Origin: Zoroaster sp. YZ-2022
Lineage: Eukaryota > Echinodermata > Asteroidea > Forcipulatida > Zoroasteridae
Direction: 5' to 3'
Assembly: GCA_029582265.1 (NCBI GenBank)
Contig: CM055816.1
Location: 90,983,204-91,047,203 of the forward strand
Length of the DNA stretch: 64,000 nucleotides
In this document: positions 1-64,000 of the stretch, piece after piece
Position numbering within the stretch: position 1 is the first letter of the stretch
Layout: the number at the start of each line of letters is the position of its first letter
Position numbers and translations under genes: made by a program
Notes under the pieces: generated by a model
Databases searched by the model: none
Told to the model about the DNA's origin: nothing
What the model saw: the letters and a program-made list of their open reading frames with translations, nothing else

Positions 1-470
1 GTACATTGAACATCCCTGTAGTAACGTACGGTCCGTCAGAACATTGAACATCCCTGTAGTAACGTACGGCCCTTCAATACATTGAACATCCCTGTAGTAA
101 CGTACGGCCCTTCAGTACATTGAACATCCCTGTAGTAACGTACGGCCCTTCAGTACATTGAACATCCCTGTAGTAACGTACGGACCTTCAGTACATTTAA
201 CATCCCTGAAGAAACGTACGGCCCTTCAGTACATTGAACATCCCCAGTAACGTACGGTCTTCAGTACATTGAACATCCCTGTAGTAACGTACGGCCCTTC
301 AGTACATTGAACATCCCTGTAGTAACGTACGGTCCGTCAGAACATTGAACATCCCTGTAGTAACGTACGGCCCTTCAGGACATTGAAAATCCCTGTAGTA
401 ACGCACGGCCCTTCAGTACATTGAACATCCCTGTAGTAACATACGGTCCGTCAGAACATTTAACTAGATA
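1..470. repeat. 38-bp minisatellite, about 12 copies
   Basis: A head-to-tail array starts at the first base. The unit reads roughly ACATTGAACATCCCTG followed by TAGTAACGTACGGCCCTTCA, and successive ACATTG starts lie 38 bases apart. Copies differ by single bases (GGTCCGTCAG against GGCCCTTCAG), and one is short by a few bases near 241-270. The last copy decays at about 460. The array continues past the left edge of the window, so its true length is unknown. Confidence 0.95.
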
Positions 471-900
471 CATAACCTATACATACCTTAGGGATTCCGT
501 TAGATTTGTCGGAACAGCCAGACTGTCTTTCTGACATGTGTATGTCTTCACGAATGGACAAAATAGGTCATTGTACTTACAAAATCCTGACATTACAAAC
601 AAACCCCTTTTTTGGGCCACTTGCCCGCCCCCTTGGCTATGTTACTGATCATAAGCAGATCTTCTAGAACGATCATAGCGTTTCCGCAGTTGTCCTTAAC
701 CTAGATCGGGAGGAATATTGTCCAAGAAACCTATATAGGCCTATATACCAAATATATTCGACCGAAGTGAATATCTTCTAATCTTCTAAGTCTCGGAACT
801 AATACATAGACATACCACAGAGTAGTTCCCCTTCAATGCATAGGATTTATGTTGATATTTAATCAAGTTGCTTATTGGTTTCTTCTAGTTCCTATTGCAG

Positions 901-1203
901 TGAGTAATCTTGTCATCTCTGAGCCAGATACCAGCATAATTAATTGGGAAACCCCCCAAAACAAGTGTCCTGTTATCGATTATGTGATTCAGTTTCAACT
1001 GGTTAATAGAGATCAATGCCGAGTGATGAATGGTGAATTTGAAACTGTAGCCAATACGTCAGTGAGAGAGTTCACTTTACGGGACGCTGATTCATCACTA
1101 TACGCATATTCAACGTACAAGATCCGTGTACTAGCGAGGAATGAAGCTGGACTTAGTGAATATCAGGATGAGAATCATATTGAAGATACAACATCAGTAA
1201 AAG
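901..1203 (+). CDS. Fibronectin-III exon, receptor-type tyrosine phosphatase-like (exon 1 in window)
   Basis: This exon is preceded by the acceptor CTATTGCAG and followed by the donor GTAATT. It encodes about 101 residues with the hallmarks of a fibronectin type III domain: an early tryptophan (INWETP), a YVIQFQL strand, and a YKIRVLARNEAG strand with the family Tyr and the Asn-Glu-Ala-Gly turn. The exon ends with one leftover base, G, which joins the AA that opens the next exon to form GAA (Glu), so the frame is kept across the splice. It is the first of five exons that read as one ectodomain running into the gap at 5212. The phosphatase assignment rests on exon 5. Upstream exons, including any signal peptide, are not in the window. 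Confidence 0.75.
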
Positions 1204-1551
1204 GTAATTACCGAAACATGAAACACCATACACTTATATATGATACGGCAAAATGTATCCTGTTTCTGGCATTCACGCGTGTCGCCTCAGACCAGCACGT
1301 CGGTATGTGTAATTTTAATTTTATTTTTATTATATTTTTTCTATGAAACAATGTTCAATTGCAGCCACAATTGCTGGATCGATTGGAATTCTGCCGTGTT
1401 GTGTTTTAAATGAGTTTTTTACATAGGGGTATGAACGTTTGCCAGATTTGTTAAGCCTCTCTTAGCCGCTATAATATGGGTAATTTGCGAGTCACCGTAC
1501 GGATTTTGAAGCCGACCTATGACCAGAAGCTGGAGTCTTTTTTGTTCAAAC

Positions 1552-1838
1552 GCACTGCACTGTTATTCTATCAACAAACGCTCTGCACTGTTATTCTATC
1601 AACAAACGCTCTGCACTGTTATTCTATCAACAAACGCTATGAACTGTTATTCTATCAACAAACGCTATGCACTGTTATTCTATCAACAAACGCTCTGCAC
1701 TGTTATTCTATCAACAAACGCTCTGCACTGTTATTCTATCAACAAACGCTATGCACTGTTATTCTATCAACAAACGCTCTGCACTGTTATTCTATCAACA
1801 AACGCTCTGCACTGTTATTCTACCAACAAAGGGTGATT
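1552..1838. repeat. 28-bp minisatellite in an intron, about 10 copies
   Basis: The unit is about CTCTGCACTGTTATTCTATC + AACAAACG, 28 bases, with CTATG or CTCTG variants at one position. It lies in the intron between the first two fibronectin exons. Because 28 is not a multiple of 3 and the unit has no stop in any forward frame, the array is open in all three + frames. The long open frames here (repeating LLFYQQTLCTVILSTNA) are a by-product of the repeat and not a gene. Confidence 0.95.
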
Positions 1839-2744
1839 TATATGTTTAATCAATGTGGAAAGGCAACTATAGGAATCAATGAAAATAATACACAAAACTA
1901 CGTTGATAACTAAATTGATTAATGCAATAAGACGTATAGGCGTATTCAGAAAACAAATCTCAAATACACTGTTTTGGAAAGGATGCGCGTTGTAATTTCA
2001 CATAGGGCCTAATTATTCTTGTACACGTACAGTACGTGTTCTGGCTTCCCAACATTTATCAGAATATTGACTTGTACAAAGCTAATTGCGCTCATTCCCG
2101 TGTCCATACATTTTGGATTGAAATGTTATTACAAAAGATGCGTATAGAGATATTCGGAAAGTATAACCATGTAGTATCATTAAACATGTGTAAGAGCCCT
2201 ACAGCGACTGACCGACTGACCGACTGACCGACTGACCGACAAGTTTCTTCCTGTAGATTAAATATAAATGTTTAATCCTATCAGTCCTAATGTGCCGCCC
2301 CACCCTATCATATTTCTTAAAATATCTTCAGAAAACCTATCACGCTCAAATTTCTGCCTCTTCTAACAATTCTTTACGGAAGCGTTGAAGGGACATCATA
2401 AAAATGGACCCGGCTTAAGTCATAATTATGACTTAATATCTCATAATTATAACTTAACATAAGTCATAATTGTTAAGAATTAAGAATGAAGAATTTCCAC
2501 TTTTAGTGGTAAATAGTAGACTGTGTTTCAGGGTTTATTAACCTTTTGAACACGGATTTGGAAACATGACCAATTCCAGTGCATTCTGGGAATCAAATTT
2601 GGCCGCCGTCACGTTAAAATGAAAAACGTTTTTTTGTTGTTGCAATTTTCACTTTGTACTTATAAGAAGTTACATCATAAATAGTGATTGATTCACTTTT
2701 TTGCCCTACACTGACGTATGTATAGCATTGTATACACTGTGCTT
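1839..2744. other. Intron sequence without a recognisable gene
   Basis: This stretch holds a short four-fold ACTGACCG run at about 2208-2240 and an AT-rich zone of overlapping palindromes (AAGTCATAATTATGACTT and variants) at about 2418-2478. No exon with good splice sites or protein similarity was found. Confidence 0.5.
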
Positions 2745-2850
2745 TCCGAATGTCTGTGGAAAAAACTTCACAGGCGACCTCCTGCTTAATAGTGCAGACG
2801 TCTTAACCTCTCGACCACTAAGCTTGCCCAATGACGATTGGCCGGCTAGA
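2745..2850 (-). repeat. tRNA-derived SINE-like fragment
   Basis: On the minus strand the sequence TTAGTGGTCGAGAGGTTAAG resembles the pol III A box and D arm of a tRNA. It is followed by a short hairpin (CTGC...GCAG) like an anticodon arm and by AGGAGGTCGCCTG, close to the start of a B-box region. The B box (GGTTCGA) is not intact and no acceptor stem can be closed, so this is not a functional tRNA gene. A decayed SINE head or tRNA pseudogene is the likely identity. It sits in an intron of the phosphatase-like gene. Confidence 0.4.
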
Positions 2851-2989
2851 TATTTATAGTGTTGGATATGATTATGTCTGCCTCTACTGTAATAGATAAC
2901 TATAACTAGATGTATATGATCGACTTTCAATAACTGTCAATGGGATCAAAAAGGTAATAAAACAAATGTCTGTTTTATTATATGATTAG

Positions 2990-3105
2990 AACCATCGGCA
3001 TCCCCAGCAGATTTCCAGTTGACTTCGAGATCGAGGCACAATATTGAGTTGACTTGGAGTGAGATACCTTGTGGACAAAAAAATGGCAACATTACTGAAT
3101 ATACG
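2990..3105 (+). CDS. Fibronectin-III exon, first half (exon 2 in window)
   Basis: The acceptor is TATGATTAG and the donor GTAAGA. The two opening bases AA complete the Glu codon left by exon 1. The exon then encodes 38 codons: a proline-rich domain start (PSASPADFQL), an ELTWSEIPCG segment with the fibronectin tryptophan, and NGNITEYT. It ends in phase 0, exactly where exon 3 resumes with IRFKVLEKPYN, so one fibronectin domain is split over exons 2 and 3. Confidence 0.75.
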
Positions 3106-3407
3106 GTAAGATTTATGAATCGTCTAGCTTCTTGTTTTACGTAATTCTGATGTTTTGTATCATTTTCATGTTTTGGTTAGCTTACTTTGTAAATAAAGGG
3201 AATAATATTGGGCCTATAACTTTAAAGAATAATGTTTAGCAGAAGCTGTTCTATTATTTTAATAAGTAGCATGGGATGGGTTGTGCTAGATAAAAAAAAT
3301 TACTATTGACAGAGGAGAAGATAATAGTTTACCATCTTTATATCTTATTGGAAACTTACAGTATTAAAATCCTACTCAGTTTCAGTTTCATTTATTGTGA
3401 CAATCAG

Positions 3408-3615
3408 ATTCGCTTTAAGGTACTGGAGAAGCCTTACAACATCAGCTTTAAGCCTCAGAGTACATATCAGTCAGTAATCATACCACACCCAAGAATGCAA
3501 CATAATATCAATGGTTTGGAACCCTCGACAAAATACGAGTTTCTTCTGGCAGGTGTTAATGTTGCTGGTACAGGAGAGCAGGCCACTGTGGAGGCATTTA
3601 CATCAGTTGAAACAG
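3408..3615 (+). CDS. Fibronectin-III exon, second half (exon 3 in window)
   Basis: The acceptor is GACAATCAG and the donor GTAATG. It encodes the C-terminal strands of the domain begun in exon 2: IRFKVLEKPYN, then INGLEPSTKYEFLLAGVNVA with the fibronectin L-x-P-x-T-x-Y signature, then AGTGEQA. It ends with one leftover base, as exon 1 does. Whole domains are therefore bounded by phase-1 introns, the arrangement that allows domain shuffling in extracellular proteins. Confidence 0.78.
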
Positions 3616-3769
3616 GTAATGAAGTACCTTCATTGCTGACTATAAATATGCACAATCGTCGCTCTGACGGCGTTTATTTTCTCCATGGAAACTACATGAA
3701 AATTACATGTTATTGTTACAAGCTGCACTTTCACATAGAGAGTTGCTAAAGACGCTAGCTACATGCTGC

Positions 3770-4085
3770 ACTCAAAAGGTTGCTAGGATGCACAAGTCTT
3801 TAATCTAACATAAATCTCTAAAGGTTTCTAGGATGTACAAGTCTTCAATCTAACATAAATCTCTAAAGGTTTCTAGGATGCACAAGTATTTAATCTAACA
3901 TAAATCTCTAAAGGTTTCTAGGATGCACAAGTATTTAATCTAACATAAATCTCTAAAGGTTTCTAGGATGCACAAGTCTTTAACCTAACATAAATCTGTA
4001 AAGGTTTCTAGGATGCACAAGTATTTAATCTAACATAACTCTCTAAAGGTTTCTAGGATGCACAAGTCTTTAATCTAATGCCCTA
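3770..4085. repeat. About 45-bp minisatellite in an intron, about 7 copies
   Basis: The unit contains AAAGGTTTCTAGGATGCACA followed by AGTCTTTAATCTAACATAAA and TCTCT. Copies vary at single positions, for example CACAAG or TACAAG, and CTTTAAT or ATTTAAT. It lies between fibronectin exons 3 and 4 and carries no coding signal. Confidence 0.9.
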
Positions 4086-4342
4086 TTGTGCATTGTGGTG
4101 ATGTAACTTTAAATCAAACCTTTGAGACTTTCCATAACAAAAACAGGGATGTTTTAGGAAACTTCTCACAATCCTTATGACAGGGAATCGTTCATAAATA
4201 TATAGTAAGTGTTCATAATATTTAGGCCTTTACAAAGCCTATGTATACTGATATAATAATCCTATATAGTTGCAAACCTGATAAGAATATCATTAATTAC
4301 ATGTAGTAAGCACTATACACAAACAATTTGCAAATTTTACAG

Positions 4343-4442
4343 AAATTGAACCTCCTGTCAAGCCTTTTAACATTTCCTCCAAATCGACAACCTCAACAGT
4401 CACCATTGGTTTACATCTTCCAACGAATTCGACCTACATCAC
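4343..4442 (+). CDS. Fibronectin-III exon, domain start (exon 4 in window)
   Basis: The acceptor is AATTTTACAG and the donor GTGAGT. The opening AA completes the codon left open by exon 3. The exon encodes EIEPPVKPFNIS and then TVTIGLHLPTNSTYIT. A proline-rich start and alternating strands are typical of the first half of a fibronectin-III domain, but the usual tryptophan is absent. It ends with two leftover bases (AC), which are compatible with an acceptor at 4986. Confidence 0.65.
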
Positions 4443-4644
4443 GTGAGTATCTCTAGTAATAAGTCAAGAATCCATAGAAACAGTGGCATATCAATAGTGT
4501 CTGAAAAGGGAACACACTGCCAAAGTAGGGTTCAAATAAAACGTACGATAAATTTACATGCATTGTGAATGTTGATTTTAGAGATTTATGTACAATTATC
4601 TATGACTATATAGGATTTAAGGCTTTGCATGGAGGGAAATGGTA

Positions 4645-4870
4645 ATTAGGAAAGTTTTCAGAAGCACCATGTAACAAATCTCTAAAGTAGAGGTGTTGGC
4701 TCTGAGAAGAGCCGGTTTTGTTCTCAATGTTTCGGCAAGTATGCTCTGGCCGTCGTCTGGCCGTCGTCAGTATGCTCTGGCCGTCGTCTGACGACGGCCA
4801 GTGCATCTGCCAAACGTTGAGAACAAAACCTCTCAGAACACACCTCTCTTGAGATTTGTAACTTCTAAAC
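4645..4870. repeat. Head-to-head pair of Penelope-like element tails
   Basis: 4645-4770 matches 18290-18400 almost base for base (TAGGAAAGTTTTC, AGAAGAGCCGGTTTTG, GTTTCGGCAAGTATGCTCTG, GGCCGTCGTC). In 18290-18400 this sequence lies downstream of a GIY-YIG endonuclease remnant on the minus strand, so it is a Penelope-like tail. From about 4785 the same tail runs in the opposite direction (CTGACGACGGCCAGTGC, AAACGTTGAGAACAAAACC), giving an inverted repeat. The centre carries two extra copies of CTCTGGCCGTCGTC. Confidence 0.75.
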
Positions 4871-4986
4871 TCTATATCTATGACTACTCATCAAAAAGAT
4901 TGTTACTGTGACAGTGAACAGTGCAAACAGTACAAATTTGTTCAATATAATATAATTTACACATTGTTTATATTCTTATTGTACAG

Positions 4987-5211
4987 AGGTATCCAAATTG
5001 GTGTGCAGCGGAGTCAACCAGTCGTCAAGAGAGAAGCCACAGATTCTAGACAGCTAAGATCAGACATGACACTGATTACGTAGCAGCAGAATTACGTAAA
5101 GAGAATCTTCCTGAAACATTCACCGTAGGTGATGAAAACTTATGGTGTTTGACAATAAACCTTTGAGCAAACTGAGTATGAATTTACCTCGGTTCTGTCA
5201 GCAGATCAGAC
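4987..5211 (+). pseudogene. Receptor-type tyrosine phosphatase-like ectodomain exon, frame-broken and cut by gap (exon 5)
   Basis: The acceptor is TATTGTACAG, and the frame from exon 4 continues as GIQIGVQRSQPVVKREATD. A one-base shift near 5066 moves to the frame that reads DYVAAELRKENLPETFTVGD. This segment (A-E-L, L-P-x-T-F-x-V-G-D) is characteristic of the juxta-fibronectin region of receptor-type protein tyrosine phosphatases, where it precedes a TYGG-x-Y-N-x-PL loop. Further shifts follow: NKPLSK in one frame, then EYEFTSVLSADQ in another. The phosphatase domain and membrane segment would lie beyond the gap. The breaks may be real decay or sequence error next to the scaffold gap. Confidence 0.6.
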
Positions 5212-5711
5212 NNNNNNNNNNNNNNNNNNNNNNNNNNNNNNNNNNNNNNNNNNNNNNNNNNNNNNNNNNNNNNNNNNNNNNNNNNNNNNNNNNNNNNNNN
5301 NNNNNNNNNNNNNNNNNNNNNNNNNNNNNNNNNNNNNNNNNNNNNNNNNNNNNNNNNNNNNNNNNNNNNNNNNNNNNNNNNNNNNNNNNNNNNNNNNNNN
5401 NNNNNNNNNNNNNNNNNNNNNNNNNNNNNNNNNNNNNNNNNNNNNNNNNNNNNNNNNNNNNNNNNNNNNNNNNNNNNNNNNNNNNNNNNNNNNNNNNNNN
5501 NNNNNNNNNNNNNNNNNNNNNNNNNNNNNNNNNNNNNNNNNNNNNNNNNNNNNNNNNNNNNNNNNNNNNNNNNNNNNNNNNNNNNNNNNNNNNNNNNNNN
5601 NNNNNNNNNNNNNNNNNNNNNNNNNNNNNNNNNNNNNNNNNNNNNNNNNNNNNNNNNNNNNNNNNNNNNNNNNNNNNNNNNNNNNNNNNNNNNNNNNNNN
5701 NNNNNNNNNNN
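5212..5711. other. Assembly gap of 500 N
   Basis: Exactly 500 N, a conventional placeholder length, so the true distance across it is unknown. The two sides need not be adjacent in the genome. Confidence 1.
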
Positions 5712-7046
5712 TTTTTTCCAGCGAAAAAAAAAACAACAGTTTTCATGACATAAGAAAACAAATGTTACCAATACTCACATAAAACGTCAGTATGATTCCG
5801 GGTGTAATAAAAGTCACTGAGCAGTATAAAAATGAAGACAAACTTGTAGCTACAAAACGCAATGGTGGCACAAAACTGGAGAGGCTGTTGTAATTGGCTG
5901 CTTGTCAGGCGCTCAGTCAATTGAACCCTCGTGTTAAAATATGAGGCAGAGCCATCGTTAACAAAATTTCAATTAAAATTGAAGGAAATATGAAGTGTAT
6001 TCTTTAGACGATGCGGATGTGTACAATTGTTTCAAAGACGAGTGGTTGACGAAACACCTAACTCGAAAATCCTGTACCAATGGATCGAACTGCCTGTATA
6101 TCTAGATTGGAGCAGACGCCAGCGGCAGTGATGCTGCGCAACTGTGAAAGGAAGAAAGACAAAGCCATCGCGGATACCTATAAAAAATAGATTTTTACAT
6201 TTCACTCCGACTTTTGAACTATTGGCCGATGTCAACCGTATTATCAAGCCGGGCTGGCGGATCGGTTGAGTTATGAATTTCACGTTTAATAAATATTCCA
6301 AAGTTATCAAAAGCACAGACGGCGATAAAAATTATGTCATAAAGCGGAATTCTCTCTAGGGCAGAGATTGTAATAATCCAGGGCTCGCTTGAATGATTAA
6401 AAAAGCAATATAGCGCAACAGGATTCACGGTATTATGTGCGACAAAGTCTTGGAACGCAGAATAATACCGCTAAACAAGACAGACGAGATCAGACGTAGA
6501 ATATAAATCTCAATACTCCGGCTCTTAAAAGCATGAAGAGGAATATTGATGCTATTCAAAGAGCCTGGTAATTATGAAAATTCTACATGGGTAAATTTTA
6601 TAGTCAAAGATTGATAAAAATCTCAATTACTATCGAAGGGTTCCCAATCAACTTTACACGCAAGGGATGCGCTGATATCAACACTGAGGAACAGAATTCA
6701 AAATATTTTGGAGATTCGAGAGAAAAGAACACGCCATGGGAGTAACCAATGTCTTGGGTCTGTCAAAATGTTAAACTCGACGATTACTTACTAGATAAAT
6801 ACGGCTTGTTTTAGATTTGAGAAGCTTAAGCAACGACGACAACAAAGTCACGGAAGTGGGAGGCGAGTGAAAACGCATCGAAGAAGTTACTATTCTGTTA
6901 GAAAAGACGTCGGAGATTGCTGAGTGAGTTTAAACTGCTACATTTACATCATTATGGACGCGCTCAACTCCAATATCGAAAATGGTCGGTTTCATTCCGC
7001 GATATATTAAAAAAAAATCATGTTGGATATTATCAAACATAATTAG
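5712..7046. other. No recognisable gene
   Basis: Both strands were read. The + strand has short open stretches (for example YEVYSLDDADVYNCFKDEW near 5990-6045 and FNKYSKVIKSTDGDKNYVIK near 6280-6345) separated by frame changes. This resembles an old coding sequence, perhaps of a mobile element, but no family was recognised. The stretch ends at the TTAG that forms the left target duplication of Gypsy-1. Confidence 0.4.
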
Positions 7047-8315
7047 TGTAACGATGGGAGCCATTGCTAGATGACTGGTTCGGACCCCACCTGAGTGATT
7101 TGATTGAGATCCAAGCATGGGACAGCAAATTATGTTTTAACACAGTTCCTTTTCGTTTATTGACATCCATATAAAAGAGGGACCTGTAACAACAATACAA
7201 AGACAAATACAATCAATTGATTTCTAATAAATAAAATAAATAAACATTTTAACCAAAGCGTTTGAGTGACTCTGACTCATTACAGTCTATGTGGCTCTAC
7301 ATAAATTTATGTGAGGCCTAAATATATTTTGAATGAGAGATTTTCTTACCCTTATGATGGAATTCTTTAAGTTGTTTGAGATATATTGTGGACAAACCAA
7401 GAGAACCAGCTGACCTAACTGCGGATGAAAACCCATATGTAACGATGAGTTCATACCAACTTATCTTACAGGTAAGGAACTGGCCTATTTCATCGCGCAA
7501 ACCATTAGCTCTATAAACTTGCAATAATAGCCACCATGCTTTAACACGATCCACATGTGTAGGAAATAACAAAACAGCGCACAGTAAATTCACATTGAGA
7601 AAGAAGCCCGGGCGGAGGCACGCATGGCGTGACCTTGGCCGACAAACGTGAAAGAGAGAAGCTGGGCTGGGCGGGTGCACAGGGCGTGACATCAGCAGAC
7701 TACTCGGCCAAACTCTGCCGTACATTGTAGATAGCCGGCGTACTACGCAACGCTACAATAATCCCCACGTAAATCGGTATAACACAGCTATCGTTCCAGG
7801 GTTTGGAACGCCGATTAAAAACTCTCTCATAGCATATTAGTGTCACATATTGGTTTTCCAGGATTACACATATAGACAACTTGAACAATATGATTTACCT
7901 GGTTTTGGCTCCAAAAGGGTTTTTCTATAAATTCTTTTAAAAAGGCACAGCTGAAAGCGGCCGACGAGAAGATGTTCTTTTGCTGGACTGTCTATATCAT
8001 GCCGCGTTTAATCGATACTACCATATGATACTATGGACTACTACGGCATGACAAGAATCGTTTAATGCTATTAATGTAAAAGGTCGCGCAAAACCGCAAA
8101 TAACCAGGAATCGCACTGAAACCAGTAACAAGAATCGATTATTTCTACTTCAGGAAATGTTTCTCTGTTGGTCACGTACACACAAAATTTGTCCTAAATG
8201 TTTATGCAAGGTCATGGAGTTCATAATTAGCATATGATTAAAGAAACACTGTAAACAAACCAACTGATGGTGCGTGATTAATACAAAAATGATTACAAAA
8301 CCCCAAATCCCTACA
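7047..8315 (-). repeat. 3-prime LTR of Gypsy-1
   Basis: Aligned by eye to 17029-18287 over its whole length (GGGAGCCATTGCTAGATGAC, GGTTTTCCAGGAT, GTGCGTGATTAATAC). The copies differ by scattered substitutions and many one-to-three-base indels, so the insertion is not recent. On the element strand it starts TGTAGGG and ends CGTTACA. Confidence 0.93.
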
Positions 8316-8324
8316 TTTCCCTCA
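8316..8324 (-). promoter_or_regulatory. Polypurine tract of Gypsy-1
   Basis: On the element strand TGAGGGAAA directly abuts the TGTAGGG start of the 3-prime LTR, the expected place for the plus-strand primer tract. Confidence 0.6.
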
Positions 8325-9900
8325 TGCTTTTAAAGTACCTTTCGACCCGACGATGGTACCATGGTACCATTAACGAACAAATTCTGAAAAATCACCCTCA
8401 ATCCTTCTTTTATCATAAATCAGCCAATTCACACCTTTATCTCTGAACAAGCTAACAAGAGAACTTTCTTTAGAAATAACAAACTCGTACTATACATCAT
8501 TTTGTAACACCTTAACTGCTGGACCATTCAATGTGAAAAAGCCTAATAGACAAGTCCATATCTGATTAAGTGTAATGGAACAATCATATATCCGGTACTC
8601 ACACAGATAATGGTTCGGAGTTCAATCATTTTAGCAGCTTTTGTCACGTATTTACCTATAAGTGCCCGTACAAAATATATACCTGAGCTCAATCAGCAAA
8701 CACCTCAATGCAAAAACAAATGCACAATAAGTTTCCCAAAAGCACCAGAAAATTCTATATATTCTTAAAATACAAACAAACCGGCAATTCCATTGAAAAA
8801 GTGGCAAATACCAGATAACTTTGTAATCTATCCCAACTTTGGATTCCTTTCCACTACAAATAGAATCATTAGAATCAAAGTGAGCAGTACGCATCACGGA
8901 ATAATTTTGAGGTCGCATGGAGAACTTCTTTAAGACCCAAACAATAGTTTCTCGCATGGCTCTGCTGCGAGAGATGACAACCATCTACCAAATGATTAGG
9001 ATGATTAATGTGTGTGCCTTCTGGGTATACATACCAGACGCACTGGGATGTCCCGCCTCAATGCCCGACTTAGTTGCAGATTATAGCGCCTTACTCTGTG
9101 TGATTGAAGGTACGGACAGAAAACTTGTCTTGGCCCAGTTGATTGATGACGACCGTTGGATCACAGGCACAACACTACTATGTTGCGAGGCTTGATATTC
9201 ATACGATCTAGCCTTTTCAGTAACAATATGTTGCTGCACGCTGCACACCGCACAACCCTTGGGCTACTGTCACATCGCAAAGATCATTTTATTGTGCCTA
9301 GATCTATACATAGCGTGTGAATAGGCTAGCTCACTTAACTAAGCATTGCAAATAACGATTGGGATCAGCAAGCACCCTCGCAAATGTCAACCCAGGAAAC
9401 CCTGACTCTAAGATACATGTACCTGGGGGAAGGCGAGACGAGGCTGTTCAACTGAAACTGCACGATTCGCGCCATTCTACTTAGCCTAGCTGGGAACGGA
9501 GTGTCCTCAAACAGATAAACAAGCTTAGTGGTAAGCGATAACTGAATACCTATATACAAGTATAATTATACTACAAATGTTAAAGGGACCAGGCGACTAT
9601 GTTTCAGGGAGGGGTGACAGGCAACAATAAAACGAGTAGCAGTGGCGCTTGTCTTGCTCCCTTAGGGGCGAGCTACAGCTACAGGGCAGAATAACGCTTA
9701 AAGAGGAGTAGCGGGTGGTCTTGCATCTCGCGCTTCTGGGGAAGAAACAAGCTACAACTTACATGTACAAATCACTCCCCTCATACCGTCATCTCCCATC
9801 AGCATCCCTGCTGGGTCATTATTACACCACCCTTAGTCGCTCTGAGCGCCGAGCTGGGCGTTCTTGGCTGAAGGTTCAGCTGGTCTTGTGGGGAGGGCCT
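8325..9900. other. Gypsy-1 3-prime region, no assigned gene
   Basis: It lies between the end of integrase and the polypurine tract. The longest open frame, 92 codons on the + strand at 8917-9195, has no recognisable domain and runs antisense to the element. The minus strand is broken by stops and no envelope-like signal or membrane segment was identified. It may be an untranslated region of the element or an unnoticed older insertion. Confidence 0.4.
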
Positions 9901-10905
9901 AATCTAGCTTAGAGCTGTATGGGTGCCTGGGTTGGGAATGTTAGAACACAAACTCCTCATCTGAACTTTTGGGATTCAACTTCTTTTTCCTGAAATAGGA
10001 TCATTTGAGTTTTAGAGTAATTGAGCTGACCCAGGCATTTTGGTTATGCTCAGCGGGTCCCCTCAGGTCAGGAGCGATAGTTATGTTACAATTCAACCAT
10101 TTTCCCGCCCACCTACGGCTGGTCTGCTGGGACAAGCATACAAACCTTTCTCTGGGGGAACCTCTTGACTACTATATATTGCTCAATGCCCAAAGTGATC
10201 AATAGCTTATGAGACGCTCCGTGAACCCCAGGTTTGCTTTACAAGAACCCTAGTCCCAACGGGCGCAAAGGCATGGCATTTTCGCTTTTGTCATGGCGTC
10301 GCTTATTGGTTGCAGCTTATTTTGCCATGCCTACATTTCGCAATTACATGCGCTCTAACTTCAGCAGTCTTGCTGGTGCTGCTCAATGTATCGCATCCCC
10401 TCCTCCTCCCTGGGGGAATGTATATTCCGCCAAGAAGGTGATCTAAGGGCAATTTGGTGTCCTCCCCAAACACAAGTGAATGAAATAAGGGAACACCCTG
10501 TTATGGTGTGTGGCGTGGTGTTGTAAGCATAAGAGCAACCATGGTGCGAGGGAGAAGCTTAGCTGGGCCAGCAGTGACGATCAGAGAGATCAACTGACTT
10601 TATCAACCACACAGGAGTGTTCTGTTGAATCAAGAAATTCGGTCTGGACCATTCCCCTTGCGGATGGTATGGACTGGTCCTTGCTCTTTTTTGATCTGAT
10701 ATAGTTCATAAAACTCCCTGTAATCACATTACTCTCGAAATTGCGTGACCTTGATCTGGTGAATGAATTCCTGAAGGAATCCATAATGAACAAACCAGGT
10801 GATCATGAATAAGCTCGTGCTACTTGCGGAGCAGATTGGGTTCTTACGGGAACTGCCATTTGCGAACTTTGCAACACATCAGTCTTAACTAGAACATCTT
10901 AATTT
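9900..10905 (-). pseudogene. Gypsy-1 integrase, C-terminal two thirds, frame-broken
   Basis: Minus-strand translation gives the later part of a retroviral-type integrase in pieces. VRTQSAPQVARALF occurs near 10840, a decayed HYGF...SDQG-like segment near 10780, ELYQIKK near 10710, a GNGPDR-like stretch replacing the usual QGNGQ-ERFNRTL near 10660, and an LVFGEDTKLPLDHLLG segment near 10440. VLLITLGIEQYIVV-like strands of the C-terminal domain follow near 10190. Several stops and shifts interrupt it. The N-terminal part of the same integrase lies at 12470-12900, on the far side of an insertion. Confidence 0.7.
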
Positions 10906-12465
10906 CATCATTTTTAGGGGCAAAGGCCACTTTGGCCTTCGATAGAACAAATGTTTAAGGGCACCAAAGCCAAAAGGGAAGGGCACCAAGGCCAAAGTAA
11001 AAAAGAAAAAGGGCACCTGGGCCATGTTTTTTTTAACTCAGTTAAACAAGAAAAAAATTTAAGCACAAATCAAATTTTTAGGTGTACATGTACATGTATT
11101 TCCATTTTAGTACTTTTCACCAATCTCCTTTCTGATTGGCTCAATTTGTGTGTAACAGTATTTTCACATTAAATGAATGTATTTACATGTATTTAATGTC
11201 AGTAATTATATCACCCCATGGGCGAAATCTCTACTAGCAACATTGCAACAGGATTTCTTTCGTGACGGAAGCTTACAGCACAAGGTTGATAGAGCGATAG
11301 GAGCTGCCTTGTTTAACGATGCACTACCACCGTAAAAGAATTGAGCGCAATGCTATTTATTGAATTTTCAGAGAGGGGTAACGTTACAAATTCCATTGCA
11401 GATGCTTGATAAGTTACGTATTGTAGATCGAAAGTTGGGCCTTCCGTGGCTGGGATCGAAAAGTAAGGCCGTTTCGAATTTTGGGGCTACGGCCCGTGGC
11501 TGCGTCGGCATGCGCTTTTGCAGCACTAGGCACCCTGAGCACAATTAAACAGTACAGCCCACAAGTTGCTTCAAAAAAAATGCTTCAAAAAACACGCGGG
11601 GGAACGGGAACGTGCCGTATTGCGAGTCTTTTAAAGCTCAGCAGGGCCCACGTAAAATTGCGAGTGGAAAAAACGTGCACTCACAACAACAATTTTAATT
11701 CCATAACAAGAAAGTTGTAAGTTGTAGATTTTCTTTATATATGACGGTAATATAAAATAACTTGGATTTTAATTATACATCGTCACCCCTAAATTTTGTT
11801 ATAATTATATTATTAAACATAATATAAATATACAATGTTGTGGGATGGTTGGCTGCCAGGTCAACCAAATTTGCCACATTGTGTTCGTGTTTCACTCCAT
11901 ACTCATAATATTCTTCATTAAACAAATTATATTAATTATAAAATGAAAATAAATATTTTAGGGTGACGGGAGTTTCTTTTGCTGTTACATGTAGGCCTAT
12001 GTATATATTATATATTGATGCAGTCGTTGGAAGGCACTCGAACAAGCTCGCGCTCACAGTCTAGTTAACACGTGCGTGCAATGCCCTATGCATAGCGCGG
12101 CAACAATTTTCTATTGGTCAGACGACCAACTGGCCGTCATCATACAACCAATAGAAATATTCGTTACGCGGTATATGCAATACCTATAGCGCGTAAAACT
12201 GTTCTTATTGGTCGAACGAGAAACACATTGTCATACAACCATGTCTCACTCACACAATGTTAAACATTGGTTGACTTTTTTTTATTTTGTGAACGGAACG
12301 TGCCGAGCCGCATCGCGCTGGCATGATCTTCCAAAAAGGGCACAACGGCCATGGGGATAAAGGGCACGGCAAAATTGGCCGTGATATTGGTTCATTTGCA
12401 AGGGGCATCACAGCCACTAAAAGGGCAACGACGGCAATGGCCGTCGTGGCCGCCGTGAAATTCCA
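10906..12465. mobile_element. Unclassified insertion with GGGCAC/GGCC-rich ends inside the Gypsy-1 integrase
   Basis: The integrase reading stops near 12470 and resumes near 10900, so this segment is foreign to Gypsy-1. Its left end holds four GGGCA...GGCC or GCC motifs (about 10918, 10958, 10979, 11008) and its right end four more (about 12336, 12359, 12400, 12420), all in the same direction. The interior is AT-rich with short open frames and no recognised transposase. The exact borders are uncertain by tens of bases and no target duplication was identified. A non-autonomous DNA transposon or Helitron-like element are both possible. Confidence 0.55.
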
Positions 12466-12469
12466 GGCC

Positions 12470-12905
12470 TGCCTATGTTATTCACACCCCGATCCAATTA
12501 CACAAAGTCTATGGACAAACACTCCAGGGGCTGGGAAGCCAACAGATGCCTCATGGGGGCTCGTATAACGGGACTTGGGGCTTTGGACACGGTACAAGCA
12601 GCGCTGGATGTAATCATGGACCTGCTTATGCATACCGGGCCAAAACAACGTGCCTCAATAATCCTAGGGTCCTTCCATTTCCTGATACCAATTATCATGC
12701 GCATTACAAATAAGCTCTGCCCGAAGCTCCCCAGGAACCAGCACTTGAAGGATCTGGCCCAAACCTGGGTCTTCAATGGAACGATATAATACACCATTGC
12801 ACTGAACCAATCGAGACCATTCCCTGACCCAGCCTGCAATCATCTTCTTAACCTCAGGTGAGGCTTGATGTGCTTGTCCAGGGCGCCACTTGTTCTCCAG
12901 CAGTC
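12470..12905 (-). pseudogene. Gypsy-1 integrase, zinc-binding N-terminal part
   Basis: Minus-strand frames give a GLGQILQVLVPGELRAELI-like segment, an NAHDNWYQEMEG histidine region, the LFWPGMHKQVHDYIQRCLYR signature (W-P-G-M followed by the cysteine region), and finally ECLSIDF, which carries the first catalytic Asp of the integrase core. At least two frameshifts are present. The core breaks off just after this Asp, where the foreign 1.5-kb segment begins. Confidence 0.7.
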
Positions 12906-12906
12906 T

Positions 12907-13690
12907 CCAGACTTCCCCTAAAGCAGTATCCAGACTTCCCCTAAAGCAGTATCCTCTCTCTGCATGCGGTGGAGATCACGAAGAGTGTATGACGACAAAG
13001 GTGACTGACCCTCCCAAACTGGCTCTTCCCCTGTTTCAACCATACGCATAGTGCAGTGGGTCTCATGTGGAATTGGGGTACTCTGCAATACTGCCTGGAC
13101 TGTAGATATGTCCAGTGCTTCATTAGCCGGGTTCCGACTCAATGCATCCGCACACCGGTTTGATCAGCCAGATCTATAACGAATGTCTAGGTTAAAGGGT
13201 GCCAATTGGGCGACCCAGCGCTGTTCCGTGGCTCAAGTTTAGCTGTTGGCAGTGTGCTAATGGATTATTGTCTGTCAAACCACAGTTCGGCGTCCCAAGA
13301 GGTATTCTCCAAACTTTTCTGACACTGCCCATTTCAGAGCCAACAGTTCTATCTTAAAACTTGACATATCCGGATAGTTCTTCTCAGCTCCTCTCCAGGC
13401 CGCAGCTGGCGTACGCATAGGGTGGAGTTCCCCATTCTCATCGTACTGCCCCTGAACGGCACCTAACCCAGCCAGCGAGGCATCGACCTCAAGAACGAAA
13501 TCCTTGTTGAAACACGGATAAGCCAGACTGGCGCCTCACTTAACGCCTTTTTCAAAGCATCAAATGCCTTGTCGGACTCGGGCAGCCAGACAAAGGTGAC
13601 ACCTTCCCCCTTTGTCCCTGCCTTACCGACAAGGGGGCAAAGAGGGGCAATCTTGAAATCTATATATCGACGATAATAAGATGCCATCCT
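12907..13690 (-). pseudogene. Gypsy-1 RNase H and tether region
   Basis: The 13463-13687 frame opens with ASYYRRYIDFKIAPL, the conserved reverse transcriptase-RNase H junction (family form F-x-x-Y-Y-R-R-F-I). A later frame carries QRWVAQLAPFNLDIRYRSG and CADALSRNPA, the standard end of gypsy RNase H before integrase. A stop and a frameshift interrupt the stretch at about 13160-13460. A 22-base segment (CAGACTTCCCCTAAAGCAGT...) is tandemly duplicated at 12907-12952. Confidence 0.75.
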
Positions 13691-14400
13691 AAAAAATGAT
13701 CAAGCTGCTCAACGTTGACGGGGGGTGTTGTTTAATTCGTGCTACCTTATCTGGATCTACCGAGACACCTGTAGCCGTAACAATATGTCCTAAGTGACGA
13801 ACAGATCCCTGGAAAAGTTGACACTTGGCTCCGTTCAACTTAAATCCATTGGTAATGAGGCGTTTAAATACAATATCCAATCGGTCTAAGTGGTCTTCAA
13901 AAGTAGAAGAGAACACTAAAACGTCATCCAAATAAAGGATGAGGTGGGAGAAATTGAGATCACCGAAAATAGCCTCCATGACACGTTGAAGGTAGCAGGG
14001 CTGTTAACTAATCCCTGTGGAAGACGGAGAAATTCATAAAGACCCCAGGGGACCCTAAATGCGGTTTTGGCCACAGAATCAGGATGCATTGTTACTTGAA
14101 AATAGCCGTGGGCTAAGTCTAATGACGAAAACAGTCTAGCTCCAGCCAATGACTCCCAAACGTCTCCTCAATTCGAGGAAGAGGAAAAAGTCCTTTATGG
14201 TCTTTTCATTCAACTTTCTATAGTCGATACAAAAAGACGAAATTGGCCGTTCTTTTCGGACCAAAACAATTGGATTAGCAAATGGACTGACTGACTTCCT
14301 AATGACACCTCGATCTAACAGATCTTGTAGCATCTCCTTGACCTCCGAAACCTGAGACAGGATTACTCGTCGGGGAAAGGAAAACTTCTCATCACACAAC
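13689..14400 (-). pseudogene. Gypsy-1 reverse transcriptase, frame-broken
   Basis: Three overlapping minus-strand frames together hold a complete gypsy-type RT. The order is EVKEMLQDLLDRGVIRKS and SPFANPIVLVRK (fingers), CIDYRKLNEKT, then LFSSLDLAHGYFQV with the motif A Asp, then GLYEFLRLPQGLVNSPATF (motif B), then LILYLDDVLVFS with the motif C double Asp. The catalytic aspartates are visible, but shifts near 14140 and 13970 prevent a single open frame. The typical family length is kept. Confidence 0.88.
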
Positions 14401-14403
14401 CTT

Positions 14404-15220
14404 TTATTTCATGGGTATAAGATCACAAAATCCCACATCGTGTGGTGACATCGAAAATGCCTGCTCATTATCTTTGATCAGAGTCACGATAGAGACTGCT
14501 TCACTCTCTTCAACCCCCTTTACCGACATGCCTGGTGGTAAAGGTACCTTAGGACCGTCAGAATATAAACTGCTCCCGACTTTCCTCAACCTTTGATCAA
14601 CTCCTTCAGATACTGACGGGACTTTCTCTATCCCCCAATGGATCAGTGACTATCTTGCTGATTGACACCACCGCCTGATCTCCCTGAATCCCAACCTCAA
14701 TTTGATCTAGTTCTTCCACGGGGAACGCAGTTGCTACCTTGGTAAAAGCTGGAATAATTAGCTGTTCACTGGAAGTGTTGGCCATCAGCAGTGTAACTGA
14801 CTGATCTTTAACACACTGAACGCCTTCTACAACTGCCCACAACTGAACAGACTCATCCACCTCTGCATCATCTCCTTCTCGAAGCCGACACCCCCTGAAC
14901 AAAACAGCAGAGTCAGGGTTTTCCTGCCATTGTCGGACCTTGCAATGCACTAGCCTCGCTGAGTCTGGGGAAAGAACTTCACGACCTTGGGTCCAAACCT
15001 CAGCTACCCTGACCTCATTGACCCTTTGCTCTGACTTGGGAATGTGACCATGATCAGGTTGCTCCGAGTTAAACCATCGAAGGGCAAGATCCCACTCGGA
15101 CGTCACCTGATGTAATTTTCCCTTGTTCAGCAGAGACGCTAATGCCCTCAACACATTACAGCCCAAAAGGACGGGAAATTTTTCCCTCCTGCCCCCGCAA
15201 TCAGATCCCTGGTGAGACAC
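14404..15220 (-). CDS. Gypsy-1 protease-RT linker
   Basis: Two minus-strand open frames (14606-15220 and 14404-14589) separate protease from RT. The first, 204 codons, contains PVLLGCNVLRAL, the usual end of the gypsy protease domain, then a linker with VHCKVRQW and LIIPAFTKVATAFPVEEL. The second ends HDVGFCDLIPMK, a segment found just before the RT fingers in this group. A frameshift near 14600 divides them. No catalytic domain of its own is expected here. Confidence 0.65.
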
Positions 15221-15232
15221 AAGGAAGCTAGC

Positions 15233-15598
15233 TCACAGGGTCTGACCCAGCACCTCAATGTTAGACTCTAAATATCCTGCTACCGGAATCTCTAAACCAT
15301 TAGCTCCCCTCAAATTAATGTAAGTGCCCACGTCATCAAGACCTCCCACATTTCTTGCCAAGCATTCACGGTAAAACCAATACGAAATTAGGGATGTTTC
15401 AGCCCCTGTATCTAGGATGCAGTCCGCCAGGACCCCATTGATACGAATGGTAGCAGTTGGACTACTAGAAAGGAGCTTACGCCGATCATTACGTGAAATC
15501 ATACGATCGACCCCACAAGGTTTCCCAAGTGACCCTTGGCCTGAATGCATAGCAAAATCAGAACCATTGTGCGTGGGCACATCAAATTCCCCCGCCAT
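15233..15598 (-). CDS. Gypsy-1 aspartic protease
   Basis: An open frame of 121 codons contains IRINGVLADCILDTGAETSL. The D-T-G-A active-site motif of retropepsins is at residues 63-66, preceded by the expected hydrophobic strand. The product would cleave the Gag-Pol polyprotein in virus-like particles. It follows gag with a small gap and precedes the linker frame. The second half of the domain (LGCNVL) falls in the next frame, so this copy is broken. Confidence 0.82.
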   Translation of the reverse strand: MAGEFDVPTHNGSDFAMHSGQGSLGKPCGVDRMISRNDRRKLLSSSPTATIRINGVLADCILDTGAETSLISYWFYRECLARNVGGLDDVGTYINLRGANGLEIPVAGYLESNIEVLGQTL

Positions 15599-15606
15599 GG
15601 TGCCCG

Positions 15607-16623
15607 CTATGACGGAGGAGGGGCATTTCCCGCCAGTTGTCCCTTCTTCTCCTGGCTGGTCTCCTTGTTTTCAAGGTCTCGTTTACGCTTGTAACATCTC
15701 TCAGCCGCATGACCAGGCTTGAGACAATACTCGCAGGGAGGCCTTTGGGACTCCCTCTTGTTAGCCATCTGACTAAGAGAAGATGCCACACTTTGCAGCT
15801 GCAGGGTAGTTTGTGTTTGTTGTTGGATCAGCTTTTCCATTGCGGACTGTAACTGACGCTGACCATCCACTATTTCACCCAAGATCTTGGACTCCGCAGC
15901 TCGCGGCTTATCAGGACTCGACAACCCTTTATCCTTTTCTCGGTTCCGAACATGGCAAAGCTCCGCATCATCTACATCTTCGGTGTCAACTAAGAGTGCC
16001 AAGATAGCCTCACGTAACTCATAAAAAGAGGAATCCTTATGATCCAACACAAGCCGACGGACCTCTCGCCGGACAGAAACATCTCGGACCCCCTTTATCA
16101 ATTGCTCACGTAGAGCACGTTCCCTAAGACTGACGAGAGCCGATAACTCGGATGCACTCTTCGCAGAGGCCTCTATCTGACTATACAGGGTCATAAGGCA
16201 CCTGCTATAGTCTGCCAAGGGCTCCCCATCATTCTGTATTCTTCCATAGAAGGTGGCGTGAAGAGACTGCACTGAATCTGAGCCAAAACGTCGACTCAGC
16301 ACGGATAAAATATTTTCAACTGAGGTCCTGTCATCAGTGGGACAGCAAAAAATCTCTTCCCGTGCCTCGCCACCAAGGTATTCCAAAGCAACCTCCGCTG
16401 CATCCACCCCCACAAGCCCTAGCTGTCTATTATAAGTTTCAAGGTCACATGACCATTCCCCTAGCGACGGATCACCCACCTTACGAGGAGGCCCATTGAA
16501 CTTCCTTAGTTTTACTGAAGGGTGCCGCTGTACTTTGAGGCTCTGAAACGCAGTTGCCAATGTTTGTGCTAGCGCTTCGTTTGATTTTGCTATGACATCT
16601 GCTATGTCCTCTGGGTTAGCCAT
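15607..16623 (-). CDS. Gypsy-1 Gag, intact open frame
   Basis: About 338 residues starting MANPEDIADVI; an in-frame Met five codons upstream is also possible. The middle contains a capsid-like segment (EYLGGEAREEIFCCP, then LADYSRCLMTLYSQIEA, then LREQLIKGVRDVSVRREVRR), the pattern of gypsy Gag C-terminal capsid domains. Near the C-terminus is a CCHC zinc knuckle, CEYCLKPGHAAERC. Long glutamine-rich and lysine-rich stretches flank it. It lies 400 bases downstream of the 5-prime LTR on the element strand. This is the best-preserved gene of the element. Confidence 0.85.
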   Translation of the reverse strand: MANPEDIADVIAKSNEALAQTLATAFQSLKVQRHPSVKLRKFNGPPRKVGDPSLGEWSCDLETYNRQLGLVGVDAAEVALEYLGGEAREEIFCCPTDDRTSVENILSVLSRRFGSDSVQSLHATFYGRIQNDGEPLADYSRCLMTLYSQIEASAKSASELSALVSLRERALREQLIKGVRDVSVRREVRRLVLDHKDSSFYELREAILALLVDTEDVDDAELCHVRNREKDKGLSSPDKPRAAESKILGEIVDGQRQLQSAMEKLIQQQTQTTLQLQSVASSLSQMANKRESQRPPCEYCLKPGHAAERCYKRKRDLENKETSQEKKGQLAGNAPPPS

Positions 16624-17006
16624 GGTCAAGCCAAGCAACGTAAATGTGCAACAAAGTCTAATACTACTAGGAATAGAAAATATTTAATTCAAAATTCCTT
16701 TTATTTTTTTTATTTTTTTTTTAAAGGAAACTTCTGACAGTTGCTAGCGCATAAATCTACAAGGCAATATCGGACATTGAGGGACAGGCTATAGTGCTCA
16801 GTGTAGTATAAACACAATGGAATTTATATAAATCCACAAGGGACAAGTGATTGTGAAAACACAAGCAATTAATATAGCATTGATGTCATCACATACATAG
16901 CTAAGCCTAAATGCTTGATTTAAATTTAGGGACAGGAAAAGGAGTAACTCATAATTAAATTATTTTGTTTGATAAATCGCTGAATGAAAATCCGCTGTCA
17001 ACTTGA

Positions 17007-17024
17007 ATCCTGTCTACGACGCCA
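17007..17024 (-). promoter_or_regulatory. Candidate primer-binding site of Gypsy-1
   Basis: On the element strand, four bases after the 5-prime LTR end, TGGCGTCGTAGACAGGAT begins with the TGG expected to pair with a tRNA CCA end. The implied tRNA 3-prime end has a G discriminator, as serine tRNAs do, but no specific tRNA was matched. Confidence 0.5.
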
Positions 17025-17028
17025 TTTC

Positions 17029-18287
17029 TGTAACGATGGGAGCCATTGCTAGATGACTGGTTCGGACCCCACCTGAGTGATTTGATTGAGATCCAAGCAT
17101 GGGACAGCAAATTATGGTACACAGCACAGTTCCTTTTCGTTTATTGACATCATATAAAAAAGAGACCCTATAACAATACAAAGACAGAAATACAATCAAT
17201 TGATTTCTAATAAATAAAATAAATAAACATTTTAACCAAAGCATTTAGTGACTCTGACTCATTACAGTCTATGTGTAGCTCTATACATAAATTTATGTAG
17301 ACCTAAATATATTTTGAATGAGATTTCTTACCCTTGATGGAATTCTTTAAGTTGTTTAGGATATTGTGGACAAACCAAGAGAACCAGCTGACTAACTGCG
17401 GATGAAAACCCATATGTAACGATAAGTTCATAAACTTATCTACAGAGTAAGGACTGGCCTAAATAAGCACAAACCATTAGCTCTATAACTTACAATAATG
17501 ACCACCTTCAACACGATCCACATGTGTAGGAAATAACAAAACAGCGCACAGTAAATTCACATTGAAAGAAGCCCAGGCAGAGGCACGCATAGCGTGACAA
17601 CAGCCGACCAAACAGTGAAAGAAGCCTAGGCTAGGCGGAGGCACGCACAGCGTGACATCAGCGGACTACTCGGCCAAACTCTGCACCGTACATTGTGAAT
17701 AGCTTGTTACAACGCAACGCTACAATAATCCCTACACACGTAAATCGGTATAACACAGCTATCGTTCCAGGGTTTTAAGACATCATTAAAAACTCTCTCA
17801 TAGCATATTAACGGTCACATATTGGTTTTCCAGGATACACATATAGACAACTGAACAATATGATTTACCTGGTTTTAGCTCCAAAAAGGGGTTTTCTCTG
17901 TCTAAATTCTTTAAAAGAGCACAGCTGAAAGCAGCCGACGAGAAGATCGTTCTTTTGCTGAGCTGTCTAACCATGCCGCGTTTAATCGATACTACCATAT
18001 GTTATACTATGGACTACTACGGCATGACAAAGAATCGATTCCCAATGCTATTAATGTAAAAGGTCACGCAAAACCACAAATAACCGGAATCACTGAAACC
18101 AGTACAAGAATCGATTATTTCTACTTCAAAGGAAATGTTTTCTGTTGGTCACGTACACCACTTGTCCTAAATGTTTATGCAAAGGTCAGAGTTCATAATT
18201 AGCATATGATTAAAGAAACATGTAAACAAACCAACTGATGGTGCGTGATTAATACAAAAATGATTACGAAACCCCCAAATCCCTACA
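17029..18287 (-). repeat. 5-prime LTR of Gypsy-1
   Basis: The partner of 7047-8315. On the element strand it starts TGTAGGGATTTGGGGG and ends CGTTACA. It should hold the promoter and polyadenylation signal of the element; no TATA element was assigned. Confidence 0.93.
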
Positions 18288-18935
18288 TTAGGAAAGTTTT
18301 CGGAAGCACCATGTAACAAATCTCTAAAGTAGAGGTGTTGGCTCTGAGAAGAGCCGGTTTTGTTCTCAACGTTTCGGCAAGTATGCTCTGGCCGTCGTCA
18401 GGAGAATGGAGAGATGTGGAGAGTGGTGTCTTATATACACTGCTGGAGGATCCTGTTGTGGGCTGAACTGCTGTGATTGGTGCTCGCTGGAGTGTGTTGT
18501 GTGCTGGAACTCTTGTGATTGGTGCTCGCTGGGGTGTGTTGTCTGTGTGAGCCTGGTGTTCAGTGGAGTGTGTCAGTGCTGTGTTGCTGGTGGTGATGCC
18601 TGGTTGTGCTGAAGTGTTGTCTGCCAGATGCTGCTGATGTTGTATCCTATGTCTTGTGGTACTGTGTGATGTTTCTTGATTTCGATGGCTTCACGGATGC
18701 GTCGGTGATACCAATTCTTGACTGGTGCGATGTTCTCCCATTGGATGGTGTGATTGTTGCTGTACGCGTGTTTGATGATTGCTGACTTGTCTATTTCGCC
18801 TTTCCTGCCATGTGCTTTATGTTCCTTGAGTCTTGTTTGAAGGTCCCTGCCAGTCTCTCCGATGTAAACTTTACCGCATTCACAGGGGATGCGGTAAACA
18901 CCAGATCTACACAGCTGTTGGATTCTTTCTCAAAA
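18288..18935 (-). mobile_element. Penelope-like retroelement remnant: GIY-YIG endonuclease and tail
   Basis: Minus-strand translation of about 18640-18925 reads GVYRIPCECGKVYIGETGRD and then LQTRLKEHK, with a YSNNHTIQWENIAPV region and NWYHRRIREAIEIKKH after it. This is the GIY-YIG nuclease domain that follows the RT in Penelope-like elements: the GVY/VYIG pair, the Arg of GETGR, and the conserved EAIEI Glu. The RT is missing because the copy is 5-prime truncated near 18935. Downstream on the element strand comes the tail (GACGACGGCC...GCCGAAACGTT) shared with 4645-4870. Gypsy-1 inserted at the end of this tail. Terminal stops and cysteine-rich frames on the opposite strand are not genes. Confidence 0.85.
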
Positions 18936-19489
18936 ATATAATAGCGTGTTGAAAGATTTTAGAGAGCAACTAAAGTGGTTGTGTATATTTTATTGCAAAG
19001 AGAGAGAGAGACTCGTTCGAAAATTGTCGTCATACTGGACCAAGAGACCAGAAGAGAAATTAACCAAAAATTTAAACGGATCAACCAATCAATTACGTAG
19101 TATTAGACGGATCTGACCAGGTTGCAGTAGGTTACTTGGACAGGTTGCAGGCATTATCATGGAAGTAGACACACCACAAAAGCGTGTATTCTCATTTTAG
19201 AGCGAGTGGCAGAGAGTCAAAAGGAAAAGCTCGATTGATACTAGCCAGAAAATTAAATGAACGGACGAGATGTCTTCAGAAAGACTAAGGAAAATAACAA
19301 AGGACTTAAAACAATAGAAGCAGAAACACTTTTGATTGAACAAGAAATAAGACAGTTAGAATCTATGGTAGAAGATGATAATGAATGAACCCTCCTGTTA
19401 TGATTCGACTCTTTCATTGTGAAAGAAAGGCACACCAACTGGGAGCCAGGTATTCTGACGAGGTCTTACAGATCGAAATGGTTCGTGGG
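18936..19489 (+). CDS. Short coiled-coil open frame next to the Polinton polymerase (19257-19388)
   Basis: Within this otherwise unassigned stretch a + strand frame at 19257-19388 encodes 43 residues, starting MNGRDVFRKTKENNKG and ending IEQEIRQLESMVEDDNE. Its second half has heptad-spaced Leu/Ile typical of a coiled coil. An upstream + frame (19010-19160) reads VVILDQETRREINQKFKRIN and then VVLDGSDQVAVGYLDRLQAL, broken by stops. These converge on the Polinton polymerase and may be remnants of another Polinton gene, but no family was recognised. Confidence 0.35.
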
Positions 19490-20036
19490 TAAGTGTTGTA
19501 ATTTATAATGGCCGTAAGCGAGAGTATGAATTCCGTCCTGTAGTATATATCTCTTTGTATATCCAGCGGCGATAAGGATATTTATTGACGCGTGTCGTGT
19601 AAATGTTATGATTCTCATTTCTAATAAAATTCATAGAGTGGGAGAGCGTCTTATTTTGAGATAAAACTTGTTTGAAATGCTCGTGCATAATTTTCTTACT
19701 CAAGACAGACTTTTTCACGCCCTTGGCTTTAAAAAAAAAAAGATTCCTCATTCGATTAAAGTATCGAGTACATTTTTGGTCTGAGGCCAACAAATTCAGA
19801 GATAAGAGTTCCAGATGTCTCGTCTTTCATTTTACCTATAACCTTTTTATTCGCGTCGGAATAGAGAAAATGATTATTAGAATAATTTCTAAAATCGTAG
19901 AGATGCTCGTTTTCTGACATGTCCTCGTAAATATTTTCCGTTTGAATATTGAGTAATAAGCTGTCCGTATCCGTGTAAAGTAGATTGCATCCGTCGCTGT
20001 ACTTGCTTTTTAAATGATTGTAATAAAAATCGTACA
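19490..20036 (-). pseudogene. Polinton-1 polymerase: motif C and C-terminus
   Basis: Starting at the left TTAA of the Kolobok-like insertion, the frame reads MYDFYYNHLKSKYSDG and then LLYTDTDSLLLNIQT. Y-x-D-T-D-S is palm motif C with the two metal-binding aspartates. It continues through IYEDMSENEHLYDFRNYS and GLRPKMYSI. After a frameshift near 19760, KAKGVKKSVLSKKIMHEHFK and VNKYPYRRWIY follow, the thumb and C-terminal region of Polinton polymerases. A typical LAYGHY-like end falls near 19495 after one more shift. Confidence 0.88.
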
Positions 20037-20040
20037 TTAA

Positions 20041-20055
20041 AGACGGACTACAACG
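20041..20055 (+). repeat. Left terminal inverted repeat of the Kolobok-like element
   Basis: AGACGGACTACAACG directly follows TTAA. It matches the right terminus at 13 of 15 positions; the mismatches are the fourth and fifth bases. Confidence 0.85.
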
Positions 20056-20436
20056 CGAACTCTCACATTAAATTGACTATCGAACCTTGTTTATGTTGTG
20101 TTCAGGTAACAATTTATTGTTGTGGTCATGTTTTTCTCTTTATAATTTTGTTGCAATTTGACCGAAAAAATTAGACCCCGCTTCTTCGATTTTGAAATTT
20201 CCCGCCCCTGCACTGGTTCCCGACAAAGACCCATTGAAAATCCACTATGAAATCCACGATATAGTACCAGCGGAATTGTAAACCAGCGAAAAGGGATGAC
20301 GTATAACCCATGAGCACCGAGAGTAAACAGAAGACGCCATGTTACTTCCGTGTATATTATACATGCGTTTTCATGCGTCAGCAGAGGCATGAAGTTTTAT
20401 GAAGCTTTTTCGACGTTGTTGTGTAACAGTTATATA

Positions 20437-20655
20437 ATGCCGACTTCATGTGTTGTTGGTGGATGCACTAGAAATAGTATTAAGAATCCAGAGACTCATT
20501 TTTTTCAATTTCCGCGGGATCCTGCGATATCAAAGGAATGGGTGAAGTTCGTGAATAATACACGAAAGGATTTCACCTTCATGCCAAAATTCCTGGATCC
20601 GACCCTGCTGATATTTGCCTGTTTTTATCACTTTATCTGGCTCCCATGTATTTAA
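20437..20655 (+). CDS. THAP-type zinc-finger protein, short
   Basis: From the ATG at 20437 the frame encodes 72 residues and opens MPTSCVVGGCTRN, the standard THAP start. A full C2CH set is visible: Cys5, Cys10, Cys62 and His65 (C-x4-C-x51-C-x2-H, followed by Phe). The spacing is within the 35-53 range of the family, and the conserved HFFQFPRD and EWVKFV positions lie between. THAP domains bind DNA and form the N-terminus of Kolobok and P-element transposases. The frame stops six codons after the domain. Either this is a stand-alone binding domain or later exons were missed or lost. An in-frame Met 29 codons upstream exists, but the domain start favours 20437. It is 0.4 kb inside the left terminus and convergent with the ballast gene. 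Confidence 0.75.
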   Translation: MPTSCVVGGCTRNSIKNPETHFFQFPRDPAISKEWVKFVNNTRKDFTFMPKFLDPTLLIFACFYHFIWLPCI

Positions 20656-21551
20656 TCTTTTATAATCTTTGCTATTGTTACTTTAGGTTATTTTATTATA
20701 TTTAAAGGGCCTGGGAGCATTTTATTCAAATGGATTTGGTGCTATATACATGTCTTTTATATTTTTTATTAATATTTGATTGAAGACAGATGACATGGCC
20801 TGTACACATTTATTGTTATTCTATTCTTGTATTTTACAATTTATTGCCACTGTACACTCAGAACAAGTTTTAAGTTTTATAGGCAGAAGTACATGAGATT
20901 TACCAACATGAGATTTACAATATTAGTCTTTGTCACACTTCTCCCTTTTGTGATGCAAAGCCAAAAAACCTAATTGATCGAATTAGCTTTAATCCAAGAA
21001 AATCTGAACCTGCTCAGCAGTAGAGTTATGCTGATTGTAAGTTTTTTCCTGGGAAAAGAGCAGCAAGTGTGAAACGAATTTCAAAGGATTTCCAGTTCGG
21101 TTTAACAGAACAATGGCCAAGTTCCAAACAAGTATGTACAGGATTTTGATTAAGTTGTTTTCGTCATCAAGAGGCAACTTTTTTAATTTTGATATTTTAA
21201 CCTCAAAAATAAACTCAATTGTTGGTTGCAAATACATACATATTTTGTCTTGTCATTTATTCGAAAGTACTAAGGTCTTGTAAAATTTTCAGTTCTTGGC
21301 ATCTTTCTGCCATACCGAATTTGTAATGTTTTACCATAGTGTATTGTTGGCAACATAAAACAAGTTTATTTCACATTAGTGCTAAATTAATAAACTTCTC
21401 CCCCGAAAAGACACAAAATGAAATACACACGTAATTGATTCTGCCATTGATCATGGTTTATGAACGCACAAAATAATTTGTAAATCACTCAAGATCATTA
21501 TAACTAGGGAAGAATGTTACCAATTTAAAAAATAAAACAAAGCAAATCGGC
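20656..21551. other. Space between the convergent THAP and ballast genes
   Basis: AT-rich sequence with no catalytic transposase motif on either strand. It contains TTTATT at about 21256 and 21364, which read AATAAA on the minus strand and could serve as polyadenylation signals for the ballast gene. A minus frame at 20989-21237 shows no known domain. Confidence 0.5.
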
Positions 21552-21717
21552 CTAATCCAGTGGTGGATATGAAAATCCTTTGTACTGTCCATCAGGGTTT
21601 GGGAACGTCCTGCGGATTGCGTCCATTACACATGATGGCAGTGGCACCCGGTTGAAACGGCCAAGATAACCCCAACACCACCTCACCACTTGCCGATATG
21701 CAACATGGCGATATTTT
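21552..21717 (-). CDS. P2X7-ballast-like gene, exon 3
   Basis: The acceptor on the minus strand is a long T run followed by TACAG. The exon encodes KYRHVAYRQVVRWCWGYLG, then RVPLPSCVMDAIRRTFPNPD and GQYKGFSYPPLD, then stop TAG. The AYR, LPSC, IR-x-x-FP and GQY-x-GF motifs match the end of the cytoplasmic ballast domain of vertebrate P2X7 receptors and its invertebrate relatives (family knowledge). Exon lengths 281, 240 and 166 sum to 687, exactly 229 codons including stop. Confidence 0.85.
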
Positions 21718-22102
21718 CTGTAAAAAAAAAAAAAAAAGTCAGACCAAATTATAAACATAAGATTTGTGATTTGCATGGTGGAGTATCGATATTGTTTACG
21801 TTAACACCATGTGAAACTGAAATTCTATAAAACTATAACCATACCAAAAGGCAATCATGATCAAAAGTAAACAATTACATACATGTAATGCATGTACAAT
21901 AAGATATAGATGCACGTGGGTCAACCAAGGTCATATTCAGTTGTGTGCGGTTACTCTGAAGTAAACACCGGTGCTCATTCTGGTCAATCAAAAGTAATCT
22001 GCTTGATATGCAGATCATTCAAAACTGATATTGCTCTAAAATATTAATTGAAATTGATGGTACATTCGCTTTGTACATTCAGTCAACACTCAAATCACTT
22101 AC

Positions 22103-22342
22103 TGGTCAAGCGTTCCTTCAACTGCATCTCTGCCATAGTATGCTCTGTACTGAAGATTCGCTGTTGCAAGCACTCCTGGGTGGAGGCAGATCGCATCAAA
22201 CCAATCATGGATGGTAAGGCACTGGTTGGGATCATCCACGTTGATGTCCAGCTGCCGCATCATGTTCTCTGTCTTCTCAACTTCTTTGCAACATATACAG
22301 TTTGCGAGCAAAGGCTGAAGAACACAATGTCTACACGAACAC
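22103..22342 (-). CDS. P2X7-ballast-like gene, exon 2
   Basis: The acceptor is GTAATAG and the donor GTAAGT. Together with the last bases of exon 1 it opens with a D-W-C-x-C-x-x-C motif. It continues LANCICCKEVEKTENMM, carrying further cysteines that would bind zinc, then CLTIHDWFDAICLHPGVL and LQYRAYYG. This cysteine-rich block is the core of the ballast fold. Like the other exons it has no internal stop. The gene has no transmembrane segments, so it is not a P2X channel but a stand-alone ballast protein, probably soluble. Confidence 0.87.
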
Positions 22343-22874
22343 CTATTACAAAAAAAAAACAAGTTTGGAAAATATAATTTTAGTAACTTTGTCATTGGGG
22401 TTGCACTACTTAAAAATTGATCTTGAAATACATCCCCATGAACTGATCAAGGACAGGTACATCACGAAGGAATACATTTTCCATGGGCAGATCAAACATT
22501 TTTATTGTGCGGGGGCTACAACCTTTGATTTGAAGGGAAAGACTAAATGTCAATTATGCTTAAAGCATGATGGTAAAAGATCATGATTTTATTTGAATTT
22601 TGAGCAGTGATTACTTTCCCATCATGTCTTCATAAATACTGGCTAATATTGCCAACAAATCATAAAACGCAAGACATAGTAATTACCCCCAAATTTCCAC
22701 TGTACATGTATTGTACACATGTACATGTACTACTACATTATGTACCTTGGGTCTCCATCATGTTCGTTCATGTTTTTGTTAAGTATAGCCTACAACTATT
22801 TTTGTACAGCAGAAACGAATTGATCAAACGAACTTCATTCAGTATTTCATTCATGAATCATTTTGTGGGCTTAC

Positions 22875-23155
22875 CAGTCTGTGTTTAGCCGTCTATCATC
22901 AGGATTTGGTTCGTCGTCTTCGGCCTGACGATCACCGTCACCGGGCTGGTCAACTGCAGGCGCCGCAAGTGGCTCGAACCGGTATGGTTCAGCGCCACGT
23001 ACTTCGACTTCTTCGTCATCGTCTTCGCCTTCTCTCTCGTCTGGGGAGCTCCCCTCATCGCTAGAGCTGACATCACTATCCTCAGAAGTGCCTATATGAA
23101 ACTCCTCTTCCTTATCTATACTGTGATCTTCCCAATATTCGCTGCTATCGGACAT
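22875..23155 (-). CDS. P2X7-ballast-like gene, exon 1 with start codon
   Basis: The start is placed at MSDSSEYWEDHS (codon at 23153-23155). A longer frame upstream lacks similarity and crosses what should be 5-prime UTR. The exon encodes an acidic serine-rich leader (long Asp/Glu runs), then GAEPYRFEPLAAPA, the PY-x-FEP motif that precedes the cysteine block in invertebrate ballast proteins, and ends NTDW at the donor GTAAGC. The splice to exon 2 restores the W-C-x-C motif, which supports both borders. The predicted protein is 228 residues. The start codon is 333 bases inside the right terminus of the TTAA element. Confidence 0.82.
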
Positions 23156-23473
23156 TTTCGCTGTTTTTCGGTCTAGAAGATGTCGCTTGTCCGCTGTTGT
23201 TCCGCATTGCATGTATGGTAAATGCATACAGTACACGATCGACTGTTGTGCGTGGGGGTAACAAAGCGTCATGGGTGCTACGTCACACACGAAGTATGAA
23301 TTATTCATGAGTTGAGGGCTTTTGGTGAAACTGGGCTTTTCTGGGTCGTAGAACGCCGATCAAATTGATTTTTTTTTGCATGAAGGAACAAGTTTGATTG
23401 AATAATAATAATATGTTAGTAATCATTACACATTTCTCGAACGAAAACAGCAACACAGCACTTATCATTATTC

Positions 23474-23488
23474 CGTTGTAGTCAATCT
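23474..23488 (-). repeat. Right terminal inverted repeat of the Kolobok-like element
   Basis: CGTTGTAGTCAATCT, followed by TTAA at 23489-23492. Its reverse complement pairs with the left terminus at 20041-20055. Confidence 0.85.
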
Positions 23489-23492
23489 TTAA

Positions 23493-24819
23493 ATGTTTAG
23501 ATAAATCCGACGGATACCGGGCGGTCGAGTCTGATACTCATTTTGTGCATGTGAATAGCCGCCAGATTGTAATCATCAAAAATCTTGAAATTAGCAAAAG
23601 ATGGGTTCGCGGTTGCTTTACGGATACATTGTTCATCTTTTTCATCGTTACACTTCATTAGATTCACGTTGACTCGATTTCGTAAATTTTCCATCGTTTT
23701 TCCATAAACGGAATTATTCATGAGCTTGTACAAATCTTTTTCAAAATCTGACTCGGCATTTTTTCTCAAACTCGTATTTAAATCTATATAAGACTTCATC
23801 CACGGTTTTTGATTGAATTTTAAAACGCAAGGAATTTTCGTTAAATTCATACCGAGCGATAAATACAGTTGTAGATTGCCATAATGAAGGACCTATTTTA
23901 ATTTGTTATTCAAATTGGGATTTTTTTTTTTTTACTTGGGGGCGGGTCTGTCTTTCAATAGTTTAAGCTGCTAGGGAGACATCCATTCCTTGGGAATTTC
24001 CAACTTTTCTGGCGCGAGTGGAAATGCGTTGTGAAGATTGTGTAATTCTTTAGGATATTCAAGATCAACTTCTAAATTGTACCCCTTACTCGATTCTGGC
24101 GAGATTGATTCAAACCTCGTTGAAAGTATTTCATCTTCAGTTAACCATTCAAATTTTCCCGTTGGAAGGTATTGACTCATCGCCCACCCGTAAATGTTAT
24201 TCGCGTCGAGGTATAGGACGTAATTTTTAGGTTTAGATGGGTCGTAATTTGGGAGGTAGGGATTGTTTGCCTTGGCGTATCTCTCGCTCACCATCGACGT
24301 CCCTCCCCGTTTACCCTTTTCTATAAATAAATGCATGTCGTAATCCATCAACAACTCTAAACGCACGTTCGAATGTTTCAACAGAGCGTCTCAGCTCAAG
24401 CCGGGACCTGTGTAATAATGAGCGGGATCTAACCCGTACTGTTTCATGCAAGTTTTACGAAAAATTTCAAAGACGTCCGTTAATAATAAAGTATCCGTAC
24501 GAACATAGAGGTCGTGATAATCCCCTAGATTTTTATATTCAAACCTTTTCCAAACGTTCTGAGCGTGCAAATATTGCTCATCCGTAATGCCTTCATCGTT
24601 CAAACTACTATAAAATGCTTCTATAAAAGAAAATTATCCATGTACTCGTAGGGATAAATACCTTTATTTAAAAGAAGCTTAATCTTGTTTGGATTTGGTT
24701 CGTACTCTTTAGTGATTAGTAAAGAATCGGGTTTGTTTAATTTCACGAGTTTATCTAGTGAAGCCAGTAACAATTGAGCGCTGTCGATAAATCGTAGTTG
24801 CCCGATTGAAAAAGAAATA
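23493..24819 (-). pseudogene. Polinton-1 polymerase: exonuclease III motif, palm motifs A and B
   Basis: Reading right to left on the minus strand: a MEKY-adjacent segment near 24815, then ISFSIGQLRFIDSA, then YLHAQNVWKRFEYKNLGDYH and YVRTDTLLLTDVFEIFR (the Y-x-x-x-D exonuclease III type motif). Then PKNYVLYLDANNIYGWAM follows (palm motif A, D and Y-G), then FEKDLYKLMNNSVYGKTMEN (palm motif B, K-x6-Y-G). These motifs together identify the protein-primed family-B polymerase of Polintons. Frame changes at about 24385, 23880 and 24610 show decay. Confidence 0.9.
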
Positions 24820-25081
24820 TACGCTCACTGGCCATAAGTATTGCAACACACGCACCAAAGTTCAGTTTGGAGAACTGTGTTACAATAATTAATTTTATTT
24901 TATTTACACTACTTAAGACTTCTTGAAAGTGCCTGTGTTTTGAAGTCAATGTTCTTTTTACTGTTCTTGCTCGGAAATTATGTAATACACGATTGATGAA
25001 ATCAGATTAAATGATCATCTCACCTGTTACTGTAAACTGCTAATTTTAAGCATGTTGCAATACTTTTGGCCAGTGAGTGTA
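24820..25081. mobile_element. Mariner-type MITE, 258 bp
   Basis: TA dinucleotides at 24820-24821 and 25080-25081 enclose inverted termini. The left reads CGCTCACTGGCCATAAGTAT followed by TGCAACA. The right, reverse-complemented, reads CACTCACTGGCCAAAAGTAT followed by TGCAACA. TA duplication, long similar termini and no coding capacity are typical of Tc1/mariner-derived MITEs. It interrupts the Polinton polymerase within its exonuclease region. Confidence 0.9.
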
Positions 25082-25538
25082 CTTTTCCATGTTGTTTGGG
25101 ATACACTTTAGCTTTCCTTTTGTTTGACTCGTAGCTTGCATGATGAGATGAGAGTCGTATCCTCGCAAATAATGGAATACCACCGGAATAGGCGTTTTGT
25201 CTGGTTTTATGCTCAGTTTTAAATTACAGTAATTATGCGCCGCTCCTCGATATTTTCCAGTCATGTGACAATGATCGCGTACTTTTTTATACTTATCACG
25301 TAACTGGAAAATATTATTTTCACATCGTCTTTTGTCATAAATCTTTTTTCACAAATCCAACACTTTCTGGATTTTTCAATTTTTTAATATCGTTCATTGT
25401 CATAAACATTTTAATTAAAAAAATAAAATGTCGTTGATGGACTGTACTTTAGTATTGCCTCCAAAAAGTGTTTGGAGGCATCTTTTTTCCCTATATAACT
25501 TGGGTGGTTGAGTTTGACCGTCGCATCTAACGACTATG
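25080..25538 (-). pseudogene. Polinton-1 polymerase: zinc and exonuclease II region
   Basis: Minus-strand pieces read AYIVVRCDGQTQPPKLYRE, then an NDIKK...CWICEK-like zinc-binding stretch near 25350. GKYRGAAHNYCNLKL follows, then PVVFHYLRGYDSHLIMQ (exonuclease II type, with the Gly-Tyr-Asp-Ser-His), then CIPNNMEKY at the MITE border. The right end stops exactly at the TACGC target duplication of Gypsy-2, and the preceding part of the protein is found beyond it at 41810. Confidence 0.85.
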
Positions 25539-25543
25539 TACGC

Positions 25544-25557
25544 TGTCACAGTGAAAC
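25544..25557 (+). repeat. Remnant of the Gypsy-2 5-prime LTR (14 bases)
   Basis: TGTCACAGTGAAAC is identical to the first 14 bases of the 3-prime LTR at 39853 and directly follows the TACGC duplication. The sequence then passes straight into gag. The rest of the LTR, primer site and leader are missing, so this copy has no promoter LTR. Confidence 0.75.
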
Positions 25558-25569
25558 TGAGGATGGATT

Positions 25570-26195
25570 CCGAGCAAATTTCGTGCATCAAAACCAGAAC
25601 AAGTAGAATCAGCCATTCAATTTTCTGCACGTTTAGAAAACTATTTTGACAGATGGATACATTTGTCGGAAATAAAGAAAACCTATGACAGCCTGAAGAA
25701 TTTAATTTTGAAAGAACAGTTCATTAATGGTTGTAGTCAGGATCTTGCAATTTTCCTAAAGGAAAGGAAACCAGCTACCCTAGATGATATGGCTAAGTTG
25801 GCAGAAAAATTCATTGAAGCAAGAGGCACAACGTTTGGAAGGATCAACCAACAGACACGTTTGAGCGAGAAGAAACAGTTGTTACAACCATCGCAGAACA
25901 GATTTAGAAAACCTGACCCTTCCAATACATTCCAGCAGCGAGATCGAAAACACCAAGCAGTTACCATATTCGTAACCAGCAATTCAAGTTTCGACCCACC
26001 GCTGAACGTATTTGCTACATCTGTCATAAGAAAGGGCACATTGCCAGAGATTGCAGATATCGACCATCCCAGATGACCAAAGCATCCAGTATGTTGATAG
26101 AGGGACCAAATAATCAGGTTCAACAAGTCAACATGAAAGAAACTCTGAGAAAAGACACAGCAGATGCAGCAGAGGATAAGTATCTCACAGGGTAA
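25570..26195 (+). pseudogene. Gypsy-2 Gag
   Basis: The frame reads KFRASKPEQVESAIQFSARL and then ENYFDRW, continuing through KNLILKEQFINGCSQDLAIF and ATLDDMAKLAEKFIEARG, a SCAN/capsid-like segment of this gypsy group. After a one-base shift near 25970 comes a CCHC zinc knuckle, CYICHKKGHIARDC. It would package element RNA in particles. A start codon is not certain because the leader is deleted. Confidence 0.75.
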
Positions 26196-26237
26196 GTGTT
26201 CATGTCGTTGTCAAGAACCAACTGAAACTGTTGCTTT

Positions 26238-26711
26238 ATGGTTACCAATAATGCAAATGAACTAGAGGATTGTTGTCGACAGGACGACCATGTTACTTTA
26301 CAGTGCGGTCATACACTTCCTATTATGAGTGCAGCATGTCGTGACCGAAAGCATTCTGGTATGCCGGTTATGACAGGTTTAATAGGTGACACAAAAGTAT
26401 CAGTCCTTAGAGACAGTGGGTGTAGTGGGATTGTTGTACGTCGTAGCTTAATTTCTGATGATCAGCTAACGGGAGAACATAGAGTTTGTGTTTTGATTGA
26501 TGGTACAGTGAGGAAAGTACCTGTTGCTAATATTAATGTTAACACTCCTTTCTTTGCTGGTAGCGTAGAAGCCTTGTGTATGCAGAAACCTGTGTATGAT
26601 CTTATCCTGGGTAATATTGCAGGGGTTCGTGAACCTTCTGATCCCGATCCTGACAGGAAGGGAAAACAAAGACTATATCTAACATTGAATGCATCCCAGA
26701 AACTACCTTAG
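26238..26711 (+). CDS. Gypsy-2 aspartic protease
   Basis: This 157-codon frame contains TGLIGDTKVSVLRDSGCSGI, with D-S-G-C-S-G in place of the usual D-T-G, and later KPVYDLILGNIAGV, the paired I-L-G-N strand of retropepsins. The DSGCSG variant is common in this clade of invertebrate gypsy elements. The frame continues, with a shift, to a TAKELQVE segment that ends at the Helentron cluster border at 26820. Confidence 0.8.
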   Translation: MVTNNANELEDCCRQDDHVTLQCGHTLPIMSAACRDRKHSGMPVMTGLIGDTKVSVLRDSGCSGIVVRRSLISDDQLTGEHRVCVLIDGTVRKVPVANINVNTPFFAGSVEALCMQKPVYDLILGNIAGVREPSDPDPDRKGKQRLYLTLNASQKLP

Positions 26712-26820
26712 CTATTCAAACTGGAGCCCAAAAACAGAGAGAGAGAGCAAGCCTAGACAACATCTAAAGGTACCTAGAAGTATTACCGAGATTGTAACTG
26801 CCAAAGAACTACAAGTTGAA

Positions 26821-27922
26821 CTAGACGGCAGTGTTTGTGATAATACAAACACATAGGTGTTCGAGTTTTGTCAGGGCAGTGATGACGACGTCAGAATGTT
26901 TTTAAAAGAAACTTTGCATCATTATTTGTTTTAATATTAAACTTTGACTTCCGGTTTAGACAGGAAGTAAAGGTCAAATTGGGGTCATGTTTTTGTAAAC
27001 ATTTTTGACAATTAACAATCTGTACAATAGTGCAAAAACTGTGAATTTACCTCTTGTGGTTGCTGAGATATGATTATTAAAAATATTAAACTTTGACTTC
27101 CGGTTTGGACAGGAAGTAAGGTCCAATTGGGGTCACCTTTGTGTAAATATTTTTCCACAATTAACAATCTATACAGTGGTACAAAAATTGCGAATTTACC
27201 TTTTGTGGTTGTTGAGATATGATTTTTAAATATTAAACTTTGATTTATTGTAATTCGATATCTGATGACCTAATCATGACGTCACAAATTATGTTTCTTC
27301 TACGTGTTAAGTTTTAAGTATATGCCAAGTTTCAAGTTCATGTGAAGTTTGCAAGTATGTGTTTTGTAGACAATCGTTTTGCCGATGAGGGCGACAATCC
27401 ATATTAGCGTTCCGATCCGCCGGCCGGACTGTTTTCTATTTGTACAATAGTGCAAAACTGTGAATTTACCTCTTTTCAGAATAAATAGATTATGCTGACA
27501 TAAAAGAAACCTAAAAAGGTTTTAGTCAATCACATAATACATGTTGCGAAACGAATTGATCAGAAACACAATTTTTGAGGGTCAATTGCATTTCCGAAGC
27601 GTAAACGCTCAATTCCTTAAACATGCATACATAATGAGCACGACCAGAGCTGATTTAGATTCACCAACAGAGGGCGCACTTTTTAGCGTTGAAACAGCCG
27701 TGTAGACTTTGATTTTCAACGTAATCGAAACGTTTTAACTTATAAAGAATTCTTTATCGTAATTCGATATCTGATGACCTAATAATGACGTTACAAATTA
27801 TGTTTCATCTACGTGTTATGTTCTAAGTATATGCCAAGTTTCAAGTTCATATGAAGTTTGCAAGTACGTGTTTTTTTGTAGACAATCGATCCGGAAAAGA
27901 AGAAGAAGAAGAAGGAGAAGAA
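26821..27922 (-). repeat. Helentron-like copy A
   Basis: It has a terminal hairpin (GTGTTTGT...ACAAACAC), two full and partial core units from about 26930, and two tail-like segments: one at 27260-27440 with GATCCGCCGGCCGGACTG, and one at 27600-27900. It appears to be a fusion of two copies. Confidence 0.7.
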
Positions 27923-29250
27923 CTAGATGGCAGTGTTTGTGATAATACAAACACATAGGTGTTCGAGTTTTGTCAGGGCAGTGATGACGACGTCAGAATG
28001 TTTTTAAAAGAAACTTTGCATCATTATTTGTTATATTAAACTTTGACTTCCGGTTTAGACAGTAAGTAAAGGTCAAATTGGGTCATGTTTTTGTAAACAT
28101 TTTTGACAATTAACAATCTGTACAATAGTGGAAAGATTGTGAATTTACCCCTTGTGGTTGTTGAGATATGAATTTTTAAAATATTAAACTTTGACTTCCG
28201 GTTTGGACAGGAAGTAAGGTCAAATTAGTCACCTTTGTGTAGATATTTTTCGACAATTAACAGTCTATACAATGGTACACAAAATGTCAATTTACCTCTT
28301 GTGGTTGTTGAGATATGATTTTTAATATTAAACTTTGACTTCCGGTTTGGACAGGAAGTAAGGTCAAATTGGGGTCACCTTTTGTAAATATTTATTGACA
28401 ATTAACGATCTGTGCAATGGTACAAAAATTGTGAATTTACCTCTTGTAGTTGTTGAGATATGATTTTTAAATATTAAACTTTGACTTCCGGTTTGGACAG
28501 GAAGTAAGGTCAAATTGGATCACCTTTGTGTAAATATTTTTCGACAATTAACAATCTATACAATGATACAAAAATGTCAATTTACCTCTTGTGGTTGTGG
28601 AGATATGATTTTTTAACATTAAACTTTGACTTGGTTTGGACAGGAAGTAAGGTCAAATTAGGGGTCACCTTTGTGTAAATATTTTTGACAATTAACAATC
28701 TATACAATGATACAACAAATTTCAATTTACCTCTTGTGGTTGTGGAGATATGATTTTTTAAACATTAAACTTTGACTTCCGGTTTGGACAGGAAGTAAGG
28801 TCAAATTAGTCACCTTTGTGTAAATAATTTTTGACAATTAACAATCTGTACAATGGTGCAAAACTGTCAATTTACCTGTTGTGGTTGTTGAGATATGATT
28901 TTTACGTGCATACATAATTAGCACGACCAGAGCTGATTTACATTCACCAAATTACGTGCATACATAATGAGCACGACCAGAGCTGATTTACATTCACCAA
29001 CAGAGGGCGCACTTTTTTAGCGTTGAAAAAGCCGTGTAGTCTTTCATTTGCAACGTAATCAAAACGTTTTAACTAATAAAGTATGATTGATCGAAATTCG
29101 ATATCTGATGACCTAATAATGACGTCACAAATTATGTTTCATCTACGTGTTATGTTCTAAGTATGTGCCAAGTTTCAAGTTCATATGAAGTTTGCAAGTA
29201 TGTGTTTTTTTGTAGACAATCGATCCGGAAAAGAAGAAGAAGAAGAAGAA
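27923..29250 (-). repeat. Helentron-like copy B
   Basis: About six core units of 145-150 bases each (TATTAAACTTTGACTTCCGG...AGGAAGTAAGGTCAAATT), a doubled ACGTGCATACATAAT...AGCACGACCAGAGCTG segment, the tail, and (GAA)n. Confidence 0.75.
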
Positions 29251-30800
29251 CTAGATATAAGTTTTTGTCATAACAAAAACAAGGTGTTCGGTTGAAGTTA
29301 AAATGGTTACGTCATAAATTCGAAGTGTTGGAGAAGTCAAATGTTAACGTCTGTTGAAGTTCTCGCGAGAAGTTTATTTGAATACAATACAATACTGAAT
29401 TTAGAAATTATTTTAATATTAAACTTTGACTTCCGGTTTGGACAGGAAGTAAGGTCAAATTAATCACCTTTGTGTAAATACTTTTGACAATTAACAATAT
29501 GTACAATGGTACAAAAATGTCAATTTACCTCCTGTGGTTGTTGAGATATGATTTTTTTAAATATTAAACTTTCACTTCCGGTTTGGACAGGAAGTAAGGT
29601 CAAATTGGGGTATAAATATTTTTTGACAATTAACGATCTGTATAATGGTACCAAATTTGTGAATTTACCTCTTGTGGTTGTTGAGATATGATTTTTTGAA
29701 AATATTAAACTTTGACTTCCGGTTTGGACAGGAAGTAAGGTCAAATTGGGGTCACCTTTTTGTAAATATTTTTTGACAATTAACGATCTGTGTAATGGTA
29801 CAAAAATTGTGAATTTACCTCTTGTAGTTGTTGAGATATGATTTTTTTAAATATTAAACTTTGACTTCCGGTTTGGACAGGAAGTAAGGTCAAATTGGGA
29901 TCACCTTTGTGTAAATATTTTTCGACAATTAACAATCTATACAATGATACAAAAAATGTCAATTTACCTCTTGTGGTTGTGGAGATATGATTTTGTTAAA
30001 CATTAAACTTTGACTTCCGGTTTGGACAGGAAGTAAGGTCAAATTAGGTCACCTTTGTGTAAATATTTTTGACAATTAACAATCTATACAATGATACAAA
30101 AATGTCAATTTACCTCTTGTGGTTGTGGAGATAATATGATTTTTAAACATTAAACTTTGACTTCCGGTTTGGACAGGAAGTAAGGTCAAATTAGGGGTCA
30201 CCTTTGTGTAAATATTTTTGACAATTAACAATCTATACAATGATACAAAAAATTTCAATTTACCCTTGTGGTTGTGGAGATATGATTTTTTAAACATTAA
30301 ACTTTGACTTCCGGTTTGGACAGGAAGTAAGGTCAAATTGGGGTCACCTTTGTGTAAATAATTTTGACAATTAACAATCTGTACAATGGTGCAAAAACTG
30401 TCAATTTACCTGTTGTGGTTGTTCAGATATGATTTTTACGTGCATACATAATTAGCACGACCAGAGCTGATTTACATTCACCAAATTACGTGCATACATA
30501 ATGAGCACGACCAGAGCTGATTTACATTCACCAACAGAGGGCGCACTTTTTTAGCGTTGAAAAAGCCGTGTAGTCTTTCATTTGCAACGTAATCAAAACG
30601 TTTTAACTAATAAAGTATGATTGATCGAAATTCGATATCTGATGACCTAATAATGACGTCACAAATTATGTTTCATCTACGTGTTATGTTCTAAGTATGT
30701 GCCAAGTTTCAAGTTCATATGAAGTTTGCAAGTATGTGTTTTTTTGTAGACAATCTATCCGGAAAAGAAGAAGAAGAAGGAGAAGAAAAATTAAAAAAAA
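29251..30800 (-). repeat. Helentron-like copy C
   Basis: It starts CTAGATATAAG with hairpin GTTTTTGT...ACAAAAAC, and has about seven core units from 29412. From 30000 onward it is nearly identical to copy B, including the doubled GCATACATAAT segment. This points to a recent duplication or a shared master copy. Confidence 0.75.
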
Positions 30801-33800
30801 CTAGAGATTCAGAGTTTGTCTTGACACAAACTCTAGGTGTTCGGGATTTACGTGTAAATGATATATGCACCAATTGTAATCTGGTAATTTTGTTGTCAGA
30901 AGTTTATTTCAGTGTAACACGTTTTGAAATTGCCACAAAATAACTACAATAATGTGAAAATTTTGATTTTTTTTTTTTTAGTTTATTTTGTTTTGTTTTG
31001 TTTTGGTATTTTTTTTGGGGGGGGGTAATTAATGTGACGTTGAAGTGCTTGTGACCAGGTATCATGGTTAATGTTAGTTAAGGGAAATCACACGTTAAAT
31101 TTCAGAGACAAATAATGTATTTGTGATTAAGTAGGTAAATGCTTTTATTTCCATGGCAAACACATTGTAATAACAATGCAGGTGTGATCATTGTAAATTT
31201 AATGTGAAGTTATGAGAAGGCTGAGACAATGATATTTTCTAGGTTGTTTTTTTTAGACAAAATAGTTTGTTAGTGTATTACTGTTTTATTGTTGAGTAAA
31301 ATGTGAGATAAATATAATGAAACTGTTGTTGAAATAAGTAAAATGAACAAATAAAACAAGTTTTGAATTCGGAGAACATATAAGTAAACATACTTGGTAT
31401 TACTTTAGAAACAAGAAAACGATTGTATCAGTAGATAAATATGTGGGAGGACATCTAAGTAAACATACTTGGTAATACTTTAGAAACAAGAAAACGATTG
31501 TATCAGTAGATAAATATGTGGGAGGACATCTAAGTAAACATACTTGGTAATACTTTTATAACAAGAAAACGATTGTTACGGGAGATAAATATGTGGGAGG
31601 ACATATAAGTAAACATACTTGGTAATACTTTTATAATAAATAAACAAGAGAACGATTGTAACGGGAGATAAATATGTGGGAGGTCATATAAGTAAACATA
31701 CTTGGTAATAGTTAAAACAAAAAAACCAAGCAAACGATTGTAAAGGTAGATAAATATGTTGTTAATCATGTTAACTAATTGGAAAATGGGTCTTTTCACA
31801 CTATGGGATACAAGATTAACAAATAAGGGTGCCCTGAATTGGGTGAAGAAACTAAGTTGTTTGTCACAAGATGGGAGAGTACATGCCTTTAAATGTTTGG
31901 TAATCGAATGTTACTTCTATTTTGTAGGTTTTATGTCATTTGTGTTCATAACAATGACAACAATTTATATGTTAATCATGGAATTTAAAGCAATCATTAA
32001 ATAAAAACATGTTACAAATTGGACGATAGTGGTTTTATTTCCAGGCATGTATTCACACAAGAATGGAAGTGGGAGAGCATGGAAACCCTATTGTGTATTT
32101 TGTGATAACAGGAACACTGTTTGCACACAGGCACACAAATACATTTTAAATAGGTCTGGAATTGGGGCATTGACAATTTTGGTTTGCAATATCTTATTTG
32201 CACGTGTATTGTTTATTATCCATTACAATGTGGCGAAAGACATCTACATTATGTGGACAATGTGTGCACAACCACGAATTTTGATTGTGTAATTATTTTT
32301 GGCATGGGGCTGAGGGTGAGACAATATATTTGTCTATGACAGTCTGCCATTGACAAATATACCTGTACTTTGCCACAATTACATGTCATAACGTTGACAT
32401 CAACAATTGTCATGGAAACAGTGATGTTAATAGTGTTTTATGCACTGTAAATTTTTTGTTTCATGTCTAAAAGGGTGTAGTTTTGTTTACTAGTCAGTCC
32501 TGGGGCTGAAAAATATTGAAACTTTTACTAAAACTACTTGTCTATGTCTATTTTTAACTGAATAAAAGTTTCAACTGAGAATAATCTGGATAAGCTGTGT
32601 TACTGGCCAGTATTTTAAATCTGTTAAGATTGAGTGTAGTTGGATATTGTTTGTCATTTAATACTAAAGAAGTCTGGATTAATGTAATTAGACTGGAACT
32701 TTACTAATAAAAGTTGCGAATTGTTTGTCCATTCGTACAAAATCCCTGTAGTATAATTGGTTGACATGGATACAAAGCAAATTCAGAGCAATCTGGGTAT
32801 TTATGTCAAGCAATGATGCTATTGTGATGACTTATGAATGGACATGCTGTGTGATAACTTTCATTTGAGATGTTGCTGTCATCTCAGAGCAAAGAAGTGT
32901 TGTTCAATGTTTAGTGGCAAAAACTGCCTAGAGTAAGAATTAGGCTGTCATTACCCACGAGTATGAAAATCACTGTTCTGATGCATAGAAAAAAGCAAAT
33001 AACTTTTATGTTAAGAGTTTAATATTTGGTACATATTTTATGTAATGAATATCTATAAAATTATACTAAAATGAACATACAATACATCTATAAAAATGTG
33101 AAAGTTTACGTACATTCAAACGAAACCAAGTAATGAAGACCACTTCCATTAATTGTGCACGGATTCTCAAATGATCTGTTAACGTAAGATGTTAAACCAT
33201 ACCATCATGTAACCTACAAACTGAAGATTGTTGATGACTTGAACAGTTACGATACTGCATTTGGATGTGGTGTCAACGCTGTCTCGAGGTGCTGTAGGCT
33301 GGAACTTAGTGAGCCATGATGTATTGGAGTCAACATGCTGTAAAAAATAACAGGAAAGTTTTATAAGTACATGGACCAAGAATAAAGTATTTGAAATTTC
33401 AGAGAAGTTGTAATTTATGTGAATGAGGAAAATAATACATCACAGTGAACATGCTGTACAAAATAGTAAGGTTTTACAAGTACATGGGACCAAGAATAAA
33501 GTATTTGAAAATTCAGAGAAGTTCTAATTTATAATATGAATGGGGAAAACAGTGTATAATTTTGAGTAGGTCCCTAGCTGGAGCATTGAAATTGAAAAGG
33601 GCATTGGTTGTTTTCAAAATTGCACACAATTATTCTTGACAATGTGTAATAAATTAAAGAAATTTTCTTGCATGAAACTCACATCAAAAGAGAAAGGTAT
33701 TTAAGGAAATTGCCGAGTCTCATAATTTCATGTGTGAGAGATGTCTGAGGGAGGCCTCCCAGGAGCAGATGTGTCATGAATATTGTGCATTTTTCCTGTG

Positions 33801-34920
33801 AAATAATTGTCTATGTAAGTTGATTTGTATCTAAGAAGGGTAAAAATTTAGGAAAGTGCAGTAAACAATCACTACTTGACATTAATTTGTGCACAAACTG
33901 AAGATTTTTGGAGAAAACATAAATTACAAAATATGGCATAAAATTTCAACTGAAAAATTGCCATAACCTAAACAACTGAATTTTCCTATCCTTATTTACA
34001 TTCTATTTCTAAATACATTTTAGTGACATCTGTTCATATTTTGTTAGAAAAGGGAGTTGTTTACTGTCCAAAGTACAGTGTACATGTATGTTCACATTTA
34101 CATTGTACTATAACTAACGTTAACGTTAAGTTAAACACTAAACAGGCACAATGCAACTACCAGCCAACCCAACGCTTAAAAATGGCTTTTCTTGTATAAA
34201 ATACGAAGATAAATACAGGAAATCCTCTTAACAATTAAATTCAAGATACCTACCCTTTATGACTATGTTGGCGATCCAATTTTACACTCCCTGGCACGAG
34301 TTCATCAGTAATATCACATATTTCACACTCTTATTTTCATAAAAATACAATTTCTTTCTGAGTAAATCGGGAAATATAATAAGCGTAGCACTTGCTAAAA
34401 TGTTCGATATTTCAGAATCTGTTTCTGCCGATTGAGGGCGACATATAGACTTACCGTTCGATCCGCCGGCCGACGGCCGGACTGTTTTATATGCCCCGCC
34501 CACTCGATTGAGTATTGCGGACGTGGTTGAAATAACATATTGCACGTACATTTTCAAGAAAAGTGTGTTTCTTTTTACAAAATGTCGTGTTTTTAGTAAA
34601 AATAAATATCAAACTCAAACATATCCTCGTCTCTAATGTCACATATTTCACACTCTTTACACTCATGATAAACTACATATTTTTCCCCGACTAAATCAGT
34701 AATTTTATTGATTTTTCAGAGCCCTTGATATGATTTTTTTAATGATTAAACTTTGAATTATCGTAATTCGATATCTGATGACCTAATCATGACCTCACAA
34801 ATTCTGTTTCATCTACGTGTTAAGTTCTAAGTATATGCCAAGTTTCAAGTTCATGTGAAGTTTGAAAGTATGTGTTTTTTGTAGACAGTCTATCCGGAGA
34901 AGAAGAAGGAGAAGAAAAAA
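30801..34920 (-). repeat. Helentron-like copy D, long variant
   Basis: It starts CTAGAGATTC with hairpin AGAGTTTGT...ACAAACTCT and ends with the family tail (34740-34905) and a GAA-rich tract. The core array is replaced by 3.7 kb of other sequence, including a minisatellite and a segment (33170-34270) that recurs in decayed form at 62480-63420. The recurrence shows that this longer unit is itself a dispersed repeat. It has short open frames only and no recognised protein. Confidence 0.6.
31370..31765. repeat. About 75-bp minisatellite, 5 copies
   Basis: The unit contains AAGTAAACATACTTGGTAAT, ACTTTAGAAACAAGAAAACG and ATAAATATGTGGGAGG. Later copies carry small indels (ACTTTTATAACAAG). It lies inside Helentron-like copy D. 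Confidence 0.9.
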
Positions 34921-35123
34921 AAAAAAAAACGAACAATAACAATAGGTGCTCGCGCTGTAGCTCGAACACCTAAGAAGAAGGAGAAGAAAAAAAAAAAAAA
35001 AAAAAAAAAAAAAACGAACAATAACAATAGGTGTTTCGGGCGCATACCCGAACACCTAAAAAGAAAAAAAGAAAAAAAACCGAACAAAAACAATAGGTGC
35101 TCGCGCTGTAGCTCGAAAACCTA
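34921..35123. repeat. Three hairpin cassettes at the Helentron cluster edge
   Basis: A unit of about 75 bases is repeated three times: an A-rich tract, CGAACAATAACAATAGG, then a hairpin. The stems read AGGTGCTCG...CGAACACCT (first and third) and TAGGTGTTTCGGG...CCCGAACACCTA (second). The CGAACACCTA strand matches the sequence beside the terminal hairpins of the Helentron-like copies. The long A runs here give poly-Phe frames on the minus strand, which are not genes. Confidence 0.8.
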
Positions 35124-36382
35124 ACAAGAGAAAGACCCTTCCCTTAAGCGCTGTAGAGAATTAGTTAATGAAAGAGAAGAGAAAATAACTAAAAGTGGAA
35201 ATATATCAAGTTTTCTTATTCAAAGGGGTATCATGTATCGAGAATTTTGCACTCCCAAAGTCGAACACAATAATGTTTTCCACCAAGTTGTTGTCCCTTT
35301 AAAATTTCGTTCACAAGTCATGAGGCAAGCTCACGAGTCTCTTCTTGGAGAACACCAAGGGGTACAGAAAACCACAGACAGAGTTATGACCAGTTTCTTC
35401 TGGCCTGGCATTCAGTCCGACATTAAACGCTTTATCCAATCATGTGACATATGCCAACGTACTTTTCCTAAAGGTCGAGTAACTCGAGTCCCACTTGGTA
35501 GTATGCCTCTCATAGAAACACTATTTCAGAGGGTGGCGGTAGATCTTGTTGGACCTATTTTTCCTTCTACAGATAAGGGCAATAGATATATCCTCACCAT
35601 TGTTGATTGTGCGACTAGATATCCCGAGGCAGTAGCGTTGAAGAACATCGAGACGATAACTGTAGCTGAGACACTAGTGGATGCTTTTAGTCGAGTCGGG
35701 GTTCCACGTGAAGATTTGAGTGACCAAGGAACCCAATTTACTTCAAATGTAATGAGGGAGGTAAGCCGGTTGCTTTCTATAAGGCAGTTAACAACAACGC
35801 CCTATCACCCAGCCTGTAATGGATTGGTAGAGAGGTTCAATGGCACACTGAAACAAATGTTAAGAAGGATGTCTGCTGAAAGACCTAAAGACTGGGACCG
35901 CTATCTTGGGGCATTATTGTTCGCCTACAGGGAAGCACCTCAGGCAAGCTTAGGATTTGCACCCTTTGAGTTGATTTATGGAAGTAGCGTGCGTGGTCCA
36001 ATGTCCATCCTTAAAGAACTGTGGACAGGTCGAGTTGAAGAGCCAGAAGTGAGAACAACCTACCAGTATGTCATAGATCTAAAGGAACGTTTAGAAAATA
36101 CATGTAAAGTTGCCCAAGAACAGCTTAAGAAAGCCACAGTACGACAGAAACAGTACTACAACAAGAAAAGTAAGGATCGAAGTTTCAGGGTCGGAGACGA
36201 TGTATTGTTACTGTTACCTACCGATAATAACAAACTTACAGTGGAAAGGCCCATTCCCAGTTATGGCCAAAGTCAGTGGTACGGATTACAAGATAGATAT
36301 CAATGGTAAAATTCGTACATTTCACGCTAACCTCCTGAAGCTTTATATTCACTGTAGTTCACAGGTGGAGAAACAGCATTAG
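35124..36382 (+). CDS. Gypsy-2 integrase
   Basis: The main frame starts by 35233 (MYREFCTPK) and 358 codons are open; in-frame coding continues upstream to 35125, where the Helentron cluster interrupts it. The zinc domain has His34, His41, Cys71 and Cys74. The catalytic triad is Asp104, Asp164 and Glu200, with the exact 35-residue spacing between the second and third acids, in VAVDLVGPIF, LSDQGTQFTS and NGLVERFNGT. A C-terminal strand KDRSFRVGDDVLLLLPTD follows. A shift near 36250 moves the end (RTFHANLLKLYI) to another frame. It joins element DNA to host DNA. All key residues are intact. Confidence 0.92.
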
Positions 36383-36662
36383 ATTAGATTAGATTAGATA
36401 AAACTTTATTGTCCCTCACGGGGAAATTAAAATGGCCTTTACAATACAATACAAAACAATGCAAACGATAAATAGATACAAAAAAAGACTAGACATAAAT
36501 AAGAAGCTGGTAAAAATAAACAAAAACTTACTTATTAAATACACAAACATTTAGAACAATTCTTTTAATAAAAATATACTACAATTCAATATTATAAATT
36601 TACAAAAATTGTATGAGGATATAGAGTACATGGTAAGGGATCAGAGCCAACCACCCGACAGC

Positions 36663-37973
36663 TCATCGCTCCAACTGCTCATTGTACCATTTGATAGCAG
36701 TCGGAATGAATGAACTGCCGTAACGGTGGGTCCTGATCCTTCTTTGTAAAAAGCGATGGCTCCTTGAATTGGTTTGGAATTCGGCATGTAATGGGTGACT
36801 TGAGTCAGCAAGAACAGATTCAATTCTATTGCACATAAGAGATTTGTATAATGCCTCTGGAGACTCTTGTTGCAGACCAATTACTTTACTGGCTTGTTTA
36901 ACAATTCTTTCCAATTTAATCCGGTCATTGGTCCGCATATTTCCAAAAACACAAACAAGACAAAAAGTTAGGATACTCTGTACAATAGACTGGTAGAACA
37001 ATTGTAAAATTGTCTTATCTACATAAAAAGAGTTGAGCTTGCAGAAAAATAAACGTTGTTGCAACTTACTATATTTAGATTTGGCACATGCATCAAATTT
37101 CAATTGGTTGTCAATTTCAACCCCAAGGTATTTGTAAACGGACACTGTTTCTACGCATTCATCTTTGATGACAACTGGCATAACAGGAGATTTCTTTTTC
37201 CTAAAGTCAAATACCATCTCTTTAGTTTTATTGACATTAATTTTTAGATAGTTATCATCACACCACTGAATAAAATGTGTCACCTTATGTGTAAAACGAT
37301 CCAGAGATTCTTGTTTTCCATCAAAAAGCCCAACAATAGCAGTGTCATCAGCATACTTAATGACTTTATGAGTCTGTTCTATAGTAGTTAGGTCATTGGT
37401 ATACAAAGTGTACAAGATGGGTGACAAAACACACCCCTGGGGGGCACCTGTGGAAGTATGTTGAACAGATGAAAGGGTGGAATTCACTTTAACACATTGA
37501 CTTCTGTTTAACATAAAATCATTAATCCATAAAATAAGTCTAGGGTTTACATTCAAATTGATGAGTTTTTGGGCCAGAAGATGGGGCTGAATGGTGTTAA
37601 AGGCGCTTTGAGAAATCCACAAAAGAACTTTAACAAAGGCACCTGCTTTCTCTAAGTGTTCAAAGATACCATTCAATAAAGTAAGTACAGCATCCTCAAC
37701 ACTCCTGTGAGGTCGGTAAGCAAACTGATATTTATCTAAGGATTCAGTGACATAAGGCAATAATCTATTCAAAATAATTTTTTCAAAACACTTCATCGGT
37801 ACCGATGTAAGAGCCACTGGGCGCAAATCATTCATCTCCTTAAAATGTCGTTTTTTAGGAACAGGTACAATCGTAGATTTTTTCCACAGTGCTGGAACAC
37901 AGGTATTATCAATCGAAGCTTGAAACAATGTTCTGAATGGACCGGCTAGTTGATCTGCACACACCTTTAACAT
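36663..37973 (-). CDS. LINE reverse transcriptase, long open frame with altered motif A
   Basis: 436 codons. Fingers motifs are KKSTIVPVPKK, LRPVALTSVPMKCFEKII and QFAYRPHRSVEDAV. Motif B is STGAPQGCVLSPILYTLYTN (about residues 174-193). Motif C is VIKYADDTAIV with the double Asp at 209-210. Downstream are YLKINVNKTKEMVFDFR and VYKYLGVEID. Motif A should read about x-D-F-S-S-A-F near residue 119-126 but reads LLWISQSAF, so the catalytic Asp is missing although the frame stays open. The C-terminus (RTHRYGSSFIPTAIKWYN) is complete. The start may lie upstream in another frame, at 38179-38469. Confidence 0.88.
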   Translation of the reverse strand: MLKVCADQLAGPFRTLFQASIDNTCVPALWKKSTIVPVPKKRHFKEMNDLRPVALTSVPMKCFEKIILNRLLPYVTESLDKYQFAYRPHRSVEDAVLTLLNGIFEHLEKAGAFVKVLLWISQSAFNTIQPHLLAQKLINLNVNPRLILWINDFMLNRSQCVKVNSTLSSVQHTSTGAPQGCVLSPILYTLYTNDLTTIEQTHKVIKYADDTAIVGLFDGKQESLDRFTHKVTHFIQWCDDNYLKINVNKTKEMVFDFRKKKSPVMPVVIKDECVETVSVYKYLGVEIDNQLKFDACAKSKYSKLQQRLFFCKLNSFYVDKTILQLFYQSIVQSILTFCLVCVFGNMRTNDRIKLERIVKQASKVIGLQQESPEALYKSLMCNRIESVLADSSHPLHAEFQTNSRSHRFLQRRIRTHRYGSSFIPTAIKWYNEQLER

Positions 37974-38178
37974 CTTAGAAGTGATAAAGTCAGGCCCATG
38001 AGTTTTGTAAGAATTTAGTTTCTTAAAAGATTACGAACTTCACGCTCAGAGACATGAATGTTTGTATTTTCTTTAAGGTTTTCCTGTATAGCGTTCATTA
38101 CTTCGCCCTGTTGTACACTGGAAATCAAATTTATCAAACCTACTATAAAAACAATTCAAGTTGTGAGCATATTGGGAT

Positions 38179-38469
38179 TCATTTTCCACATATATACCAG
38201 TTTTTAGGTTTATAGCCGGTGATGGTTTGAAGTCCTTTCCAAGCGAGTTTTGTGTCGTTCGTCTGAAATAAAGATTCAATTTTACATTTATAAGCCATTT
38301 TACATTCTTTAATTTTGTGTTTTATTCTTTTTGAATCTCTTTTGTTCATCCTTTGTACCGGTGTAGAACAGTCTCTTTTCTCGTTTAAAAGTTTCTTCAG
38401 GTCTTTTGTGATCCAGGGTTTATTATTTGGAAAATCTTTAACGGTCTTTTGAGGGATCACCATGTCCAC
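38179..38469 (-). pseudogene. LINE linker between endonuclease and reverse transcriptase
   Basis: This frame reads FPNNKPWITKDLKKLLNEKR and then a basic stretch ending KLAWKGLQTITGYKPK, the conserved connector in Rex1/CR1-type ORF2 proteins. It is joined to the RT by a further frame change near 38000-38170. Confidence 0.75.
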
Positions 38470-38528
38470 ACAAAACCGGATATAGTTCTGATATTACTTC
38501 AACTGACTCATCAAGGCTGTCAGCTGAG

Positions 38529-39331
38529 TCAGTGAAGACATTCCAGTTCTGTACAGGTGAAACATCCTTGCAGTGTCTCGATGGCTTCACTTGACCACAC
38601 CTTTAGTTGAATTTTCCTTACAGATTCCTCCGGATTTTTGGCCTGGTACACTGGAATAAGCTGGATCATGTTATGGTCAGAACAGCCCAATCCAGGTAGT
38701 GATTTTGCACGATATGCCCCAGTAATGTTCCCGTAGCACAGGTCTAAGCAGGCAGCATGGCGGGTGGGGCAATTGACATACTGATGAAAAGTAGGTATAA
38801 CCTCGGATAAACTGCATAAATTGAAATCGCCCAGTATAAACTTTGCGGCATCTGGTGAATCGGTTTCAGTTTGAGAAACAATTCCTTGAATTATATCGGC
38901 TGCCGTCTTTGTGTTCGCTGAAGGAGGGATGTACACCAAAAAATCATGATCTGGTTGATTTCCTTGGTAAGTAGAACGGCCGCAGGTAGACCCCCAGAAG
39001 TTCGATATCTGGTGTGCAGATTTTATGTTTAACAGTAATGTGTGAGGGGCTACAATATTTCTCGTTTATAAACATGCAGACCCCTCCGCCCTTGCTTTTA
39101 CCGGAGTTTTTGTCTCTATCCATTCTGGAGCAAAGTATACCCGTTTATGTCGACTGTTGAGTTGGGATCAGTATCAGTTAACCAGGTTTCGGTCAGACAT
39201 ATCAGGCTGGAATTGCGGTATTCTGAAAGATACTGAATATTGGCTTTCAGCTCGTCAGATTTGTTCCTGATACTTTGAACGTTCCCTAGTATTAACGGTG
39301 GAAGTGGAGTTCTAAATCTGGATTTGTTCAA
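38529..39331 (-). pseudogene. LINE apurinic-type endonuclease
   Basis: Two frames. 39116-39331 holds LILGNVQSIRNKSDELK and SLICLTETWL, with the metal-binding Asn and Glu of APE nucleases. 38529-38939 holds FILGDFNLC (Asp, Asn) and LPGLGCSDHNMI (the SDH catalytic end). The segment between them (38940-39115) is frame-broken. The domain would nick the target site. Confidence 0.8.
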
Positions 39332-39644
39332 TCGGTTCTAACGCCACCTTTCTACCTCGTTTTCGTGCTCTGTGTGTCTGTGGGCTTGCATTCCTCAGGT
39401 ATTACGTAATCAGGCTGTGTCGAAAAGCACGCCGGCTCAATAGGAATTCACGGTTGTAAGAAATTAATGGCGGAGACTCACCCTCGATACTGTTGGTGGC
39501 ACACAAAATTCGCTTAACACTCCACGAGAAAGTCAAAAAAACGATGAAAAACAAGCCCAACGTGAGACACGGTATTTGAGTCATCTTGACCAGCAAAAAT
39601 GTACAAAATATCACATCCAAAAATAATACTGAAGACAAGAGTAA

Positions 39645-39800
39645 TGAAATGGTTATTTGCGTAGCACTGATTGATTCCGAACCAGGTGATGAGGGTCAAC
39701 AGGCATCTGATGAACTACTCTTCTCCCCAACATTGACACCTAAGGAGACCTTTGGAAGGGCAATATTTTTTTCATGTATATGTATGTGGTTTCTTCAGTG
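39645..39800 (+). pseudogene. Gypsy-2 integrase-to-RT linker, truncated
   Basis: The + frame reads NEMVICVALIDSEPGDEGQQ and then LLFSPTLTPKETFGR. This is the acidic linker that in Gmr1-like polyproteins joins the integrase C-terminus to RT. Coding ends abruptly and the polypurine tract follows within 50 bases, so the whole RT-RNase H block is deleted. Confidence 0.65.
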
Positions 39801-39837
39801 AAGAATTAAAAATTATTTGCTTTTCAAATACATTTTT

Positions 39838-39852
39838 AAAGAGGGGGTGAAT
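39838..39852 (+). promoter_or_regulatory. Polypurine tract of Gypsy-2
   Basis: AAAGAGGGGGTGAAT directly precedes the 3-prime LTR start TGTCACAG. Confidence 0.75.
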
Positions 39853-41804
39853 TGTCACAGTGAAACCTTCTTACCCTAGTAGTTGTGAATAATTAGTGAA
39901 TTTTAACCTTTTATATGAATATGTATAAGTTGGGCCAGTGCCCAATTCAACAATGCCGTGGTTGACCGACATAGCATAATTAAATAACAATAGGTTTAAA
40001 GCACACAGTACTGGTTAGAAATTCCTGAGTTGTAACCCCCATAGGTTTATTTGTATATCAATGAGGTAAGTTTGAGTTTAAATAGAGTCAGAGGTGAAGG
40101 GTTGAAGTTTTAATGAGATGTAAATGAGATGTAGATGTAAAGGGTGGAAAAGGTTGTAAGGTTTTGAGGAATGTGAAGGGAGTTGTCTCCCTGACCTCAA
40201 TCTATGAGGACTATCTTACACTCTGCTCTGCTGCAGCAATATTCTCTATAGTCAGAGTATTTCAGGCTCTTGATATATTTTATTTAGCAAGTATTCAGGC
40301 TTGCTAGTCGTGCTGTATATTACATTCTTTATCAGAGTGCTTTCCAAGGTAAATTTTGCCAGTTTTACCAACTTTTGGCGAGAGGGGAGACAAGTCGGAA
40401 GATTAACCGTCAACCGTAAGTTAAACACATTGGTCTTGATAACATATTTGACTGAAGTATAATTTATAATCTTAATGTTCTTTCACTTGATATTTCACTT
40501 GAGGTAGATTAAGGATATTTATTTTCAAGCGAAGTTTAGAAATGTGTTGTAAAATTTGAATTGAATATAACATTATTCTGTTAGAAAAGACATTTAATAT
40601 TTGGGATTTTAAAGATTGATTAGTGATTTGTCACTAGGTGGTTTATAACTTTCATAAATTATGGCAACAGTCGATTCATTTTTAAATTTCAGACGGTTTT
40701 TACTTTGGCCAACTTTTCCAAGTGGCGATGACAGAGGGCGCTATATTTTGACCATATTATCCACTGGGTACCTGTGTATGCACCATCGACCATGCAATGT
40801 ACAAGCAAATCAAGTGACGGGCAGGTGACTGCAGTTTCTTAACTTTCGAGACGGGAGTAAATCACACATCGGACTACCACCGCAAGTACTTCTCCTTATA
40901 TCCAAGATATATGAACATTTGCTGTAAGGACCAAAGAAGGTCATATTCTCATTACCCTGTCAGATGCCAGTGAGGGTGGTGTATTTACGTTATAATGTAC
41001 TTCTAATAATGTGTAGTTTATAGGAGCACTATGGAAGAATGGGTTATACATAAAACGTGTGGGTCTACATTTTGGCCATTTCATTATTTAAAACGTGTCT
41101 TAGTGACATACTTTGATAACTTGTCTTGGTGACAATATTTAACCTTTTGTCTTGGTGACAATATTTAACTTTTATGTCTTAGTGACATTATTTAAAACTT
41201 GTCTTAGTGACATACTTTTGATAACTTGTCTTGGTGACAATATTTAACCTTTTGTCTTGGTGACAATATTTAACTTTATGTCTTAGTGACATTATTTAAA
41301 ACGTGTCTTAGTGACATACTTTGATAACTTGTCTTGGTGACAATATTTAACCTTTTGTCTTGGTGACAATATTTAACTTTTATGTCTTAGTGACATTCTT
41401 TGATAAACTTGTCTTGGTGACAATATTTAACTTTTATGTCTTAGTGACATACTTTGATAACTTGTCTTGGTGACAATATTTAACCCTTTGTCTTGGTGAC
41501 ATTATATAAAACGTGTCTGAGTGACATTCTTTGATAACTTGTCTTAGTGACATTAATTTTAGTAACTTGTCTTGGTAACATACTTTGATAACTTGTCTTA
41601 GTGACATTGTTTAATAACTTGTAAATCGGAATTCTGGGTGGATTTGTAAATATTAATCGGAACCGAATGGAGATGTAACTGGAAGGTATAGATTTGTTTT
41701 ATTTTTATATATAAATAAAATAATTGGAATGTAAGAAGGTGCAAGTGGTGCATTATTTATCGTGGTGTGAATACCTGGATAACCAGGTTGTTTTAGTTAT
41801 GACA
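39853..41804 (+). repeat. 3-prime LTR of Gypsy-2 (1.95 kb)
   Basis: It begins TGTCACAGTGAAACC after the polypurine tract and ends TATGACA, before the TACGC duplication and the resumed polymerase gene. It is long because it contains a minisatellite at 41090-41625. Confidence 0.85.
41090..41625. repeat. Minisatellite of about 27-bp units inside the Gypsy-2 LTR
   Basis: Units such as CTTGTCTTGGTGACAATATT and TATGTCTTAGTGACATACTT alternate, giving a higher-order period of roughly 115 bases over about 20 units. All share GTCTTRGTGACA. Confidence 0.92.
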
Positions 41805-41809
41805 TACGC

Positions 41810-42140
41810 ATACCCATAAACCATGTGTTCTTGCAATTTCTTTAGTATTGGGTTTTATTCGCATCGTGTATCTTTTTAATTATCGATTCAAAGTCTGTGT
41901 ATATGACGAAAGGAATTTTCATCTTTTTACAATAATTGTAAAAACACATTATTTTTACCCTCATCCGGCATCTTAATTTTAACCGCTCTGCCGCCAATTC
42001 CCTCACACTCGTGTATGTGTTGTTGGAGCAAGGCTTCGGTGGTGTAACCGTGTAAACATCTCACGCAAAAGTGTTGACGATGTCCGTGTTTTGTTTGATC
42101 AAAAATTAAACGGTTAAAACTTGATCCAAACGTAGTGCGA
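41810..42140 (-). pseudogene. Polinton-1 polymerase: zinc-binding and exonuclease I region
   Basis: Minus-strand frames near 42070 read HGHRQHFCVRC and then a TTEALLQQHIHECEG-like stretch, a CxxC...HxxxC zinc-binding region. Near 41900 comes PFVIYTDFES, whose D-F-E is the exonuclease I motif of family-B polymerases. The reading ends in YGYAYVIT at the TACGC duplication of Gypsy-2 and resumes at 25538. Confidence 0.8.
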
Positions 42141-43500
42141 TTTAATTTCTTTGTGAATTAATAATAAATTAATACGAGTCATATCCGCAGGCTGCTCGCC
42201 TATCTCGGCAAACGTTTATAGCTATATCTTTTTTCCTCTACTTTTTTATGATTAATATTAAATTAATACGACGCATATATTTGCAGGCTGCTCGCTAAGT
42301 TGGTAAACTATGATTGATTTTTTCGTAACCACCAAAACGTTTATAGCCAACTCGTTTTTCTCTACTTTTGTAACTTGATTGATTGGAGTTGGAGCATCGA
42401 TCCCGTCAAAATTAAACCATCTTCCGACGGATATCTAGAAATTCTATCCGTATTTTTTATTCGCGGGGAAAGAGCAGAACGGCGCCCACCTCAAATAATC
42501 ATCATCCTTGTTTTAACGTTGATGCATGTTTTTTTGTCTCTTATATATTTTCGGTAGTTCCAGATAAGAGCCGCCTCTCAAAGGTTGATATCTCGCGATA
42601 AGTAATATGCATAACTACAACACGATCTATTATCCATCCAGAACCGTTGTGCGCATATTTTCTAAAGTTTCAACGTTTCCGCAAAGGCTGTGGTTAATTT
42701 ATCTTCAATTTCCGCTCGGATCGAGTAAAACGATGTAACCTTTATTATGAAAATGTGGAAAATCATATTCGGTCGTACCCATCGGGTTTCTCTTTATGCA
42801 ATTGAATCTCCAAATAGATCATAACTTTATCCCTCCAAATTCTCGCAAGTCGGAGGTTAACTTGTCGGTAATCTTTGACTTGACCGCGTCGAAAAGGTGT
42901 TTGGTCTTTTTTCCTTGCTATGACCGGAGTGGTACAGTCATATTTCGTTGCCTGGCAAACATTTTCCGCCACCAATAGGCGGTTCATCAAAGGACAACTC
43001 TTCTTCGGTTCTCACGAAACCTTTTAATGGCGGCTCTGCAGTCTCTTTTGATATGCCCCCTTCTCCCGCTGAAATGTTCCGGGTAGCAGAATATTTTCGC
43101 TCTACTAGCTCTTTAAGTTGAGACAATTTTAATTTATTCAATGGCGATGGTCTCTGTTGTCTTTGTATCTTGTATATTTTCCTTGCTATGACCGGTCGGT
43201 ATAGTAATTTTTTCGCTGTCGCAAATATTTTCCACCATCAATGGGTGGTTCATCAAAGCTCAACTCTGGTTCAACAATGGGTTGCTCTTCAAAGCTCAAC
43301 TCTGGTTCAACAATGGGTTTCTTCTTCGGGCTCTTGAAACCTTTTAATGGCGGCGATGTAAATCTTTTTATGTGTCCTCTTCTCACTCTGCTGTTCAAAT
43401 GCTCTGCAGGCGACATGCGGTTTGGGCGCATGCGCGAAATTTTGAGGGTCGCTACAAAATGCATATTCATAACGTGACCTTTACTTTTTTTTTTTCCGTC
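42140..43500 (-). pseudogene. Polinton-1 polymerase N-terminal region with duplicated SAP-like module
   Basis: Frames at 42938-43141 and 43186-43470 both carry the module PPLKGF...ELSFDEPPI-GGK. The first opens MNKLKLSQLKELVERKYSAT, resembling the SAP/Rho-N-type start of Polinton polymerases. QLHKEKPDG lies at about 42770-42800. 42140-42700 is frame-broken with a repeated TTAATACGA...CAGGCTGCTCGC segment (about 42172 and 42264). Confidence 0.6.
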
Positions 43501-44635
43501 GCGGAGTTCATTGATAAAACAACGTCGTTACATACTGAAAATTAATTTCAAAGAGAATTTTAACCAATAGGATTAGAAAGAATATGTCGTCTGCAAATAT
43601 TGAACTAACATTACAGCAATATGGGCAAACGCGCGAATTTCCTTGAAGTTTTTGTGCACAACTCTGGCTCCTTGACAAGAGCGCACACATGAAAAGGTAA
43701 TATTTCAAAGCGGATTTTCTTCCTGAAGATGAATTTTCCTTAGAGACATAAAAAAGTATGATAGGTGAAAGAACTCTTATTTTAACTAATTATTACTTTG
43801 TTATTTGAGCAAACCAGTAGCTAACTTTTAAACGGTGGGATTCCCTGCGGCTTTAGCGTTGTTAAACAAAAATATTTCTGGGGAACCCGTTACGGTTTTT
43901 GGATGACATCATTGTGTATGCGTGCGCGGCATATACACACACGGATTGATTGTGGGCGTTTTCATTGTAGGGGTTACAATTTTTTAAATAACGTTAGAAT
44001 ATTTAAAAAAAGGGGAATGATTTGAGTTTATAGTAATATGAACCAATATTTAATACATATATTCTCTTCACTCTTCATTTAAATTAATTTAAGATTTTCC
44101 CTTTCTATGCACTCAAATCCATTATTTAAACAGCGAAGATGTAATCAATGCAATGTCTTCACCTTTTGAATGCTGCCCAGAGGCCGTTACTTGGGTTTGC
44201 TCAGGTATAATCACCATGAAACTGTTCTTCGTGAGTTTAACTACCCTCCTATGCTTGATTTTTCAAGAAAAAATTCATGAAAGACGTACAATAACGTCAA
44301 AATGGACCAATAATTAGCTTATCTCGATCTGTAAAATTTAACGGAATATGCTCAATATTTGATGCACATTGAAGACGCTTTTTACACTTCGGGTTTCGAT
44401 GAATTCACCCAGAAACGTGTCATCTTGTAAAGCCATAACTGTAGATTGATGTGTGATCTCTGTTCATTGAGGTCATTTGGCATTTGCACTCACTTTGATC
44501 AATACACCTCCAGTCGACTTGCCAAATTTCAAAAGACGCGACCTTGTTTAAAGTTGGTGAAACAACACCAATAGAGGCGCCTTACAGAGCAGAAAAAGGC
44601 ACATGCGCGCAAACCGCTTGTCGCTCTGTGTGCAG
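43500..44635. other. No recognisable gene inside the Polinton-1 N-terminal region
   Basis: Sequence between duplicated Polinton modules, with no open frame of note. It may belong to the Polinton or to another insertion. Confidence 0.35.
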
Positions 44636-44887
44636 CGGTGCGCTGAAATGTTCGGGTAGCGGAATATGTTCCGCTTCTAAACGCTCTTTAAGTTGAGCCA
44701 ATTTTAATTTATACAATGGCGTTGGTCTCTGTTGTTTTTTGTATCTTTTTACCACGTTATAATAAGCCTCTTTTTTCTTTCTTACTCAATCCTCTCCAGC
44801 TCCACCGATAGTCCATGCTCTTTCGAAAAGTTCCCACAATTCGCCCACTGTCCACCTGGATAAATATTTATCGATCGTATTTACCAT
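44636..44887 (-). pseudogene. Polinton-1 polymerase start region
   Basis: A 33-residue frame at 44786-44887 (MVNTIDKYLSRWTVGELWEL, ending GGAGED) is followed after a stop by QRPTPLYKLKLAQLKERLEA-like coding at 44640-44770, a second copy of the SAP-like helix region. The Met at 44885-44887 is the most upstream plausible start of the gene. The segment upstream of it is tandemly repeated. Confidence 0.55.
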
Positions 44888-45130
44888 CCTACTAGATTTT
44901 ATTAAATTAAATTTCAATTTTATTTGGCGATTTTAAAAATCTTTTTTTTTTTGGATGGTTGGGGCGATTTATTTTTCACATAAATATTTATCCATCGTAT
45001 TTACCATCCTACTAGATTTTATTAAATTAAAATTTCAATATTATTTGGTGATTTTCTTTGGATGGGGCGATTTTATTAAATTAAAATTTCAATTTTATTT
45101 GCTGATTTTTCAAAATCTTTTTTTTTTTTG
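44860..45130. repeat. About 118-bp tandem repeat upstream of the Polinton-1 polymerase start
   Basis: TTTACCATCCTACTAGATTT and TTATTAAATTAAA-TTTCAAT plus GATTTT and a T run occur near 44880 and 44998, with a partial third unit from 45066. The repeat contains the putative start codon, so one initiation region has been copied. Confidence 0.8.
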
Positions 45131-46390
45131 ATGGTTGGGTGGTTTTGGGTGGTGAGCCAGGAGCGGCAGCATTTACCCCTACTACAGGGCATCTTTAAGT
45201 ATCCATGATCGCTTATTGCCCTGCTTCAGAAACTGCTGGACCATTTCGAAAAAATCACATCTGAAATCCATCAATTTTGAATATCCCTTTATTTATTTCT
45301 ATCCCAAGAAATATTAGGAGAATATTCTTACAGGAAAATTAAATTTTGTACAATGCATAACCAACCACTTGCCCTAATATATTTTATGTAGCCTTTTGAA
45401 ACAATGGTTGCATCAATGGGCAACTGTCTTGTAATTGTAACCAAAGATCTCCCTTTCTTTATAGCATGTTCAGAGCATTCTCTACAATGATCAGGTGTTT
45501 CATCTGTTTTGTGTTCTTTTCTGTTTCTCTGATGTTCTTGTTTTCCTTACGTTTACCAATACACGGTTTAGAGATGACTAACTCTTCTAGGAATACATTT
45601 ACACATATTGGATTAAGATAAATAAATGATCCCGTTTACTGATCCTTTCAAATCAGGTTTTATTTTCTATTGTCTATTGGTCATTCACATATGGTCTGCG
45701 TTTAGATGTTGTTGTTAGCATTCATGAAATCAAGCACCTTCTTGTTGATTAGATATTAATTTTTCCAATCAAGTTGAACAGAGTATGATAAGGGGTGACA
45801 TTCACTCATTTACAGTTTGAACTTTTCAACATACGACTTCATCCACCCAACATCATGTCCAGGATATCCCGAAAGCCCACTAGATATCCCCTATTCGTTG
45901 TCTCTGACTACCTTAGCAACCATCTTCCTAACTGATCAATCGCCTGAACTCGACTTCCCAACAGAATTTTCCTGCCATTTGGTTTAGAAGCTGAACATTT
46001 TCGAATTTACAAGACTCAGAACTAATAGAGTTAGTTTAATCTTGCCCTTATATGTAGCATATTTACACCAAAAGACTCCCAATGGGGAAAAATAGGCCAA
46101 GAAATAATTAGATTATAATCTATGATACAATATATTCCATGGTTTGTCAATAATTTACGATGAGGTTTTGGTTTGTACAATATTTATAATAAATTTGCAT
46201 TCATTATAACACAGTTTTCATACAGATTGTTATATACAAACTTAATTCTTGTTTCGATTTTCATTCCTACATAGCTGGTGGTCATTGGCAATCAGTGATC
46301 ATCATTAGATGAAATAAATCATTCAATTACAGGTTATCCTCAATGGCATATGGTATAGGCCTACTATACAGAGGTTAACCCTTTCATTAT
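45131..46390. other. No recognisable gene
   Basis: AT-rich sequence with short frames only. The end of it may be the beginning of the LINE fragment that follows. Confidence 0.4.
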
Positions 46391-47400
46391 AAATTTGTTT
46401 CAACAGGATGTCTCACTGGTTATTTGCTTTGGATTGACCACCACAGGTCTAAAATGTGTCCATTGGGGAGGCTGTCATTTTGATGTTTTTTCCGAGTTAG
46501 AAGGTCTAACTCAGTTCGTTTCAAATGGAGAAAATTGTACGCCTACTCACAACACGGACACTGTTTGGATCTTCTCATCATTCGCGAATACGTCTTTACT
46601 CTCAAATATTTGTATATTACCTGGACTATCATATCACTATGCTATAATGTGCAATTTGAATCTGAGAATCTAGATCTTCCCACTGTTATCAAAAGTCACT
46701 GATTTGAAAACAATTGATATCCAATTTTTCTGATGATGGCAATCTGCTCTGTCAACCGCTAATCTTGAAGACCATAGGATAGCTGTTGAAAATTATGAAT
46801 CATCTGTACGTAAAATTTGTGATAACATGCCTGTAAAATCAAAAACCATCAAATTAAGATTATCAAGTGCCTGGTTTACGAATAAAATTTCCGCCAGGAA
46901 ATTCGTCGCCAGGGTTGAAGAGGAGATGGATCCGATCGAAGCTTGAAATTGATAGACAAAGTACTGTAAACAACGTGGAATTGTAAATAAGTTGATTCAT
47001 CAAGCTAAGACAGACCACTATTCTGCAAGTTGACGACTGTTCAGGTGATCTGAAAACTCTTCAAAATTGTAAATAACATTGCATAAATCAAAGGAACCAA
47101 CGCTCCCCACCAGTGACTCTGACAAAAATCTGCGGAACATTTGCCAATTTCATTGTTGAGAAAATTTACAATATTCACAAATCTTTCCTACCAATTCCGT
47201 GATTCTTCTTTAACAACAAATGCCATAACTTTGAACACATCTATTTCTCTGTTTTAACCTGCAAGTGAAGAAGAAATCAGAAAGTCACCATCCAAATCGT
47301 GCGAACTTGATCCCAGCCTACTTTCTTGTATTGCTGTTTTTATACCGTATATCACCTTGATTGTAAAGTCTGCTTCATGGAATGTTTCTGACAGTTTGAA
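46391..47400 (+). mobile_element. CR1-type LINE fragment
   Basis: The + strand reads FGLTTTGLK, GLTQFVSNGENCTPTHNTDT and SNICILPGLSYHYAIMCNLN, the end of an apurinic-type endonuclease whose SDH has become SYH. After frame changes come VKSKTIKLRLSSAWFTNKIS and NKLIHQAKTDHYSAS, the connector to the RT in CR1 elements. It ends in an (AAT)n tract. The RT palm is absent, so the fragment is broken at both ends. Confidence 0.7.
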
Positions 47401-47401
47401 A

Positions 47402-47432
47402 ATATAATAATAATAATAATAATAATAATTTA
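47402..47432. repeat. (AAT)n microsatellite
   Basis: About ten ATA/AAT triplets at the end of the LINE fragment. Confidence 0.9.
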
Positions 47433-48345
47433 AACATTTACATGGAGATGATCAAAAGCGCATAACAATGACTTGAAACAGAGTTAAAACCAGACATGAA
47501 AGAAACACAAGATTTGTGAAAAAGTTTGAGATAAAGTCAGGTCACCGGGCAGAGCCCAAACCGCAGTATGGGGATACGTCTGTCCCGCCGGGGGATTAAT
47601 AATAATTACAAAGCCTACCCCTGCCGATTGTCCCGATAATGTCTCTCGATTTTTTCAGAGAGCAGACGCCTCTAACCCTACCCGGGTAATTTATACATGT
47701 CTAACTTACCTGACACGCGCTGAGAGTAGAAATATAGAGAGAGGCAATAAAATAATAATACATTTTAAATCTTACAATCACACATTAATTCACACCAAAA
47801 TTGCACCACGTATTAATTTACAGAATGCTTCATTCGTAAATAGAAAAGTTTAATCTTGTTTAAAAGTAGCAAGTCATGTTATTTTCTACGGCCATGTAAT
47901 ATAGCATGATACATTGTAACCATGGCTTAGGGGCTGCCACGGAAAACGCCCTATCTTAAGTGTGAGACAACATTTTACCGCTAGGATATTCCAAAAGGGT
48001 CATTTTCCCCTGACGCTTAAATGATATCTGGATTCACAGGAACATTGTGAAGATCCTGTAAGTACCTTGGAGAAAAGGCCAGAAGTTTTGAATATTAATA
48101 GGAATGATTTTTAGGAAATTAATCCTGTGCGAAACAGGCAGCCAGTGTAGATTGACGCGTAATATTGGTGTTATGTGTTTCAAACCGTGTTGTTATATGT
48201 AACATAGAGTCTATGCCCGCAAGCATTCTGGATTCCACTTTGCGTTTAGTTGTTGTGTCGTTTGTAGGCCGTACATTAAACTATTACAATAGTCCAGACG
48301 ACTGGTCACAAATGCATGAGTGAATATGTAACAAACAGGTTTGTT
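47433..48345 (-). mobile_element. LINE 3-prime fragment (CR1/L2 type)
   Basis: The minus strand at 47880-48340 encodes, with breaks, FVTSRLDYCNSLMYGLQ, HITPILRVNLHWLPVSHRIN and later FPWQPLSHGY, the conserved post-palm end of CR1/L2 ORF2 proteins (A-F-V-T-S-R-L-D-Y-C-N-S-L and L-H-W-L-P-V). 47433-47880 would be its 3-prime untranslated part. The RT palm is missing. Confidence 0.72.
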
Positions 48346-48940
48346 CATGGCTCACCTACTTAAAAAAAAATCCAATTTTTAAAAGGTGTTTTCCTTTTGG
48401 CTGACTATAATTAGGATAAAGTATAACGTCATAAATAATTTTTAATGACGTTATCGAAAATATTTTTAAGATTTGGCACAAAAATATGTTATGAGTATTA
48501 ATAAGTGGGGAGGTATGTATAATAAAAATTAAATATTTTATTTAAAAAATTGAATAAAAAACATTGGCTAAAACAAAATAATATATATCTAAGATTAATA
48601 GTAAAAGCGAAGGATGGAAGAAAGAAAATATTTATATCACTCAAATGTCAAAAAGAGAGAAATGAAAAGAGTACTCTGTGGAGGAAGAACACTTTAATTA
48701 AAATAATTTTTACGAAAATATGCAAGCAAGGGGTAAATAGATAAACAATGCTTATTACCTCGGCCTAAAATTTATTTGCGGCAATATAAATAACGCCATT
48801 GAAAAAATTAACGAGGGGTCAACTTGTTGCTGTAATAGAAAGCGGAATAGGTATTTCTTTAGTAGAGTTGGACGATTGCAGAATTGCTTAAAGAGTGTGG
48901 AGATTAGCGTAAGTGTGTTTAGAATTTGACGCAGGAGGTT
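48346..48940. other. Unassigned, AT-rich
   Basis: A lysine-rich + frame at 48550-48744 (64 codons) has no recognised domain. Polinton-2 coding begins after this stretch. Confidence 0.35.
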
Positions 48941-51900
48941 ATAGATGGTGAGTATGTTACGAACGCGAACGCTGACTGTACCCGCAAAACCATAAAAGAG
49001 AAAGCAATATAAGATGATTTTTATAAAGTTAATAAAACTAAGATGATTGGCAAGTTGGCTTTAGATTTTGAAGAGATTAGGGGCGTTCAAGTTTCATGTA
49101 ACATACATGTGGATTACATTTATATAAGAGAGGAGGTGTAGGAATGGTGAAATTGAATATTCAACAATTCCTCTTATAATTAGAACAAATAGATTTTCAG
49201 TATTAAATATGGATACGATCGAAGGAGGCTTTAGCTATAGCTTTTGCAGAAAATTAAAGCGGTTATAGAAACGGTTGAACAAAAAGGGTAGTGGATGGAT
49301 ATTTCATCATGTTCGCAGATGGATAAAATTTTCAAAGTATGAGGCCTTTTCTCATTGGTTCTTATATCGAGCTATGCGTCATACACAAAATAAAAAAACT
49401 TGCATCAACATTACAAACAAAGATGATGATTATTTACGGTGGACGATTCGTTGTTATAATAAACATAAAGGAAAAAGCGATAGGAATTAAATATTCCGAT
49501 TGAAAGTAAAAATAAAAATTGAATGAGACCCTCTACATACTCGAAAGAAGACGGTTTAAATTTTAGTAACATCGACGCTCCTACGTCCATCAGTCAGATT
49601 AAGCGAGTCGAGAAACAAAATGATTTGGCGATAAACGTTTATGGTTTAAAAGACAATATAATCGTACCTTACTATATTCACGACGGGGATTGGGAGAAGG
49701 AACGTATACAAATATTTTTTATTCAAGAAGAAAAAGAAGAAGGTACTAAATCTCACTACGTTTGGATCAAGGATTTTAATAAATTACTTTACGATCAAAC
49801 AAAGCATCATAAAATCGTATTTTACGACCGTTCATTGTTGTGGTTTTACTAAAGAAGAACTAACAATCATATAAAAGAGTGTAAGAGGTGCTAAAAAGGT
49901 GAGAGCGGCACGTTACGTGTTACTCGAACTTAGGGTAATAAAAACAGCGTGTTAAAAATTTAAAAAATTTGAACAAAAAAGATCGCTCCTTTCATTATAT
50001 ACCCAATTTTGAAAGGTATATTACTCAGTAGACAAAAAATCTAGGTGCCGGAAACTTGCGCGATACCAGAGCACATCCGTGCGGTTATTCGTACGTGATT
50101 ATTCGATGCGAAGCAGGTAAATATGTTTTTCACGCAGTACGTATAGGGGGTGAAGATGCAGTAGAATCACTTTTTAATAAAACTGTCGGATGAAGTAAAA
50201 AGCATCAACGAGACAGCCCAATCCTAAAGTATTGATGATGACTAAAGAAGACCATCATGGAAGATTTTAACTCTACTAGCAAGTGTTGGATTTGTGGTGG
50301 GAAAATAATTTTCACATTCGTAATGAAAAATATTATAAGTGGTGGAAAGTGGTAAATGTGTTGGAGAAGTTTTGAGAATTTAGAAATGAATTATATTGTC
50401 AGAAAAGAATACGATGAAAAATTAAAGAATACTATGTGTCGAAAGAAAATTTTAACTTATATCAGAAGAAGACGACGATAAATTAAAAGAATTAAAGAAA
50501 AGAATATGAAGAAAAAAGTAAAGAATTTAAAGAGGTTTGAAAAAGTAACGAGATCATTGCCCACATTACAGAAAATATCGAGCGCTTACACCCACACAAC
50601 ATTAATGTAATTTAAAATTAAAAAATGGTCCCAATAAAACAGTTGTTCCAGTTTAATATTTTATACAATTTACGAAAGCTACGACATCATCTTATTATAA
50701 AGGTATGTAATTTTTACAAGGGGAAAATATCGTGTATCGCAGACATATAGAAAAGTATCTTCTTTTCAATTGAGGCAACTCCGATTTCTTGACAGTTTTA
50801 AATTTTTACCTCTTCACTCGATGTAATGGAAAAAAAAACAATTCTTTTCCTATTCTAGAATCAGACAGATGATCTAATTTCAGAAACTTTGGCTTTTTAA
50901 AAACAAAGGAATTATTTATCCATACGAATACATGGATAGGTTTTAACAAGTTTGAAGAAACAGTCTTCCTCCGATAGAAGCATATAATAGTCAATTGCAT
51001 GACCGGTGCATTACCTTTAAAATTACGAGCATGCAAAGGAACGTTTGGGATACATTGATTGTAAAACTCTCGGTGGATTGTCATGAACCAACCAGTTTAT
51101 GGGTACGTGGAGAGATATTGTTTACTTAGCGGATGTGTTGAAAATTTTCGTGATGCTTGTACGAAACAATACGTGCAACGGATCACCTATTTACTACTGA
51201 GTCCGGGCTTAGTTGGGACGCTTTGTTGGGCATTCGGGGTTTATCTGGGTTATTGACGGATGTGACATGAATGACATTTATTATGCGAAAGGTTTAAGAG
51301 AGAGGGATAGTTGCTGGTAAGCAATAGATACTCAGCAAACAACCCAAAATGCGAGGGTTACGACCATCAAAACCATCTAGTTACATTGTGTATTTGGGCG
51401 CAAATAATTTTATGCGGGCACGCGATGATGTCACCAACACCAACTGGGTAAATTTAAATGGCTGAGTGAAAATAAAATTAATAATCTTAAATTTCAAGCG
51501 GGCAAGAGGGCTACATTTTAGAAGTTGATTTAGAATACCCTAAAGAATTACACGATTTACACAACGATTTTTCCTCGCGCCAAAAAAAATTGGTTATTCA
51601 AAAGGTGTTTGAGTGATTATCAATCGGAGTTATTAAAAGGCGAACCCATGTCCAAACGTTGAAAAGACAGTTCCAAATTTAGGGCAACAATGAACGAAAT
51701 ACGTCGTTTATTATCGTAATTTAGAAAGTATTTCAACTCGGTATGAAACTAACTAAAATTCAATTCATCGCGTTTTAGAATTTGATGAATCATGTTGGAT
51801 GAAAATCTTACATCGTTTTAAACACTCAGCTCAGAAAAAACGCTTCATCAAAAATTTGAAGCAAGATTTATTTAAATTGATGAATAATTCAGTGTTTGGA

Positions 51901-52451
51901 AAAAACAGTTGGAAAATATTGCTGAAATCGTGAGATGTAGAACTTTTTCGTTCAGATAATAAAGATGAGTGAAAAAACATGTATGTTAAAAAAAATAGCA
52001 AACCGGCTTTGCCGAGCGTAGGATTTTAAATTTTAATTTGCTTGTGACTATTCCTTACGCATAAAACTAAACTTTTACTCAACCGTCCTATTTACGTGCG
52101 AAGATATGTGTATTTAAATTAGCTAAACTTCATATGTGCGATTTTATTACAATCATTTCAAAAGAAATACGGCAGAGGATAAGAATTGCTTTACACGGAT
52201 ACAGAACGGTTTCCCAGTCGTTGAGGATTCAAACAGAAGATATTTATAAAGATATGGAAGAAAACAAAGATTTATATGATTTTAGTAATGGTAATGATAA
52301 ACAAGATCATTTCTATTTTCTGAAAATAAAAAGTGATTGGAGAAAATTTAAAGAACGAGTCAACGGGAATTCCTATCACCCAGAATTTATTGGGTTTAAG
52401 GCAAAAATGTACGCGATGCGTTGTTCGAATAAAGAAAGAAATAAAAAATGA
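48941..52451 (+). pseudogene. Polinton-2 family-B DNA polymerase, heavily frame-broken
   Basis: N-terminal pieces: LALDFEEIRGVQVS (about 49060), IKAVIETVEQKGSGWIFHHV and KTCINITNKDDDYLRWTIR (49250-49460). Then comes an open frame at 49523-49852 with NFSNIDAPTSISQIKRVEKQ, AINVYGLKDNIIVPYYI and SHYVWIKDFNKLLYDQTKHH. A CGYSYVIIRCEAG region lies near 50090. A degenerate motif A (YLGANN for YLDANN) is near 51390, motif B (LMNNSVFGK) near 51880 and motif C (LYTDTERF) near 52190, followed by IYKDMEENKDLYDFSN and FIGFKAKMYAM. The order matches Polinton-1 but the copy is older. Confidence 0.82.
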
Positions 52452-52989
52452 GCTAAAAGGGTTATAATAAACAGGTTATCAAAAAGAAAACATCTTTTTA
52501 ATAACGAAGACGTTTAAAAAAATATAAACGTTATATCACTGTTATATGATATATATTAGAAATGAAAATCATCAAAATGCCACTATAAACGTTTATATAA
52601 AAAATCGTTGAGATCCAAAAGATGACAAGATAGACCATTTTGCAAACCGACAACGATGAACCTTTAGCTCACTATCATTATAAAATATAGTCTGAGCGTT
52701 GTTAGCATAACTTAAGCGTTTAATGGGTGGATTTTCTGTATCCTAGAAGGAATAATTTGTAATTCTTCTTTTACAAAACTACACAGGACCCGCGTCTAAA
52801 TAATATAAAGATGGGTTGATTCGCGAAGCTTTCATCGTTTTAGCTATTCTATAAATTGTACTTTCCATATATAGGATCAGTTGCACGACGTCTCAGTATC
52901 TTTTTCACCTTCACCGGGTGCGTATAAATATCTAACTAAACATGTTGTTGGAATTTTTTTTTTCAACGTTCTTTTAACGCTTACAACTG

Positions 52990-53765
52990 GTGAGGGGCTG
53001 GATTTTGCTCAACAACTCGTAATTTTAAATCAGTCTTTAGGTTTAAATTTATAAGTCGTGTCGTTTCATTGTTAATGCTTTTACAACCACTGGTGATCTT
53101 TTAACCCATTCTCTATTTATCTTTTCAGTCGCTGTTTCGCGAGCGTATTGATGAGAAAATAATCTTTCGCCTAAAGTTCTATTCGTGCTTCTACTATACC
53201 TTGGGCTCTATATTGATTACCAACTTCACTTCTTTGTATGTATTTTCGCATTGTGTTTACTCATTAATACATTAACGCTTCAGACATAAATTCTTTTCCC
53301 GGGATCCAACTTTTTTTATAATTTTGAAGGCCAAGTGAGCAAACTACGTTTTATAAATTTTTTTCAACGCGTTACCAACTTGAACGGCAGTTTGTCGGTT
53401 AATGTCTTCGCCCTTCTTCTTATATCTACTAGCTTCATCTACAACGGGTCAACGCGTACTTGTACGTATAATTCTACTCGTTGCTTTTACTTTACCACTA
53501 TTAATTTGTATCGTGTGGAAGAACTTCAATAAATCCGCTTGATGAACTTCATTTGGTTTTCTAACGTACTACTATTGAACTGGTTGGTCTTGGAATATGT
53601 TTAGGATAAGGGTAAATTAAATATTGCCACAACGCTTGCTTTTAATCCATTGTCGAACTGTTTTTATTTACTTTTGTTTTATTGAGCTAATTTATTAATC
53701 GCGTCTAAACGCTTTGTGTCTTTTAGTTCTCATAATAAACATTTTGTAATTTTAAACAGAGTTTG
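52990..53765 (-). pseudogene. Polinton-2 integrase (rve type)
   Basis: Minus-strand pieces in order: FHTIQINS near 53510, VVDEASRYKKK near 53440, NALKKIYKT near 53350, PGKEFMSEALM near 53290, QYRAQGIVEARIEL near 53200, LFSHQYARETATEKINREWV and KRSPVVVKAL near 53090-53160. These correspond to the D...D...E integrase core and the LF-x-HQYA / WVK-x-x-P-x-VV-x-AL region of Polinton integrases. Numerous shifts are present. Confidence 0.7.
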
Positions 53766-54721
53766 ACATCCATTTTATTAATTTATAAATATAATATAAT
53801 TTTTATTCGGTATGGGTTTTACCGGGCATAAGAGAGCTCGGTAAAATACCTTGGAATTAATAACTAACCACATTTGCGTCATCATGAAGATAATCCATGC
53901 GTCGTTGATAAATTTATAACCCATCTTTTATATCTAATTTATTTAGAATTGGCTGGGCTTTAATTCTGCGCTTAAAAACTTTTTTACCGAGCATGCTGTA
54001 TCAAAACGGTAAAAAGGTGTTAAAAAGCACAGCGCTGTGGATAAACTGAATCAACGATTGTTTTTCGTATTCATCGTATTTTATACTCGTCAAATATTAT
54101 AATTATTTAAAACATTTTTTTTTAATTTTTATTCATTTCAAAACAACGAGTTCTTTCATTGGCGTTGGTAAAGAACAGCTTTGCTGAGGCTGGTTTTGAC
54201 GGTTCGTTTACCGATGCTGGCTCTTTTTACTTGTTAAAAAAATAAGCAAACCCTCAACGGCTAAACCAGCCAGCGATATAGTTGGTAGTGATAGATCTCG
54301 TTTCGTCGCTCGTTTCTTTTGAAAAACCGACGCCCTGGCTGGCGCTTCTATATCGAAGTTTACTCGCACCTTTTTTAATTCTTGTTTTTAGCTTATTAAC
54401 CCTTTCAAACCACACCATTTCTGTCTTGTGCACCCCTCAATTTCCATGGTACAAACAGACACACTACCAGCTCAATACCACACCTAAATTTGGTCAATGT
54501 CCTTGCATACTGCCTCTGCAGTTTACATTGGTCCTAGTGTACTCCAAGCAATTTGGGTAGCACAATGTATAAAAACATTTCCACTGTAGAAAGGAAAGTA
54601 TACTTGAAACACTACAGCTAACAATTGGAAAAGAATTCCATGTCTCACTGCCCACTTTGTTGTCATAATATTACTTGACAACTACCAAAAGTGTAAATCT
54701 GGAAGAAACGCCAAATCAAAG
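53766..54721. other. No recognisable gene up to the second gap
   Basis: It contains an inverted pair around TTTTACCGGGC...GCTCGGTAAAA near 53815-53850, related to TTTTTACCGAGC at about 53978. A + frame at 54282-54560 shows no domain. Confidence 0.4.
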
Positions 54722-55221
54722 NNNNNNNNNNNNNNNNNNNNNNNNNNNNNNNNNNNNNNNNNNNNNNNNNNNNNNNNNNNNNNNNNNNNNNNNNNNNNNN
54801 NNNNNNNNNNNNNNNNNNNNNNNNNNNNNNNNNNNNNNNNNNNNNNNNNNNNNNNNNNNNNNNNNNNNNNNNNNNNNNNNNNNNNNNNNNNNNNNNNNNN
54901 NNNNNNNNNNNNNNNNNNNNNNNNNNNNNNNNNNNNNNNNNNNNNNNNNNNNNNNNNNNNNNNNNNNNNNNNNNNNNNNNNNNNNNNNNNNNNNNNNNNN
55001 NNNNNNNNNNNNNNNNNNNNNNNNNNNNNNNNNNNNNNNNNNNNNNNNNNNNNNNNNNNNNNNNNNNNNNNNNNNNNNNNNNNNNNNNNNNNNNNNNNNN
55101 NNNNNNNNNNNNNNNNNNNNNNNNNNNNNNNNNNNNNNNNNNNNNNNNNNNNNNNNNNNNNNNNNNNNNNNNNNNNNNNNNNNNNNNNNNNNNNNNNNNN
55201 NNNNNNNNNNNNNNNNNNNNN
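54722..55221. other. Assembly gap of 500 N
   Basis: Again exactly 500 N. The sequence to its right has a different texture from that to its left. Confidence 1.
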
Positions 55222-57460
55222 ATAAAAAAAAAAAAATAAAAAAAAAAAAAATCAAAAAGACAAAGGATGGAAAAAAGGGGCATGTCGTAAAATATTATAT
55301 GGGGTTTCCGAAACCCGGCCTCTGTTGGCCCCCTCCCCCTGACAATGTTCCTTTTATTAAGGGTCGGCGGGGAGAAAACAACATTGGTGGGGGGGGGGGG
55401 AAGGAGGAGAGGGGAGAGCGAAGGGGGTTTGTTTATTGTATGCCCCAACTTTTTTGGCCCGGGATTGAGGAAAACATTTAAATCAACTATGTGTTAAGTT
55501 TGGTTCAAAATAATGCTAAAAATGTTTGGGTTTTAATCTTTTTAATTTTATTTAATTTTTAATAATTTTGATCATTTGGATAAAAAATTTAAAAATGAAA
55601 AAAAATTTTATCCTTTTAAAAAACAACCGGAAACCCAAAAAACCAATATATAAAAAAAACCCCCAAAAATTTTGGGAAAAAATTAAACCATTTTGTTTTT
55701 CTAGACTTTTTTACATTTTTATTAAACCCCAAAGGGGAAATTTATTGATGTTTTTGTTAAAAATTGTAAATTATTCCATTTAAAAAAATTTTAAATTGTT
55801 GATAAAATAAAAAAAAGAAACGATAAAAAGTTAAAAGAATTTATACTTTTCCCCTCAAATAAAATTTAATTGTTTTTGTTTTTAAATTAACTATGCCTAA
55901 AAAAACCTTTTTGTAAGGGGCATTGGAAAACGTTACCCAAAAATTTTTCCCAAAACGAAAAAAAAAGAAAAAAATTTTTTTAAAAACCCCCTAAAATTAA
56001 CTAAGTCATAAATGCCAACAAAAAAACATCTTTGGAATTACCAGATTTAGAAAAGGTTAACAATTTTTAAAATAGTTGAAAAAAGGACAACGATAGTGAA
56101 ATTCCAACTGTGGGACACAAAGTTTTTTCCCAAACAACCCTGAGGAAGCCAGACCGAAAGACCGGGGAAAAACACTAACAAAGGTAAATATTTTTTTACA
56201 ATTTGACAATTTTCCGGGATCCATGGTTCTAGTTTATTTTTAAATTTTAAACACCAATCAAAACCAATTTTTAATTATTATTATTATATATTATTTGAAA
56301 GCCCACTTTTTTGGAAAAAACATCACGGGCAATTTGAAAAACCTTTTTACAACAATAAATTTTATTCCGTTTTAAAAAACAAAATTTGTAACGCTTAAAT
56401 TGTCAGCAATCAATTATTTCCCATATTAAAATTTTAAATCCGAGAATTAAATCAAAAATTTTCCGGTACCAGTCTCAAATTATCCTGGGTTGAAAAGCCA
56501 TGCAAAAAATTAAAAACACCGGAAATACACCCCAAAGTTCACAAACCAAATTAACAACGAATGGGTTTAAAACTCTCAAAAAATTTAAATGTTCCTGAGA
56601 CGTCCAAAATTTTAAAATTTTAGAATATAAACTACCAATATGAAAGTTCATAACAACCTGTGCTCGAATTAACACACCACTCATGAGGTGACATAATACA
56701 TTCTGGGTTAAATGCAAAGACAAATGGCACTAGTTGAACTACCCCTCATAAACCCCGATACCCAAATAACAATTATTTTCCCTCTCTTGGGCAACACAGA
56801 TTTTATATAATATAAAAAAAAGGTCCCCCAAAATCTACGCGTAGTCCTTCTCAAACCAAAGTTATAAATCCTCACGTCACCCAACAGCTAGTTTCGACGT
56901 GTTCATGTTGTTTCAGACGCAGGAAACAAAAGTTCGCGGTTCACAAAGATTGGGCTCTGTCGCTGGTAGCGACCCGTTACTGGACACGGAAGTAAAAAAT
57001 TTAATCTCACCCTCTGACAAAAGCTAGACTGCCAGCACGACACAACCGCACCACACCCAATATTTAACTAGAAGTTCCACATTCCTATGTAAATAAAATC
57101 CACCTCTCATTCACAACCCACATGACTGGAACAAACAGCTCAAGGAATCCAAATTTCCAGTGTTAAACTAATAAGTTGAACAAATTTACATCTTAACAAA
57201 AGAAAATTTACTTATTGGGAAGTTGGTTGAAAGACAATCATGAAAAGCTTAAGGGGTTAAATTTGCATTGGTGACGACGAAACGTAATGTATTATATTCT
57301 AATTAGATACGATATACACTGTATACATGTATACATTGTTTTACTGATACACTTGTATAAACAAAGTCTTGTCTGTGGGGTAGAGACATTTAAGGCCGTT
57401 ACATGCGAAATGGCTGTGTTTTAGTACTTGAATAGTTGTTCACTTAAACTTTCCCTTTTC
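55222..57460. other. Low-complexity, homopolymer-rich sequence without genes
   Basis: Runs such as A12, G12, AAAAATTTTGGG and TTTTAAAAA dominate from 55222 to about 56450. Quality seems to improve towards 57400. No domain was recognised in any frame. Confidence 0.6.
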
Positions 57461-58372
57461 GACCGGAAGAGATCAAAAAAAGGTTTTGTCGAATGTATAA
57501 TTCAAAAAACTTTGCAGTATGAAATTTGAAATATCTTTGGTTCATGAGATTTTTGAATATCGACATTGATTTAGCATGACAGTGAGTCATCATGACGTCA
57601 CAGCAACGGTTTCTGAGCTTCTTATGTTCTGTTCATGTGTTAAGTTTGAAGGTTTTTAGCTAGCAATGCCTTGTTGCCGGAAATCGCCACTGAGAAGAGG
57701 TAAAAAAAACAGACGGCAGTGTTTTGGGTATTAGAAACACATAGGTGTTCGAGTTTTGTGAGTGATGATGACGTCGAATGTGTTTTAAAAAAAACTTTTC
57801 ATTATTATTTTTAAATATTAAACTTTTTTCGGTTTAGACAGGAAGAAAAGGCCAAATTGTCATGTTTTTGTAAATATTTTTGAAATTAACAATCTGTACA
57901 ATAGTGCAAAACTGTGAATTTTTCCTCTTGGGTTGTTGAGATATAATTTTTTTAAAAATAAAACTTAACTTCCGGTTTGGGCAGGGAAATAAGGTCAAAT
58001 TAATACCTTTTTTAAATATTTTTCGACAATTAACAATCTATACAATGGGAAAAATTGTGAATTTACCCTGGGTTTTGAGATATGATTTTTAAATATTAAA
58101 TTTTTATTCCTTTGACAAAGGTCAAATTAAATACCTTTTTTGTAAATATTTTTTGACAAAACGATCACAAGGGCAAAATGGAATTTTCCTCGGGGTTTTT
58201 GAGATATGATTTTGTTTAAAATTAAACTTTTACCCGGTTTGAAGGAAGAACAAATTTTAAAATTTTTTTAAAATTTTTTCAAAACAATTATAAAAAGGAA
58301 AATGTCAATTTTCCCTTTTGGGTTTTGGGATATATTTTTTTTAAATTTGACTCGGTTTGACAGGGGGTAACA
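57461..58372 (-). repeat. Decayed Helentron-like copies
   Basis: 57560-57700 resembles the family tail (ATGACGTCACA, GTTCATGTGTTAAGTTT, GGTGTTCGAG). 57711 begins a new copy (ACGGCAGTGTTTTGGGTATT...AAACACATAGGTG) with about four core units recognisable by GGTTTAGACAGGAAG, GTACAATAGTGCAAAACTGT and TTGAGATATGATTTT. Compared with 26930-28900 many bases are missing or replaced by homopolymers. Confidence 0.7.
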
Positions 58373-58505
58373 AATTGAAGAAGAAAAGAAAAAAAGAAGA
58401 AGAAGAAGAAGAAGAAGAAGAAAAGAAGAAGAAGAAGCAGAAGAAGCCAAAGAAGAAGAAGAAGAAGAAGAAGAAGAAGAAGAAGAAGAAGAAGAAGAAG
58501 AAGAC

Positions 58506-58536
<31 letters not shown>

Positions 58537-58600
58537 AAGAAGAAGAAGAAGAAGAAGAAGAAGAAGAAGAAGAAGAAGAAGAAGAAGAAAAGGAAGAAAA
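58373..58600. repeat. (GAA)n microsatellite
   Basis: About 70 GAA/AAG triplets with few interruptions, following the Helentron-like core as the shorter GAA tracts do at 27905, 29235 and 30770. The poly-lysine frame across it is not a gene. Confidence 0.97.
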
Positions 58601-60300
58601 AGATTTTAGGCGCACATATCCATTTTTTCCCCCAAAAGGGGAAAACAAAGAAAAAAAATAAAAAATATACAATGAAAATAGGAAAAAAAAAAATTATGTA
58701 CGAGAAAAGATTTTAATGAAATTAAAATAATCATCTTTGAAGAGTTGTAAAGATGATTTTTAAATCGACTTGAACTGATTATCATGACAAGATTTGAGTT
58801 AGTTGGAAGATGATTCCAGAGTTCAAAATGGACAAAAAACGCCCCACCCCAGTTCCGTTTTAATTTGGGTTTCCCGAGGAGGACATGTTGGGGGAAAAAG
58901 TAAGGGAGAGACTTTAAGAGTTCAGAAAAAAATTGGGGCAAGTAAAGATTTGTGAACAATTAATAATTTTAAAAAAATTTTTCGAAAAGGGAAAGTGCTT
59001 CTTCAAGATTGGGATATGGATGATTTTTGAAAAAGTCCCCCGAGCTGCTGTTTTTTGTAGTGCTAAGAAATATTTGTTTCGCGGAAGACCGAAAAGGAGA
59101 GATTCCCTTTTGACCCGTGTGAAAAATGAGGGTTTTTTAGACTTTTTATTCATATTTAATTGGGTTTATATTTGATAAAAATGATGATAGGGAACAAGTT
59201 GGGATATGTGGTTTTAAACATTGTGAGTAAAATATAAACCCAAATTGCAAATGGGGGGGGTTATTCGAGTCACCAATTAAAAGGAAAAAATTTTAGAAAG
59301 TTGACGTGATCCAAATAGAAAAATTCCATCGTTAAATTTTTTGGGAATTTTGTCTCACCCCTTTTGAATCTTTTGAAAAATTTTCCCCAGTGTTTTTGCA
59401 GGAATCAGCGGGTTTTTGAGAAGATTTAAAAAATGTAAAGTTGTCATCAGCAAACATGGAAATTTTAAATTATACTCAAATGATATCAGAACGGAAAAAA
59501 AAAAGAAACCATTGGGGCCCGAGCACAACCTTGGGACAGAATAGTAAAGAGTAACGGGCCCGGGAGATAGGTTCCCAAATCAAAAGTGAGGCAAAAAGGG
59601 TGGATTACACCAACCAGGGCTGTGCATTCCAAGATGATATTAAAGGGGGAGAAAGGATTTAATCAATCCCCGGCGGCGCTAAGTCAACAAAAAATAATGC
59701 AGGATTTTCCCTCACCGGAGATAAAACGTGACGCAAGAAGGGAGTTTCGTTCCAGAAAAGGTTTGTAGGCTGACGAAAAGTTTCCGACAAATTTTTGCAA
59801 ACAGGTCAGAGATCCAAGAAACAACTGCCTGATTGTTTTTCCAAGGTACTTTTAAATTGCATGGGCGGTAATTTTTTAAAAAATTCCTGTCCAAATTTTT
59901 TTTAGAGTGGTTTAACATGAGCCCTTTTTCATTAGGGAAACAACAAGAGAGATCTTTTACAATTGTGATATATTGAAAAACATCAATATTTTGTTTTATT
60001 AGGGTTGGACGATCAATTATGATTTTTATGGCGATCAGATGAGTTTCTTGATCTCCCTAACACAGTAGCCAAACATGAAAGTCACATTGTGGATCCTTGG
60101 GTGATGGTGTTGTGATAGAATGGCAGGACAGGAAAAGAACGACGGGTACTCAAAATTTTTTGACAAAAGTTTAAAAAATTTAGGCCCACGGGGGTGTGTT
60201 AAAACTGGAGCTTTTTTTTGAAGCAGCCCAATGTTAAAAAGTTTTTTTTGAAAAGAGCATTTCCCCAAGAGATGAAGGGGGTTTTTTTTCTGGTTAATCA
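58601..60300 (-). mobile_element. Decayed LINE (CR1/L2/Jockey-like) remnant
   Basis: On the minus strand from right to left: a YLPGPLLFTIL segment resembling RT motif B (about 59560), NLKFPCLLMTTLHF, a shifted form of the FADD motif C (about 59450), and ALQKTAARGTF near 59050. Then FELWNHLPTNSNLVM near 58820, a form of the W-N-S-L-P end motif of LINE ORF2 proteins. Frames break every 60-100 bases. Confidence 0.5.
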
Positions 60301-60504
60301 GTTTTCAAATATCAGTTGGTTCATTTTTGTTTATGTACCTAAGTTTCCATTGTCACGCCATTTTGCTCGTTGACGGCGGATTTTCCCCGGCACGGATACA
60401 TAGAAACAGAGGTTTCGATTGATTTAACAGTCGAGTTTTTTTACATGATCACCCGTTTTACGGACGGGGATTAAAATAGACTGCACAAGAATCCAGAAGA
60501 AAAA
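60301..60504. other. Spacer, nothing recognised
   Basis: Short non-coding stretch between the LINE remnant and the next Helentron-like terminus. Confidence 0.4.
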
Positions 60505-63480
60505 AACTAGATTTAAGTGTTTGTTAGAACAAAACACTTTCGAGTCAATTTCCTTTCAATAAAAGTACGATGATGTCAATACTTTTGGAAAGGGACATTT
60601 TTATAATAACAATAAAATTTCATTTCAAAAAATATCAAGGTGTTAGAATGTTAATTAACCCTGTTTGACAGGAAAATACATTAGGTGGTGTGAAGGTCAA
60701 AGACCTCCTAAGGATTATAAAAAAATAAAAATTTTGTCAATTTAATTAAATTAAGTAGAAAGCCCTTTTTACAATTTGTAAAACCCCATGTCCCACTTTT
60801 TGACCTTTGGGGTTTATTTGGTAATTCATTTCACAAGAATTAAAGCTTTTAAAGGGGAAAATTAATTGTTTTTTGTTTTAATAGGAAGTTTTTGAGATAT
60901 TGGCTGTTAATTGGAAAGGATTTTAACAGTAAATTAGAAATTAACAAGTGATTTGAACACAATGTTTTTTTTTTTAAATATTGACACTAGCCCAACAAAT
61001 GTTTTTCAAAAACAGATGATAAATCAACATTAAAACCTCATATGAAAATAGTTTGACGGGTTTTGGTGTCAGATCAACCTATTCAACGTTATTAAAAAAG
61101 CACAAAGTTGATTTAGGAAAAGGGGGACAATGATAGTAACGGGATTAAACTTTAAACGAGCAGGAAGGGTTAAATTGTTTGGGGAGTTGTTGAAGACACT
61201 GGGCGGAAACCCTAATATTTTTCCCTTTTCCTTTTCCTTCAGCTAATTACCCTTTTCATTAGAAAACAATATAAAACTAATTAAAGTTGGCGGGCCATCC
61301 GTGCTTTCCATTTTCCCCCCCCCCGCAAAGATTTTTTAAAAAAGAAAATTCCCAAACAAAAAAAATTAAATGAAATTTAATTCCACTGACAAATCTGATA
61401 ATTTTGTTTTCATTTTGTTTATGGAAAACCTTTCAATTTTAGTTTAAATGAAGCCAAATTGGTTTTTATTTTTGGTATTAAGTCTTGACAAAAAAAAATT
61501 TAATTTTATTTATAAAAATTTTACCGGGTTAACTTTAAAAAAAAAATATAATGATTAATTGACAATGATAGTGACATTAATCAAAATCTCCTTATTGTGA
61601 CTTTTTAAAAACCCGTCTTGCAATACTGCAAATAATTAAAATTTTTTTATAAATTTAAAAAAACAAATTATACATTGATTTTCTTTAAGGTTTAAAATGA
61701 TTGGCTTTTAAAAGACAGATGCCATTTTACATAATTGTTAAAGAAAAACAAAGAGTTGGGATGTTTGTAAATTGCAATAAAAATGAAATAATTTATTTTA
61801 ACTGTCTGTTGGGTTTTATCCCCTTTTTTGGGACATTCCCCGCCCACAATTGAAAATCTTTGTTGACCTCTTAACCCCACGAAACAACGAAATGGGGTAC
61901 ATTTTACACATGTCAAGTGAAATGATTCATTTAAATGAACCCAACCATGTCCTTTTTTTAAGAAAACGTCTTGATTTATAAAAAAGCTCTGTGGGGCGAT
62001 TTAGTGACACGAATGGGTGACATTGGGGCTTTAAGGTAATTTTTTAAAAAAATGTCTGCCCCCCCCCTTTTTGGCATGACTGCCACTGGTGATGAACCAA
62101 AATTTTGGTTTTTCTAAAATTCTTGGTCTATCATTGAGACAAAAACCAAGAACGGAAGGAGGCAAACAAGCAAAAAGTTAAAGGGGGCCCCAAAATTTCC
62201 CAAATTTCCCGACGACGACTGGTCTTATTTTGTCGAAAACCCCAGCATCAACCCCTATTGAAGTTAAGAGTTTGTCCTTTCTAAAAAGATGTAAAAAATT
62301 TAAAACAGGGAGGGTTAGATTTAAAAAATGTTGTTTAACGAATGGATTGGGGTGGGTTTAAAATAAACCCCCTTTTCTTGACTGAAATGCCAGTACTGAT
62401 AGCAAAAAAAAAAAAAATTATATTAAACCCAATTTTGAAAACAACCATTAAAAAATAAATGAAAAAGTTCATCATTGGGAAGACCCTTTCAAACGATCGT
62501 TAACATAAGACGTTAAACCAAACCTCGTGTGTTTTAAACCGAAGATTGTTGATGTCTTGGTTACGATATATTTTGGGTGTGGTCAACGCGTGTTGACGTT
62601 ATTGAACTCAGTCTGAGCCATGATACATCAGAGTCAAATGGAAAAAAAAAGTTTAAATTTTATAAAATGGGAAAAAAGTTTTGAAATTTAGGTTCTAATT
62701 TATGGAATGAGGGAAAAAAAAGTCCCTGAAAAGGAAAAAAAAAATAGGGGTTTTTTAAGACATGGACCAAGAATAAAGTATTTTAAAAAAAGGGTTTTAA
62801 TTTTGAATAAAAAAAGGTAATTTTAGAGTAGCTGGGCCCTTGAAATTGAAAAGGGATTTTTGTTTTTAAAATTTAAAAAATTATTCTGACAATGTTAAAA
62901 AAGAAATGTTCTCGCACGAAACCCCCATCAAAAAAAGAAAGGATTTAAGGAAATTGCAGAATCCATACCAATAATTTCAGATTGTGATGGAGGATTCGAG
63001 GGCCTGGGGGCATTGTATTTTTTCAAAATTGCATTTTTTCCGGGAAAAAATTGTTATGTGTTTATTTTATCTGAAAGGGTACAAAATTAGAAAAGTGCAG
63101 TAAAAAACGAGGCCTTTTTTAATTTTTTCTGGGAAAATTTTTAGAAAAAAAAAATTTCAAAATATATGGAAAAAATTTTTACTGAATAACCAAAAAACCT
63201 TAAAACTGAATTTTCCTATCCTTATTTATATTTAAATACATTTTGGTGAATCTGTTCATATTTTTTTGTTTACTCCAAAGTTAAGAGGCTTTTAACGATC
63301 TGTTAGTTAAAAGACAAACAACACGAATGGGCAGCCAAAAAGGGTTTTTTTAAAAAACACGAAGATAAATACAGGAAACCTTTAAAAGTAACTTCGATAT
63401 TTATTTTTTGACCGTGGGGGGATCCTTTTTTACAGTAAAAATGACTTTGGGGGCCATGGCACCAAAAGCAAACAGCGTCG
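60505..63480 (-). repeat. Decayed long Helentron-like copy related to copy D
   Basis: It begins CTAGATTTAAGTGTTTG with a hairpin partner AAAACACTT. 62480-63420 aligns by eye to 33170-34270 (AAGACGTTAAACCA, GAAGATTGTTGATG, GAGCCATGATACATC, TTAAGGAAATTGC, TGAATTTTCCTATCCTTATT). The copy has many homopolymer expansions and short losses. No gene is supported. The internal part 60600-62480 has no clear match to copy D by eye. Confidence 0.6.
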
Positions 63481-64000
63481 ATACGATTGAATGAGCCCTT
63501 TAAAAGGGGGGGCCGGGGAACGCCGTTGTCAAACCCTGATGCCCTGTCACACTGTTGCGTACGTACAGGTATGCCAGCGTATAAAAATTTTCACCAACGC
63601 GGGTACGGGAATAGGGGAGTTAGGAGTTTTTCGTTTCAAGCAGGGGGAACCCCGGCAACGCTGAGGCAGTAAATTTGAAATAAATGCAAAAAAAATTTGT
63701 GCGTATGGAGGAAATACGCTCAACGCTGGGGCTACGCTGAATACGCAGAGGTTATGGTACGTTACCTAGGTCGAGTAGCGGACATAAGTTGCCAAGTTGG
63801 CATGAAGGCCCAGCCAGCGTTTGATACGCAAAAGGCCGTTATAAGGCATTTTTCCGGATAGGGGGAGGGGCCGGCATCCCAGTCGCGCCACCATACGCAG
63901 AGCGCGTCCATACGTTTCAGCCTTTCATGGGACATCCCCAGTCGACGCAATTTTACATTCGCCCATCCCCAAAACGCTTGCCATACGCCCCCAAAGGTTC
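63481..64000. repeat. TACGC-rich tract
   Basis: The pentamer TACGC or its near forms (AACGC, ATACG) occurs about fifteen times in 500 bases, for example AATACGCTCAACGCTGG, GCTACGCTGAATACGCAG, TTGATACGCAAAA and CCATACGCAGAG. GC content is well above the neighbouring sequence. No protein domain was recognised. It runs off the right edge. Confidence 0.6.

Follow-up and report, generated by a model that had tools for sequence, protein, structure and literature searches.

A probable Kol0-lineage Kolobok derivative that keeps KolX and lacks most of its transposase gene has amplified in a Zoroaster genome

Kolobok elements of the Kol0 lineage are described as encoding a transposase and an accessory protein, KolX, which is similar to residues 476–595 of human P2X7 and carries seven conserved cysteines (Kojima & Bao 2022; PMC9587614). 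In that paper, P2X7 is traced to a P2X4-like gene that became fused to KolX, zebrafish Nanor is considered a probable domesticated KolX, and 5´-RR/YY-3´ termini are given as a mark of Kolobok; the term THAP does not occur in it. THAP domains in Kolobok transposases and AG termini next to TTAA are described for Xenopus T2-MITE and XKol (PMC6004289), in a paper that mentions neither KolX nor P2X. Free ballast proteins, NANOR-like and other metazoan ones that include invertebrate proteins, were reported by Rump et al. (2020; PMC7016195), and the string 'transpos' is absent from that report. Among the open-licence papers searched, KolX and Kolobok are treated together only in PMC9587614.

The window analysed here, a stretch of 64,000 nucleotides from Zoroaster sp. 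YZ-2022, contains a 3,448-bp element (20041–23488) that is bounded by TTAA on either side and lies within a DNA polymerase gene of viral or organellar type. The element shares the TTAA target, the 5´-RR/YY-3´ termini and a KolX protein with ballast homology with the Kol0 elements of PMC9587614. In contrast to those elements, it has lost its transposase gene from a point within the THAP domain, and KolX is the one gene still complete. TTAA, AG termini, a THAP transposase and nonautonomous short copies are also common to the Xenopus T2-MITE and XKol system, from whose published description (PMC6004289) the window element differs by bearing KolX. The features are as follows.

20037–20040, no strand: left TTAA copy of the target site (sequence)
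23489–23492, no strand: right TTAA copy of the target site (sequence)
20041–20055, plus strand: left terminal inverted repeat, starting 5´-AG (1,080 genome-wide matches to a degenerate 15-mer)
23474–23488, minus strand: right terminal inverted repeat, finishing CT-3´ (sequence comparison with the left end)
20440–20655, plus strand: truncated THAP reading frame, the start of the transposase gene (PF05485, 9.4e-8, profile 1–58 of 87)
20572–20593, plus strand: internal-deletion junction common to the 3.4-kb class (comparison with L010 and L029; 280 exact genome copies, control 0)
22875–23155, minus strand: first exon of KolX, the ballast protein, with the acidic N-terminus (spliced protein matches PF20478)
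22103–22342, minus strand: KolX exon 2, zinc-cysteine motif WCxCxxC...CC...C (PF20478 and P2X7 chain match)
21552–21717, minus strand: KolX exon 3, LPSC motif and stop codon (PF20478 and P2X7 chain match)
23497–23892, minus strand: upstream piece of the interrupted gene, DNA polymerase B of viral or organellar type (PF03175, 2.1e-8, profile 337–411)
19756–20036, minus strand: downstream piece of the interrupted gene, YTDTDS motif (open reading frame)

A preliminary description of this locus had reported TTAA on both sides and 15-bp termini matching in inverted orientation at 13/15 positions, and both observations hold (termini AGACGGACTACAACG and AGATTGACTACAACG). Within the window, where TTAA pairs spaced 0.5–10 kb were compared, the terminal match is within chance, as 13/15 is reached by 4 of about 54,900 pairs, this element included. 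Genome-wide, the match is beyond chance because the degenerate 15-mer AGAYKGACTACAACG occurs exactly at 1,080 sites (534 forward and 546 reverse) in the 1.0-Gb assembly of 616 contigs from which the window comes, compared with 0 + 2 sites for the reversed control. The interruption of a polymerase gene, also part of that description, stands on the right flank, which matches DNA_pol_B_2 (PF03175, profile 337–411), whereas the left flank has no Pfam match above the cut-off and is recognised only by YTDTDS, which we take to be PolB motif C. The polymerase gene at the insertion is virus-like and looks broken. A search of viral contigs found no KolX relative and, for the polymerase, a single weak relative of one of its pieces; a reading of the locus as a nested virus was dropped because the polymerase serves as the insertion target only.

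Inside the element, the THAP frame (216 bp, plus strand) and the three-exon KolX gene (minus strand) are convergent. KolX was predicted to be an intact three-exon P2X7-ballast gene, and this is correct: the three exons are spliced to an open frame of 228 aa, both introns have GT...AG boundaries, and the protein matches PF20478 (P2RX7_C) at 8e-17 and, at 5e-10, the ballast region in P2X7 chains of known structure. The match to the cytoplasmic ballast domain of P2X7 (PDB 6u9v, 8tr5 and 9e3m) covers KolX residues 89–225 and includes the cysteine motif. The zinc-binding cysteines of P2X7 (WCxCxxC, CC, C and LPSC) are all kept, at KolX positions 95, 97, 100, 111, 112, 135 and 203, as assigned by eye against the P2X7 match. 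In contrast to the P2X7 receptor, in which a P2X channel domain is fused to the ballast, KolX of the window is free-standing and has an acidic N-terminus; PF20478 is the sole Pfam domain of the 228-aa protein, and the P2X channel domain is not found in it. The nearest named homologues of the whole protein are from the starfish Patiria and Asterias (47–48% identity). An AlphaFold model of KolX from Patiria (P0001) is of low confidence overall, with a pLDDT of 58.7, and a fold search of the PDB with this model returned nothing at E 0.001. The top 14 matches of that search are all P2X7 (probability 1.00, E 0.004–0.02, TM to query about 0.3), which agrees with the sequence match and adds little to it.

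The ballast domain is also found next to another domain. In two proteins returned by homologue searches, P0015 and the predicted, partial P0007 of Protopterus annectens, an F-box-associated domain (PF04300) is joined to PF20478, which scores 1.6e-5 in P0015 (above the cut-off) and 6e-4 in P0007 (below it). The two proteins are 59% identical over 364 residues, the ballast part included, and by eye both keep the seven cysteines. No paper on such a fusion was found in a literature search. The fusion possibly represents another capture of KolX by a host gene, and it suggests that host genes acquired the ballast domain on more occasions than the two given in PMC9587614.

Copies of the element were examined among the first 100 listed terminal sites (C1, 0.9–75.4 Mb), of which 74 form 37 head-to-head pairs and 26 are unpaired. 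The pairs fall into spans of 2.9–3.5 kb (18), 0.54–0.70 kb (14) and 6.3–23 kb (5). The 18 pairs of 2.9–3.5 kb and the five longer ones were read, and 22/23 have TTAA at both ends; the exception is a 23-kb pair (L034/L036) that ends in TTAA and ATAA. Not every match to the 15-mer is a terminus of this family: at two unpaired sites (L038 and L040) it follows GAAG and not TTAA. One-piece, end-to-end alignments to the window copy (92–97% identity) were obtained for 16 of the 18 copies of 2.9–3.5 kb, and for L024 and L026 the alignment is split in two (96–97%). The two short loci that were read (L004 and L007) retain only element bases 1–326 and 3236–3448, contain neither gene and are MITE-like. 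A genome search with the KolX protein gave 2,128 first-look candidates, and the best 150, located on C1–C22, comprise 147 exon-1 and 3 exon-2 matches of 89–98% identity; being the top matches, these would not include older or more distant ballast genes. On the question raised in the preliminary description, whether ballast loci are flanked by the termini, the terminal repeat lies 333–340 bp upstream of the KolX start codon in 13/13 exon-1 hits scored over 75 Mb of C1, drawn from the best 150 of the 2,128 candidates. Of the two parts of the condition set to refute the link, termini that recur without the ballast gene are observed, in the 14 of 37 pairs of 0.54–0.70 kb, and ballast loci that lack a terminus are not seen among these 13. 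The copies expected elsewhere in the genome, with both termini, TTAA, ballast and THAP, are numerous, and in the longer copies (L010, L029, L030–L031 and L032–L033) THAP and KolX sequences lie together within the same termini.

The THAP gene, which has a PF05485 match, was correctly recognised as a convergent partner, but it had been described as a gene for a THAP zinc finger, and in the window copy only the first two thirds of the domain (profile 1–58 of 87) are left by a deletion. At the point of the jump in the window copy, the THAP sequence of L010 and L029 runs on to an RLKPGSIP box, and reading frames of L033 and L039 match a near-complete THAP profile (1–86 of 87). The 22-bp string across the junction has 280 exact genome copies (138 + 142; control 0), and a 20-bp string of undeleted THAP has 20 (13 + 7); by these exact-match counts the commonest gene-bearing form is the transposase-less, KolX-keeping derivative. 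The junction is exact in 14/18 read copies of 2.9–3.5 kb; three further copies (L021, L022 and L024) align through it, and the alignment of L026 breaks there. For the 47 KolX exon-1 hits on C1–C4, an exact junction is found within 4 kb of 32 and undeleted THAP within 15 kb of two; the other 13 show neither marker by exact match at these near distances, and two of these (L042 and L049) are copies of the 3.4-kb type by alignment. A single deletion founded the 3.4-kb class, removing most of the THAP-transposase gene and sparing KolX and both ends.

The assignment to Kolobok is based on four features: TTAA target-site duplications, present in the window copy and in 22 of the 23 pairs read; AG...CT termini of the 5´-RR...YY-3´ type (13/15); the THAP domain of a transposase gene, partial in the window and complete in L033 and L039; and KolX, whose PF20478 match and seven zinc cysteines point to the Kol0 (Kolobok0) lineage, its identity with KolX following the published description. 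The superfamily call rests on these features because no DDE catalytic core was recovered in any copy read, the long ones included. The four interior frames of the window copy, scanned with Pfam, which may have no Kolobok model, yielded no DDD/E core with C/DxxH, and no DDE-like frame was recognised in the reading-frame lists of L010, L029, L030–L036, L039 and L044, from which 10 frames were scanned with Pfam. The extra stretches in the long copies are LINE-like RVT_1 sequence (L030 and L034), a zf-C17orf113 frame (L029) and other sequence. A Mutator-type domain (PF20700) was considered as the missing partner and was not adopted: of its 64 genome matches, none comes as close as 25 kb to any of the 20 undeleted THAP sites, but two, on C18, fall within that distance of KolX hits.

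The window family is young. Of the 3.4-kb type, 23 copies were aligned; without the two that diverged most (L015 and L043), the remaining 21 differ from the majority base by 0.5–1.8% in noncoding sequence. KolX is open in the majority sequence of the class and is without indel or early stop in 3/23 copies (the window copy, L025 and L047); in L014 it is open with an in-frame insertion. The 21 copies have 54 nonsynonymous and 18 synonymous private KolX variants and 16 and 3 shared ones, and under a neutral model that takes its mutation spectrum from noncoding sequence the ratio would be 3.28, with 5% nonsense changes. The KolX mutations seem neutral, which suggests a passenger in the 3.4-kb derivative. 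Nonsense changes account for 0/91 variants where about 5 are expected, which argues mildly against the passenger reading. Relative to the majority sequence, six long-form copies have 9 nonsynonymous and 4 synonymous changes shared by at least two copies, and 42 nonsynonymous, 12 synonymous and 3 nonsense private changes.

We propose, with a probability of roughly 0.93, that the window element is a nonautonomous, internally deleted Kolobok copy of the Kol0 lineage, which has been amplified to hundreds of copies with KolX as a passenger and is moved in trans. Its structure, copy number, common deletion, TTAA duplications and neutral-looking KolX mutations are direct observations. The longer form carries a THAP-type transposase gene on the plus strand and a convergent three-exon KolX on the minus strand, and one internal deletion, which starts within the THAP domain, removed the rest of the transposase gene and left KolX and both ends. 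The deleted derivative then amplified to hundreds of copies. We infer that an autonomous relative supplies the Kolobok transposase in trans, an enzyme that would bind the shared termini and, by a cut-and-paste reaction, insert the copy at TTAA. KolX may act as a zinc-binding accessory of transposition, which would itself be supplied in trans and would be a passenger in the derivative.

It is unlikely that KolX is instead held by selection in the 3.4-kb class and gives the derivative a transposition advantage. The 280 exact, KolX-bearing junctions outnumber the 20 undeleted THAP copies, the majority frame is open and nonsense variants are absent, which favours this alternative, but private and shared N/S counts (54/18 and 16/3) stand against a neutral expectation of 3.28, the frame is undamaged in only three of 23 copies, and the pairs of 0.5–0.7 kb, which are too short for KolX, have spread too (14/37). 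We likewise doubt that KolX alone is enough to favour spread, which would make the element a helper-only transposon. If this were true, it would hint that the ballast fold of P2X7 began as a transposition cofactor, one whose site of action is the DNA or the transposase of the very copy that encodes it.

Two further explanations are very improbable. In one, a single capture of a host gene brought in the ballast gene as cargo, and the THAP fragment is there by accident; KolX of the window is indeed open though the transposase is gone, but L010, L029, L030–L031 and L032–L033 carry THAP and KolX inside the same termini, and Kol0 elements of other animals encode KolX according to PMC9587614. The other, a piggyBac-type element that acquired a ballast gene, scarcely survives: piggyBac also uses TTAA, but its termini are other than 5´-RR and those here are AG...CT, its ballast versions lack most of the seven cysteines (PMC9587614) that are all present here, THAP is a domain of Kolobok transposases (PMC6004289), and the element contains no transposase to compare.

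The many copies that share termini, TTAA, KolX and the THAP fragment support the earlier proposal that a Kolobok-type element carries the ballast protein as cargo or encodes it. The suggestion of a mobile source for the P2X7 tail is supported as well, the same origin having been proposed in PMC9587614, and that 2022 paper overtakes the statement that no description of such a cargo was known. The link between Kolobok and the P2X7 ballast is correct and already published, and the window copy is a good example of it, not a new discovery. The novelty lies in one family, in which a young nonautonomous derivative retained KolX as it amplified; among the papers listed in literature searches, none deals in its title or abstract with a derivative that bears KolX and lacks the transposase. 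As an illustration of the published link, the family is concrete, abundant and young. It offers open KolX frames side by side with deleted elements and short MITE-like copies, and because these three forms occur in one genome the function of KolX is testable.

Two longer copies of the KolX-carrying element family in the own genome, L029 and L044, share a 1.9-kb segment that is 88–90% identical between them and that, in L029, contains a C17orf113-type zinc-finger frame. One and the same intron of KolX, the gene for the P2X7-ballast protein, is hit in two other long copies, L030 and L032, by two dissimilar insertions.

L029:3371-5238 and L044:4949-6840, shared 1.9-kb segment
L030:799-6681, 5.9-kb insertion in the KolX intron, LINE-like element with RVT_1
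L032:850-7161, 6.3-kb insertion in the KolX intron, unlike that of L030

Two Mutator-type frames, both matching PF20700, are located near KolX on contig C18 of the same genome. Both lie past the expected end of the 3.4-kb copy, on the KolX strand and at a nearly equal distance from a KolX exon 1. They may represent a nested insertion carried along in copying, or part of a longer element.

C18:31094468-31094863, minus strand, Mutator-type frame
C18:15272043-15272870, plus strand, Mutator-type frame

The window contains further putative mobile-element frames, including a GIY-YIG frame that we take to be possibly derived from a Penelope-like element, and two more TTAA pairs with 15-bp termini of the TTTWTNCAATGGCG type, matching 13/15, which may constitute a second TTAA-flanked family.

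18573-18929, minus strand, GIY-YIG endonuclease frame (PF01541)
35125-36309, plus strand, integrase-like retrotransposon frame (ORF list, by eye)
36663-38030, minus strand, reverse-transcriptase-like retrotransposon frame (ORF list, by eye)
43129-48811, TTAA pair
44704-48811, TTAA pair

In P0007, a lungfish gene model, the KolX/ballast domain is joined to an F-box-associated domain, and P0015, which shares 59% identity with P0007, has the same fusion. By eye, seven zinc cysteines are retained in both proteins. Because of this retention, the fusion is possibly a third host capture of KolX, in addition to P2X7 and Nanor.
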